DNA from: Nitrospirales bacterium
Lineage (GTDB): Bacteria; Nitrospirota; Nitrospiria; Nitrospirales; UBA8639
NCBI GenBank assembly: GCA_012270585.1
Contig: JAAXIB010000068.1
Coordinates: 1-37,266 of the forward strand
Direction: 5' to 3'
DNA length: 37,266 nucleotides
Part shown: positions 1 to 37,266 of the stretch, piece after piece
How the letters are laid out: each line of letters starts with the position of its first letter
Numbering within the stretch: position 1 is the first letter of the stretch
Notes under the pieces: model-generated
The model's input: the letters and a program-made list of their open reading frames with translations, nothing else
What the model was told of the DNA's origin: nothing
The model's database searches: none
Translations under genes and position numbers: made by a program

Positions 1-200
1 AATGACAGAAAAGGAACGCGAGGAGCTAGGGGGTTTGCTTTTTCCTCCGTTGGTGCCGAGAACGACTCTGGATCCTCGCGTTCGCAAGGATGACAAAAGG
101 AGACCGCGAAAATTGTCAACGAATTACCGAACACATACACGCGGTGACAACATCCGAATCATCAGCCTGCGTAAGGCCAATCAGCGAGAGGAGAAACCCT
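1..200. other. Intergenic stretch with a dispersed-repeat-like segment, no gene
   Basis: No convincing gene. An open frame runs through 2-226, but its product is low-complexity and basic and has no ribosome binding site. The piece around 68-100 (ctggatcctcgcgttcgcaa) looks like the dispersed intergenic repeats often seen in bacterial genomes and mis-called as short proteins. The stretch ends in the ribosome binding site of the BrnA-like gene. No BrnT toxin gene, which normally precedes brnA, is present here. Confidence 0.5.
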
Positions 201-551
201 ATGTCCAAGAATACGAACGACAATGATGTAACCAAGATGACGTTCGACGAGATTGCCGCCAAGTACGGTGAAGAGGCTGCAATCAATGCCGGAATCGCTG
301 CTGATCCAGACACGTTCGAGTTGGACGAGGAGTGGTTCAAGCGCGCGCGGCCTGCTGGTGAAATGGCACCGCACATCGTCGAAGCGTATCGCCGAACGCG
401 AGGCAAGCAGAAAGCACCGACAAAGGAGCAGATAACCATTCGGCTTGATGCCGACATCACGGCGCACTTGCGCAAGCAGGGGCCGGGCTGGCAGACGCGC
501 CTGAACGACACGCTACGGCAAGCCATTTTCGGGCCCACCGAGACCAAGTAA
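201..551 (+). CDS. BrnA-family (DUF4415) antitoxin, apparently orphan
   Basis: A 116-aa protein. The C-terminal third carries the BrnA/DUF4415 pattern: KEQITIRLDADI, then a GPGWQTRLN motif and a short helix, which is the ribbon-helix-helix DNA-binding and dimerisation part. The N-terminal part is acidic (a TFELDEEWF segment), as in BrnA proteins that neutralise the RNase BrnT. The ATG at 201 follows a GAGAGGAG ribosome binding site by about 6 nt; a longer frame from 90 has no such site. BrnA normally lies directly downstream of brnT and represses the pair, yet no BrnT-like frame exists in the 200 nt upstream. The gene may have lost its toxin or may act as a stand-alone repressor. Family assignment is fairly firm; current function is inference. 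Confidence 0.8.
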   Translation: MSKNTNDNDVTKMTFDEIAAKYGEEAAINAGIAADPDTFELDEEWFKRARPAGEMAPHIVEAYRRTRGKQKAPTKEQITIRLDADITAHLRKQGPGWQTRLNDTLRQAIFGPTETK

Positions 552-639
552 CCCATTCCAGCCTCCTCTTTGTTGGGGACAAGCGGCACGAGAATCGGAT
601 CGCCGCGTGTTGTCGCGCCGGCCCCATCCATCAACGGCC

Positions 640-669
640 TTGACTGGATCAGGCCGGGCTCGGTAAGGT
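640..669 (+). promoter_or_regulatory. Putative sigma-70 promoter of tRNA-Gln
   Basis: TTGACT at 640-645 and TAAGGT at 664-669 are separated by 18 nt, ending about 14 nt before the tRNA 5' end. The -35 is good and the -10 weak. This is the only plausible promoter in the 130-nt gap between the BrnA-like gene and the tRNA. Confidence 0.4.
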
Positions 670-682
670 GAGACTCCCCGGC

Positions 683-756
683 TGGGGGATCGTCTAGGGG
701 CAAGACAACAGATTTTGGATCTGTGAACCCAGGTTCGATTCCTGGTCCCCCAGCCA
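683..756 (+). tRNA. tRNA-Gln (anticodon UUG), CCA encoded
   Basis: The cloverleaf folds completely. The acceptor stem is TGGGGGA/TCCCCCA with discriminator G, followed by an encoded CCA at 754-756. The anticodon stem ACAGA/TCTGT (708-712 and 720-724) closes the loop TTTTGGA with anticodon TTG at 715-717, and the T arm contains GGTTCGATTCC. It decodes CAA and, by wobble, CAG. A short T-run (ATTTTTCTC) follows the CCA and may help termination. Confidence 0.97.
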
Positions 757-776
757 TTTTTCTCGTCTGAGGATCG

Positions 777-1238
777 TTACTTCGTACCGATAATCGCGCT
801 GCGCTTCGCCGCGTCTGTCGAACCCCCAGGGCAGATCGTGACGCTCGTCGTCGGGCCCACAGCTTGGTTGGTGCAGGTCGTGCCGTCACTATAAATGTCC
901 AATCGCACGTTACCACCGACATCTCGATGGATTCTGGTCTCCCCGTCATTCCACTGGGAGAACCCTGTACCCCCGATGGATTGGTTGGTCCCCCCCAGAC
1001 TTGGTTGATTGCTGTTGGAAACACCGGTATTGCCGAACGAGTTCGTGATGCTGCTGGTTCCATCACTGAATTGGGAAGCGGTGGTCCCGCCAAACGTCGT
1101 ACTTACGCCGGAACGACCATCACTGCAATTGGTGACAGCCACATTCCCCAATTTCGTGGTCACGCAGGTCGCATCAACCGGCGGGACAGCCACCATTATC
1201 GAGAAGAGGATGATCATGATAGCGAGTGCTTTGATCAT
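777..1238 (-). CDS. Small secreted Gly/Ser/Thr-rich repeat protein, unknown function
   Basis: A 153-aa protein starting at the ATG at 1238, preceded by GAAAGGAGAA about 5 nt upstream; the longer open frame to 1412 runs through a structured leader RNA and should not be used. Residues 1-24 form a signal peptide (MIKALAIMIILFSIM, then a VDA-T cleavage-like site). The mature part is rich in G, S, T and N, with imperfect repeats of the type FSDGxSxxxxxFGxT and a final SDGTTCTNQ, giving a beta-solenoid-like look. It has four cysteines, at least some able to form disulfides outside the cytoplasm. No family was recognised. Expression is probably controlled by the leader immediately upstream (1266-1384). 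It is the only gene of its kind here and stands alone between tRNA-Gln and the AbrB/VapC pair. Confidence 0.75.
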   Translation of the reverse strand: MIKALAIMIILFSIMVAVPPVDATCVTTKLGNVAVTNCSDGRSGVSTTFGGTTASQFSDGTSSITNSFGNTGVSNSNQPSLGGTNQSIGGTGFSQWNDGETRIHRDVGGNVRLDIYSDGTTCTNQAVGPTTSVTICPGGSTDAAKRSAIIGTK

Positions 1239-1265
1239 GGCAGTTCTCCTTTCGGGTAACCCAGT

Positions 1266-1310
1266 GAAAACAAAAGTGCCCTCCGAACGTGTTTTCGCAT
1301 TCGAAGGGCA
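1266..1310 (-). terminator. Intrinsic terminator within the leader of the secreted protein
   Basis: Arms 1298-1310 and 1277-1289 pair over 13 bp, followed on the minus strand by CTTTTGTTTTC. Two positions pair only as G-U in the minus-strand RNA and would be C-A mismatches on the plus strand, which fixes the strand. It sits upstream of, and in the same direction as, the secreted-protein gene, so it works as an attenuator or ends a short RNA. Confidence 0.65.
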
Positions 1311-1384
1311 ATGCATCATGGAACCGCGTTTGCCCGGGAACAAAGTCGCTGTTTCAGCGGTGCCCCCATTTGCTTCCCTCTCTG
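1266..1384 (-). ncRNA. Structured leader RNA with terminator (attenuator or riboswitch candidate)
   Basis: Read on the minus strand from a predicted start near 1384. A long-range stem pairs 1369-1378 with 1336-1344 (GGGAAgCAAA with TTTGTTCCC, one bulge) and encloses a perfect 5-bp hairpin CGCTG-AAA-CAGCG (1347-1359). Next comes GGGCAA (1335-1330), then a terminator hairpin at 1277-1310 and a T-rich tail. GGGCAA is complementary to TTGCCC (1311-1306), which forms part of the terminator's 5' arm, so a mutually exclusive antiterminator can be drawn. The secreted-protein start lies only about 30 nt beyond the terminator, so its mRNA should read through it. I could not match the fold to a known riboswitch class. 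It could also be an independent small RNA. Confidence 0.55.
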
Positions 1385-1390
1385 GTAAAC

Positions 1391-1419
1391 AGTATAGGCT
1401 TGTGGAACTCACGTTTCAA
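1391..1419 (-). promoter_or_regulatory. Sigma-70 promoter of the leader RNA/secreted protein
   Basis: On the minus strand TTGAAA (1419-1414) and TATACT (1396-1391) are separated by exactly 17 nt, five of six consensus bases in each box. Predicted start at about 1384. The structured leader begins within a few nucleotides of that point. Confidence 0.65.
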
Positions 1420-1450
1420 CCTTCATAGTCCTTGACGAATGCCATTTTGT

Positions 1451-1477
1451 AAGGCAATATAATAAAAATCAAGGCAA
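1451..1477 (+). promoter_or_regulatory. Direct repeat and -10 box upstream of the AbrB antitoxin (operator candidate)
   Basis: AAGGCAA occurs at 1451-1457 and again at 1471-1477, exactly 20 nt apart, about two helical turns. A perfect TATAAT lies between them at 1458-1463. The best upstream -35 (TTGACG at 1432) is 20 nt away, too far for an ordinary promoter. AbrB-type antitoxins usually autorepress their operons, so the repeats are a reasonable operator, by inference only. Confidence 0.35.
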
Positions 1478-1491
1478 ATAAGGATTTCGCT

Positions 1492-1722
1492 ATGATCGAA
1501 TCCGCCATTACCAAGAAAGGGCAGACAACATTACCTAAGCCTGTACGGGAAGTGCTTGGGGTGCAGGTCGGGGACCGGGTGCGCTACGTGATTTTCGAAG
1601 GAGAGGTGCGGATTCTTCCCGTACGTCCGATCAACCGCCTGTTCGGCGTGCTGCAGCATGATGCGGTTGTCACATTGGAGGAAATGGAGCAGGCCATAGC
1701 CGACGGGGCGTGTGGGGGGTGA
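1492..1722 (+). CDS. AbrB/SpoVT-domain antitoxin (VapB/MazE-like)
   Basis: A 76-aa protein with the swapped-hairpin AbrB fold at residues 4-48: the SAITKKGQTTLPKPVRE strand-turn-helix, LGVQVGDRVRY, then a strand EGEVRILP. The acidic C-terminus (LEEMEQAIADGACGG) is the likely toxin-binding tail. The ATG at 1492 follows AAGGATTTCGCT. Its stop codon overlaps the start region of the PIN-domain gene downstream, so the pair is translationally coupled. It should bind and neutralise that VapC and repress the operon together with it. Confidence 0.9.
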   Translation: MIESAITKKGQTTLPKPVREVLGVQVGDRVRYVIFEGEVRILPVRPINRLFGVLQHDAVVTLEEMEQAIADGACGG

Positions 1723-2126
1723 TCGCACTCGATACCAACGTTCTCGTCCGCTATCTGGTGCGGGACGAAGCGGAGCAGGCGGAGGCCGCCCGGACGCTGT
1801 TGGAGTCGCTCACGGCCGAACGTCCCGGCTTCGTCTGTCGTGAGGTCGTTGTCGAACTCGCCTGGGTGCTGGAACGAGCCTACGGCTATTCCCGCGACCG
1901 GATCGCAACCGTGCTGGAGCAACTGGTGGCGACGGAAAATCTTGTCATCGAGGCAGCAGACGACGTGGCCCGTACGGCCTTCCGCTACCGGCCGGGCAGC
2001 GCGGGTTTTTCAGACCTGATGATCCTGGCGGCTGCCGAACGGTCGGGGGCCCGCCCTCTCTACACCTTCGACCAGAAGGCGGCACAACTTGAAGGAGTCA
2101 CGCTGTTGCAGGATCGTGTGCGCTAA
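1719..2126 (+). CDS. vapC: VapC-type PIN-domain ribonuclease toxin
   Basis: About 135 aa. PIN-domain signatures are present: IALDTNVLVRYL at the N-terminus (first catalytic Asp), a conserved Glu in CREVVVELAWVLE, and a C-terminal GFSDLMILAAAERSG with TFDQKAA carrying the remaining acidic residues. Such proteins are Mg-dependent RNases that cleave tRNA or rRNA. The start is GTG at 1719, overlapping the antitoxin's TGA; GTG at 1710 is an in-frame alternative three codons earlier. It forms a two-gene operon with the upstream AbrB-type antitoxin. All acidic active-site positions appear intact, so the toxin is probably functional. Confidence 0.92.
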   Translation: MIALDTNVLVRYLVRDEAEQAEAARTLLESLTAERPGFVCREVVVELAWVLERAYGYSRDRIATVLEQLVATENLVIEAADDVARTAFRYRPGSAGFSDLMILAAAERSGARPLYTFDQKAAQLEGVTLLQDRVR

Positions 2127-2186
2127 ACAGGGATTGATAACACCATTGAAAAGCGCATTACCGATAACTGAGGGAAGGCCCGGAAA

Positions 2187-3305
2187 GTGAACGATTCACC
2201 CGGCATGACCTATCAAGGGTCCGGGGTTGATACCGATCAAGTCGTGCAATCCCTGGCCGATATTACCAAACAGCTCAGGCAGACGTGGACCGTTCCCAAG
2301 GGACAAATCGGCAGCGTCCGTCTGGACTTCGGGTTGTTCGCCAACATTATCGAGATCGGCAACAATAGGGGCATCGCCATGACCACGGACGGCGTGGGGT
2401 CCAAGGTCTTGGTGGCCCAACGCATGGGGAAATACGAAACCATTGGCATCGATTGCGTCGCCATGAACGTCAATGATCTGCTTTGCGTCGGGGCGACCCC
2501 GCTGGCCATGGTGGACTATATCGCGGTGCAGGCGCTCGATCCGGGCTGCCTGGGGGAACTGGCGAAAGGGTTGACCGAGGGAGCCCTTCGCGCCGGCATC
2601 TCCATCCCCGGCGGGGAGATCGCTCAAGTCAAGGACGTCATCAAGAGTGAAGCGGGCAAAGAAGGAGAAGGGTTCGATTTGGCGGGGTCGGCCATCGGAA
2701 TCGTGGATCTGGACAGGATCATCGTGGGCGAACGGGTTCGCGCGGGCGACGTGATCGTCGGCATTGAAAGCAACGGGGTGCACAGCAACGGTCTCACTTT
2801 GGCCAGGAAAGCGATTGGACAGGACGAGTCCTTGTATGAAAAACGGTTCCCCGAACTCGGCCGGACCCTGGGTGAAGAATTACTCCAGCCGACGCATATC
2901 TACACGCAGGAAGTTTTGCCTCTTCTGGAAGCGGAATCGGGTATTGACGTCAAGGCTCTGATGCACATCACCGGCGACGGGTTCCTGAACCTCAGCCGCG
3001 TCCCCTCCCGGGTGACGTTTGTGATCGATGCCTTTCCCTCGCCGCCTCCGATCTTCTCCGTCATTCAACAACTGGGCGGAATCGCCGACCCGGAAATGTT
3101 CGAGGTGTTCAACATGGGAATCGGCTTCTGTCTGGTGGTCCCGGAAAACCAAGCCGACCGGACGCTTCAACTGGTCACCGGGTTCGGGAAAAAGGCCTGC
3201 CGGCTTGGGCACGTGACCGACAGGGATCGTGAGGATTGGGAAGTCGTGATCCAAACCCCCGCTGTACGACTCCGCGGGAAAGGGAAATCGTTTTCTTCAT
3301 TTTAG
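2187..3305 (+). CDS. purM: Phosphoribosylformylglycinamidine cyclo-ligase (AIR synthetase)
   Basis: A 372-aa protein of the PurM/SelD fold. It closes the ring of formylglycinamidine ribonucleotide to give AIR with ATP, the fifth step of de novo purine synthesis, in the cytoplasm. Recognisable blocks are TTDGVGSK, the long DCVAMNVNDLLCVGA segment that binds ATP/Mg, IPGGEIAQ and GIESNGVHSNGLTLAR. The length is slightly above the usual ~345 aa because of N- and C-terminal extensions. Start GTG at 2187 has GAGGGAAGG about 10 nt upstream; ATG at 2205 is an alternative. It stands alone, with a 55-nt gap before the downstream methyltransferase gene. Confidence 0.95.
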   Translation: MNDSPGMTYQGSGVDTDQVVQSLADITKQLRQTWTVPKGQIGSVRLDFGLFANIIEIGNNRGIAMTTDGVGSKVLVAQRMGKYETIGIDCVAMNVNDLLCVGATPLAMVDYIAVQALDPGCLGELAKGLTEGALRAGISIPGGEIAQVKDVIKSEAGKEGEGFDLAGSAIGIVDLDRIIVGERVRAGDVIVGIESNGVHSNGLTLARKAIGQDESLYEKRFPELGRTLGEELLQPTHIYTQEVLPLLEAESGIDVKALMHITGDGFLNLSRVPSRVTFVIDAFPSPPPIFSVIQQLGGIADPEMFEVFNMGIGFCLVVPENQADRTLQLVTGFGKKACRLGHVTDRDREDWEVVIQTPAVRLRGKGKSFSSF

Positions 3306-3360
3306 AGGATCATCACGACGCTATGTCCGGGCCTCGGCAGTTGCAAATGCTCCTCACTCA

Positions 3361-4146
3361 ATGACGTCGCCTTCACCGAGCCGATCCATCAGCAGCGCGC
3401 AGAATGCGCACGTGAAGCGATGGGTGGCGTTACAGGATGCCCGCGGAATTGAACGGTTTCAGCAATGTCTCGTCCCTGGGGAAAAAGTCGTTCGGGAAAC
3501 CCTGGTGCAGCACCCCGCGCAGTGTCTCGAACTCATCCACCGCGCTAAGATACCCCTGCCTTTTTCGATTCCGGCCCATGTCAAAACCTATGTTCTGTCC
3601 ACGCCGCTCTTCGAAAAGGTCGACCTCTTCGGCACGGGGGCTCCGATCCTGGTCTGCCAAGCCCCGCCCTTTCCGTCTGCAGACCTTGAAGTTCCGCCGC
3701 GAGGCCTTGAAATCCTCTGCCCCTTGGGAGATCCGGCAAACGTGGGGGCCTTGATCCGGACGGCGGTGGCCATGGGCGTCGAACGGGTCATCCTGCTCAA
3801 GGAATCGGCCCACCCCTATCATCCCAAAGCGATCCGGGCAGCCAGCGGAACGGTGTTCAAGATGTCCCTGGCGCAGGGGCCTTCGATCAGGGATCTGCCG
3901 GAACCCGCCACATGGGTGGCCCTCGATGCGCAGGGTGAGAGTTTGCCCGCGTTTCAATGGCCCGAAGATATTCGAATATTGATAGGAGAAGAAGGGCCTG
4001 GCCTTCCGTCTATCCCTCCCGGCAAACGACTTGCCGTCCCCATGACGAAATCAATCGAATCGCTCAATGCCGTCGTCGCCGCGGGCATGGCCCTCTATGC
4101 CTATCGCGTGCAGCATCCCTTGACAAACCGTGCCCTCCGCAGCTAG
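3361..4146 (+). CDS. TrmH/SpoU-family RNA 2'-O-ribose methyltransferase
   Basis: A 261-aa SPOUT enzyme. The N-terminal ~95 residues form the RNA-binding (SpoU_sub_bind-like) part. The C-terminal knot has the three SpoU motifs: motif 1 GDPANVGALIRTA, motif 2 IGEEGPGLP, and motif 3 VPMTKSIESLNAVVAAGMALY, which binds S-adenosylmethionine. It probably methylates a ribose in 23S rRNA or tRNA; the exact site (RlmB-like or other) cannot be assigned from sequence alone. It follows purM on the same strand. The start used is ATG 3361, without a clear ribosome binding site. Confidence 0.88.
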   Translation: MTSPSPSRSISSAQNAHVKRWVALQDARGIERFQQCLVPGEKVVRETLVQHPAQCLELIHRAKIPLPFSIPAHVKTYVLSTPLFEKVDLFGTGAPILVCQAPPFPSADLEVPPRGLEILCPLGDPANVGALIRTAVAMGVERVILLKESAHPYHPKAIRAASGTVFKMSLAQGPSIRDLPEPATWVALDAQGESLPAFQWPEDIRILIGEEGPGLPSIPPGKRLAVPMTKSIESLNAVVAAGMALYAYRVQHPLTNRALRS

Positions 4147-4222
4147 GCCTATGGCTTGGCCGCATGGGTAGGGTTCGAACACAACGGTGCCGGGACCATT
4201 GTGGCTAACAAGGAGGAATCAC

Positions 4223-4438
4223 ATGCCAGTCAACGTGCTTCGTAAAGATATCCCCAAAGGACAGAAACCGCCGGGCTGGATCTCCACTCGTGAACAGCAG
4301 GGAGAGGCAAGCGCGGAAGACAAACAAAAAGAGGCCGACCTGGCCGTAGAAGAACAACAAAAATTGTGGGAATCGGAAGAAATCGGCATCGTGCGCTGGT
4401 CCGGTGAGGAAGGGCAGCGCTTCAGTGATCCTGAGTAG
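4223..4438 (+). CDS. Small conserved-looking charged protein, unknown function
   Basis: A 71-aa hydrophilic protein with no recognised domain. The middle is a charged helix (EDKQKEADLAVEEQQKLWE) and the ends contain P/G-rich turns (PKGQKPPGWI). The ATG at 4223 has a textbook AAGGAGG ribosome binding site 6 nt upstream, which argues strongly for translation; the in-frame ATG further upstream at 4187 lacks one. It lies 37 nt before hemL on the same strand and may be cotranscribed with it. No function is proposed. Confidence 0.72.
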   Translation: MPVNVLRKDIPKGQKPPGWISTREQQGEASAEDKQKEADLAVEEQQKLWESEEIGIVRWSGEEGQRFSDPE

Positions 4439-4475
4439 TCGCGTGAGGAAACAATTCTTGGAGAGGTAACACATT

Positions 4476-5759
4476 GTGAAGAGCGCCACGTCGAAAACGT
4501 TATTTGCCCGCGCACAAAAGTATATCCCCGGCGGGGTGAACAGCCCGGTCCGCGCGTTTCGGTCGGTCGGCGGGCATCCGTTGTTCATCACGCGCGCGCA
4601 GGAGGCCACGGTGACCGACGCGGACAACAACACGTATCTGGATTACGTGGCCTCGTGGGGCCCCATGATATTGGGTCATGCCCATCCGTCGGTAGTCCGG
4701 GCCATTCAGCGGGCTGCCGGGGCGGGGACCAGCTACGGCGCGCCGACCCTACAGGAACTGGAATTGGCCCGGATGATTTGCGAGGCGTTCCCATCCGTCG
4801 AAAAGGTTCGACTCGTGAGTTCCGGCACGGAAGCCGTGATGAGCGCCATCAGGGTGGCGCGAGGCTTTACCAGACGGGACGCCATCCTCAAATTCGAAGG
4901 GTGCTACCACGGCCACGCCGATCATCTGCTGGTGAAGGCGGGGTCCGGGGCCGCGACGCTGGGTCTGCCCGACAGCCCGGGCGTGCCAAAGGCCGCGGCA
5001 AGTCAGACGCTCACCGCGCCCTATAATGACATCCAGTCGGTGAAGAGCCTGATCCGAAAGCATTGGCGAAACCTGGCCTGCATCATCGTCGAGCCGATCG
5101 CCGGCAACATGGGCGTCGTGCTGCCTCACCGAGACTTTCTCCGGCAACTGCGTACCCTCACCGGAAAACACGGCATCCTCCTGATCTTCGACGAAGTGAT
5201 TTCCGGATTTCGTGTGTCCTATGGAGGCGCGCAGATCCTGTACGGCATCGAGCCCGATCTCACGTGCCTGGGAAAAATCATCGGCGGCGGACTGCCGGTT
5301 GGGGCTTACGGCGGGTCAAACGCGATCATGGAGATGGTGGCGCCGGCAGGTCCCGTGTACCAAGCCGGAACCCTGTCCGGGAATCCGTTGGCCGTGACCG
5401 CGGGCATCGAAACGTTGAAACGACTCAAGGCCTCCGGCGTGTATGAAAAATTGGAGCGGCGCGGAAACCAGTTGGCGCAAGGCCTGGCGCAAGCCGCCCG
5501 GCTGGCCAAGGTCCCGTTTTATCAAACGCGGGTCGGTTCCCTGCTGGGTGGATTTTTTACCGAAGGCCCGGTGGTGGATTACCAATCGGCGAAACGATCC
5601 GATACGGCCCGATACGCCAGGTTCTTCCACCACACGTTGAAACGCGGCTCCTACTTCGCCCCGTCCCAATTCGAAGCCGCCTTCGTCTCCACGGCGCACA
5701 CCGCAGCCGATATTGAACAGACCATCAAAGCCGTTCACGAGGCGTTTAAGCGGTTGTAG
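4476..5759 (+). CDS. hemL: Glutamate-1-semialdehyde 2,1-aminomutase
   Basis: A 427-aa PLP enzyme (class III aminotransferase fold) that converts glutamate-1-semialdehyde into 5-aminolevulinate, the last step of the C5 route to tetrapyrroles. Seen: NSPVRAF near residue 22, [12 protein letters not shown] at 115-126, YHGHAD at 144-149, FDEVISGFR at 238-246, and the PLP lysine K267 in [17 protein letters not shown]. The length is typical. GTG start at 4476 with GGAGAGG about 9 nt upstream. The last codons and stop (5712-5764) are duplicated 3.5 kb downstream at 9291-9343, bracketing an insertion. The enzyme itself is intact. Confidence 0.96.
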
Positions 5760-5764
5760 AGTCA
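5712..5764 (+). repeat. Left copy of 53-bp direct repeat (hemL 3' end, att-like)
   Basis: This 53-bp segment covers the final ~15 codons of hemL, its TAG stop and five bases beyond. It matches 9291-9343 with only three mismatches, and the last 35 bp (5730-5764) are identical. A repeat that spans a gene's 3' end and flanks foreign-looking DNA is the usual footprint of site-specific integration. Confidence 0.85.
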
Positions 5765-5866
5765 TCACGCAATACGAAACCGGACAATGCAAATTAATAA
5801 AACGGCAAGTACGCCGCTCAACGTCTGGTGCTAAGCCTGCTTAATCCATAAACGAAAGCAGCATCC

Positions 5867-6127
5867 ATGCAGCGGCCACACTCTCGGAAATCCAACGCTG
5901 GACTACAGCAGCTTTTTCTCACGCACCAAGACAATGTGATGGTGCTGCAAGAGCTGTTGGAAGAATTGGCTCAGCGTCGTACTCCCAGTGCCCGGTCTTT
6001 AATGACCAAGATCATAGCCAGAATTAATGAGATCGAGATGCGACAGCGGAACCGCGGCAACTCGTCAGTTCATACGACGCCACCATCTAACGGCGAACTA
6101 TTCGGACACGAGACCGAAGGCGATTGA
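5867..6127 (+). CDS. Small helical protein upstream of the helicase-nuclease, unknown function
   Basis: An 86-aa protein with no recognised family. The central part (MVLQELLEELAQRR to ARINEIEMRQRNR) is predicted to form two amphipathic helices; the ends look disordered. The ATG at 5867 has only a weak GAAAG-type site. Its TGA (6125-6127) lies 3 nt before the GTG start of the 1025-aa helicase-nuclease, so the two are probably cotranscribed and coupled. It could be a regulator or partner of the effector, but that rests on position only. Confidence 0.6.
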   Translation: MQRPHSRKSNAGLQQLFLTHQDNVMVLQELLEELAQRRTPSARSLMTKIIARINEIEMRQRNRGNSSVHTTPPSNGELFGHETEGD

Positions 6128-6130
6128 CAA

Positions 6131-9100
6131 GTGCCTGACGACCGTGAACGACCTAGTCAGCTTACGTGGATCCGTCGTCCCGGGACGAGAGGGTTGCCAG
6201 ATCCATATCCAGGGCCACCTAAAGGAGGGGGCTCATTAGGCCTAGCGACCGATGCCGATCTTCCAGATCGTTTCATCGTCGCGCTACGAAAACTAATCCG
6301 CGAAATCAAGAAGACCAGCGCTGGTCAAAAACGCTACGAACTGGAGAAGGGTCGGCGCGGAGAGACAGCGGGAGGCGCGTTTCTCTATCATTTTTCGTTT
6401 AGCGATGAGGCGGAGCTGTTTCAGGAGGCCGAAGTGGAGGTTCAAGTCGACGGTCGGAAGGTCGACGGGACGATCGTGTCGATTGAGGCTGGCACTCTGA
6501 CCTTGGCTCTGAAGGAGGATATCGGCAAGGAAGTGCGCTTTGCAGTTCTTCTGATTGATGCGACCGCATTGTTGGAAGCACTGAAGGAAAAAATCGAGGC
6601 AGTTAAGCAAGGAGAGATTACGCTCAATCGCACACTTGCTGACGCGGTAGTCCGGCCCGGCACTTTGCCAAAAAGCTCTACTCATCCAATACGGACGGAC
6701 AACGGTTCCAATTCGGACAGACTTAAGTTGAATGAGAGTCAGCGTAAAGCCTATGAGAATGCGCTTAGAGAAGCTGTGACGTTCGTTTGGGGTCCTCCCG
6801 GATGTGGCAAAAGCACAACGTTGGCCAAGATCGTACACTCAGCCTTCAAAGACGATAAGAAAACCTTGATTTGCTCTAATACGAATAAGGCCGTTGACGA
6901 GGTTCTTTTCAAGATTTGCGAAGTACTTGGGCGTGAACATCAAGCCATGGAAGAGGGCAAAATTGTCCGTTTAGGTCGAGTCGTCCATGACAAACTCAAC
7001 GAGTATCACAACTATGTGACGGTCGATGGGATTGCGGAACGGCGCTCAGCCGATCTTAAGGAGAAAAAGCAACAACTTGAGACATCGATCGTGCGGATCG
7101 ATGCCAGTACACAGAGCGCACAGCAATGTCTTGCCAAATTCGAATCTCTCGACAAAGCAAATCGGGAACTGACGTCGGAACAAGAAAACGTTAACCAACT
7201 TGCCCGTAAAGGGAAAACGTTGCAGGAGAAAGAGTCCAATCTTGCCGTTGGTCGAGACGAACTAGCCCAAGAATTGCAACGCCGCCGTAATGCAGTCTTC
7301 AAGTTTTTCCGCCGTAGCGAGCAAGCGATCCAGTCTGACATTCAAAGCAATTCGAATGAGCGCCGACAAATCGAGATGCGCATCAGCGAGTTGAAGGAAC
7401 AATATGCGACGGGTCGCCAGCGCTTCGAACAGGCTAAGCAGACACGCGATGATCACCGAGCCGCTGTTGCTGGTCAAGATAGGGCAAGCGCACAGGCCAT
7501 CGTTGACCAAGCCAAACAGAAACGGAATGGGTTGGTTGCCAAACTACGCGAAACAGAGGATGAGATATCGGCAATTCGGGAGGCGGTGCTAAGGAACGCG
7601 AAGATTGTTGGAGCGACCTGCACCAAAACGTATCTCTCCCAGAGAGATATCGGCCAAGTTGACTTGGTTATCATCGATGAGGCGTCAATGGTTATCTTGC
7701 CGGTGGCATGGTTCTCGGCCGGTCTGGCAAGCGAACGAGTGGTGATTTCAGGCGATTTTTGTCAAATACCGCCTATTGTACCGACCAAGCAGGAGGCGAT
7801 CTTCCAAGAACTGGGAATCGATCCTTTCACTGCGACGGAACGGGACAAAGACAATGCTCCTGATCGGAAGATGCTGAATACACAGTATCGAATGCGCCCT
7901 GAGATCTGTGACCTTATCTCCGGGCAAATGTACGACCATGACCTGAAGACAGCCCCTGAACGCAAAACGCCAAGCGGTGATTTGCCACCAAATCCGTTCG
8001 AAAGGCCTCTCACGATCATCGACACATCGGAACTTTGGCCGTTCGAAAGCCAAAATGCCTTCTTTTCACGCTTCAACCTGCTCCATGCGTTATTGGTGCG
8101 AAACCTTGTGTGGCACTTTCAACAGAACGCGGTGACGAAGAAAAAAGACGACCTTGGTATCTGCACACCTTATTCCGCACAGGCCCGCCTGATCCAAAAG
8201 CTTATAGAGGGAGGACGCCTCGACGAATTCGCAGAGACTGGAACGGTCCATCGTTTTCAAGGTGACGAACGTCGGATCATGCTGTTGGAAATTCCCGAAA
8301 GCTATGGCGGATATTGGGCTCTAGGCCAATTTGTGCAGGGAGTGCCACGCAACGATGTTGGGGCGCGCCTGATTAACGTCGCGGTTAGCAGAGCAAAAGA
8401 GCAGTTTGTGGTACTCGCTAATCTGACATACTTGGACAAGCGCTTGCCATCGAAGGCGCTTTTGAGAAGTATTCTCCACGAGATGCAGAAAGAGGGTCGC
8501 GTTGTCCCGGGTAGGGAGCTTCTCAAGTTGCGTCCCATTGACAGCGATTTGGCTGGACTCACTGGCCAGGTTGAATTTGATGAAATGGCCAAGAGCATGG
8601 GAATCTTCGATGAGAAACAATTCGAGCTAGGACTCGCACACGATATTCGATCCGCCAAGGAATCGGTCGTACTGTTTTCCGGTTACGTGACACCTGCACG
8701 CGTTGCCGTTATAGGAGATCTCCTGAGATCGAAGATTTTGTCTGGTGTTAAGGTCAGATGCGTTACTCGGCCACCGAAACTTAATGGATCCATTCCGGAA
8801 TCGGCTGGTCGAGAGGCAGTTGCGATGCTGGAAGGGATCGAGGCTGTGGTTGATTTTCGGGCCAAGATCCACGAGAAGGTTTGTCTGATTGACAACAAAA
8901 TTGTTTGGTGGGGTTCTCTCAATGCGCTAAGTCATATGGGCCATGCCGACGAAATGATGACACGAGCAGTAAATGAAGGATTTGCACAGACTGTTGCGGC
9001 TCATATGTCTAAACGGCCGGTCTCGCTTAAGAAAGCCATGGAAACTTTAGCAGATGCAGAGAATCCATTTTGCGAGCGTTGTCATGCGCACTCGGTGTTT

Positions 9101-9208
9101 AAAGAAGGTCGGTACGGACCATACTTTGAATGTGAAGCACGCTGTGGTTGGACACGCAAAATGAAGGAAGACATGCGACGGACGCGCTTCCAGGGTCGCT
9201 CAGGCTGA
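6131..9208 (+). CDS. UPF1-like SF1 helicase fused to PLD nuclease and zinc finger (Mokosh type II-like)
   Basis: A 1025-aa protein. After a variable N-terminus, residues 45-170 form a preceding domain. The helicase core follows: Q-like motif at 200-212, Walker A GPPGCGKST (221-229), DEAS (516-519), GDFCQIPP (541-548), NTQYRMRP (583-590), a TVHRFQGDE motif near 705-713, and NVAVSRAKEQF (749-759). A charged coiled coil (about 305-485) interrupts the core. C-terminal to it is a PLD phosphodiesterase domain with HxKxxxxD (H914, K916, D921) and GSLN (928-931), then a four-cysteine zinc finger (C981, C984, C1001, C1005). DNA2/NAM7-type helicase plus PLD in one chain is the architecture described for single-gene Mokosh anti-phage proteins; that assignment is inference. 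GTG start coupled to the 86-aa gene. Confidence 0.85.
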   Translation: MPDDRERPSQLTWIRRPGTRGLPDPYPGPPKGGGSLGLATDADLPDRFIVALRKLIREIKKTSAGQKRYELEKGRRGETAGGAFLYHFSFSDEAELFQEAEVEVQVDGRKVDGTIVSIEAGTLTLALKEDIGKEVRFAVLLIDATALLEALKEKIEAVKQGEITLNRTLADAVVRPGTLPKSSTHPIRTDNGSNSDRLKLNESQRKAYENALREAVTFVWGPPGCGKSTTLAKIVHSAFKDDKKTLICSNTNKAVDEVLFKICEVLGREHQAMEEGKIVRLGRVVHDKLNEYHNYVTVDGIAERRSADLKEKKQQLETSIVRIDASTQSAQQCLAKFESLDKANRELTSEQENVNQLARKGKTLQEKESNLAVGRDELAQELQRRRNAVFKFFRRSEQAIQSDIQSNSNERRQIEMRISELKEQYATGRQRFEQAKQTRDDHRAAVAGQDRASAQAIVDQAKQKRNGLVAKLRETEDEISAIREAVLRNAKIVGATCTKTYLSQRDIGQVDLVIIDEASMVILPVAWFSAGLASERVVISGDFCQIPPIVPTKQEAIFQELGIDPFTATERDKDNAPDRKMLNTQYRMRPEICDLISGQMYDHDLKTAPERKTPSGDLPPNPFERPLTIIDTSELWPFESQNAFFSRFNLLHALLVRNLVWHFQQNAVTKKKDDLGICTPYSAQARLIQKLIEGGRLDEFAETGTVHRFQGDERRIMLLEIPESYGGYWALGQFVQGVPRNDVGARLINVAVSRAKEQFVVLANLTYLDKRLPSKALLRSILHEMQKEGRVVPGRELLKLRPIDSDLAGLTGQVEFDEMAKSMGIFDEKQFELGLAHDIRSAKESVVLFSGYVTPARVAVIGDLLRSKILSGVKVRCVTRPPKLNGSIPESAGREAVAMLEGIEAVVDFRAKIHEKVCLIDNKIVWWGSLNALSHMGHADEMMTRAVNEGFAQTVAAHMSKRPVSLKKAMETLADAENPFCERCHAHSVFKEGRYGPYFECEARCGWTRKMKEDMRRTRFQGRSG

Positions 9209-9290
9209 GCCATTGAGCAGCGTGCAAGCATAATGCCGATGCCATACGACGGGTAAGTCTTACATTGCACTATGAAGTGCTCGCTGCAGA

Positions 9291-9343
9291 ATTCAACGGA
9301 CCATCAAGGCCGTTCACGAGGCGTTTAAGCGGTTGTAGAGTCA
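9291..9343 (+). repeat. Right copy of 53-bp direct repeat (hemL 3' end, att-like)
   Basis: Second copy of the hemL 3' end, 83 nt after the helicase-nuclease stop and 66 nt before the end of the HepT gene. It differs from 5712-5764 at positions 4, 8 and 18 of the repeat. It is not part of any open hemL frame, so it is a duplicated end and not a functional gene. Confidence 0.85.
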
Positions 9344-9408
9344 CCGATCACAGGGGAAGGAAGAAACAGTCTGGAGGATTCGACCCGCCACCCGGCTTGC
9401 CCGATCGA

Positions 9409-9750
9409 CTATGTTTCTTCAGGCGGTACAAGTGGTTCGAGTAGGGCGACGAGATGGGGAAGGTCCTGCTGTACGGTCTCCCACACCCTCTCCAACTTGA
9501 TATTGAAATATCCATGCACGAGACGATTCCTCATGCCGATGATCTTGGCCCAGGGGATTTCGGGATGCGCTTCCTTGCCCTCGGGGCTGATCTGAGACGC
9601 GGCCTCACCAACGAGTTCCACCGCTTTCAGGATCGCAAGCTGGGCCATGCGGTTTCGCTTGAACTCCGGGAAAGTCAGGCCGACGATGAATGTTCCCGCC
9701 TCGCGCGCCGCCAGTAGCATGTCGAGAAGATAGGCGTCATCATGCCGCAT
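9409..9750 (-). CDS. hepT: HepT-like HEPN-domain ribonuclease toxin (DUF86)
   Basis: A 113-aa all-helical HEPN protein. The RNase motif RxxxxHxY is intact at R74, H79, Y81 (RNRLVHGY). In characterised HepT/MntA pairs such toxins cleave RNA and are silenced when the partner nucleotidyltransferase adds AMP to the motif tyrosine; that mechanism is known for the family, not shown here. The ATG at 9750 overlaps the 3' end of the MNT gene by 11 nt. It is the last gene of a minus-strand operon after a TIR-like protein and the MNT antitoxin. Confidence 0.9.
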   Translation of the reverse strand: MRHDDAYLLDMLLAAREAGTFIVGLTFPEFKRNRMAQLAILKAVELVGEAASQISPEGKEAHPEIPWAKIIGMRNRLVHGYFNIKLERVWETVQQDLPHLVALLEPLVPPEET

Positions 9751-10051
9751 AGATCGTCTCGGCGGACTGGAGAATAGCCTTGCGGCGTATGTAGTTTGGA
9801 CTTCGTTCGACGGTTGTGCGTTCGATCAGATCCACTTCCCGCCCGAGCGTCGCGCTTAGCTCGTCCTGCATTTGCGCGATATCCAGAAGAGTGTGTCGTG
9901 CTCGCGGATCGAACCGTACCAGCACATCCACATCGCTTTCGGGACTGAAATCGTCTCGCAGCACGGAACCGAACAGCGCCAGTTCCGTCACCTGCCACCG
10001 TTTACAAAAGGCGGCGATCTCGTCTCGCGGTATGTCGATATGCGTGTTCAT
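9740..10051 (-). CDS. mntA: MntA-like minimal nucleotidyltransferase antitoxin
   Basis: A 103-aa protein with the polymerase-beta-like motif GSx10DxD: G28-S29, D40 and D42 in LFGSVLRDDFSPESDVDVLV. A third acidic residue lies in REVDLIER. The family transfers AMP to HepT toxins and so blocks them. ATG at 10051 overlaps the TIR-like gene's TGA in the sequence ATGA, and the 3' end overlaps the HepT start by 11 nt, so all three proteins are probably made in fixed ratios from one mRNA. The catalytic residues are intact. Confidence 0.92.
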   Translation of the reverse strand: MNTHIDIPRDEIAAFCKRWQVTELALFGSVLRDDFSPESDVDVLVRFDPRARHTLLDIAQMQDELSATLGREVDLIERTTVERSPNYIRRKAILQSAETIYAA

Positions 10052-10938
10052 GCCTGAAAAGCCAGATTCGCGTCGACTTGGATCCCGGCGGTCTTCAATT
10101 CCCTAATAAGCTTATTCTTCCAACCATCCGAACTGTCCAATGGGATATAGAGTACTCCATCGTAATCCGAAGGCTTTTCCACGTCACCTTTTACCAAGGC
10201 GCAGACTCGTTCCCGGCCAAGCTTCCCGATGAAGTATTCGAACTCGAAAATCACATTCTGTCTTGCGCGTGGCTTGGAGCTATTCTCTTCGCCCTGAAGC
10301 GAACCGGCATCGTCTGGTGTCAGCAAAGCTACAGCGAATCCCACATGTGCATGGTCCTCGAACTTCTCGATGATAGTGCGTCCCAGGTTCGCCTGCTCGT
10401 GCAATATCACCGGATTGAGCCTCAATTGTTCAAGGAATCTCGCCACCATATCCTTAGTGCCTTCATCTCTGCCGTGAATGACAAAGACTTTATTTGAACT
10501 TGACGAGTCGTTCTTTTGGGCGCCAGAAGATTTTAGCGTCTGCTCTCCGTCTTGCTGTTTTTTCCCTGTGGTCCTAGAAGACGTTATTTGATTTTCATCT
10601 TCCCAATACTCCTCGACCTCTTTAATCATCGATTCTAGGAATAATGCCGCTAATTCCAATCCCCTCACGTAGGCTTCTTGGCACACAGAAGGGATCGATA
10701 ACATGTCAAGGAACACATCATCAGGAGTGTCCCATGTCTGTGTTGGATCATAACTGATATTGTTGAACCGATGAATCTGGGCTGAGTCGTTCCCAAAGGC
10801 ATTGCTGATGGCGAGCTTTGTATCTATTTTCCACCCTTCAAACTGTGGTGAATCATAAGATAGTTGCTTCAGTTTAGGTACCTCGTCCAGCACTTTCTGT
10901 AGACGCGCTATTGCCTTGGACTTGGGCGGTCGCACCAT
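10048..10938 (-). CDS. TIR-like (PF10137/CAP12-type) predicted nucleotide-binding effector
   Basis: A 296-aa protein in two parts. Residues 1-115 form a helical domain I do not recognise (SPQFEGWKIDTKLAISNAFG segment), then a polar Ser/Lys/Gln linker (about 117-148). Residues 150-290 are a TIR-like domain: KVFVIHGRDEG, ILHEQANLGRTIIEKFE, a VALLTPDDAG strand, RARQNVIFEFEYFIGKLGR with the probable catalytic Glu near 232, and a C-terminal GWKNKLIRELKTAG. Related domains are NADase effectors of CBASS and Pycsar systems, but no cyclase gene lies nearby. It is translationally coupled to the MNT-HepT pair (ATGA overlap), and its own ATG shares a base with an upstream mini-ORF stop (TGATG). A role as defence effector is likely; its trigger is unknown. 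Confidence 0.82.
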   Translation of the reverse strand: MVRPPKSKAIARLQKVLDEVPKLKQLSYDSPQFEGWKIDTKLAISNAFGNDSAQIHRFNNISYDPTQTWDTPDDVFLDMLSIPSVCQEAYVRGLELAALFLESMIKEVEEYWEDENQITSSRTTGKKQQDGEQTLKSSGAQKNDSSSSNKVFVIHGRDEGTKDMVARFLEQLRLNPVILHEQANLGRTIIEKFEDHAHVGFAVALLTPDDAGSLQGEENSSKPRARQNVIFEFEYFIGKLGRERVCALVKGDVEKPSDYDGVLYIPLDSSDGWKNKLIRELKTAGIQVDANLAFQA

Positions 10939-11054
10939 CAGTCCACCTCGATCATCTTTAGGCTCTCAATGCCCTCATCACCGACTATCTTGACCGTGAG
11001 GCGTTTCAACTCGTCGCCGGGCGGGAGCCGCTCCCGCCCGGGCTTATTCGTCAT
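10938..11054 (-). pseudogene. 38-codon frame resembling the C-terminal tail of a DNA methylase
   Basis: Encodes MTNKPGRERL, then ELKRLTVKIVGDEGIESLK and a short acidic end. The strand-like tail resembles the last ~25 residues of some site-specific DNA methylases, from memory of the family and not from a search. It overlaps the upstream gene's stop by 11 nt and ends in TGATG with the TIR-like start. A 25-bp palindrome lies inside it. It may be a scar of a deleted gene that still couples translation, or chance. Confidence 0.35.
11017..11041. repeat. Perfect GC-rich palindrome, possible hairpin
   Basis: CCGGGCGGGAGC (11017-11028) and its exact reverse complement (11030-11041) are separated by a single base. 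It sits 2 nt past the stop of the acidic 80-aa gene. It could terminate or attenuate that transcript before the TIR-MNT-HepT genes, although no U-tract follows. It resembles the other GC-rich hairpins scattered in this window. Confidence 0.7.
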
Positions 11055-11286
11055 CATCGTCGTCATCTTCCTCATCGACTTCCAGCGCTTCTTGCCGCAT
11101 CTGCTCTTCCATGGCGTTGTGAATCAATAGCCGAAGGAACATCGAAATCACGGAACCTTTTTCCAACGTCCCGCCGGGTGGGACCGCAATGCGGCCTTCT
11201 TCCACCATTTTTTCCAACCATTTTTTTTGGTCCGGAGTCACATGGACCGGAATTTCGATGAGTGGAATTTTTCCAAACATATCCAT
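11044..11286 (-). CDS. Small protein with acidic Asp/Glu tail, unknown function
   Basis: An 80-aa protein. The core (EIPVHVTPDQKKWLEKMVEEGRI, then SVISMFLRLLIHNAME) looks like strand-helix-helix and could be a small DNA- or protein-binding fold. The last ~15 residues are almost all Asp/Glu. ATG at 11286 is preceded by GAGGAGGG at 7 nt; the in-frame ATG 27 nt further upstream is poorer. It lies directly upstream of the TIR-MNT-HepT genes on the same strand, separated by the mini-ORF and a palindrome, so it could be their first operon member or an unrelated neighbour. Confidence 0.65.
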   Translation of the reverse strand: MDMFGKIPLIEIPVHVTPDQKKWLEKMVEEGRIAVPPGGTLEKGSVISMFLRLLIHNAMEEQMRQEALEVDEEDDDDDDE

Positions 11287-11519
11287 GACACAACCCTCCT
11301 CTTTCAAGAACAACTTGCGTGCAGTCGGCCAACCCTCTTCGCTTCCCTAACCCGTTGCTTTTTCTCCACTCGCATTCTCCCTTCGGCGGAAATGTGCCCT
11401 TACCCTTCGCTTCGTTCAGGACAAGCAGGGCAGGCAAAGAGGAGGGATGCAGAAGGGGGCTTTAGCAGTGCTTTCCTTAAGCGAAATGCGACAGTACCGC
11501 TTTCACTTGATAATTGATA
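11287..11519. other. Intergenic, repeat-like, no gene seen
   Basis: Contains CCCTTCGCTTCGTTCAGGAC-type sequence around 11403-11422, which looks like a dispersed intergenic repeat, and otherwise no open frame with a ribosome binding site. It probably holds the promoter of the minus-strand acidic-protein gene, but no clear boxes could be fixed. Confidence 0.4.
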
Positions 11520-11966
11520 TCAGAAATTTGAATGTCCTGGAGACGTTTTTAAGTTTTTCACCTTATCATTTTCATCATATTCAATGAATAGCGTTAATTT
11601 GTCTCCGGTAAATCCTTCAATAGGAGTGCCTACGATTTCCCATAGCCCAAACGTAAGAACATCCATTGCAGCGTGGCCGGCCGCGCGTCCAACGGATTGT
11701 TCATTTCCCCGTTCAAGTTCGAATACATCTGTCCGTCCTTTTTCTGTTGCAGACGTTCTCGTCGGTTGACCGATGTTGAGTAGAACAATATCCCTACTCT
11801 GTCCAATTTCTAGGACTCCTAGGTTTGGATCTGGTTTCCCAGACATTGCCATGCCCACGGAACAACCAGTTAGAAGGCAAGAAAAAATAAGACAAGACAA
11901 AATTTGATAATCAACTCGAGTAAGAACACATTTCTGGCTATTTGCCATGTTTGCCATGAGGTACAT
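11520..11966 (-). CDS. Small outer-membrane-type lipoprotein (BamE/SmpA-like fold possible)
   Basis: About 148 aa. An N-terminal hydrophobic stretch ends in the lipobox LLTGC, so the mature protein begins at a lipidated cysteine. The mature part has LGVLEIGQSRDIVLLNIGQPTR, similar in layout to the 'G-x-s-x-x-v-x-x-x-l-G-x-P' helix-turn of BamE/SmpA lipoproteins, and ends in strands LTLFIEYDENDKVKNL. A central GRAAGHAAMDVLTFGLWEIVG segment is hydrophobic. ATG at 11966 and GTG at 11972 both follow an AAGGAGG site. It lies downstream of dapB on the same strand but 33 nt away, with its own strong ribosome binding site. Function unknown. Confidence 0.75.
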   Translation of the reverse strand: MYLMANMANSQKCVLTRVDYQILSCLIFSCLLTGCSVGMAMSGKPDPNLGVLEIGQSRDIVLLNIGQPTRTSATEKGRTDVFELERGNEQSVGRAAGHAAMDVLTFGLWEIVGTPIEGFTGDKLTLFIEYDENDKVKNLKTSPGHSNF

Positions 11967-11998
11967 TGTCACGTTTCCTCCTTAATCACCAACATCAC

Positions 11999-12811
11999 TC
12001 ACCTACGCGCGAGCACGTCGGCCATGCCGTACAGGCCCGGGGGCTGGTGCACGACCCATTCTGCGGCGCGCAAGGCGCCGTGTGCAAACGGGTCCCGATT
12101 GTGGGCGCGGTGCGTGATTTCGATGCGCTCTCCGGGTCCGGCATAGAGCACGGTATGGTCGCCCACGATGTCACCGGCTCTCACGCTTTGGATGCCGATT
12201 TCGTTTTTCGTGCGTTCCCCGACGAGGCCGTGACGCGCATAAATTCCCGCTTTCTGCAGGTCCCAGCCTTTGGCCGCGGCCAGGACTTCGGCGAGTTTCA
12301 GCGCGGTGCCGCTCGGCGCGTCCTTCTTTTTGTTATGGTGCGTATCGATGATTTCGAGGTCATAGTCCTCGCCGAGTGCCTGGGCCACCTCTCCGATCAT
12401 CTGCAGCAGCACCGTAATCCCCACACTCATGTTGGGAGCTTGCACGCAGGGGATCGACTCCGCGTGTTGGCGAAGCCGGCTCATTTCATCGGGAGACAAC
12501 CCCGTGGTGCCGATGACCGTGGCGCGTTTGTGCTGGACGGCTTGCGCAACATGGTGCAATGTGGCGGCCGGTGCGGTGAAGTCGATAATCACGTCGCTCA
12601 GGGGCAGAACCTGCGCGAGGTCGTCCGCCAACGAGACACCGAGGGGTCCGCAGCCGGCCACGTCCCCGGCGTCTTTGCCGAGGCTCGGGTGCCCTTCCGC
12701 TTCCGTGGCTCCGGCCAGTTGCAGGCGGGACGATTCGTTGACCAGGGAAACCAGGCGTTTCCCCATTCGCCCGGCGGCACCGGTGATCGTAACTTTTATG
12801 GGGGAACTCAT
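11999..12811 (-). CDS. dapB: 4-hydroxy-tetrahydrodipicolinate reductase
   Basis: A 270-aa NAD(P)H-dependent reductase of the lysine/diaminopimelate pathway, acting on the DapA product. Seen: N-terminal Rossmann motif VTITGAAGRMGKRL, FTAPAAT and VIGTTGLS for cofactor binding, APNMSVGI, and the substrate/catalytic signature EIIDTHHNKKKDAPSGTALKLAE; the C-terminal tetramerisation strands follow. Standard length. ATG at 12811. It lies 27 nt after dapA and is the last biosynthetic gene of the arg-lys-dap block. Confidence 0.96.
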   Translation of the reverse strand: MSSPIKVTITGAAGRMGKRLVSLVNESSRLQLAGATEAEGHPSLGKDAGDVAGCGPLGVSLADDLAQVLPLSDVIIDFTAPAATLHHVAQAVQHKRATVIGTTGLSPDEMSRLRQHAESIPCVQAPNMSVGITVLLQMIGEVAQALGEDYDLEIIDTHHNKKKDAPSGTALKLAEVLAAAKGWDLQKAGIYARHGLVGERTKNEIGIQSVRAGDIVGDHTVLYAGPGERIEITHRAHNRDPFAHGALRAAEWVVHQPPGLYGMADVLARR

Positions 12812-12838
12812 GTGGAAAACCGGGAAGCCGTCATGGTG

Positions 12839-13711
12839 TCAGATCAACCCGGTGTCTTTCATGACCTGCCGGAGCCGTTCACGGTTGTCCGACGACATTG
12901 GCGTGAGCGGGAGCCGGAGTTCCGGTTCGATTTTGTGCATCATGGCCAGGGCTTCTTTGACCGGAATGGGATTGGTCTCATAGAACAGGGCATTGAACAG
13001 CGACGCGAGTTTGAAATGAACGGCGCGCGCATCCGCAACGTTCCCGGCCAGGGCCGCGTTCATCAGGGCGGCCATCTCTTTCGGCGCCACGTTGGCGGTC
13101 ACCGTAATCACGCCCTTGGCCCCCAGCGCCATCATCGGCAGGGTCAGCGAATCATCCCCGGAGAGCACGGTCAAATCGTCGCCGCATTGGTGAATGATCT
13201 CGGAAACCTGCCCCAACGACCCGCTGCCTTCCTTGATCCCCACCACGTTGCCGAGTTTGGCGAGCCGCGCAATGGTGGCCGGAGTCATGTTCACGCTGGT
13301 GCGGCCCGGAATGTTGTAGAGGATCAAGGGCAGATCCACGGCCTGAGCCACGGCCGCATAGTGTTGATACAGGCCTTCCTGTGTAGGCTTGTTGTAATAG
13401 GGTGTAATAAGAAGCGCGCCGTCCGCGCCGGCTCGTTTGGCGTGGGCGGTAAAGGCAATGGCCTCGTCCGTGGCATTCGAGCCGGTACCGGCAATCACCG
13501 GGACCCGCCGGTTCACGAGTTCCACGGTCAACGCCACGACGTGCTCGTGTTCTTCGTGCGAGAGCGTGGCGGATTCCCCCGTGGTCCCGCAGGGAACGAT
13601 GCCATGCGTGCCGTTGGCGATTTGAAACTCGATCAACTCGCGATACGCCGTTTCGTCGAATGCACCGTTCTTGAACGGCGTGACGATAGCGACAAGGGAT
13701 CCTGAAAACAT
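12839..13711 (-). CDS. dapA: 4-hydroxy-tetrahydrodipicolinate synthase
   Basis: A 290-aa TIM-barrel aldolase that condenses pyruvate with aspartate semialdehyde, the committed step to diaminopimelate and lysine. Seen: FSGSLVAIVTPF at the N-terminus, GTTGESATL (pyruvate-carboxylate loop), a YNIPGRT segment with the proton-relay Tyr, and the Schiff-base lysine in VVGIKEGSG. Length and start are standard (ATG 13711). It sits 69 nt after lysA and 27 nt before dapB on one strand, consistent with co-transcription. Confidence 0.96.
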   Translation of the reverse strand: MFSGSLVAIVTPFKNGAFDETAYRELIEFQIANGTHGIVPCGTTGESATLSHEEHEHVVALTVELVNRRVPVIAGTGSNATDEAIAFTAHAKRAGADGALLITPYYNKPTQEGLYQHYAAVAQAVDLPLILYNIPGRTSVNMTPATIARLAKLGNVVGIKEGSGSLGQVSEIIHQCGDDLTVLSGDDSLTLPMMALGAKGVITVTANVAPKEMAALMNAALAGNVADARAVHFKLASLFNALFYETNPIPVKEALAMMHKIEPELRLPLTPMSSDNRERLRQVMKDTGLI

Positions 13712-13780
13712 CGTGCGACCTTTGGTGAACAGTACGTGTGAACAAGTGTGCCGGACGGGTTGCGTCCGCCGAATCCGTGC

Positions 13781-15049
13781 TTATGCCTTTGCCTCAAGAA
13801 ACGCGGGGATCTTTTCCCCGCGCACCAGATCGTCGAACGTCTCGCGTTCCCGGATCACGAAACTTTCCCCGCCCTTTACCAGGATCTCCGAAGCCCGGGG
13901 TCTCGAATTATAATTGGACGCCATGGTGAAACCATAGGCTCCCGCGGACATCACCGCCAGGAGATCGCCGGCTTTCATCGCTGGCAGGGTCCGGTTTTGC
14001 GCGAGAAAATCCCCGGATTCGCAAATAGGCCCCACCACGTCGAACACCCGTTCCGGTGCATTCGGAACCTGGCGAACCGGCAGGATGTCGTGATGGGCCT
14101 CATACAGGCTGGGCCGCAGCAGATCGTTCATGGCCGCGTCCACAATGGCGAATGTTTTGGCACCGGTCTCCTTGATATAGAGGACGCGCGTCAACAACAC
14201 GCCGGCGTTTCCCACGATCACGCGGCCGGGTTCCATGATGATTTCACAGTGCGCCGCCTGCAGAAGCGGCGTGATGGCTTCGGCCAACTCCTTGGGATGC
14301 GGGGGCGTTTCGTCCGAATAGGTAATGCCGAGTCCTCCCCCTATGTTGAGATACCGGATTGGAATGCCACGGTCTTTCAGCGTTTCGATCAGCCCTACCA
14401 CCTTTTTCAGGGAGTCGACAAAGGGACTGACCTGCGTCAGTTGAGAGCCAATGTGCGCATGCACCCCGATGACTTCCACGTTGGAGAGCGACGCCGCCTT
14501 TGTGAATTCCTCCAAGGCCCGATCCGCGCCGATCCCGAATTTACTCTTTTTCAACCCCGTCGTGATATAGGGATGGGTCATGGGGTCGATATCCGGGTTG
14601 ACCCGCAACGCCACGCGCGCCCGTGCGCCTTTCCCTCTCGCCACATCATTGATGGCCTGGAGTTCCGCGGGCGATTCCACGTTGAACAACAGGATGTCGG
14701 AGTCGAGGGCATAGGCAATTTCTTCGGAATTTTTTCCGACCCCGGCAAATACGATCTTGCTCGCCGGGATTCCGGCCTGCAACGCGCGAAACAATTCGCC
14801 TCCCGACACGATGTCGGCCCCGCTTCCTTGCGACGCCATGAGCCGGAGAATGGCCAGGTTTGAATTGGCCTTTATGGCAAACGCGGTGAGATGGGGAACC
14901 GCAGAGAAGGCCTGGTCAAAGGCCTGGAAGTGCCGGGTCAGCGTCGCGTGACTGTAGAGGTAACAGGGTGTGCCCTGTTCCTTGGCCAGGCGTTCGAACG
15001 GGACGTCTTCACAGAAGAGCGCATCATGGTGATAGCGAAAGTCATGCAT
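13781..15049 (-). CDS. lysA: Diaminopimelate decarboxylase
   Basis: A 422-aa PLP-dependent fold-III decarboxylase producing L-lysine from meso-diaminopimelate. Seen: LTAFAIKANSN (PLP lysine), IGVHAHIGSQ, LNIGGGLGI, EPGRVIVGNAGVL, and the C-terminal CESGDFLAQNR and SAGAYGFTMASNYNSRPR that complete the substrate site. ATG 15049 is chosen because it aligns with the family N-terminus (MHDFRYHHDALFCEDV); it overlaps the end of the upstream radical SAM gene by 8 nt. A TTG six codons earlier is possible. The overlap suggests translational coupling. Confidence 0.95.
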   Translation of the reverse strand: MHDFRYHHDALFCEDVPFERLAKEQGTPCYLYSHATLTRHFQAFDQAFSAVPHLTAFAIKANSNLAILRLMASQGSGADIVSGGELFRALQAGIPASKIVFAGVGKNSEEIAYALDSDILLFNVESPAELQAINDVARGKGARARVALRVNPDIDPMTHPYITTGLKKSKFGIGADRALEEFTKAASLSNVEVIGVHAHIGSQLTQVSPFVDSLKKVVGLIETLKDRGIPIRYLNIGGGLGITYSDETPPHPKELAEAITPLLQAAHCEIIMEPGRVIVGNAGVLLTRVLYIKETGAKTFAIVDAAMNDLLRPSLYEAHHDILPVRQVPNAPERVFDVVGPICESGDFLAQNRTLPAMKAGDLLAVMSAGAYGFTMASNYNSRPRASEILVKGGESFVIRERETFDDLVRGEKIPAFLEAKA

Positions 15050-16907
15050 CTTGCGGCAGCTCTTCAAACAGTTCGGGGTCCAACAGCGTCAACCCGTCCA
15101 GGGCCGAATGGAAGGCGTCTTGTAATTTACGATAGCGCAGCTTCGCATAGGGGGTCACCGCCTGGAGTACGTCCTGATCCAGAAGCATCTGGATCGCCTT
15201 GGGGGTAGCCTGCCGGAGATGCTCGAAGTTGACTACGATGTCCATCCGGGCTTTCTGAGCCGCGTCCTTGATGCGGTCCAGGAGTTCCCGGGCGTTCAAA
15301 TGATCCAGCGTGCCCTCCAGGTCGATAAACAACGCCACGGACGCATCATGGCGCCGGCCTTTGATGTTCAGGAACAAATCGTGCGGCTTCGCGGACACCT
15401 TGATCTTGTGCAGGGCGTTGGGAATGAGCGAGCCGGTGTCCATCGAGGGAAGTTTCGCCTGCAGGTTCTTGAGCACGGCCGCCAGGGGAGAGAGTGTCCC
15501 CTGGGGGCAGGATCGCTTGACCAGTTTTCGAAATTCATAATTCATTTCGATGCGGGGGATCAGGCGTTGGCCGGTATGCCGGAGTCGATGCCAGATGGAT
15601 CCCAAGGAATAGAATTGATGATTAACCCAAAAGAAGCCTTCCTGCAGTTGTTCCGGTGTCATGCGTTTGGGCTTAAACACCACGTGTTTGCCGTCGTATT
15701 TCGCCCAGTCCCGATCGAAGATCCGGCCTTCCCGGGTATACCGTTCATACAAGGTGGTTCCGGGCAGGGGCGTCAGGACGTTGAAATACGCCAGTTCCAC
15801 GTGATTGCGGATGAGAAAATTCAGCGTTGATTCAAACACGGATTCATCGTCGTTATCGAACCCGAACACCATACCCGGATTGACCATGATGCCGTGGTCG
15901 TGAAACATCTTGATCTGGTCTTCGAATTTTCTAACCTGGTTGAAGCCTTTGTTGGTTTCAACTAGGGAATTTTCGGAGATCGATTCCATGCCCACGAAGA
16001 CCGAGATGCATCCGCTGTCGGCCGCTAATTTGACCATCTCCGGATCGTCCCCCAGAAACAGGGTGGACTGGCACCCCCATTTCACGTTCAGGGCTTTCAA
16101 GGCCTGCCACAACTCCCGGCAATACGCCCGGTGACTGTTGTGCAGGTCGTCCACGAATGCCACGATCGACCCTTCTTCGAGACCCACCCAGATTTTTGCG
16201 GCGATGGTCATGGCGTCCCACAACGACCCCTTCGTCATGCGCTCGACCACCTCGGCGCGTAACCATTCCTTGACGCGCCTGATTTCTTCGATCACTTCCG
16301 GCACTGGACGCCGTCTGGTGGTTTTCCCGTTGAAGGGCGACACGCTGCAAAACTCGCAATCGAAATGGCAGCCGCGCGTCGTGAACGTACAATGCCGGGT
16401 CATGTAGGCATCCGGGCTGAGGAGCTGGACCTGCGGAGCACGATAGTTGTCCAGCGAGGGGAATTGTTCCATCCGATAGATGCGTTTCATCTGCCCGGCC
16501 TCGAAGTCCGCGATGGCGTGCGGCCACAGGTCTTCGGCTTCCCCGCACACGATGGCGTCGCAATATTGCAGGGCTTCCTCAGGACAATAGGTGGGGTGGA
16601 CGCCGCCAAGTACCACGGGTTTGCCACGTTTGCGAAATTCCATGGCGAGTTCATAAGCCCGGGGGGCATAGCAGGTCATCACGGAGATACCCACCAGGTC
16701 GCAGGGTTGGTCAAGGTCGATGGACTGGACCGCCTCATCCACGAGCCGCACGTCCCAGGTGGGCGGAGTGTACGCGGCGATCGCGGGTAAACTGAGTTTG
16801 GGGAACCACACGGAGCGCCGCTCGCTCGCGGTCATGCGATACGGATTGTTCCTGGGGTAAGGGTCGAGGAGAAGTAACGTCCGGGCATGTCCTGCATGTG
16901 CGTCCAT
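15042..16907 (-). CDS. B12-binding-domain radical SAM protein with C-terminal STAS-like domain
   Basis: A 621-aa protein. Residues 10-145 look like a cobalamin-binding (B12-binding-type) domain: LLLDPYPRNNP, SVMTCYAPRAYELA, PVVLGGVHPTYCPEEAL. The radical SAM core has the cluster motif CxxxCxxC at C180, C184, C187 within TTRGCHFDCEFCS. A DUF4070-like segment follows (NPGMVFGFDNDDESVFE, NVLTPLPGTTLYE). The last ~100 residues (VALFIDLEGTLDHLNARELL) resemble a STAS/anti-sigma-antagonist fold, an unusual addition. Substrate unknown; such enzymes methylate or rearrange unactivated carbons. It lies between the lipoprotein gene and lysA, with an 8-nt overlap with lysA. Confidence 0.82.
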   Translation of the reverse strand: MDAHAGHARTLLLLDPYPRNNPYRMTASERRSVWFPKLSLPAIAAYTPPTWDVRLVDEAVQSIDLDQPCDLVGISVMTCYAPRAYELAMEFRKRGKPVVLGGVHPTYCPEEALQYCDAIVCGEAEDLWPHAIADFEAGQMKRIYRMEQFPSLDNYRAPQVQLLSPDAYMTRHCTFTTRGCHFDCEFCSVSPFNGKTTRRRPVPEVIEEIRRVKEWLRAEVVERMTKGSLWDAMTIAAKIWVGLEEGSIVAFVDDLHNSHRAYCRELWQALKALNVKWGCQSTLFLGDDPEMVKLAADSGCISVFVGMESISENSLVETNKGFNQVRKFEDQIKMFHDHGIMVNPGMVFGFDNDDESVFESTLNFLIRNHVELAYFNVLTPLPGTTLYERYTREGRIFDRDWAKYDGKHVVFKPKRMTPEQLQEGFFWVNHQFYSLGSIWHRLRHTGQRLIPRIEMNYEFRKLVKRSCPQGTLSPLAAVLKNLQAKLPSMDTGSLIPNALHKIKVSAKPHDLFLNIKGRRHDASVALFIDLEGTLDHLNARELLDRIKDAAQKARMDIVVNFEHLRQATPKAIQMLLDQDVLQAVTPYAKLRYRKLQDAFHSALDGLTLLDPELFEELPQDA

Positions 16908-16978
16908 CCAGCAATCTCCCTTGCGTTGTCGGGGTTAACGGTTATCGCAACTTATCCGAATCACGTGGCTTCGCTCAA

Positions 16979-17221
16979 CTATTGGGTCCCGATGGGTCGA
17001 AGAGGGGGCAGCCAGGGCGGACATGCAGGTCCGCCCCTACAGGGCTCCTCAGGGGTCGAGCGCGATTCTTCGGCTTGTCGGTGGGCCCGGATCTTGGCTT
17101 CAATACCGATGTCTTCCGGGGCAATGGGAGAACCCACCACGCCGCAGCCCGCTGCAAACGAACACAACACCGTCAAAGCGAGGGTCCATCGAAGAGCAGG
17201 GCCTTGGAAATCGTGCAACAT
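16979..17221 (-). CDS. Small lipoprotein next to argH (LptM/YifL-like position and lipobox)
   Basis: About 80 aa. The ATG at 17221 lies 2 nt after the argH stop. A hydrophobic stretch (LTLALTVLCSF in outline) ends in a lipobox AAGC, and the mature start CGVVGSPIAPED recalls the C-G-x-x-G-P-x-x-P of LptM (YifL), a small lipoprotein that helps LPS-translocon assembly and often lies beside lysA/dap genes. The last ~25 codons run through a dispersed hairpin repeat (17015-17036) and are probably not conserved. Lipoprotein call is good; LptM identity is inference from context. Confidence 0.6.
   Translation of the reverse strand: MLHDFQGPALRWTLALTVLCSFAAGCGVVGSPIAPEDIGIEAKIRAHRQAEESRSTPEEPCRGGPACPPWLPPLRPIGTQ
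17015..17036. repeat. Dispersed GGGCGGAC hairpin repeat
   Basis: GGGCGGAC (17015-17022), a 6-nt loop, GTCCGCCC (17029-17036). The same 8-bp stem occurs at 32040-32061, so it is a dispersed repeat family. Here it falls inside the 3' end of the small lipoprotein frame. Confidence 0.75.
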
Positions 17222-17223
17222 GT

Positions 17224-18702
17224 CTAGGCTTTCGGTTTCTTGGCGAGACGCGCCTCCCATGCGTTCATTTGCCGGGTCACCTGTTTGCGGGACGTGCCCC
17301 CGGTTTGGGCCTTCCGGTCAACGGCCCCTTCGAGGGTCAGGAACAGCAACGCGTCCTTGGAAAAATGCGGGGACGCGGCCTTGAGATCGGCCAACGAAAG
17401 ATCCTGCCATTCCCTCCGGTGCTCCAGGCAATGCCGGACCAATTGGCCGACGATGCCATGGGCTTCCCGAAAGGGGACGCCCTTGTTCACCAGGTAGTCG
17501 GCCAACTCGGTGGCCAGGAGAAACCCCGATCCCAAGGTGCCCGAGAGCACGTCCCGGCGAATGCGCAGACGCCGGATCAACTCGGCATAGACCGTGAGAC
17601 ACTCTATCACAGTTTCCATGGCGTCAAAAAGAGGCTCCTTATCCTCTTGCAGGTCTCTATTGTAACTCAGGGGGAGTCCCTTGAGCGTCGTCATGATCGA
17701 GAGAACATGCCCGTAGACTCGGCCGGTTTTGCCGCGGATCAATTCGGGCACGTCCGGGTTTTTTTTCTGGGGCAGCATACTGCTGCCGGTACAAAAACCA
17801 TCCGGGAGTTCGACAAAGGAAAATTCGTGCGACGCCCACAGGACGAGTTCTTCGCTCAACCGGGACAGGTGCATCATGATGATAGCCAGTACCCCGAGCG
17901 TTTCCGCCACGTAATCCCGGTCAGAGACCCCGTCCAGACTGTTTCGGGTCAGCGCGGGAAATCCCAACAGTTTTGCGGTGAAGGCCCGGTCGATCGGATA
18001 ATTGTTGCCGGCCAGCGCGCCCGAACCCAGGGGCATCACGTTCACGCGTTTAAAATCGTCCCGCACGCGCGCGATGTCGCGTTCCAGCATTTCCACGTAT
18101 GCCAGGAAGTGATGGGCCAGCGAGACGGGCTGGGCCCGTTGGAGGTGGGTATACCCGGGAATAATCACGTCGAGATGCTGCCGGGCCTGTCCGAGGAACG
18201 CCCGTTGCAGGTCCTGGAGGCGCGCCTGCAAGACCTGGAGGTGCTCTCGCAGGTACAACCGGAGATCCAGCGTGACTTGATCGTTCCGGCTCCGACCTGT
18301 GTGGAGCTTCCCTCCCACCGGACCCACGATCTCCGTCAACCGACGCTCCACCGCCATGTGTATGTCCTCATCCGAATCCGCGAACGGGAAACGGTTTTCA
18401 CGAAGTTCGTCCCGGACCCGTTCGAGTCCACGCATCAGGGAGCGACGTTCCGCGCGGGTCAGGATTCCGGCTTTTTCCAGGGCCTGGCAATGGGCAAGAC
18501 TGCCAAGGATGTCGTATTCGAACAACCGGCGATCAAAGGGCAGGGAGCACGTAAAGCGTTCGACCAATGCATGGGTCGTTTCGGTGAACCGGCCGGTCCA
18601 GGCTTTTGACGGCGCGCTCTTTTTGGACGGAGGTGTCCTCCGGTCCGAACGGGTGGCCGCCTGCGGGCGAGATCCACGCTGTGCACGTTTCCCGGACTTC
18701 AT
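17224..18702 (-). CDS. argH: Argininosuccinate lyase
   Basis: A 492-aa member of the fumarase/aspartase superfamily that splits argininosuccinate into arginine and fumarate, the last step of arginine synthesis. Seen: [16 protein letters not shown], the [10 protein letters not shown] motif with substrate-binding residues, [10 protein letters not shown], and the signature [12 protein letters not shown] with the catalytic serine. An N-terminal extension of ~33 mostly basic residues ([17 protein letters not shown]) precedes the normal start of the fold. ATG overlaps the argG stop in ATGA. The gene is part of argD-argF-argG-argH. Confidence 0.95.
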
Positions 18703-19964
18703 TTCGATCCAGGTGCCTTTCGACGGGAAGTGCCACGGGACCGCGACGTTTCACGCGATTTGATGATCGCCAGGCGCAAGGCGTTGAGCCGGATAAACCC
18801 TTCGGCATCCTGCTGGCGATACCCCTGATCCTGTTCGAATGTTGCGAGATCTTCCCGGTAGAGCGACGCCTCGGACCGCCGGCCCGTGACCGTGCAGTTT
18901 CCCTTGTACAATTTGAGCCGGACTGTGCCGTTTACCCTGCGCTGGGCTTCATCCATGAGCCGTTGCAGCATCACGCGTTCGGGGGCGAACCAATAGCCGT
19001 AATACACGAGTTCCGCGTACCGTGCAATCAGGCTGTCGCGCAGGTGGAGGACCTCCCGGTCCATGGTCAGGGATTCGATGCCGCGGTGCGCCACGTGCAG
19101 GATCGTGCCTCCGGGCGTTTCATAGACCCCGCGCGACTTGATGCCCACGTAGCGGTTTTCCACCAAATCCACCCGTCCGATGCCGTGTTGCCCTCCGAGC
19201 CGATTGAGGAAATCGAGGAGGTTGGCCGGGGACAGGCGCTGGCCGTTTACCGCGACCGGGTCTCCGGATTCAAACGTGATTTCAATCTGTCGCGGCTTGT
19301 TCAGCGCGCGTTCCGGTGCCACCGTCATCTGAAACATGGATTCGGGCGGGGCTTTCCAGGGGTCTTCCAGGATCCCGCCTTCGTAACTCACGTGAAACAG
19401 ATTCAGGTCCATGCTGTAGGGTTTGGCCTTGGTGGCGGTCACGGGGATCCCGTGTTTGCGGGCGTACCGGATCAACTCGCCGCGGGATTGAAACGCCCAT
19501 TCCCGCCACGGCGCGATGATAGCGATATCGGGGTTCATGGCCGTATACGTGAGTTCGAACCGGACCTGGTCGTTCCCTTTGCCGGTGGCGCCATGACTCA
19601 CGGCCTGGGCTTTTTCCTGTTGCGCGATCTCGATCTGACGCCGGGCGATCAGCGGGCGTGCGATCGAGGTGCCCAATAAATAACAGCCCTCGTACACGGC
19701 ATTGGCCCGGAGCATGGAAAAAACATAGTCCTTGACGAACGTTTCCCTGAGATCCTCCACGTAGACCTTCGACGCGCCCACGTCCCGGGCCTTGTTCTTG
19801 ATGGCCTGGAGGTCCTCGCCTTGACCGAGGTCCGCGCAAAAGGCGATGACGTCGGCCTGATATTCCGTTCGGAGCCATTGCAGGATCACCGAGGTATCGA
19901 GACCGCCGGAATACGCCAGAACGACTTTCCTGATCTCGTTGGAATGCGGTGAGCGTGTGGGCAT
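18699..19964 (-). CDS. argG: Argininosuccinate synthase
   Basis: A 421-aa ATP-dependent ligase that joins citrulline and aspartate. Seen: [19 protein letters not shown] (PP-loop ATP site), [17 protein letters not shown], the [16 protein letters not shown] block that binds citrulline and ATP, and [17 protein letters not shown] further on. Length is slightly above the ~400 typical because of a basic C-terminal tail. ATG 19964 lies 28 nt after the argF stop, and the 3' end overlaps argH by 4 nt. Confidence 0.96.
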
Positions 19965-19992
19965 CGTGGCACAGGACGTGAGCGCCTCAAGG

Positions 19993-21018
19993 CTAGGGCC
20001 GGCCGAGCCACTCCGTTAAGATCGCTTTTTGAACGTGAAGCCGGTTTTCCGCCTGCTGCAGGACCACGGATTGCGGACCGTCCAGGACCGCCGCGGTAAT
20101 TTCCTCGCCCCGGTGGGCCGGCAGGCAATGCAACGCGATCGCCGTGGGTTTGGCCCGGTGAAGCAGGCGTTCATTTAACTGGTAGGGAGCCAGGGCCTTC
20201 AAGCGTTCGATCTGTTCATACTCCTGTCCCATACTCGTCCAGACGTCCGTATAGAGGGCATCAGCGTTTTCCGCGGCGACGGCCGGGTCATGAACGATCT
20301 CGATGGTCGCGCCCGTGCGGCCGGCTTCCTCGCGGCTCCGTTCGAGGATGCCGGGATCGGGTTGGTATTGAGGCGGACATCCGATCGCGACGTGCATCCC
20401 CACTTTTGCCCCGGCTTCGATCAACGAATTCGCAACGTTGTTCCCATCCCCCACGTACGCGAGTTTGAGTCCTTCGAAAGCATCATCGGCGAACGACCCT
20501 TTGACTTCCATGAGAGTGAAAAGATCGGCCAGGGCCTGGCAGGGATGACACAGGTCCGTCAACCCGTTGATGACCGGAATGGTGGCATGGCGAGCCCATT
20601 CCTCCAGCTTGGCCTGCTCGAACGTGCGAATCACGAGCCCGTCGAGATACCGTGACAGCACCAGAGCGGTATCACCGAGACTTTCCCCACGGCTGAGCTG
20701 GATCGTATCCGACGGAAGGAACAAGGCCTGCCCGCCCAATTGATGCATGCCCGCTTCAAAGGAAACCCGCGTGCGGGTCGAGGGTTTCTCGAACAGCAGG
20801 CCCAGGGTCAATCCCGAAAGCCACTGAGAGGCTGGGCCGGGCCGGGGGGTGGCCTTGAGTTCACGGGCAATGCGGAACAGGCGAAAGATCTGGCTGCAGG
20901 AAACGTCGGAGATCGCCAGCAAGTCTTTCGTCCCGCCCGCCGGCGTCGCGGGCGGGACGGCACGCGGGCCGTCCCCTACAATGCCGGGGTCGGGAATGGA
21001 ATGTCCCAACAGGGTCAT
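19993..21018 (-). CDS. argF: Ornithine carbamoyltransferase with repeat-derived N-terminal extension
   Basis: A 341-aa enzyme making citrulline from ornithine and carbamoyl phosphate. Seen: the carbamoyl-phosphate motif STRTR (80-84), HPCQALADL, the ornithine-side [12 protein letters not shown], and HCLPAHRG near 297. Family members are about 305-310 aa and start near [10 protein letters not shown]; here ~30 extra residues precede it, and residues ~14-30 ([15 protein letters not shown]) are the translation of a double GC-rich hairpin (20932-20975). The real start could be a TTG codon within KDLLAIS, or the hairpin may be translated. The frame remains open. Gap of 40 nt from argD. Confidence 0.93.
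20932..20975. repeat. Double GC-rich hairpin repeat inside the argF 5' end
   Basis: First hairpin: CCCGCCCGC (20932-20940), loop, GCGGGCGGG (20948-20956). Second, sharing bases: GGGACGGC (20954-20961), loop, GCCGTCCC (20968-20975). It looks like the intergenic hairpin repeats elsewhere in the window, but lies within the annotated N-terminus of ArgF in frame. Confidence 0.75.
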
Positions 21019-21058
21019 AAGTCAGGTCCGAATCGATTTGCGTGCAACATCACCGTCT

Positions 21059-22270
21059 TCATGAATGAGGAAGCGATTCGAGCCGTTTCTGCAGCACGCC
21101 GGTTAATACGTCCAACAAACGATCGATTTCGTTATTGGTTACAATCAACGGCGGCACGAAGCGAAGCACGTTGCCCATCGTGCAGTTGATCAACATGCGC
21201 CGGGTCAGGCAGTCCTGCACGACCGGTTGCCCGTCGATGGACAGTTCCATGCCTTGCAGGAGACCCAGGCCGCGAACCGCAGTGACCACGGACAACCGGT
21301 TCTGTAAGGATTGGAGGCCCTTGTGCAGGTAGGCCCCGGCGGCTTGGCTTCGTTCCAGCAGGCGGTCGTCCAGCAAGGCGGTGAGCGTGGCCAGTGCCCC
21401 GGCACAGGCCAGGGGATTCCCGCCGAACGTGGAAGCATGGGAACCAGGTCCGAACGCTTGAGCCACGTCGTCGGTGGCGAGACAGGCCCCGATGGGAAGT
21501 CCGCCGCCCAGACCCTTGGCCAGGGTCATGATATCCGGCCGGACGTTGTACTGTTCATGCGCAAAGAGGGTGCCGGTTCTCCCCATGCCGGTCTGAACCT
21601 CGTCGAATATCAACAGCACGTCGCGTTCGCGACAGAGCGTATGCAATTGTTCCAGGAATGCCCCCTCGGCCACCACCACGCCTCCTTCGCCCTGTATGGG
21701 TTCAAGCATCACCGCAGCAGTGCGTTGATCCATCCGGCGTTCGATCGAGGAGACATCGTTGAAGTCGGCGTACTTGAACCCTTGCGGGAGCGGCGCGAAT
21801 CCCTGTTGCACTTTGGCCTGTCCCGTTGCGGTGATGGTTGCCAGGGTCCGGCCGTGAAACGAGTTGTTCATGGTGATGATCTCGTGACGGTTCTGACCGT
21901 ATTTGTCAAAAGAGTATTTGCGGGCGAGCTTGATCGCGGCTTCGTTGGCTTCTGCCCCGCTGTTACAGAAGAACACTTTGTGGGCGAAGGAATGCGCGAC
22001 CAATCGCTCGGCGAGCAGCACCTGCGGTTCGGAATAATACAGGTTCGACGTATGCAGGAGATGCCGCGCTTGTCGTTCGATGGCCGTAACCAGGTCGGGA
22101 TGCCCGTGCCCCAGCGCATTGACCGCAATGCCGGCGACAAAGTCCAGGTATTCCCGGTCCTCGGCGTCATAGACCTTACACCCCTTGCCCCGCACCAGGC
22201 TGATGGGGAACCGGGCATAGGTATTCATGATCGTCCGGGCGGAACGCTGTTGCAGATCTTCAGTTAGCAT
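21059..22270 (-). CDS. argD: Acetylornithine aminotransferase
   Basis: A 403-aa class III PLP aminotransferase that transfers an amino group from glutamate to N-acetylglutamate semialdehyde. Seen: DFVAGIAVNALGHGHP, FFCNSGAEANEAAIKLAR, SFHGRT, EPIQGEGGV, FDEVQTGMGRTG, and the PLP lysine (K252) in MTLAKGLGGGLPIGA. Start ATG 22270 (MLTEDLQQRS) has GCGAGG about 10 nt upstream; an upstream in-frame start at 22309 would place codons across the predicted promoter -10. It is the first gene of the arginine block. Confidence 0.95.
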   Translation of the reverse strand: MLTEDLQQRSARTIMNTYARFPISLVRGKGCKVYDAEDREYLDFVAGIAVNALGHGHPDLVTAIERQARHLLHTSNLYYSEPQVLLAERLVAHSFAHKVFFCNSGAEANEAAIKLARKYSFDKYGQNRHEIITMNNSFHGRTLATITATGQAKVQQGFAPLPQGFKYADFNDVSSIERRMDQRTAAVMLEPIQGEGGVVVAEGAFLEQLHTLCRERDVLLIFDEVQTGMGRTGTLFAHEQYNVRPDIMTLAKGLGGGLPIGACLATDDVAQAFGPGSHASTFGGNPLACAGALATLTALLDDRLLERSQAAGAYLHKGLQSLQNRLSVVTAVRGLGLLQGMELSIDGQPVVQDCLTRRMLINCTMGNVLRFVPPLIVTNNEIDRLLDVLTGVLQKRLESLPHS

Positions 22271-22300
22271 GACAGCCAAACCTCGCGTGGAAAGAGGCGA

Positions 22301-22329
22301 ATCTAGCACAGCGGTTCTCAGTGGTGCAA
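22301..22329 (-). promoter_or_regulatory. argD: Putative promoter of the argDFGH block
   Basis: On the minus strand TTGCAC (22329-22324), 17 nt, then CTAGAT (22306-22301) with an upstream TG dinucleotide. The -10 ends 31 nt before the argD ATG. It supports the 22270 start over the longer frame. Confidence 0.5.
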
Positions 22330-22521
22330 CGGAACGGGGTCCCTCTCCCCAAAGCGGGAGTAGGCGTCCTGGATTGAAAATCAGGAAGAATGCGCCAGTT
22401 CCAGTCAGTCAAGAACGCCTCTTATCTGTTGAGAAACGTTCAATCGCCGGCACGTGTCAGGGTTCGGGCAAGTCTGCGTGGTTCGGTGTCAGGGTGATGG
22501 ATTCAAGGAGAAAGAAAACCT
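22330..22521. other. Intergenic between argD and parA, terminator-like end
   Basis: Holds a CCCTCTCCCC-type repeat fragment (22340-22350) and no gene. Near 22515-22540 an AACCT/AGGTT stem flanked by A-rich and T-rich runs overlaps the parA stop and may end that transcript. Confidence 0.35.
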
Positions 22522-23511
22522 CTAAGGTTCTTTTTTCAGCTTGTGAATGATTTTTTCCGCGAGAGATTGGAAATCTTCATGGCAGCTTCTAACGGCATTT
22601 TGCTGTGCACCGATGACGCCGTCAGCGGGTTTTAGCATAAACATAGGCTTATTCGCTTCTTGTGCTATAGGCATGAGTGATCGGTAATCTTTCAAGTGTC
22701 CTAGAAGGTGTTCGTCAGCATCAATTATCGGCGCTACAGGGTCCTTGGCCTGCAAGACGGCTTTCCTGTATTCTAGGGGTATCTTTTCAATCCACCTCCG
22801 GAATGCTTTTACGGGACGATCCAATCTGGTGGAGTGTCGCATGACGATATAACCGAGCGGTTTCATGTCGCCATTGGGCAGCGTAATGTCCAACTCTTCC
22901 GGCTTACGATCAATACGATCTTTCCATCCCCCCTTCCACTCCCTCAATGTTGGTCCCACATTCCCCAAGCCCTGTAATGAAAACAAGTCGGATGCAAGCG
23001 GGATGACCACGTGGTCACTGGCTATGAGCGCGGCCCTGTTGATGGCGCCGAGGTTAGGTCCGACGTCCACAAGCGCCAGACCCGCTTGAAATTTTTCGCT
23101 TGCGCCGTCAATCAGGCGTGCAAAAGCTGTGATAACGCGAAAGGCCCTTTTGTCCCTATCCAGACATTTCGGCCATTGTTCCGACAGATCGCCTTCGCGT
23201 TTGGATAGGGCAAGATCTCCTACCAACAAACCGATTCGCTCTCCGACTTTTTCGATATGAGGCTCTGTTGCAATATCTCCTATCCCTTCAAACAGCGGCG
23301 CAATATCTCCATTGATAGTTTTTTTCTCTTCATCATGCCAAAGGACTTCCAGCCTGTTTTCATCGAAAAACATCCCGCTCAGGTTGGCCTGGGGGTCCAA
23401 ATCAACCGCAATGACACGGTGCCCGAGTTCACTGAACATCCAGGCGAGGTGATACACAAGTGAGGTTTTTCCCACTCCGCCCTTGTTGTTGAAAAATGCG
23501 ATGGTCTTCAT
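22522..23511 (-). CDS. ParA-family (SIMIBI) ATPase, accessory
   Basis: A 329-aa protein. The deviant Walker A KGGVGKTS spans residues 10-17, followed by VIAVDLDPQANLSGMF (Walker A') and a Walker B-like ALVDVGPNLGAINRAAL. The size fits plasmid/chromosome partition ATPases, but no ParB-like gene or parS-like site is seen. Its ATG overlaps the stop of the upstream AlbA_2-type gene in ATGA, so the two were translated together. Base composition is lower in G+C than the arg genes beside it, which points to acquisition by transfer. Function beyond ATP-dependent dimerisation is unknown. Confidence 0.85.
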   Translation of the reverse strand: MKTIAFFNNKGGVGKTSLVYHLAWMFSELGHRVIAVDLDPQANLSGMFFDENRLEVLWHDEEKKTINGDIAPLFEGIGDIATEPHIEKVGERIGLLVGDLALSKREGDLSEQWPKCLDRDKRAFRVITAFARLIDGASEKFQAGLALVDVGPNLGAINRAALIASDHVVIPLASDLFSLQGLGNVGPTLREWKGGWKDRIDRKPEELDITLPNGDMKPLGYIVMRHSTRLDRPVKAFRRWIEKIPLEYRKAVLQAKDPVAPIIDADEHLLGHLKDYRSLMPIAQEANKPMFMLKPADGVIGAQQNAVRSCHEDFQSLAEKIIHKLKKEP

Positions 23512-24562
23512 CCTTTTTTCCGTACCGTAGCGAGAATCACCGTGCTCTGAATTTTAAAATCCGGTGGAGGATTACCGTTATCTTTAAGTGTCTTGTGCGC
23601 CGTAGCGATCCCGATCCCGAATTGTTGCATAAACCCCATGTTTTTCATGGCTTCCGCAATAGTCGGATTGCGGTATGCCGTAATTCCAGGACCGCCGAAA
23701 TTATCGGACGTTACCGTGCCATAAACACCGCCCGGGCTGATGATTTCCACTCTGCCCTCAAACCAATAAACACGCACAGGGGTATTGGAATTTTCGTAGT
23801 TTCTGTGAATGATGGCGTTGCGTGTAAGTTCGCGTAACGCTTCATAAGGATAATCCGGTCGTTCAATATGTCTTGTCCCGCTGGTATCCATGGCGGTCGC
23901 TACATGTGCTTTTAAGATGATATCCAGTTCATGCAGTTGGTCCGGCAAAGTTCCGCGTATTTCTTTTTGATCGACAATAGAGTCCGTCACTTCCTTTCCC
24001 GCATAGCGAACAAACTGGATGTACGCGCCGGGAAACCAATATTGTGGGTCTTTTCCCAGCATGAGCATAGCTGTCACCGTGGGTGCTCCGTTCTGTGCGG
24101 TCAGGCGTAGCGCCTGCAATTGTTCTCCACGATTCCGGTCGTTCTCTTTCAGCACTTCCGGCGATACGGCGAAGGGCAGATAATCATGCTCGAACTTCCG
24201 TATATCCAAATCTTGTTCTACTGAGGCACCGGTCATGCCTTGCATATCATAGGGAAGATTCCCCCAGCGCCTTTTCTCCGTTAAACGGCGTTCCTCTTCG
24301 GCGGTGGCTTGGCTGCGTCGCGGCCCGACCCGAATCCAACACCGGCCATCGACATTTACAGGTGGATTGTCAGGTGGGCGCAGTTTCCATCATCTTTGAC
24401 GCCAATGAAAACCAAACCGGGCTTGCCGTGGTTAGGCAGATCGTTGGCAAAGGCGCATATCGCCTCTCTGATTTTGTCCAAATCTCCAAGGGATTCGGTG
24501 AATTCCACCCGGTCGCTTTCGCCGCCATTGAGAATATTTTCCAGTTCCTGGTTGCTCAGCAT
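23508..24562 (-). pseudogene. Broken AlbA_2 (Schlafen-like) ATP-binding protein gene
   Basis: The N-terminal AlbA_2 domain is encoded from ATG 24562 (ribosome binding site GGGGGAG): LSNQELENILNGGESDRVEF to FIGVKDDGNC, stopping at TAA 24360-24358. The rest lies in another frame: PPVNVDGRCWIRVGPRR reads directly into the 245-codon downstream frame with RNAIIHRNYE and the HATPase-like GGVYGTVT and FGIGIATAHKTL parts. A stretch of roughly 30-40 codons between FIGVKDDG and NPPV appears missing, with a shift of frame. Intact relatives (RecG-like putative regulators) are a single chain. The downstream fragment may still be expressed from an internal start, coupled to the ParA gene. Confidence 0.75.
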
Positions 24563-24754
24563 TGGACTCCCCCGGCAGATTTTTGCCGTCAAGACACTTC
24601 GACGAGACGTGAGTATGATGAAGCATAAACACCCTGTTTGCTCCAGACAAGCCCCGCCTGCCTTCTCTTAATTTGTGGCGTCTGTTTCTTTTCCTCTGTG
24701 CCCTTTCCCCCAGCCGGTGGCCTTCCGGAACATTCGCATGGTATAACCCCAACC

Positions 24755-25447
24755 ATGAGAGCCTGTGGTTCCTGCCAGCAACAGAACCCCGATGATGCCC
24801 TGTTTTGCCTGCGATGCGGCAAGGAGTTTCCCCCGGAAGCGGCGTCTGCGGCTTCCCCCGAGATGGATCAGGAGGAGCAGAATTGGCGCACGTTGATCGG
24901 TCCCGGAAATTGTCTGCAATTCACGTTGAGGGGCGGCTGGTCGTGGAAACCCGCTTGGGACTATTACCGGCGCACGTTTCAACGATTTCACTCCGCGCAA
25001 GGCCCCCGCTTTTCGCTCACGTGGAATTGGGCCCCGTTTTTAGTCGAGCCCTTTCTCTGGTTTCTCTATCGCAAAATGTACCTGTTTGCATTCGTCTATT
25101 TTATCGGCCCCATCGTTTCCGTCTTTTTAACCAGTGACATCACGGTGCCGATCGTGTGGTCCATCATCGCAAGTGCAAGCGCCAACTACGTGTATTACTG
25201 GCACTTGCGGGACCTGTTGTTGAAGGTAAAAGCCCGGACCGGTCTGGACCACGTGGCCCGCATGCGGCAGCTCACGGATGAAGGGGGCGTTCAACCCTAC
25301 GTGTTCTGGTTGGTGGCGGCGTCACTCCTGTTGAAAATCGGAGTCTTTTTTGCCGTGCTCGGTGAACCACCGCTCGAAGAAGGCTTCCCATTGCCGGACG
25401 GGGAACCCGGTGGGGAAGAGATGGAGGGCCGCCGGATGATTCTGTGA
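24755..25447 (+). CDS. Zinc-ribbon membrane protein (DUF2628-like)
   Basis: A 230-aa protein. Residues 3-22 form a zinc ribbon (CGSCQQQNPDDALFCLRCG). A cytoplasmic linker follows, then a DUF2628-type block WNWAPFLVEPFLWFLYRKMYLFA with two or three membrane segments around 115-170, and a last membrane segment VFWLVAASLLLKIGVFFAV before an acidic tail. Start ATG 24755 is the first codon of the zinc ribbon; the longer frame to 24638 adds low-quality sequence. It is convergent with the gene ending at 25475. Function unknown; zinc-ribbon DUF2628 proteins are often membrane sensors or stress proteins by guess only. Confidence 0.75.
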   Translation: MRACGSCQQQNPDDALFCLRCGKEFPPEAASAASPEMDQEEQNWRTLIGPGNCLQFTLRGGWSWKPAWDYYRRTFQRFHSAQGPRFSLTWNWAPFLVEPFLWFLYRKMYLFAFVYFIGPIVSVFLTSDITVPIVWSIIASASANYVYYWHLRDLLLKVKARTGLDHVARMRQLTDEGGVQPYVFWLVAASLLLKIGVFFAVLGEPPLEEGFPLPDGEPGGEEMEGRRMIL

Positions 25448-25452
25448 TGGGC

Positions 25453-25476
25453 GATCCCGTGAACGCGCCCGGGATC
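25453..25476. terminator. Bidirectional terminator-like hairpin between convergent genes
   Basis: GATCCCG (25453-25459) and CGGGATC (25470-25476) pair around a 10-nt loop, 6 nt beyond the zinc-ribbon protein stop and touching the stop of the minus-strand gene. No U-tract; position is the main argument. Confidence 0.45.
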
Positions 25477-26323
25477 AGCGACCGGGACCGCCCGGTTGCG
25501 AAAGCTCCCACGTGAACCATGACTGAAACCATTCATAGTCGCTTTGGTAAGCCGTATGGATGGTGGGAAGCCCGTCGTCGCTTTTCTCCTTCAGCAGGGT
25601 GTAGGTCCGGGGCCAGTTCTTGGTCCACCAGGATTTGAGTTCCCCCGGGGTAAACGGATGGTCATTGGGTTGACGAATCCCGGCGGCGGTAATCACGTCC
25701 GTGAGAAGCGGCCAATAACGATCTTTCCCCAGGTTCAGGGTGCGGAAATGCTCGCGGAGCAGAAACACGACCCACAGCTCGGCGCTGTGTTTTTTGTTGT
25801 GTTTAAAGGGTTGAGTTTGTCGCAGGGGAATGGGGTCGAAGTTCTTGATGATCGACGTATAGTCCGGCCCGCCGTAACTGCCCGCGACCTTGGCGATGTC
25901 CTGCAACATGTTGGCCAACTCGACCTCGACGACCGGCGAAGCGGACGGCGCCGTCTTGGGTCCCAAGGGGTTGACCGTCGTCAGGAGGTCGATCAGGGGT
26001 TTTAATTCTCGCAGGCGCGTCACCGCGGCATCGAGGATTTGCGCCGATTCCAGCCAGTAATCCGGATCGTGTTTGGAAACGCGTTCACGTCCCGGCGGGG
26101 GCAAAACGATGGGAATCCAATGGCGCACCAGGACAAACAGGATATACGGCATGTCTCCATCGACTTTCACCACGCGGTCCAGTACGTTGTGAGGCGTGGT
26201 CGCGTCGTGAAAGAACTGCTCGACTTTGTCCTTGATGTTGAGCTGTTGCGCCAGCGTGATCCACCACTGGGCATCGAGCTGCTGTCGATAGGGTTGAGCC
26301 ATACGCGCCATAACGGTTGTCAT
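25475..26323 (-). CDS. Hypothetical protein, start uncertain
   Basis: At least 282 aa, largely helical and hydrophilic, with no recognised domain (PYRQQLDAQWWITLAQQL, a YWLESAQILDAAV segment, then WWTKNWPRTYTLL near the end). The ATG at 26323 is a conservative choice. The frame stays open to an ATG at 26506 that overlaps the divergent gpmA start; in that extension a lipobox-like LALLAC is followed by a Ser/Pro-rich linker, so a lipoprotein beginning at a non-ATG codon (TTG near 26488) is possible. It is convergent with the zinc-ribbon protein gene. Confidence 0.6.
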   Translation of the reverse strand: MTTVMARMAQPYRQQLDAQWWITLAQQLNIKDKVEQFFHDATTPHNVLDRVVKVDGDMPYILFVLVRHWIPIVLPPPGRERVSKHDPDYWLESAQILDAAVTRLRELKPLIDLLTTVNPLGPKTAPSASPVVEVELANMLQDIAKVAGSYGGPDYTSIIKNFDPIPLRQTQPFKHNKKHSAELWVVFLLREHFRTLNLGKDRYWPLLTDVITAAGIRQPNDHPFTPGELKSWWTKNWPRTYTLLKEKSDDGLPTIHTAYQSDYEWFQSWFTWELSQPGGPGR

Positions 26324-26479
26324 CGGAGGCTTGTCCCCGACGTGGGTCCCCGCAGGTGTTAACGAGGATTTATCGGGGGAAGGAACGTGCCTGGCATGGT
26401 ACGAGGTGCAGGCGAGCAAAGCAAGGGGAGAGAACCAGGCACCCTGAGTGAGGCGAGGGGTCGGGCATGAGGAGGACGC

Positions 26480-27085
26480 ATGAAGCAAGTCGTCTTGATT
26501 CGCCACGGTGAATCACAATGGAATCTCGAAAACCGGTTTACCGGGTGGGTGGACGTGCCCCTCAGCCCCAAGGGTGAACAGGAAGCGCGGGAAGCAGGGA
26601 AGAAACTCCGGGCCTTTCGGTTCGATCATGCCTTTACCTCCGTGTTGACGCGGGCCATCAGGACCCTGGAGATCGTGATGGAAGTCATCGGCCAACCCGG
26701 GCTGCCGGTCGAACGGGACCAGGCGTTGAACGAACGCATGTACGGCGAATTGCAAGGCCTCAACAAAATCGAGACTGCGGAAAAATACGGCGAAGCCCAA
26801 GTCAAACTGTGGAGGCGCAGTTACGACGTGCGGCCCCCGGGCGGAGAAAGTTTACAGGACACCGCCGAACGCGTGCTGCCCTATTACCAGGACCGGATGT
26901 GGCCGCGACTGGCGAAGGGCGAAACGCTGCTGGTCGTGGCGCACGGCAATAGCCTGCGAGCCCTCGTCATGCACCTCGACCGGCTCTCCAGCGAAGACGT
27001 GCTCGAACTGAACATCCCCACCGGCGCCCCGTTGCTCTATGAACTGGACGATCAGGGCCAAGCCGTCGCCCACCGGTATTTGTAA
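26480..27085 (+). CDS. gpmA: 2,3-bisphosphoglycerate-dependent phosphoglycerate mutase
   Basis: A 201-aa histidine phosphatase superfamily enzyme interconverting 3- and 2-phosphoglycerate in glycolysis and gluconeogenesis. The phosphohistidine motif RHGESQWN is at residues 8-15. Also seen: TRAIRTLEIVME, the ERMYGELQGLNK block specific for the mutase, and VVAHGNSLRALVMHLD with the second catalytic His. It is shorter than the ~250-aa enterobacterial form and close to the ~206-aa type of other groups. Ribosome binding site AGGAGG directly upstream of ATG 26480. Confidence 0.94.
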   Translation: MKQVVLIRHGESQWNLENRFTGWVDVPLSPKGEQEAREAGKKLRAFRFDHAFTSVLTRAIRTLEIVMEVIGQPGLPVERDQALNERMYGELQGLNKIETAEKYGEAQVKLWRRSYDVRPPGGESLQDTAERVLPYYQDRMWPRLAKGETLLVVAHGNSLRALVMHLDRLSSEDVLELNIPTGAPLLYELDDQGQAVAHRYL

Positions 27086-27335
27086 CCCTTCCCTCCCTCT
27101 CCTATGGGAGAGAGCTTGCCTTGGACTTGATTCGGGGTAGAAGCATTCGCCTTTTCACCCTCGCTCTCCGGGAGAGGGTAGGGTTACGAATCTCCATTGT
27201 TTCGTCGTAAGAGTGGCGGTCTACAGCGAGACAGCCGATTGCTGTCCGTTTATTGAGGATCATGGACGAGCGCCAAATTCAGTGGCGTGCGATAGGCGTT
27301 CATGGTACGCTCTGATTTTTCAAGAGAACCGGAAG
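27086..27335. repeat. Intergenic with CCCTCTCC/GGAGAGGG inverted repeats
   Basis: Two imperfect inverted repeats of the dispersed CCCTCTCC...GGAGAG type lie around 27093-27113 and 27157-27184. They may terminate gpmA. A long plus-strand open frame (27213-28553) crosses this region and several real genes but shows no domain or ribosome binding site. Nothing else seen. Confidence 0.4.
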
Positions 27336-27357
27336 ATGAAAAGGATACTTCACCCTG

Positions 27358-27774
27358 TTGCCGGCGTTCTGGGTTTCGACTCTTGGCTCAGAACTCTTCG
27401 GCACGGAGGACGACGTCAGGACCATCAAGCTCATGATTCCCTGGGGCTTTCTGGTGCTCATTCCGTCACTCGCCTTGGCAGGAGGTACCGGTCATATGCT
27501 CGGCCGTGGGCGAACAGACAGATTGGTCGCTCGCAAGAGCAAGCGGATCCCGCTTATCGCTGCCAATGGCATCGTCATCCTGATTCCGGCCGCCTTTTTT
27601 CTGGCATACAAGGCCGATGCCTATGCATTCGACGCAACCTTTTATGCGGTACAGGTCCTGGAACTTGTCATGGGGGCGCTGAACATCGCGCTCTTAGGTC
27701 TGAACCTGGTCGATGGTCTTCGGTTAACGGGCCGGGGTGCTTACACGGGCCTACAATCGCCGAACGACCGATAA
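27358..27774 (+). CDS. Small membrane protein with a possible frameshifted start
   Basis: 138 aa from TTG 27358. Three hydrophobic segments: about 23-42 (LMIPWGFLVLIPSLALA), 67-85 (LIAANGIVILIPAAFFL) and 98-119 (VLELVMGALNIALLGLNLV). The frame upstream reads GYFTLL but has no start; an ATG at 27336 with a GGAAG-type site is out of frame by one base. Removing one A from the AAAA run would give MKGYFTLLPAFWVS, a natural beginning, so either a one-base indel (error or mutation) or a TTG start applies. No family function recognised. Confidence 0.65.
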   Translation: MPAFWVSTLGSELFGTEDDVRTIKLMIPWGFLVLIPSLALAGGTGHMLGRGRTDRLVARKSKRIPLIAANGIVILIPAAFFLAYKADAYAFDATFYAVQVLELVMGALNIALLGLNLVDGLRLTGRGAYTGLQSPNDR

Positions 27775-27826
27775 ACTCGATATACTTAGAAAGGCCGGGT
27801 TGTCGGTGGCAGTGGCGAATATGCCC

Positions 27827-28177
27827 TCAACGTCCGGATAAGCGCCGTCGCTTGACCGGAAGCGACGCGGCGAAGTTCGCTGCCCTGCGCACCCACGTCT
27901 TCAAATCATCGTCCGATTCGATCCCTGACGGCTCAACCAACGCCCATCCTTTCATGACGCGGCCCGTGATATTGGCCGGCTTCGTGTGCGGTCTCGCCAG
28001 AGTCTCGTCGTGCTGTTTTCTATCGAGCCGCACGATGAGCGATCCCTTCCAGGTGCCGACGCACATGTTCCCGTTGATCAGGAAACAGACGCCGCCGAAC
28101 ATTTTCTTTTCAGAGAATCCCTTCCGACGCGAGAGTATCGGACGTATCCGTTCAGCGAGCGCATCATCGTTCGTCAT
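27827..28177 (-). CDS. TfoX N-terminal-domain protein
   Basis: A 116-aa single-domain protein of the TfoX-N family: KGFSEKKMFGGVCFLINGNMCVG is the typical glycine-turn strand pattern, followed by LIVRLDRKQ and WVRRAANFAASLP. In gammaproteobacteria TfoX (Sxy) regulates competence, but stand-alone TfoX-N proteins are common and mostly uncharacterised. ATG 28177; monocistronic between a convergent membrane-protein gene and a minus-strand unknown gene. Confidence 0.85.
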   Translation of the reverse strand: MTNDDALAERIRPILSRRKGFSEKKMFGGVCFLINGNMCVGTWKGSLIVRLDRKQHDETLARPHTKPANITGRVMKGWALVEPSGIESDDDLKTWVRRAANFAASLPVKRRRLSGR

Positions 28178-28193
28178 AGGTGCTCTCCCATAT

Positions 28194-28691
28194 CTATCTC
28201 AGGGTTTCTTCCAGTTCGGCGACGAGTTCGCCGATCTCGTCGATCGGCACCAGGTCAAGCAGCACCGCCAGCATATTTTGCCGGTCGTGAGCAGGGATCA
28301 CGTCGTCGTCCTCCAGCCCCTCTGCCGCCGCACTGAGGACCGCAATGGGTTCCCCGCCTTGTCGGGTGATGTCTTCCCACGTCCGGTGCTTGCGTTCCAT
28401 CGCGGCATAGAACTCATCGATGGACACGTGAACCAGCCCGAACCTGCTCCCCCATTTTTCACGGACCTGCTCATGGATGGCTTGGTACATCCGGCTGCGC
28501 ACGGGTTCCGGGATGCTCACGCGCACGGCGCAGGTCATCCAATACAGGCTTAGGGTCAGCAGTTCCTTGGTGACGGCCTGCGCCTGTTGGACGGTCAGGG
28601 TCAGTCCGTATTCTTCGAGGAAATCGGGGGCGACGGACGGAGGGATGAGTTCAACGAGCGCTTTTGCGGTCTGTTGGGCTTCTTCGGTCAT
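28194..28691 (-). CDS. Hypothetical acidic cytoplasmic protein
   Basis: 165 aa from ATG 28691 (TEEAQQTAKALVEL start); a longer frame to 28790 adds a Cys/Ser-rich stretch that does not look coding. The protein is helical and acidic, with LYWMTCAVRVSIPEPVRSRMY and a C-terminal VPIDEIGELVAELEE. No family recognised. It lies 16 nt upstream of the TfoX-N gene on the same strand, so the two may share a transcript. Confidence 0.6.
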   Translation of the reverse strand: MTEEAQQTAKALVELIPPSVAPDFLEEYGLTLTVQQAQAVTKELLTLSLYWMTCAVRVSIPEPVRSRMYQAIHEQVREKWGSRFGLVHVSIDEFYAAMERKHRTWEDITRQGGEPIAVLSAAAEGLEDDDVIPAHDRQNMLAVLLDLVPIDEIGELVAELEETLR

Positions 28692-28870
28692 GGTGTGCTC
28701 GGGACTGGAAGGAGCGAAGACAGGCACATGATGATCGCTGGCGCAGCATACGCAGCAGGGCGTGGTTGAGGCAAGCGCCTCGCTTGACACTGAAACGCGG
28801 TGAATGCCACGCTTGCCGTGGTGGTTTCTCTCATACCATCCTGATACAGAAAAGCCGGGCGGTCAAAGCG

Positions 28871-29248
28871 ATGTCCTATCTGCTGCTGGCCATTGCGGGG
28901 CTATGGATGGCCGATGGATTGGCCTTATTGGTAGCCCCCCTGTGGACCGTTGAGCAAGTCAAGCCCACCCTCCTGACCTCTCCTTCACTCACGAAATGGT
29001 CGGGGGTCACCCTGGTGGCGGGCCTGATCCTGCTCCTGCAAGCGTCTGATCTGCCCTACCAGGGAGTATGGATGGTCACGGGGGTCGCCATGGTAGCGAA
29101 GGGAGGATTTTTTCTTTTGTCAAACGACGAAACACGCCAGTCCGTGTTGCATTGGTGTTTGAGCCGGCAGGCGGTGGATTATCGGTTTTGGGGGCTGGGG
29201 TTGTGTACGCTCTCGATTGTCTTGATCCATGCGTGTGGATGGGTTTGA
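28871..29248 (+). CDS. Small four-helix membrane protein, unknown function
   Basis: 125 aa. Four hydrophobic stretches: SYLLLAIAGLWMADGLALLV at the start, LTKWSGVTLVAGLILLLQA, VWMVTGVAMVAKGGFFLL, and FWGLGLCTLSIVLIHACG at the end. ATG 28871 begins the first membrane segment; the longer frame upstream is basic and noncoding. It is followed 28 nt later by another membrane protein of related layout, suggesting an ancient duplication or a two-subunit membrane complex. Confidence 0.65.
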   Translation: MSYLLLAIAGLWMADGLALLVAPLWTVEQVKPTLLTSPSLTKWSGVTLVAGLILLLQASDLPYQGVWMVTGVAMVAKGGFFLLSNDETRQSVLHWCLSRQAVDYRFWGLGLCTLSIVLIHACGWV

Positions 29249-29276
29249 GCCATAGCCGGGAAAAGGTGCTCAAGGG

Positions 29277-29663
29277 TTGATCGCAAACGTCTTCATGGGA
29301 TTGACGAGCCTGGCCTGGGGGTTGGCCGGATTGATGGTGGCCATTGTGCCTGCGTTGGGGCTCGTCTGGGCCAAGCGGATGTTCCTGGATCCCTGGTGGC
29401 GATTCTGGTTTGCGCAAGCGGTCCTGCTGATGGGGTTGCTGTTGATGATCGGCACGACGGATCTCAAGGGGTTTTGGGTCTGGGCGGTGTGTGGCGGGCT
29501 GGCCGCGACCAAGGCCTGTCTGTTGCTGGGGGCCCCGGCGTCGTGGCGTGAGCGGGTGCTGCAATGGCTCGGCACTTGGCCGCCGTGGCTGTACCGGGTC
29601 GGCGGGACGATCGACCTGGCACTCGCGGTGTGCTTGGCTGCGGACCTTATTCTCCATGGCTGA
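29277..29663 (+). CDS. Small four-helix membrane protein, second of a tandem
   Basis: 128 aa from TTG 29277, or 122 aa from ATG 29295. Membrane segments: MGLTSLAWGLAGLMVAIVPA, WFAQAVLLMGLLLMIG, FWVWAVCGGLAATKACLLL and IDLALAVCLAADLIL. Hydrophobic pattern and length resemble the gene just upstream. Its stop overlaps the start of the following soluble-protein gene by 8 nt. Function unknown. Confidence 0.65.
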   Translation: MIANVFMGLTSLAWGLAGLMVAIVPALGLVWAKRMFLDPWWRFWFAQAVLLMGLLLMIGTTDLKGFWVWAVCGGLAATKACLLLGAPASWRERVLQWLGTWPPWLYRVGGTIDLALAVCLAADLILHG

Positions 29664-29973
29664 GTCGGATGCCATGACCCCTACGAACGACCAGGACCTG
29701 ACCGGGTTGTGGGAAATCCACCAGGCGGCGGAATGGCCGGTCGGGGTGGGCTCCCGTGAGGGCGAACTCATGACCCTGGACACGGTGGTCAGTGGGTGCG
29801 TCACCTATTTCTTCGAAGAGCACGACCTCGACCCGCAACGGGTAGCGATCCTCGAAGATTGCCTCTCCGACCTGGAGGCCGTGCTGCCGGAACTGAGCGA
29901 GGAACCCTTGGACTATTTTCAGCGGGTCAAGCAATTGGGAGCGTTGCTGCTGGAGGTGGGTCGCCAACAGTGA
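29656..29973 (+). CDS. Small acidic protein, unknown function
   Basis: 105 aa from ATG 29656, which overlaps the preceding membrane-protein gene by 8 nt; a longer frame to 29491 is an out-of-frame shadow of that gene. Acidic and helical (DLDPQRVAILEDCLSDLEAVLPEL, then DYFQRVKQLGALLLEVG). No family recognised. Its TGA lies inside a GTGA that abuts the start of the phosphoesterase gene, so the small operon 28871-30967 is probably transcribed as one unit. Confidence 0.65.
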   Translation: MAESDAMTPTNDQDLTGLWEIHQAAEWPVGVGSREGELMTLDTVVSGCVTYFFEEHDLDPQRVAILEDCLSDLEAVLPELSEEPLDYFQRVKQLGALLLEVGRQQ

Positions 29974-29974
29974 A

Positions 29975-30967
29975 ATCAAACACGGGCTCGCAGCGGCAGT
30001 CGTCGGTGCGTGCCTTGCCCTCTCGACGGGGGCGGCGGCCGCGGAGTTCACGTTCGTGGCCTTGGGCGACATGCCCTATGGCCCGCGCGAGCAAGCCTAC
30101 CCTGCGTTCAGGGCGTTGATCGCGGAGATCAACCGCCGGGCTCCTGTCTTCACCATCCATCTCGGCGACACCAAATCGGGCGTGGACCCCTGCTCCGACC
30201 AACTGCTGCTGGAGCAGCGGGATTTCATGGACAGCTTCGCGTCGGCCCTCGTCTACACCCCCGGAGACAACGAGTGGACCGATTGTCACCGCCTGCTGGC
30301 CGGCACGTATAACCCGCTCGACCGGCTGCGCTTCATTCGCACGCACTATTTTGGGACGGCCGAGAGTCTCGGCCGGCATCCGATTCGCCTCGAGCGCCAG
30401 GCGGACGTCATGCGTGGCTTCGAGCCATTCGTCGAGAACAGCAGGTTCCGCCGCCGCGACATGTGGTTTGTGACCGCGCACGTGGTCGGCTCCAATAACA
30501 ATCTCGACAATCCTCACGTTCGGGACCAGGAGACGGCTCAAGAATTCTTCGCCCGTGACAAGGCGAACCGGGTGTGGCTGGCGGACACATTCGACAACGC
30601 TGCGGCCACGAACGTCAAGGCCGTGGTGGTCGCCATTCACGCCGACATGTTCAGAGACGGGTTCGATCCGGAGCAGGAAACTTTTGCCCGTACCTCCGGG
30701 TTCAAGGGGTTCGGCGAGATCCTCGTCACGAAGGCACAATCCTTCCGAAAACCGGTCCTGCTGATTTTCGGAGACAGTCACGAGTTCCGGGTCTTTCGCC
30801 CCTTTCCCCGTTCGGCCGGCAACCTGACCGCAGTGGGGGTGTACGGGGCGGAACACATGCACGCCGTAGAGATCGCAGTTGATCCGGACACGGTAGCCGT
30901 GTTCACGTTCAAGCCCGTGCAGAATCCTGCTTTGCCTGAGGCACCTGTGGCTCTGCCAGGGGATTGA
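29975..30967 (+). CDS. Exported calcineurin-type metallophosphoesterase, start unclear
   Basis: Metal-binding motifs of the calcineurin superfamily are visible: VALGDMPYG (start of the fold), HLGDTKSGVDPCSD, TPGDNEWTD (GDNE type), AIHADMF and FGDSHEF. A signal peptide (GLAAAVVGACLALSTGAAAAE) is encoded in the same frame from 29975, so the enzyme is probably exported to the periplasm. No canonical start codon precedes it in frame: GTG 29970 is out of frame by two bases, ATC 29975 would be unusual, and GTG 30056 would delete the signal peptide. An indel near 29970 is likely. About 330 aa in total. Substrate unknown. Confidence 0.8.
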   Translation: MKHGLAAAVVGACLALSTGAAAAEFTFVALGDMPYGPREQAYPAFRALIAEINRRAPVFTIHLGDTKSGVDPCSDQLLLEQRDFMDSFASALVYTPGDNEWTDCHRLLAGTYNPLDRLRFIRTHYFGTAESLGRHPIRLERQADVMRGFEPFVENSRFRRRDMWFVTAHVVGSNNNLDNPHVRDQETAQEFFARDKANRVWLADTFDNAAATNVKAVVVAIHADMFRDGFDPEQETFARTSGFKGFGEILVTKAQSFRKPVLLIFGDSHEFRVFRPFPRSAGNLTAVGVYGAEHMHAVEIAVDPDTVAVFTFKPVQNPALPEAPVALPGD

Positions 30968-31051
30968 CCGAATCAAGCGCAACCCGAGCGAGGCAGGTTG
31001 CACGTCGGGCTTGCCCATCACGGCGCCCGATTCGTGGACCCGCTCTGCTCC

Positions 31052-31079
31052 TTGATTGACGGGTCAAATCCCCTATGCT
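31052..31079 (+). promoter_or_regulatory. Putative promoter of the Mrp-type ATPase gene
   Basis: TTGATT (31052-31057), a 16-nt spacer, TATGCT (31074-31079). It lies in the 157-nt gap before the ATPase gene and ends about 45 nt upstream of its start. Confidence 0.5.
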
Positions 31080-31124
31080 ACCTTTTTGGTTTAGTCCCGA
31101 GACGTACGCATGGGAGAACCCGCT

Positions 31125-32039
31125 ATGGAAAAAGACCTGAAAAGCATTCTGGGCAAATTGCAGTATACCGACGACGCCAAGGTGGTGGAACAGATCACCA
31201 ACCAGACCCGACAGGTCCAGGACCGCATGTCGGGGATCAAGCACAAGATCGTGGTGATGAGTGGCAAAGGTGGTGTCGGGAAGAGCATGACTACGGTCAA
31301 TTTGGCCTTGGCCTTGGGACGGCAAGGCCACAAGGTCGGGATTATCGACGTGGATCTCAACGGGCCCTGCGTTCCCCGCATGATGGGGATTCTGGGCAAG
31401 GGGCTTGAGGTCACGCCGGATGGGGCGCGACCGCCGGAAGGGCCTTATGGCATCAAAGTGGCCTCCATGGATTTCCTGCTCAATGAGACGGCTCCCGTCC
31501 GGTGGAAAGGGCCGATGGATTTGAGTCCCGTCTGGTTGGGGCTCATGGAAATGAACGTGATCCGGGAGTTCCTCGCCGATATTCTCTGGGGGGATCTGGA
31601 TTATTTGTTGGCCGATCTTCCCCCGGGCGCCGCAGCGGATAAACCTCCGGTCCTCGCCAGCTTCCTTCCGGATCTTGCGGGCGCGGTGGTGGTCACGACG
31701 CCTTCGGAAGTGGCCTCGAACGTGGTGCAGAAGTCGATCGGCTATGCCACGGAACTGGGGATCACCGTGTTGGGGGTCGTGGAAAACATGAGCCAATACC
31801 GGTGCCCGTCGTGTGGCACCGAGAATGAACTGTTCGAGGGCAACACCCAAGGCATGTGTGAGGCCCTCAATCTGCCGTTACTCGGCCGCATTCCATTTGA
31901 CCGGAACTTTGCCGGGACGTTTGATAAAGGGACCCCGTTGTTGGATGGAGAGTATCCCACGAACCGGCGCTATACGGATATTGCCGGGCGCATTCAGTCG
32001 ATGTTGGATTACAAGAAAGTTCTGGCCGAAAATTTGTAG
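31125..32039 (+). CDS. Mrp/NBP35-family iron-sulfur carrier ATPase
   Basis: About 304 aa. Seen: VMSGKGGVGKSMTTVNLA (deviant Walker A), IIDVDLNGPCVPRMM, YLLADLPPGAA (Walker B-like), and the bridging cluster motif CPSCG near residue 230 that holds a 4Fe-4S cluster between monomers. The family assembles or transfers Fe-S clusters. It lacks the N-terminal MIP18 domain of many Mrp proteins. ATG 31125 has GGGAGAA 7 nt upstream; ATG 31110 is an alternative five codons earlier. A hairpin repeat directly after the stop may terminate it, and the PCP_red protein gene follows on the same strand. Confidence 0.9.
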   Translation: MEKDLKSILGKLQYTDDAKVVEQITNQTRQVQDRMSGIKHKIVVMSGKGGVGKSMTTVNLALALGRQGHKVGIIDVDLNGPCVPRMMGILGKGLEVTPDGARPPEGPYGIKVASMDFLLNETAPVRWKGPMDLSPVWLGLMEMNVIREFLADILWGDLDYLLADLPPGAAADKPPVLASFLPDLAGAVVVTTPSEVASNVVQKSIGYATELGITVLGVVENMSQYRCPSCGTENELFEGNTQGMCEALNLPLLGRIPFDRNFAGTFDKGTPLLDGEYPTNRRYTDIAGRIQSMLDYKKVLAENL

Positions 32040-32061
32040 GGGCGGACCTGTGTGTCCGCCC
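32040..32061. repeat. Dispersed GGGCGGAC hairpin repeat after the Mrp gene
   Basis: GGGCGGAC (32040-32047), 6-nt loop, GTCCGCCC (32054-32061), immediately after the TAG stop. Same stem as 17015-17036. It may act as a terminator. Confidence 0.75.
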
Positions 32062-32116
32062 TATTGAACGATGGAACTCGTCTTTATGACTTTCAACTCT
32101 CTCCCGTGAGGCCGTT

Positions 32117-32860
32117 ATGAAATTTGTCTGCTTGAACTGTGAAACCTATATGAGTTTTGAAAAGGTGGAGAAACCCGCCGAAGGATCACTCGGAGTGTTT
32201 TTCGCCTGTCCTTCCTGTGACGCAAAGTTTTCCATGGTGACGAATCCGGGCGAAACGCAAATGGTCAGTTCCCTGGGCGTCCAGCTTGGCGGGCGGGCGG
32301 AGGCTGCTTCCCCATTGGAAATGACGCGGGGCACGTTAAAAGAAGAAGTCGAGGCTCCGGCGGAGTCGGGGTCCATGGCCGCCTATCTGAACGAAAAAAT
32401 CCACGCCGGACAGAGCGCGAGTCCAGCAGCCGGTGCCCCGGCAAAAGAGGGTGAATCCGGCGGTTGTCCGTTTTCCGCAATGGTCGCGCAAATGGGATTA
32501 ACCGGCGGCGAGGCCTCCACCGGCACGCAACTGGCCGCGCTGCAATGGAGCCCTGATGCGCAGGAACGGTTGGGCAAGCTGCCGTCGTTTGTGCAGCCGA
32601 TGGTCAAGAGCAGCGTGGAAACGTACGCACGGAAGAACGGCTATACGACCGTCACGCTTCAGGTCATGGATGATTCGAAGAATTCCTCAAACGGCATGAC
32701 CTGGTCGCCCGAAGCCGAAAAGCGATTGCGCAACATCCCGGATTTCATTCAACCCATGGCCCGCAAGGAAATTGAACGGTTGGCCAAAGAGCGCGGCGCG
32801 ACCACGGTCTCCGCCGAACTGATGGACGAAGCCAAGGAAAAGTTCATGAAATTCATGTGA
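32117..32860 (+). CDS. Zinc-ribbon protein with two PCP_red-like domains
   Basis: A 247-aa protein. Residues 1-36 form a zinc ribbon (C5, C8, C31, C34). After a low-complexity linker (residues ~55-135) with a GGCPFS segment come two tandem copies of a ~47-aa helical domain, at about 144-190 and 196-243 (W144, W196; WSPDAQERLGKLPSFVQPM and WSPEAEKRLRNIPDFIQPM). The pattern W-x-x-x-A-x-x-x-L-x-x-(I/L)-P-x-F-(I/V)-Q is that of the PCP_red domain found at the end of light-independent protochlorophyllide reductase subunit B. Nothing photosynthetic is nearby. It follows the Mrp-type ATPase, so an Fe-S related role is possible but unproven. Confidence 0.75.
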   Translation: MKFVCLNCETYMSFEKVEKPAEGSLGVFFACPSCDAKFSMVTNPGETQMVSSLGVQLGGRAEAASPLEMTRGTLKEEVEAPAESGSMAAYLNEKIHAGQSASPAAGAPAKEGESGGCPFSAMVAQMGLTGGEASTGTQLAALQWSPDAQERLGKLPSFVQPMVKSSVETYARKNGYTTVTLQVMDDSKNSSNGMTWSPEAEKRLRNIPDFIQPMARKEIERLAKERGATTVSAELMDEAKEKFMKFM

Positions 32861-32887
32861 CGCGGGCCCCATCGTTCCTGGTTCACC

Positions 32888-33514
32888 TTAAAACTCCTTC
32901 CAATTCGCGTAGGGCTTCAGGCGGTAAATTTCTTCGACGGATTTTGGCAGAACGACGCCCTGTTGCTCCAGCAGGTCGGCGGTCTGTCGCAGGGGCAACC
33001 CCACGATGGTGGGATAATCCCCCTCGATCTTTTCGATGAACCGCGCCCCTTCTCCTTGAATGGAATAGGCTCCGGCCTTCCCCAGACTTTCCTCGGTCTC
33101 CAGATAGCGCTTGAGTTCATGGTCCGTGAACGGCGTCATCCGGACTCGGGCGGTCTCGACGCGAACGAGGGTCACGTGTGCGGCCTGGTGCATGAGCGCG
33201 ACGCCGGTGTGTACGTGGTGAGTGCGTCCCCGGAGATGCCGCAGCATGGTGTCGGCGTCGTCGAGATCTTGAGGCTTGCCCACCAGTGTTCCGTCGATTT
33301 CGATCACCGTATCGCTCCCCAACACCAGGTCATCCGGATACCGGCGTGCAATGGAGAGCGCCTTGTCGAGCGCAAATTGTTTTGCCTGGTCACGGGGAGA
33401 CAGGTTGGTGGAGGGAATTTCCTCGGCCGTGGGCGGGATGATCTCGAACGCGATGCCGAGCAGAGCCAGCAATTCGCGGCGGCGGGGGGAAGTGGAAGCC
33501 AGGATGATGGACAC
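32888..33514 (-). CDS. maf: Maf-family nucleoside triphosphate pyrophosphatase
   Basis: About 208 aa. Seen: SIILASTSPRRRELLALLG (phosphate-binding start of the fold), VLGSDTVIEIDG and KPQDLDDADTMLRHLRGRTH, and a C-terminal GAYSIQGEGARFIEKIEGDYPTIVGLPL. Maf proteins hydrolyse non-canonical or canonical NTPs (dTTP/UTP or m7GTP types) and affect septation. GTG 33514 is the start that matches the family N-terminus; the upstream frame to 33676 is basic and lies over the dus gene. It follows dus by 17 nt on the same strand. Confidence 0.93.
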   Translation of the reverse strand: MSIILASTSPRRRELLALLGIAFEIIPPTAEEIPSTNLSPRDQAKQFALDKALSIARRYPDDLVLGSDTVIEIDGTLVGKPQDLDDADTMLRHLRGRTHHVHTGVALMHQAAHVTLVRVETARVRMTPFTDHELKRYLETEESLGKAGAYSIQGEGARFIEKIEGDYPTIVGLPLRQTADLLEQQGVVLPKSVEEIYRLKPYANWKEF

Positions 33515-33531
33515 GAGTGCTCGTGGGCGTG

Positions 33532-34668
33532 TTAAGCCAGTGCGACGGTGAGGGCTTCGACGTCGGGTGCGACGTATCGAGAGACGTATTCGTGGAGTAA
33601 TTGTTCGACGTCCCGGGCACTGTTGGTTTTGACCATGTGGGCACGCAGGGCGGCCGCATGCGGAAAGCCACTGCAATACCAGCCCAGATGTTTGCGCATG
33701 CGCGGAAAACGGGGAGCGTCGTGAAACCGTTCAAACGCATGGGTGTGCTTCAGGATCATGTCGAACCGGTCTTCTCGATAAACCGTCGTTTCGTAGACCG
33801 GATATCGGGATTGGGCTCTCACGGCCGCCCGGATCACTTCTTTGCCGTGAAAGATCCACGGGTTTCCCAGAGCCGCCCGGCCGATGAGAATGCCGTCCAC
33901 CCCGCTGGTGTGGATGCGGGCAACGGCTTCGTTCAAGGAGCCGATGTCGCCGTTGCCCAAAACGAGGATGCCTTGTTGGCGGATTTGGGCCGCGGCCTCG
34001 GCAATCGCTTCCCAATCCGCGTCGCCCCGATACATTTGTTTCAAGGTTCGACCGTGGATGGACATGGCGTGCGGCCGGCCTTGGGCAAGACACGCGCTCC
34101 ATTCCTTGATAATGACGGAGTCGTACCCCAGGCGCGTTTTCACGGAAAGCGGAAGGGCGGAGCGTGGCGGGGCCGGATAGTTCTGCGCAGCACGCGCCAC
34201 GCGCACTTTTTCCACGATACCGGGTTTGAGCCCGGCTTCGGCCAGGGTTTGCCCTTCGGCCCAGTCGTGAAGCCCGCGTTCAGTCGCGGCCATGATGTCG
34301 AGCGCCAGTTCCGGTGTTTTGATGAGCCCGGCGCCGCACCCGGACGACGCCACGTTTTTTGACGGGCACCCCATGTTGATATCCAGGCCGTCGAACCCGA
34401 GTTCACTCACCACGTGGGCGGCCTGGTAAAAGAGGTCAGGGTGTTTTCCATAGAGCTGGGCCACGATCGGGCGTTGCCCGTCGGTGTACCGTAACGGCTC
34501 CCAGCCCATGCCCCGGCCCTGGCAAATATCATGGACGTTGGTGAATTCGGTGAAGATCACGTCCGGTCGACCGTAGGTGGCAATGACGTGGCGGAACGCA
34601 ATATCGGTGACTCCGTCCATGGGGGCCAACCCGATGATGGGCCGTGGAAGGTGCTGCCAAAAACTCAT
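33532..34668 (-). CDS. dus: tRNA-dihydrouridine synthase
   Basis: A 378-aa FMN-binding TIM-barrel enzyme that reduces uridines in tRNA. Seen: GLAPMDGVTDIAFR at the start, LDINMGCPSKNVASSGCGAGL with the catalytic cysteine, LPLSVKTRLGYDS, SIHGRTLKQMYRG (FMN phosphate side), LVLGNGDIGSL and GILIGRAALGNPWIF. The C-terminal ~100 residues form the usual helical RNA-binding domain. ATG 34668 (MSFWQHLPRPI). Subtype (DusA/B/C) is not assigned. It is followed by maf. Confidence 0.94.
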   Translation of the reverse strand: MSFWQHLPRPIIGLAPMDGVTDIAFRHVIATYGRPDVIFTEFTNVHDICQGRGMGWEPLRYTDGQRPIVAQLYGKHPDLFYQAAHVVSELGFDGLDINMGCPSKNVASSGCGAGLIKTPELALDIMAATERGLHDWAEGQTLAEAGLKPGIVEKVRVARAAQNYPAPPRSALPLSVKTRLGYDSVIIKEWSACLAQGRPHAMSIHGRTLKQMYRGDADWEAIAEAAAQIRQQGILVLGNGDIGSLNEAVARIHTSGVDGILIGRAALGNPWIFHGKEVIRAAVRAQSRYPVYETTVYREDRFDMILKHTHAFERFHDAPRFPRMRKHLGWYCSGFPHAAALRAHMVKTNSARDVEQLLHEYVSRYVAPDVEALTVALA

Positions 34669-34853
34669 TTATGCCGTCTCGATATCGGTATAGATAAAAT
34701 CTTCACCCTTGAACAGGAGCGGTTCGCCCGTCGTTTTCGCGAGCGCGTAGGCAAAACAGTCGCCCAAATTCAGCACTGCCCGGTGATTCCCTTTGCCGAA
34801 ACGCCGGCAAGCCGACAGGTTTCGTTGTTCTTGATGTTGAGGTCCATCGCCAT
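34669..34853 (-). pseudogene. vapBC deletion scar (VapB N-terminus joined to VapC C-terminus)
   Basis: ATG 34853 begins a VapB-like N-terminus (MAMDLNIKNNETCRLA), which then passes in another frame into FGKGNHRAVLNLGDCFAYAL, KTTGEPLLFKGEDFIYTDI and a stop at 34671. The latter is the conserved C-terminus of VapC PIN toxins. The missing middle (end of vapB plus most of vapC) is about 150 codons, deleted at about 34810. The remnant lacks the PIN active site apart from its last Asp-containing motif, so it is not a functional pair. Confidence 0.8.
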
Positions 34854-35005
34854 TTCATTCTTTAAGTAGAAAAAATATATCCCTTCTACCCTACGCCATG
34901 CTGCGAGCATAGGCAACACCAGTGCCCTCTCCCTCGTCACCAGAGTGCAGCGGAAACAGGACAGGGGCTTTGTCTGCACACGGATTCATGTTATGGTTTT
35001 GGACG

Positions 35006-35842
35006 ATGAGCGATCCCCTGGCCAAACCGTTTTCAGGACAGAATCCGACGGTCGTGCTGTATCATGCCGACTGCCTCGACGGGTTCGGTGCGGCGTGGGC
35101 CTTGTGGAAAAAGTATCCGGATGCGCGCTATCTTCCGGTCAAACACGGACTGAACCCGCCGTCGGGTTTGGACAACGACCACGTGGTGCTGGTGGACTTC
35201 AGTTATCCCCGCGAGGTCGTCGAACGCTTGGCTGCCTCCACGGCCAGTCTCCGGATCCTGGATCACCACGTCACGGCGCAGGCTGCGTTGGCCGGTCTCC
35301 CGTACGCGTATTTCGACATGAAAAAAAGCGGGGCGGTGTTGGCCTGGGAATGGGCGCACCCGGAGCCGGTGCCTTGGTTGCTCCAATACATTCAGGACAA
35401 GGATCTGTGGGAATGGCGGTTGCCCAAGAGTCGGGAGATCAACGCCGCGTTGGACTCGTATCCGTTTGATTTTCGGGTCTGGGACGGTTTGTCGCAGGAC
35501 ACATTGGAACTCGAAGGCCGGGCGATTCTACGACGGGAAGACGTCCTGATCACCAAGATCGTCAAGGAATCGGTCCTGGTGGAGTTTGAGGGTGAGACGG
35601 TGCCCGCGGTGTACAGTCCGGTGATGACCAGTCAGATCGGAGAACGCCTGTGCCGGGGATTCCCGTTTTGCATCATATGGCACCAACGGGACGGCCGGCG
35701 GTATTTCAGCTTGCGTTCGAAACCGGGGACCGTTGACGTCTCCGCCATTGCCGCTCGACACGGGGGCGGTGGGCACGTCAATGCCGCCGGCTTTTCGGTC
35801 CCCCTTCAAACGGCGGATATTCTGAATCCCATACGGGGATAA
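35006..35842 (+). CDS. DHH/DHHA1-family phosphoesterase
   Basis: About 278 aa. DHH-type metal motifs: YHADCLDGFGAAWAL, VVLVDFSYP, LRILDHHVTAQ (the DHH core), and a C-terminal DHHA1-like GGGGHVNAAGF. Similar proteins cleave nanoRNA, pAp or cyclic dinucleotide products; this subgroup is not assigned. Start ATG 35006; an upstream in-frame ATG at 34922 is less likely. It stands alone between the vapBC scar and the rhomboid gene. Confidence 0.88.
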   Translation: MSDPLAKPFSGQNPTVVLYHADCLDGFGAAWALWKKYPDARYLPVKHGLNPPSGLDNDHVVLVDFSYPREVVERLAASTASLRILDHHVTAQAALAGLPYAYFDMKKSGAVLAWEWAHPEPVPWLLQYIQDKDLWEWRLPKSREINAALDSYPFDFRVWDGLSQDTLELEGRAILRREDVLITKIVKESVLVEFEGETVPAVYSPVMTSQIGERLCRGFPFCIIWHQRDGRRYFSLRSKPGTVDVSAIAARHGGGGHVNAAGFSVPLQTADILNPIRG

Positions 35843-35911
35843 CACGGCACTGGAGGAAAGTGACGTGAGATTGCACCTAATTGCACGAATTTGATGCTAA
35901 TCAGATCTAAA

Positions 35912-35940
35912 TTGAAACAAAACAGAGCTGTATTTATACA
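35912..35940 (+). promoter_or_regulatory. Putative promoter of the rhomboid protease gene
   Basis: TTGAAA (35912-35917), 17 nt, TATACA (35935-35940). It lies in a conspicuously A+T-rich stretch (35860-36010) unlike the surrounding DNA, which also repeats AATTGCA and GAATTG several times. Predicted start about 75 nt before the ATG. Confidence 0.55.
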
Positions 35941-36022
35941 TATATGCGAGAATTTGAATGGAATTGCAGCGAATTGCCTTTACTTTGATGACGCACTGCC
36001 TGATACGTAACAGGGTGAGTCC

Positions 36023-36739
36023 ATGATTCCGCTACGTGATGACAACCCCACGGAAATCAAACCCGTTGTGACCATCGGGTTTCTGGTGGCCTGCGTGGTG
36101 GTCTTCCTGAATCAGGCGATGCTGGGGCAGCAGAGCGGGCAAGCCTTTGTGTATCAGTATGGGGCCATCCCCGCGGTCGTGTTCGGGTATGCCGAACTCC
36201 CGAGTGAACTCCAAGCAGTGTCCCCCTATGGCAGTTTGGTGACCAGCATGTTTCTGCACGGCGGATGGATGAACCTGATCGGGAATATGCTGTATCTGTG
36301 GATTTTCGGGAACAATATTGAAGACGTCATGGGACATGGAAAGTTCATCGTCTTTTATTTCCTGTGCGGGATTGTTGCGGCGTTGAGTCATGCCGCCATT
36401 GACCCGGTTTCAACGATCCCCATGGTGGGGGCCAGTGGGGCCATATCGGGGATCCTGGGCGCCTATTTGTTGCTGTACCCGCGAGCCCAGGTGTTGGTGC
36501 TCATCCCCCTGGGGTTCTTCAGCCAGATGCTTTCTGTCCCGGCCTCGATCGTGTTGGGCCTCTGGTTTGTGATGCAGGTCCTGAGCGGCGGCATGAGCCT
36601 CGGCACCGAAGGCGGCGGCGTGGCGTTTTTTGCGCATATCGGCGGGTTCCTGGCCGGAGTCCTGTTGATCGGTTTGTTCAAACACCCACACGTGAAGTTT
36701 TTCAATCCTCCCCATGCGCACGCGCGGCGCTGGCGCTAA
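36023..36739 (+). CDS. Rhomboid-family intramembrane serine protease
   Basis: A 238-aa membrane protein with about six hydrophobic segments. The catalytic dyad is visible: Ser138 in GASGAISG and His205 in FFAHIGGFLAG. Also present are the HGGWMNLIGNMLYLWIFG segment before it and the loop that follows the first helix. Rhomboids cut other membrane proteins inside the bilayer. ATG 36023 has a GGGTGAG site. It lies just upstream of the rRNA promoter, and the two are on the same strand. Confidence 0.93.
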   Translation: MIPLRDDNPTEIKPVVTIGFLVACVVVFLNQAMLGQQSGQAFVYQYGAIPAVVFGYAELPSELQAVSPYGSLVTSMFLHGGWMNLIGNMLYLWIFGNNIEDVMGHGKFIVFYFLCGIVAALSHAAIDPVSTIPMVGASGAISGILGAYLLLYPRAQVLVLIPLGFFSQMLSVPASIVLGLWFVMQVLSGGMSLGTEGGGVAFFAHIGGFLAGVLLIGLFKHPHVKFFNPPHAHARRWR

Positions 36740-36832
36740 CGGGATGGAGCAACAGGCGCCGATTTTTTGCCGAGTACAGGCTGCACGATATGAGAAAATA
36801 CACTTGAGACGTGCATTTTTTTGAAAATTACC

Positions 36833-36861
36833 TTGACATTCCCTATACGCTCCAGTATTGT
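36833..36861 (+). promoter_or_regulatory. Strong rRNA promoter
   Basis: Perfect -35 TTGACA (36833-36838), a 17-nt spacer, and TATTGT (36856-36861). An A/T-rich stretch (36812-36830, ATTTTTTTGAAAATTA in outline) just upstream is a candidate UP element. It lies ~95 nt before the 16S 5' end. Confidence 0.8.
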
Positions 36862-36884
36862 CTATCACTTCCATGTTCAGTCGT

Positions 36885-36962
36885 TCTTTGACAGTTAAAT
36901 AGCCGAAACAACGGCAAAGAAGAAGTGTGTTGAAGTGGTGGCCCTTGTGAAAAGAAGTAACA
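36885..36962 (+). promoter_or_regulatory. rRNA leader with boxA-like sequence
   Basis: TTCTTTGACAGTTAAAT at 36890-36906 resembles the nut/boxA-like leader that precedes 16S in many bacteria and recruits antitermination factors; the RNase III processing stem cannot be completed within the window. Confidence 0.4.
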
Positions 36963-37266
36963 TTTTTTGAGAGTTTGATCCTGGCTCAGAACGAACGCTG
37001 GCGGCGCGCCTAACACATGCAAGTCGAACGAGAGGCTCTTCGGAGTAGTAAAGTGGCGTACGGGTGAGTAAGACATGGGTAATCTGCCTTCGAGCGGGGG
37101 ATAACCAGCCGAAAGGCTGGCTAATACCCCATACGCTTCCGGTCCTTCGGGTAAGGAAGGAAAGCTGCATCGTGGATGTGGCACTCGAAGATGGGCTCAT
37201 GGCCTATCAGCTTGTTGGTGGGGTAACGGCCTACCAAGGCAACGACGGGTAGCTGGTCTGAGAGGA
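36963..37266 (+). rRNA. rrs: 16S ribosomal RNA, 5' part (runs off the window)
   Basis: The universal AGAGTTTGATCCTGGCTCAG (27F site) starts at 36970, which puts the mature 5' end near 36963. GAACGCTGGCGGCGCGCCTA and ACACATGCAAGTCGAACG follow, then GTACGGGTGAGTAAGACATG, GGTAACGGCCTACCAAGGCA and the start of the GGTCTGAGAGGA helix at the right edge. Only about the first 300 nt are present. The overall sequence fits Nitrospirota or nearby phyla, but 300 nt are too few for a firm placement. Confidence 0.95.

Follow-up and report, generated by a model that had tools for sequence, protein, structure and literature searches.

A conserved short reading frame ahead of an intrinsic terminator in Nitrospirales: a candidate translation-controlled attenuator upstream of a secreted-protein gene

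Organization of the locus

In the window (the whole 37,266-nucleotide stretch of Nitrospirales DNA analyzed here), a promoter, a leader RNA without other genes, and an intrinsic terminator precede a gene for a 153-residue protein (777–1238), all on the minus strand. The promoter (1391–1419) consists of the −35 element TTGAAA (1419–1414), a 17-nt spacer, and the −10 element TATACT (1396–1391); the two elements match the consensus at 10 of 12 positions, which bears out the consensus promoter and spacer length proposed in the initial annotation. The −10 element was identical in all seven genomes that we aligned, and the spacer was the variable part of the promoter. Transcription is expected to start near 1384, which leaves ~75 nt of leader between the start site and the terminator hairpin. 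The terminator (1266–1310) comprises a 13-bp stem (1310–1277) followed by CTTTTGTTTTC (1276–1266), with CTTTTGTTTT directly 3′ of the stem and a U-tract that is broken up (CUUUUGUUUU). As initially annotated, two of its base pairs are G-U pairs in minus-strand RNA, and these positions read as A-C mismatches in plus-strand RNA. The terminator hairpin was far more stable than shuffled sequences in 7 of 7 genomes (z −4.2 to −7.9), and its stem carries one compensatory pair change (A-U/G-C). The reality of this terminator is beyond doubt. It lies 28 nt upstream of the downstream gene's start codon, and there is good support for the earlier proposal of a regulatory leader whose intrinsic terminator must be read through to reach the gene.

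Between promoter and terminator, we identified a ribosome-binding site, GAGGG (1376–1380), located 6 nt before the ATG of a 17-codon reading frame (1316–1369) encoding MGAPLKQRLCSRANAVP*. The leader reads GAGGG-6 nt-ATG GGG GCA CCG CTG AAA CAG CGA CTT TGT TCC CGG GCA AAC GCG GTT CCA TGA, and the TGA ends 5 nt before the terminator, a spacing that was invariant. The initial annotation had described this stretch as a bulged stem and had missed the frame and ribosome-binding site that fill it.

The downstream protein has a signal peptide, assigned by eye, and short repeats; its gene is preceded by the ribosome-binding site AAAGGAG (1252–1246). It matched no Pfam family and had no meaningful NCBIfam match. 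A repeat-rich relative with IGGTTFHNFSDGTSGTSN units is encoded without this leader in another genus of the family (L087, G017:C114). A tRNA-Gln gene lies behind the downstream gene in most copies of the leader, and an AIR-synthase gene (purM-like) lies on the other side of the locus. Between the leader and the purM-like gene, the window carries genes for a MazE-like antitoxin (1492–1722) and a PIN-domain toxin (1710–2126), which diverge from the leader; as several genomes of the genus differ in sequence upstream of the leader, this pair looks like an insertion.

Distribution, conservation, and folding of the leader

When 41 related genomes were searched at the DNA level, the leader turned up in 8 of 14 genomes of the source genus, in seven of them nearly complete, and a covariance model added one decayed copy, in genome G013; the two copies beyond the seven are truncated or decayed. 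Restriction to one or two genomes, which the initial annotation had said would count against the leader, was thus not what we observed. The leader is single-copy, with one locus per genome, one gene, and one genus, and judging from genome names and literature on lineage IVb (PMC12342949) this genus is probably sponge-associated. When the covariance model was run on the family (48 genomes) and the phylum (395 genomes), convincing hits were confined to the source genus, and weak hits in other genera (E 0.002–0.07) were mainly due to the terminator. In a search of 84,980 species, a 21-base core pattern occurred only in the source genus and in three Sulfurovum contigs, which carry nothing else of the leader and are similar to each other throughout this stretch; the pattern was absent from the viral contigs searched. 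Two further candidates were set aside: a second, 27-base match in the source genome (L009), which by eye had no leader around it, and 'AAGGAAAGCAATTGGGG' sites in several genomes, which belong to a different conserved sequence.

In 7 of 7 genomes the leader frame had the same start, stop, 17-codon length, and ribosome-binding site, with no internal indel; the sole indel in the leader, in genome G005, falls after the binding site and ahead of the ATG. The TGA stop was invariant in the seven genomes while adjoining alignment columns varied. Taken alone, an open frame of 17 codons shared by seven sequences this similar is weak evidence. A binding site and an ATG opening a frame of 10 or more codons that ends within the leader arose in 0.6–1.4% of dinucleotide shuffles. 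Across the seven-genome alignment, mean identity was highest in the binding site plus frame (0.88); it was 0.75 at the gene's third codon positions, 0.60 in the promoter spacer, and 0.56 between the stop and the terminator. Within the frame, pooled pN/pS was 0.88 and identities at codon positions 1, 2, and 3 were 0.88, 0.81, and 0.89, respectively. Selection on the peptide is therefore not detectable and the constraint is on the nucleotides, so it may act on the RNA instead of on translation. The seven peptides (MGxxxKQxxC(F/S)R...) contain no run of control codons, and we found no selection on the peptide of the kind seen for arrest peptides of the TnaC/SpeFL type. For these reasons, we do not file the leader as a trp-type or arrest-peptide system. 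Control by glutamine codons, suggested by the neighboring tRNA-Gln gene, was set aside, as the frame has a single CAG. Codons 6–8 read K-Q-R in six of the seven intact frames, which corresponds to an R/K-x-R/K motif; we give this possible stalling motif little weight because G005 has K-Q-P, and the truncated frame of G011 also reads K-Q-P.

Folding of the RNA bears on a different account, in which the leader would be a metabolite or ion riboswitch, the bulged stem would be its aptamer, and a ligand would shift the balance between a GGGCAA/UUGCCC helix and the terminator. The stretch from the start site to 1316 folded no better than shuffled sequence in any of the seven genomes (z −0.02 to −0.95), and an alignment fold of this stretch gave z −1.15, with 39 of 300 shuffles equally good. 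The long bulged stem with an inner hairpin, as initially described, does not exceed chance by this measure, and its inner hairpin is broken in G005. An outer bulged stem, P1 (1378–1370 with 1343–1336), covers the ribosome-binding site and pairs in 7 of 7 genomes, with only one varying pair (G-U, G-C, or A-U). Covariation of the aptamer type was not found among the homologous leaders, a comparison limited by their low divergence. We also rejected an alternative hairpin, AAACA/UGUUU, in which four of six pairs were invariant, the others were broken in one and three genomes, and no covariation was seen.

The possible antiterminator fared better. Its 5′ strand, GGGCAA (1330–1335), spans leader codons 12–14, and its 3′ strand, TTGCCC (1306–1311), overlaps the terminator's 5′ arm. 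The proposed pairing was kept in all seven genomes, in two instances through G-U pairs, and extending the alignment fold by the antiterminator strand improved z to −2.33, with 3 of 300 shuffles equally good, which gives the helix some support. Predicted energies were −6.6 to −11.5 kcal/mol for the antiterminator and −16 to −26 kcal/mol for the terminator. At ~8–16 kcal/mol weaker, the antiterminator is probably only able to delay the terminator; thus, of the two exclusive folds postulated earlier, the conserved pairing stands, but the two folds are far from equal in energy.

We consider the riboswitch account improbable. It draws on the conserved outer stem and its variable pair, on the alignment fold with the antiterminator, on constraint at the nucleotide rather than the peptide level, and on a terminator placed close to the gene as an expression platform would be. 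Against it, the presumed aptamer is no more stable than shuffled sequence and has its inner hairpin broken in one genome, the RNA occurs at a single locus per genome, before a single gene, in a single genus, and the conserved core reads as a ribosome-binding site, an ATG, and an in-frame stop. Also against it, the Rfam search that the initial annotation had called for found no match in release 15 at gathering or at loose thresholds. The part upstream of the terminator, where the annotation implied a riboswitch-like structured RNA, is not unusually structured and is more aptly read as a short leader frame.

A candidate attenuation mechanism and its alternatives

The leader contains a promoter, a conserved frame with a ribosome-binding site, and a terminator between the frame and the gene, the arrangement of a translation-controlled transcription attenuator; we regard such control of the secreted-protein gene as the probable, if far from certain, function of the leader. 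To model occupancy of the frame, we masked a ribosome footprint codon by codon in the leaders of four species, covering 14 nt before and 15 nt after the first base of the P-site codon. With no ribosome, or with the P site on codons 1–15, the probability of the terminator was about 1 in all four species; only with the P site on codons 16–18 did the probability at the base of the terminator fall to near 0, again in all four. As only these last positions blocked the terminator, we propose that a ribosome near the stop codon would give read-through and that any other state would give termination, although the masking is equilibrium modelling and kinetics could reverse the direction of the switch. 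In this proposal, RNA would start near 1384, and a ribosome would load at once on the GAGGG/ATG of the 17-codon frame. If the ribosome were absent, departed, or lagging, the 13-bp hairpin would fold, transcription would stop near 1266, and the gene would be off. If a ribosome were held on the last codons or the stop as RNA polymerase passes, it would cover the 5′ arm of the hairpin, allowing read-through and turning the gene on. As the RNA emerges, the GGGCAA/UUGCCC helix would be the first to form and may hold back the terminator for a time. Three parts of this proposal are inferred: translation of the frame, which way the switch turns, and its signal.

The fate of the locus in other genomes of the genus bears on this proposal and on a rival one. 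Both the leader and the signal-peptide region of the gene are missing from G012, and a deletion in G011 fuses the middle of the leader frame to the end of the gene. The leader is intact in G010, from which most of the gene has been deleted, and G013, which lacks the gene, has a decayed leader that has lost the ATG of the frame and an intact −10 element. These repeated losses indicate that the locus is dispensable and decays repeatedly. The loss of the frame's ATG and the −10 element together with the gene in G013 supports a role for the frame, and the retention of the leader in G010 counts against attenuation. That retention is the one case that suits a second alternative, which we judge as doubtful as the riboswitch, namely that the leader is a small RNA of ~120 nt, made from its own promoter and ended by its own terminator, and that the gene is reached only by leak-through. 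The terminator is strong, and short leader transcripts can act independently (PMC7815308); but the G013 leader decayed where the gene is absent, leader and gene were hit by the same kind of deletions in G011 and G012, and the gene's ribosome-binding site is kept right behind the terminator in all six genomes with both the leader and a complete gene. About as improbable, by our estimate, is that a constitutive promoter and a leaky terminator set a low, fixed level of expression, with the frame merely coupling the ribosome to RNA polymerase: the interrupted U-tract makes leak-through plausible and the frame has neither control codons nor a conserved peptide, but the whole leader is conserved above the neighboring DNA, and together with the unvarying 5 nt from stop to terminator this suggests a tuned device.

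Leader-frame attenuation, the reading that we favor, has parallels among known systems. In the vmlR leader of Bacillus subtilis, too, a very short frame near the 5′ end carries its own ribosome-binding site, and an intrinsic terminator stands between it and the gene (PMC9226507). Peptide sequence matters little there, as the MIN, MDN, and MDK variants all work and the ribosome merely has to be present (PMC9226507), a mode of action that the undetectable peptide selection in our leader would fit. vmlR differs in responding to antibiotics and in having a documented anti-antiterminator/antiterminator pair; in our leader, outer stem and antiterminator do not overlap, and the gene behind them is no resistance gene. 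The ilvB-II motif of Corynebacterium was first taken for a structured RNA and then recognized as a leader frame of 15–17 codons that controls transcription (PMC10272879). Like our leader, it occurs once per genome at a fixed place, but its peptides abound in the amino acids that regulate it, whereas the leader studied here has no such run and its gene is not biosynthetic. In toiL of the topAI operon, a short frame senses the state of the ribosome, and the K-x-R stretch of our leader is reminiscent of R/K-x-R/K, a motif on which ribosomes stall in the presence of macrolides (PMC12121999). In contrast, topAI uses Rho and blocks translation, whereas our leader has an intrinsic terminator and reads K-Q-P in G005 and G011.

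Two-codon leaders and implications for Nitrospirales

In other Nitrospiraceae, we observed a separate family of leaders in which a ribosome-binding site, ATG-NNN-stop, and a strong terminator precede a gene (L070, L120, and L122 in G015; L125 and L146 in G042; L126–L133, L138, and L142 in genus g9; L135 in G041; and L140 in G018). The ATG-NNN-stop arrangement was present in 20 of 23 model hits, one of these starting with TTG, and the third codon was TAA, TGA, or TAG. Up to four copies occurred per genome, and the genes behind them included those for response regulators and for CBS, Sel1, YHS, and Tll0287-like proteins. No meaningful Rfam match was found in the loci scanned. These leaders resemble the 17-codon leader in their ribosome-binding site, the AUG GGG that follows, the similarly strong terminator, and the bacterial family in which they occur, but differ in having a two-codon frame, several copies in some genomes, and other genes. 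Neither group's covariance model gave the other more than weak scores, which came mainly from the terminator, so a common origin is no more than a possibility. In two related leaders (L144 and L145, on contig C8 of G042), the frame runs on into the terminator as MGSVVRRRRISKK and MESVVRQKRISKK, respectively, with a strongly basic stretch at the codons that encode K-Q-R in the window's leader; one of the two precedes a multicopper oxidase gene. We think it unlikely that the 17-codon and AUG-NNN-stop leaders form one lineage-wide class of translation-gated terminators. Such a class would make the expression of many genes in nitrite-oxidizing bacteria (for secreted proteins, a multicopper oxidase, response regulators, and CBS and Sel1 proteins) depend on ribosome state.

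Thus, what appeared to be an orphan riboswitch is more simply explained as a leader mini-gene and a terminator. Attenuation through a leader frame is a known kind of switch, and the leader is probably not a new metabolite sensor. A full-text literature search found no description of such leaders in Nitrospirales, and the leader points to translation-controlled attenuation in this order. If it holds up, the two-codon family would amount to a regulatory class in nitrifiers that is open to testing.

Follow-up and report, generated by a model that had tools for sequence, protein, structure and literature searches.

In the reading that we consider very probable, ArgF of this Nitrospirales bacterium has an old N-terminal extension, and part of the linker within that extension would have been replaced, in frame, by a REP, a dispersed palindrome of the GTAG type that is probably translated as part of the enzyme. 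The window, by which we mean the whole stretch of DNA analyzed (37,266 nucleotides), belongs to a genome of 2.5 Mb in 89 contigs (G000). The features that matter here are as follows, with the basis of each in parentheses.

19993 to 21018, minus strand: argF, ornithine carbamoyltransferase, 341 amino acids, probable start ATG at 21018 (open reading frame [ORF] plus domain and equivalog models)
20980 to 21018, minus strand: codons 1 to 13, a conserved head that would predate the REP (comparison with relatives)
20954 to 20979, minus strand: GTAG-type REP GTAGGGGACGGCCCGCGTGCCGTCCC, codons 14 to 22 in frame, VGDGPRAVP (inverted repeat and genome pattern search)
20929 to 20953, minus strand: native rest of the Pro/Ala/Gly linker (PATPAGGT), kept in REP-less relatives (relatives' loci)
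20929 to 20959, minus strand: second, composite hairpin in which native codons adjoin the 3'-terminal 6 bases of the REP (inverted repeat, folding)
20920 to 20922, minus strand: TTG codon 33, rejected as an alternative start (genus comparison)
17015 to 17040, minus strand: GTAG-tagged hairpin GTAGGGGCGGACCTGCATGTCCGCCC, 183 bases past the end of argH (hairpin scan of the window)
32036 to 32061, plus strand: GTAG-tagged hairpin GTAGGGGCGGACCTGTGTGTCCGCCC (hairpin scan of the window)

The gene encodes an ornithine carbamoyltransferase (OTC). Its product contains both carbamoyltransferase domains of Pfam, PF02729 (residues 31 to 171) and PF00185, and scores 408 bits against the equivalog model NF001986 (cut-off, 306) and 384.5 bits against TIGR00658 (cut-off, 280.85). 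Counted from the ATG at 21018, about 30 residues precede KDLL; the REP accounts for residues 14 to 22 (about nine), while the 13 residues before and the 8 after are host sequence. Solved OTC chains align from about query residue 25 to 35 in 14 of the 15 listed and from residue 68 in the other one, and the extension therefore lies outside the known fold. In an AlphaFold2 model, pLDDT was below 50 for residues 1 to 28 and above 90 in most blocks of the core, which is weak evidence, since the other 26 rows of the alignment lack the ArgF tail and the low values may partly reflect that. The linker hit by the REP is variable and predicted to be disordered.

Two GC-rich inverted repeats precede KDLL, at 20954-20964/20965-20975 (10 of 11 positions matching) and at 20929-20940/20948-20959 (12 of 12). 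The first lies within 20954 to 20979, where GTAG immediately precedes a perfect stem of 8 bp and the whole spans 26 bp; this element is a GTAG-type REP, both by its tag and short palindrome and by its many copies. A search of the window for GGGACGGC-N(3-8)-GCCGTCCC gave one match, and 100 dinucleotide shuffles gave 0. The GTAG-tagged form, GTAGGGGACGGC-N(2-10)-GCCGTCCC, is found at 30 places in G000 (reversed-pattern control, 0); with up to two mismatches allowed, the number rises to 38, copies are present in 11 of the 14 genus genomes examined, and the controls remain at 0 throughout. The flanks of the G000 copies are unrelated to one another, and many copies extend as GTCCCGAATG. Within the window, three GTAG-tagged hairpins with 8-bp stems compare with 0.07 expected (order-1 Markov null, stems of at least 8 bp), and those at 17015 to 17040 and 32036 to 32061 are related in sequence to the argF REP. 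These counts bear out the likeness to repeats elsewhere that a preliminary description of this DNA had claimed. The loop of the argF copy measures 6 nt, versus the 2 to 5 nt of the short-hairpin search filter given in the available text of PMC6006769.

Five of the 30 copies in G000 lie wholly inside an ORF with a Pfam domain (ArgF and loci L038, L050, L051, and L059), 2 meet such an ORF at its 3' end, and 23 do neither, in a Pfam scan that covered 21 of the 31 ORFs of at least 80 amino acids overlapping a REP copy. Five of the six reading frames of the REP are free of stop codons, so in-frame landings are survivable. The copy in L050, a CCA-adding-enzyme-like ORF, was left out of the translated ones: MRERL, downstream of the REP, offers a plausible start, and for 7 of the 11 matching relatives the alignment begins no earlier than residue 34 (at 47 to 49 for 4 of these), past the REP. 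Two separate observations concern palindromes outside argF. Four REP copies of G000 (at L048, L049, L053, and L055, around base 1500) are embedded in one larger dispersed repeat, cttgagggggagtcg ... gcaggcgaaccggtgggggg, as a repeat within a repeat. The window also contains a perfect 12-bp inverted repeat at 11017 to 11041 (CCGGGCGGGAGC/GCTCCCGCCCGG), outside the listed ORFs of at least 120 amino acids, which is possibly a terminator.

The second hairpin is a by-product of the 3' end of the REP meeting Pro/Gly codons. Because its stem and that of the REP overlap in six bases (20954 to 20959), the two hairpins are mutually exclusive, and upon joint folding the second prevails and the REP hairpin is lost. 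Its right arm, GCGGGCGGGACG (12 bases), is identical in L004, a locus without a REP, and native argF codons make up this arm and half of the left one. The preliminary description had derived the N terminus of ArgF from a double-hairpin repeat. The hairpins are indeed GC rich and one of them is dispersed, but the overlap of the stems rules out a tandem double hairpin, only the first being a dispersed repeat, and no more than residues 14 to 22 come from it. A palindrome formed by chance from Gly, Pro, and Ala codons in a GC-rich gene is an adequate description of the second hairpin, given its native right arm. As an account of 20954 to 20979 it is refuted by the match to a GTAG-tagged dispersed family with 30 copies versus 0 in the control, and we give it practically no credence.

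Relatives with and without the repeat point to the ATG at 21018 as the start of ArgF and show that this upstream start is older than the REP. A matching ATG is present in 14 of 14 genus genomes. The 11 closest members (G000 included) all begin with MTLLG, 8 of them without a REP in the linker, and share the pattern MTLLGxSxxxxG (the head is also written MTLLGxSIPxPG) followed by a linker up to KDLL; the distance from ATG to KDLL is 23, 25, 26, 30, or 31 codons, always in whole codons. The check recommended in the preliminary description, a look at the ArgF start of hairpin-less relatives, therefore returned the same ATG and the same MTLLGxSIPxPG head. The other three members have the heads MAMLG, MAIPG, and MTMLG with 33, 53, and 25 codons, respectively, and MTILG heads occur at three loci (L013, L014, and L016) of another genus in the same family. 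In pairwise comparisons among all 11, codons 2 to 13 show a pS of 0.316 and a pN of 0.118, that is, a pN/pS of 0.37 (0.14 for 300 core codons); in the two alternative frames, the ratio for these bases is 1.01 and 1.81. This constraint is seen in frame only, and the head upstream of the REP is therefore translated and constrained. In G000, the frame is interrupted by a stop 2 codons ahead of the ATG.

Translation might conceivably begin at codon 33 instead, the TTG within KDLL, which the preliminary description had put forward as the possible true start; the REP would then be an RNA hairpin in the 5' leader. Such a start would fit the Pfam N-terminal domain, which begins at residue 31, and no clear Shine-Dalgarno sequence is seen within 20 bases before the ATG. 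Moreover, the available text of PMC3733652 (Di Nocera et al. 2013) cautions that many REPs at ORF N termini are probably untranslated. However, codon 33 is TTG in only 11 of the 14 genus members and is not a start codon in the other 3 (CTG in G006, TTA in G008, and CTG in G007), and a start there would deprive the conserved domain of K31 and D32 at its edge. The frame is also held in the linker across several length changes, the ATG is retained by all members, and the head before the REP is conserved as protein in the argF frame only. We reject the TTG on these grounds and regard a downstream start as very unlikely. The ATG, the constrained head, and the different codon in place of the TTG in three genomes together place the start at 21018.

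The linker has been a recurrent landing site among the relatives. High-copy repeats of three families occupy it in 5 of 14 genus genomes: the REP lies forward in G000 and G001 and reversed in G011, the linker of G007 has a single perfect copy of a palindrome counted 167 times across that genome (control, 0), and in the linker of G009 a repeat that this genome contains 93 times (control, 0) is present in three copies. In G004, G008, G013, and also G011, a REP abuts the ATG and adds an in-frame upstream ATG (MDGxGxVxx-MTLLG), and 6 of the 14 genomes have neither a linker repeat nor an ATG-abutting REP. The recurrence was noticed post hoc, and we attach no probability to it. A single inherited insertion common to G000 and G001 is unsupported by trees of the argF core, the argD side, and the argG side, in none of which the two genomes are paired, several branches of these trees being weakly supported; their forward copies would represent separate events or have been moved by local recombination. 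As a separate observation, the ATG-abutting REP at L003, L007, L008, and L009 puts an ATG 27 bases upstream and could add nine residues to ArgF.

As to what the insertion did, typical relatives without the REP read CCC-GGC-GTT-TCGGCGGCCCC-GCC at the site, versus CCC-GGC-ATT-REP-GCC in the window. The 26 bases of the REP stand in place of about 10 to 11, and the gene exceeds the commonest length by 15 bases (five codons). Since the REP-less relatives have 10 to 11 other bases at the site, this was a replacement rather than a clean insertion; no target-site duplication is visible at the argF REP. We envisage that ArgF of this genus would long have consisted of a conserved head, a variable Pro/Ala-rich linker, and then the catalytic core (KDLL...), and that its linker then received, with the frame kept, a GTAG-type REP, the kind of palindrome that REP-associated tyrosine transposases mobilize. 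It would thus be a selfish palindrome, in frame by chance, in a linker that may tolerate almost anything. The idea that a repeat inserted in frame and became part of the protein, already voiced in the preliminary description, gains support from the ancestral ATG, the constraint on the head, and the REP-less relatives.

Conceivably, the ATG is used but the REP has been retained for a reason, its mRNA hairpin or its peptide tuning the expression or activity of ArgF. The first ~110 bases fold at -57.8 kcal/mol in G000 and -53.7 kcal/mol in G011, and the nine remaining genes range from -32.0 to -42.3 kcal/mol, although one of these, G001 with -39.1 kcal/mol, also bears the REP. Folding of the 141-nt region is stronger than that of shuffled sequences (z, -2.81), and the return of repeats to the linker in 5 of 14 genomes could be taken in the same sense. 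In contrast, the site is occupied by three unrelated families in both orientations with different peptides, and 6 of 14 genomes do without a repeat in or beside the linker. In addition, the hairpin starts ~40 bases after the ATG and leaves start-codon folding unaltered (-9.9 in G000, within the range of the relatives). Folding of G000, G001, and G011 against the relatives gave no sign of a hairpin kept for regulation, and we consider retention for function unlikely. We infer that the nine residues supplied by the REP ride along in a disordered tail as a tolerated, near-neutral passenger, with no gain of function.

A candidate mobilizer is found in the relatives G013 and G011, which have Y1 transposase genes with the argF-type REP family beside or inside them, as in the REPtron/RAYT (TnpA-REP) systems described in the available text of PMC6006769 and PMC3733652. 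Among NCBIfam models, their proteins match NF047646 (REP-associated tyrosine transposase) best, with 63 and 61 bits (cut-off, 80), and G008 has a different transposase type that scores 188 bits against the same model. Unlike in the described systems, the G013 transposase ORF bears the REP inside its own reading frame, and in G000 only a fragment is present. No intact RAYT was seen in G000, and the Y1 transposase fragment, being below the Pfam cut-off, was rejected as one. Mobilization of the REP by such a transposase is what these associations suggest.

Other observations on transposases stand apart from the argF case. Among Nitrospirales RAYT ORFs, counted without duplicate loci and short REP-only matches, 16 of 20 of the MPNHxH type have an in-frame GTAG-tagged hairpin within 120 bases after the HUH motif (L161:1461-2073, L162, L163, L164, L171, L182, L184 to L188, L190, L191, L193, L194, and L196), versus 0 of 3 of the LPDH type. 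The expectation over all 23 ORFs is 0.007 (codon shuffles), the ORFs being related and thus not 20 independent cases. The stem sequences of these hairpins differ between species, and our literature searches found no report of an in-frame GTAG hairpin after the HUH motif. At L156:643-2129 of G009, an array of another GTAG hairpin family (GTAGGGCCGCATCTCATGCGGCCT and variants) flanks a Y1 transposase gene on both sides.

The REP also occurs in a second protein. A G000 ORF with sigma-70 region 1.2 (L051; C54:3-371) contains the REP at codon 37, with conserved stretches on either side; the frame is that of the argF copy and spells VGDGSRAVP. The best NCBIfam models for the sigma ORFs are RpoD, below cut-off on part-length proteins, and several sigma-70 paralogues exist; the identity is therefore left at RpoD-type. 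Orthologue loci were parsed from 11 of the 14 genomes (including L197, L199, L202, L204, and L205), with G003, G007, and G002 left out. The REP lies at the same place in G001 and G004 (VGDGxRAVP, in three genomes together with G000) and is absent from the orthologues of G010, G006, G005, and G012. In G011 a different sequence, which contains GAGCGAAGTCGAAGG (present at 4 of the 222 loci examined), splits the REP without loss of frame, in G008 the REP is decayed, G013 has a deletion at the site, and G009 is unaligned there.

Although REPs are usually defined as rarely overlapping coding regions (available text of PMC12306157), intragenic GTAG REPs and Rickettsia palindromic elements (RPEs) are already known, and, as far as the available text of these reports goes, the argF case belongs to that kind. 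Intragenic GTAG and CGTC repeats are described in PMC3733652, where it is suggested that flexible linkers can accommodate insertions. The argF REP resembles the GTAG REPs described there in having GTAG at one end, a 20- to 40-bp palindrome, and many dispersed copies, some of them in ORFs. It differs in that translation of N-terminal copies is undecided in that text, whereas here relatives with and without the REP share the upstream start. RPEs, of ~150 bp, lie in frame within functional genes (PMC10969869 and PMC3733652, available text). The argF REP works like an RPE and would likewise constitute an in-frame insertion into a functional protein-coding gene, but its length of 26 bp, its GTAG tag, and its different host set it apart, and on length we do not file it as one. 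The main text of PMC3733652 contains no match for "nitrosp," a search of the available text of PMC2817692 for internal copies gave no match, and our literature searches, in the text available to them, found no report of a REP in this ArgF. The present analysis contributes a comparison with empty sites by which the start codon is settled, along with the use of one site by several families and a second essential gene.

A broader notion, which we offer as rather doubtful, is that the GTAG REPs of this genus form a standing source of protein sequence. The VGDGPRAVP word would have spread to linkers of essential proteins (ArgF and the RpoD-type protein) and to a transposase. The clade of that transposase would keep a REP, in frame directly behind the HUH motif but of a sequence that varies between species, and so carry its own substrate within its reading frame, and host linkers like that of ArgF would be reused, perhaps functional, landing sites.

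In summary, a REP at the N terminus of an ORF is usually put down to a misplaced start, and for ArgF the relatives with and without the repeat settle this point. The case makes it testable how far bacterial linkers tolerate selfish palindromes and whether REPs add protein sequence.
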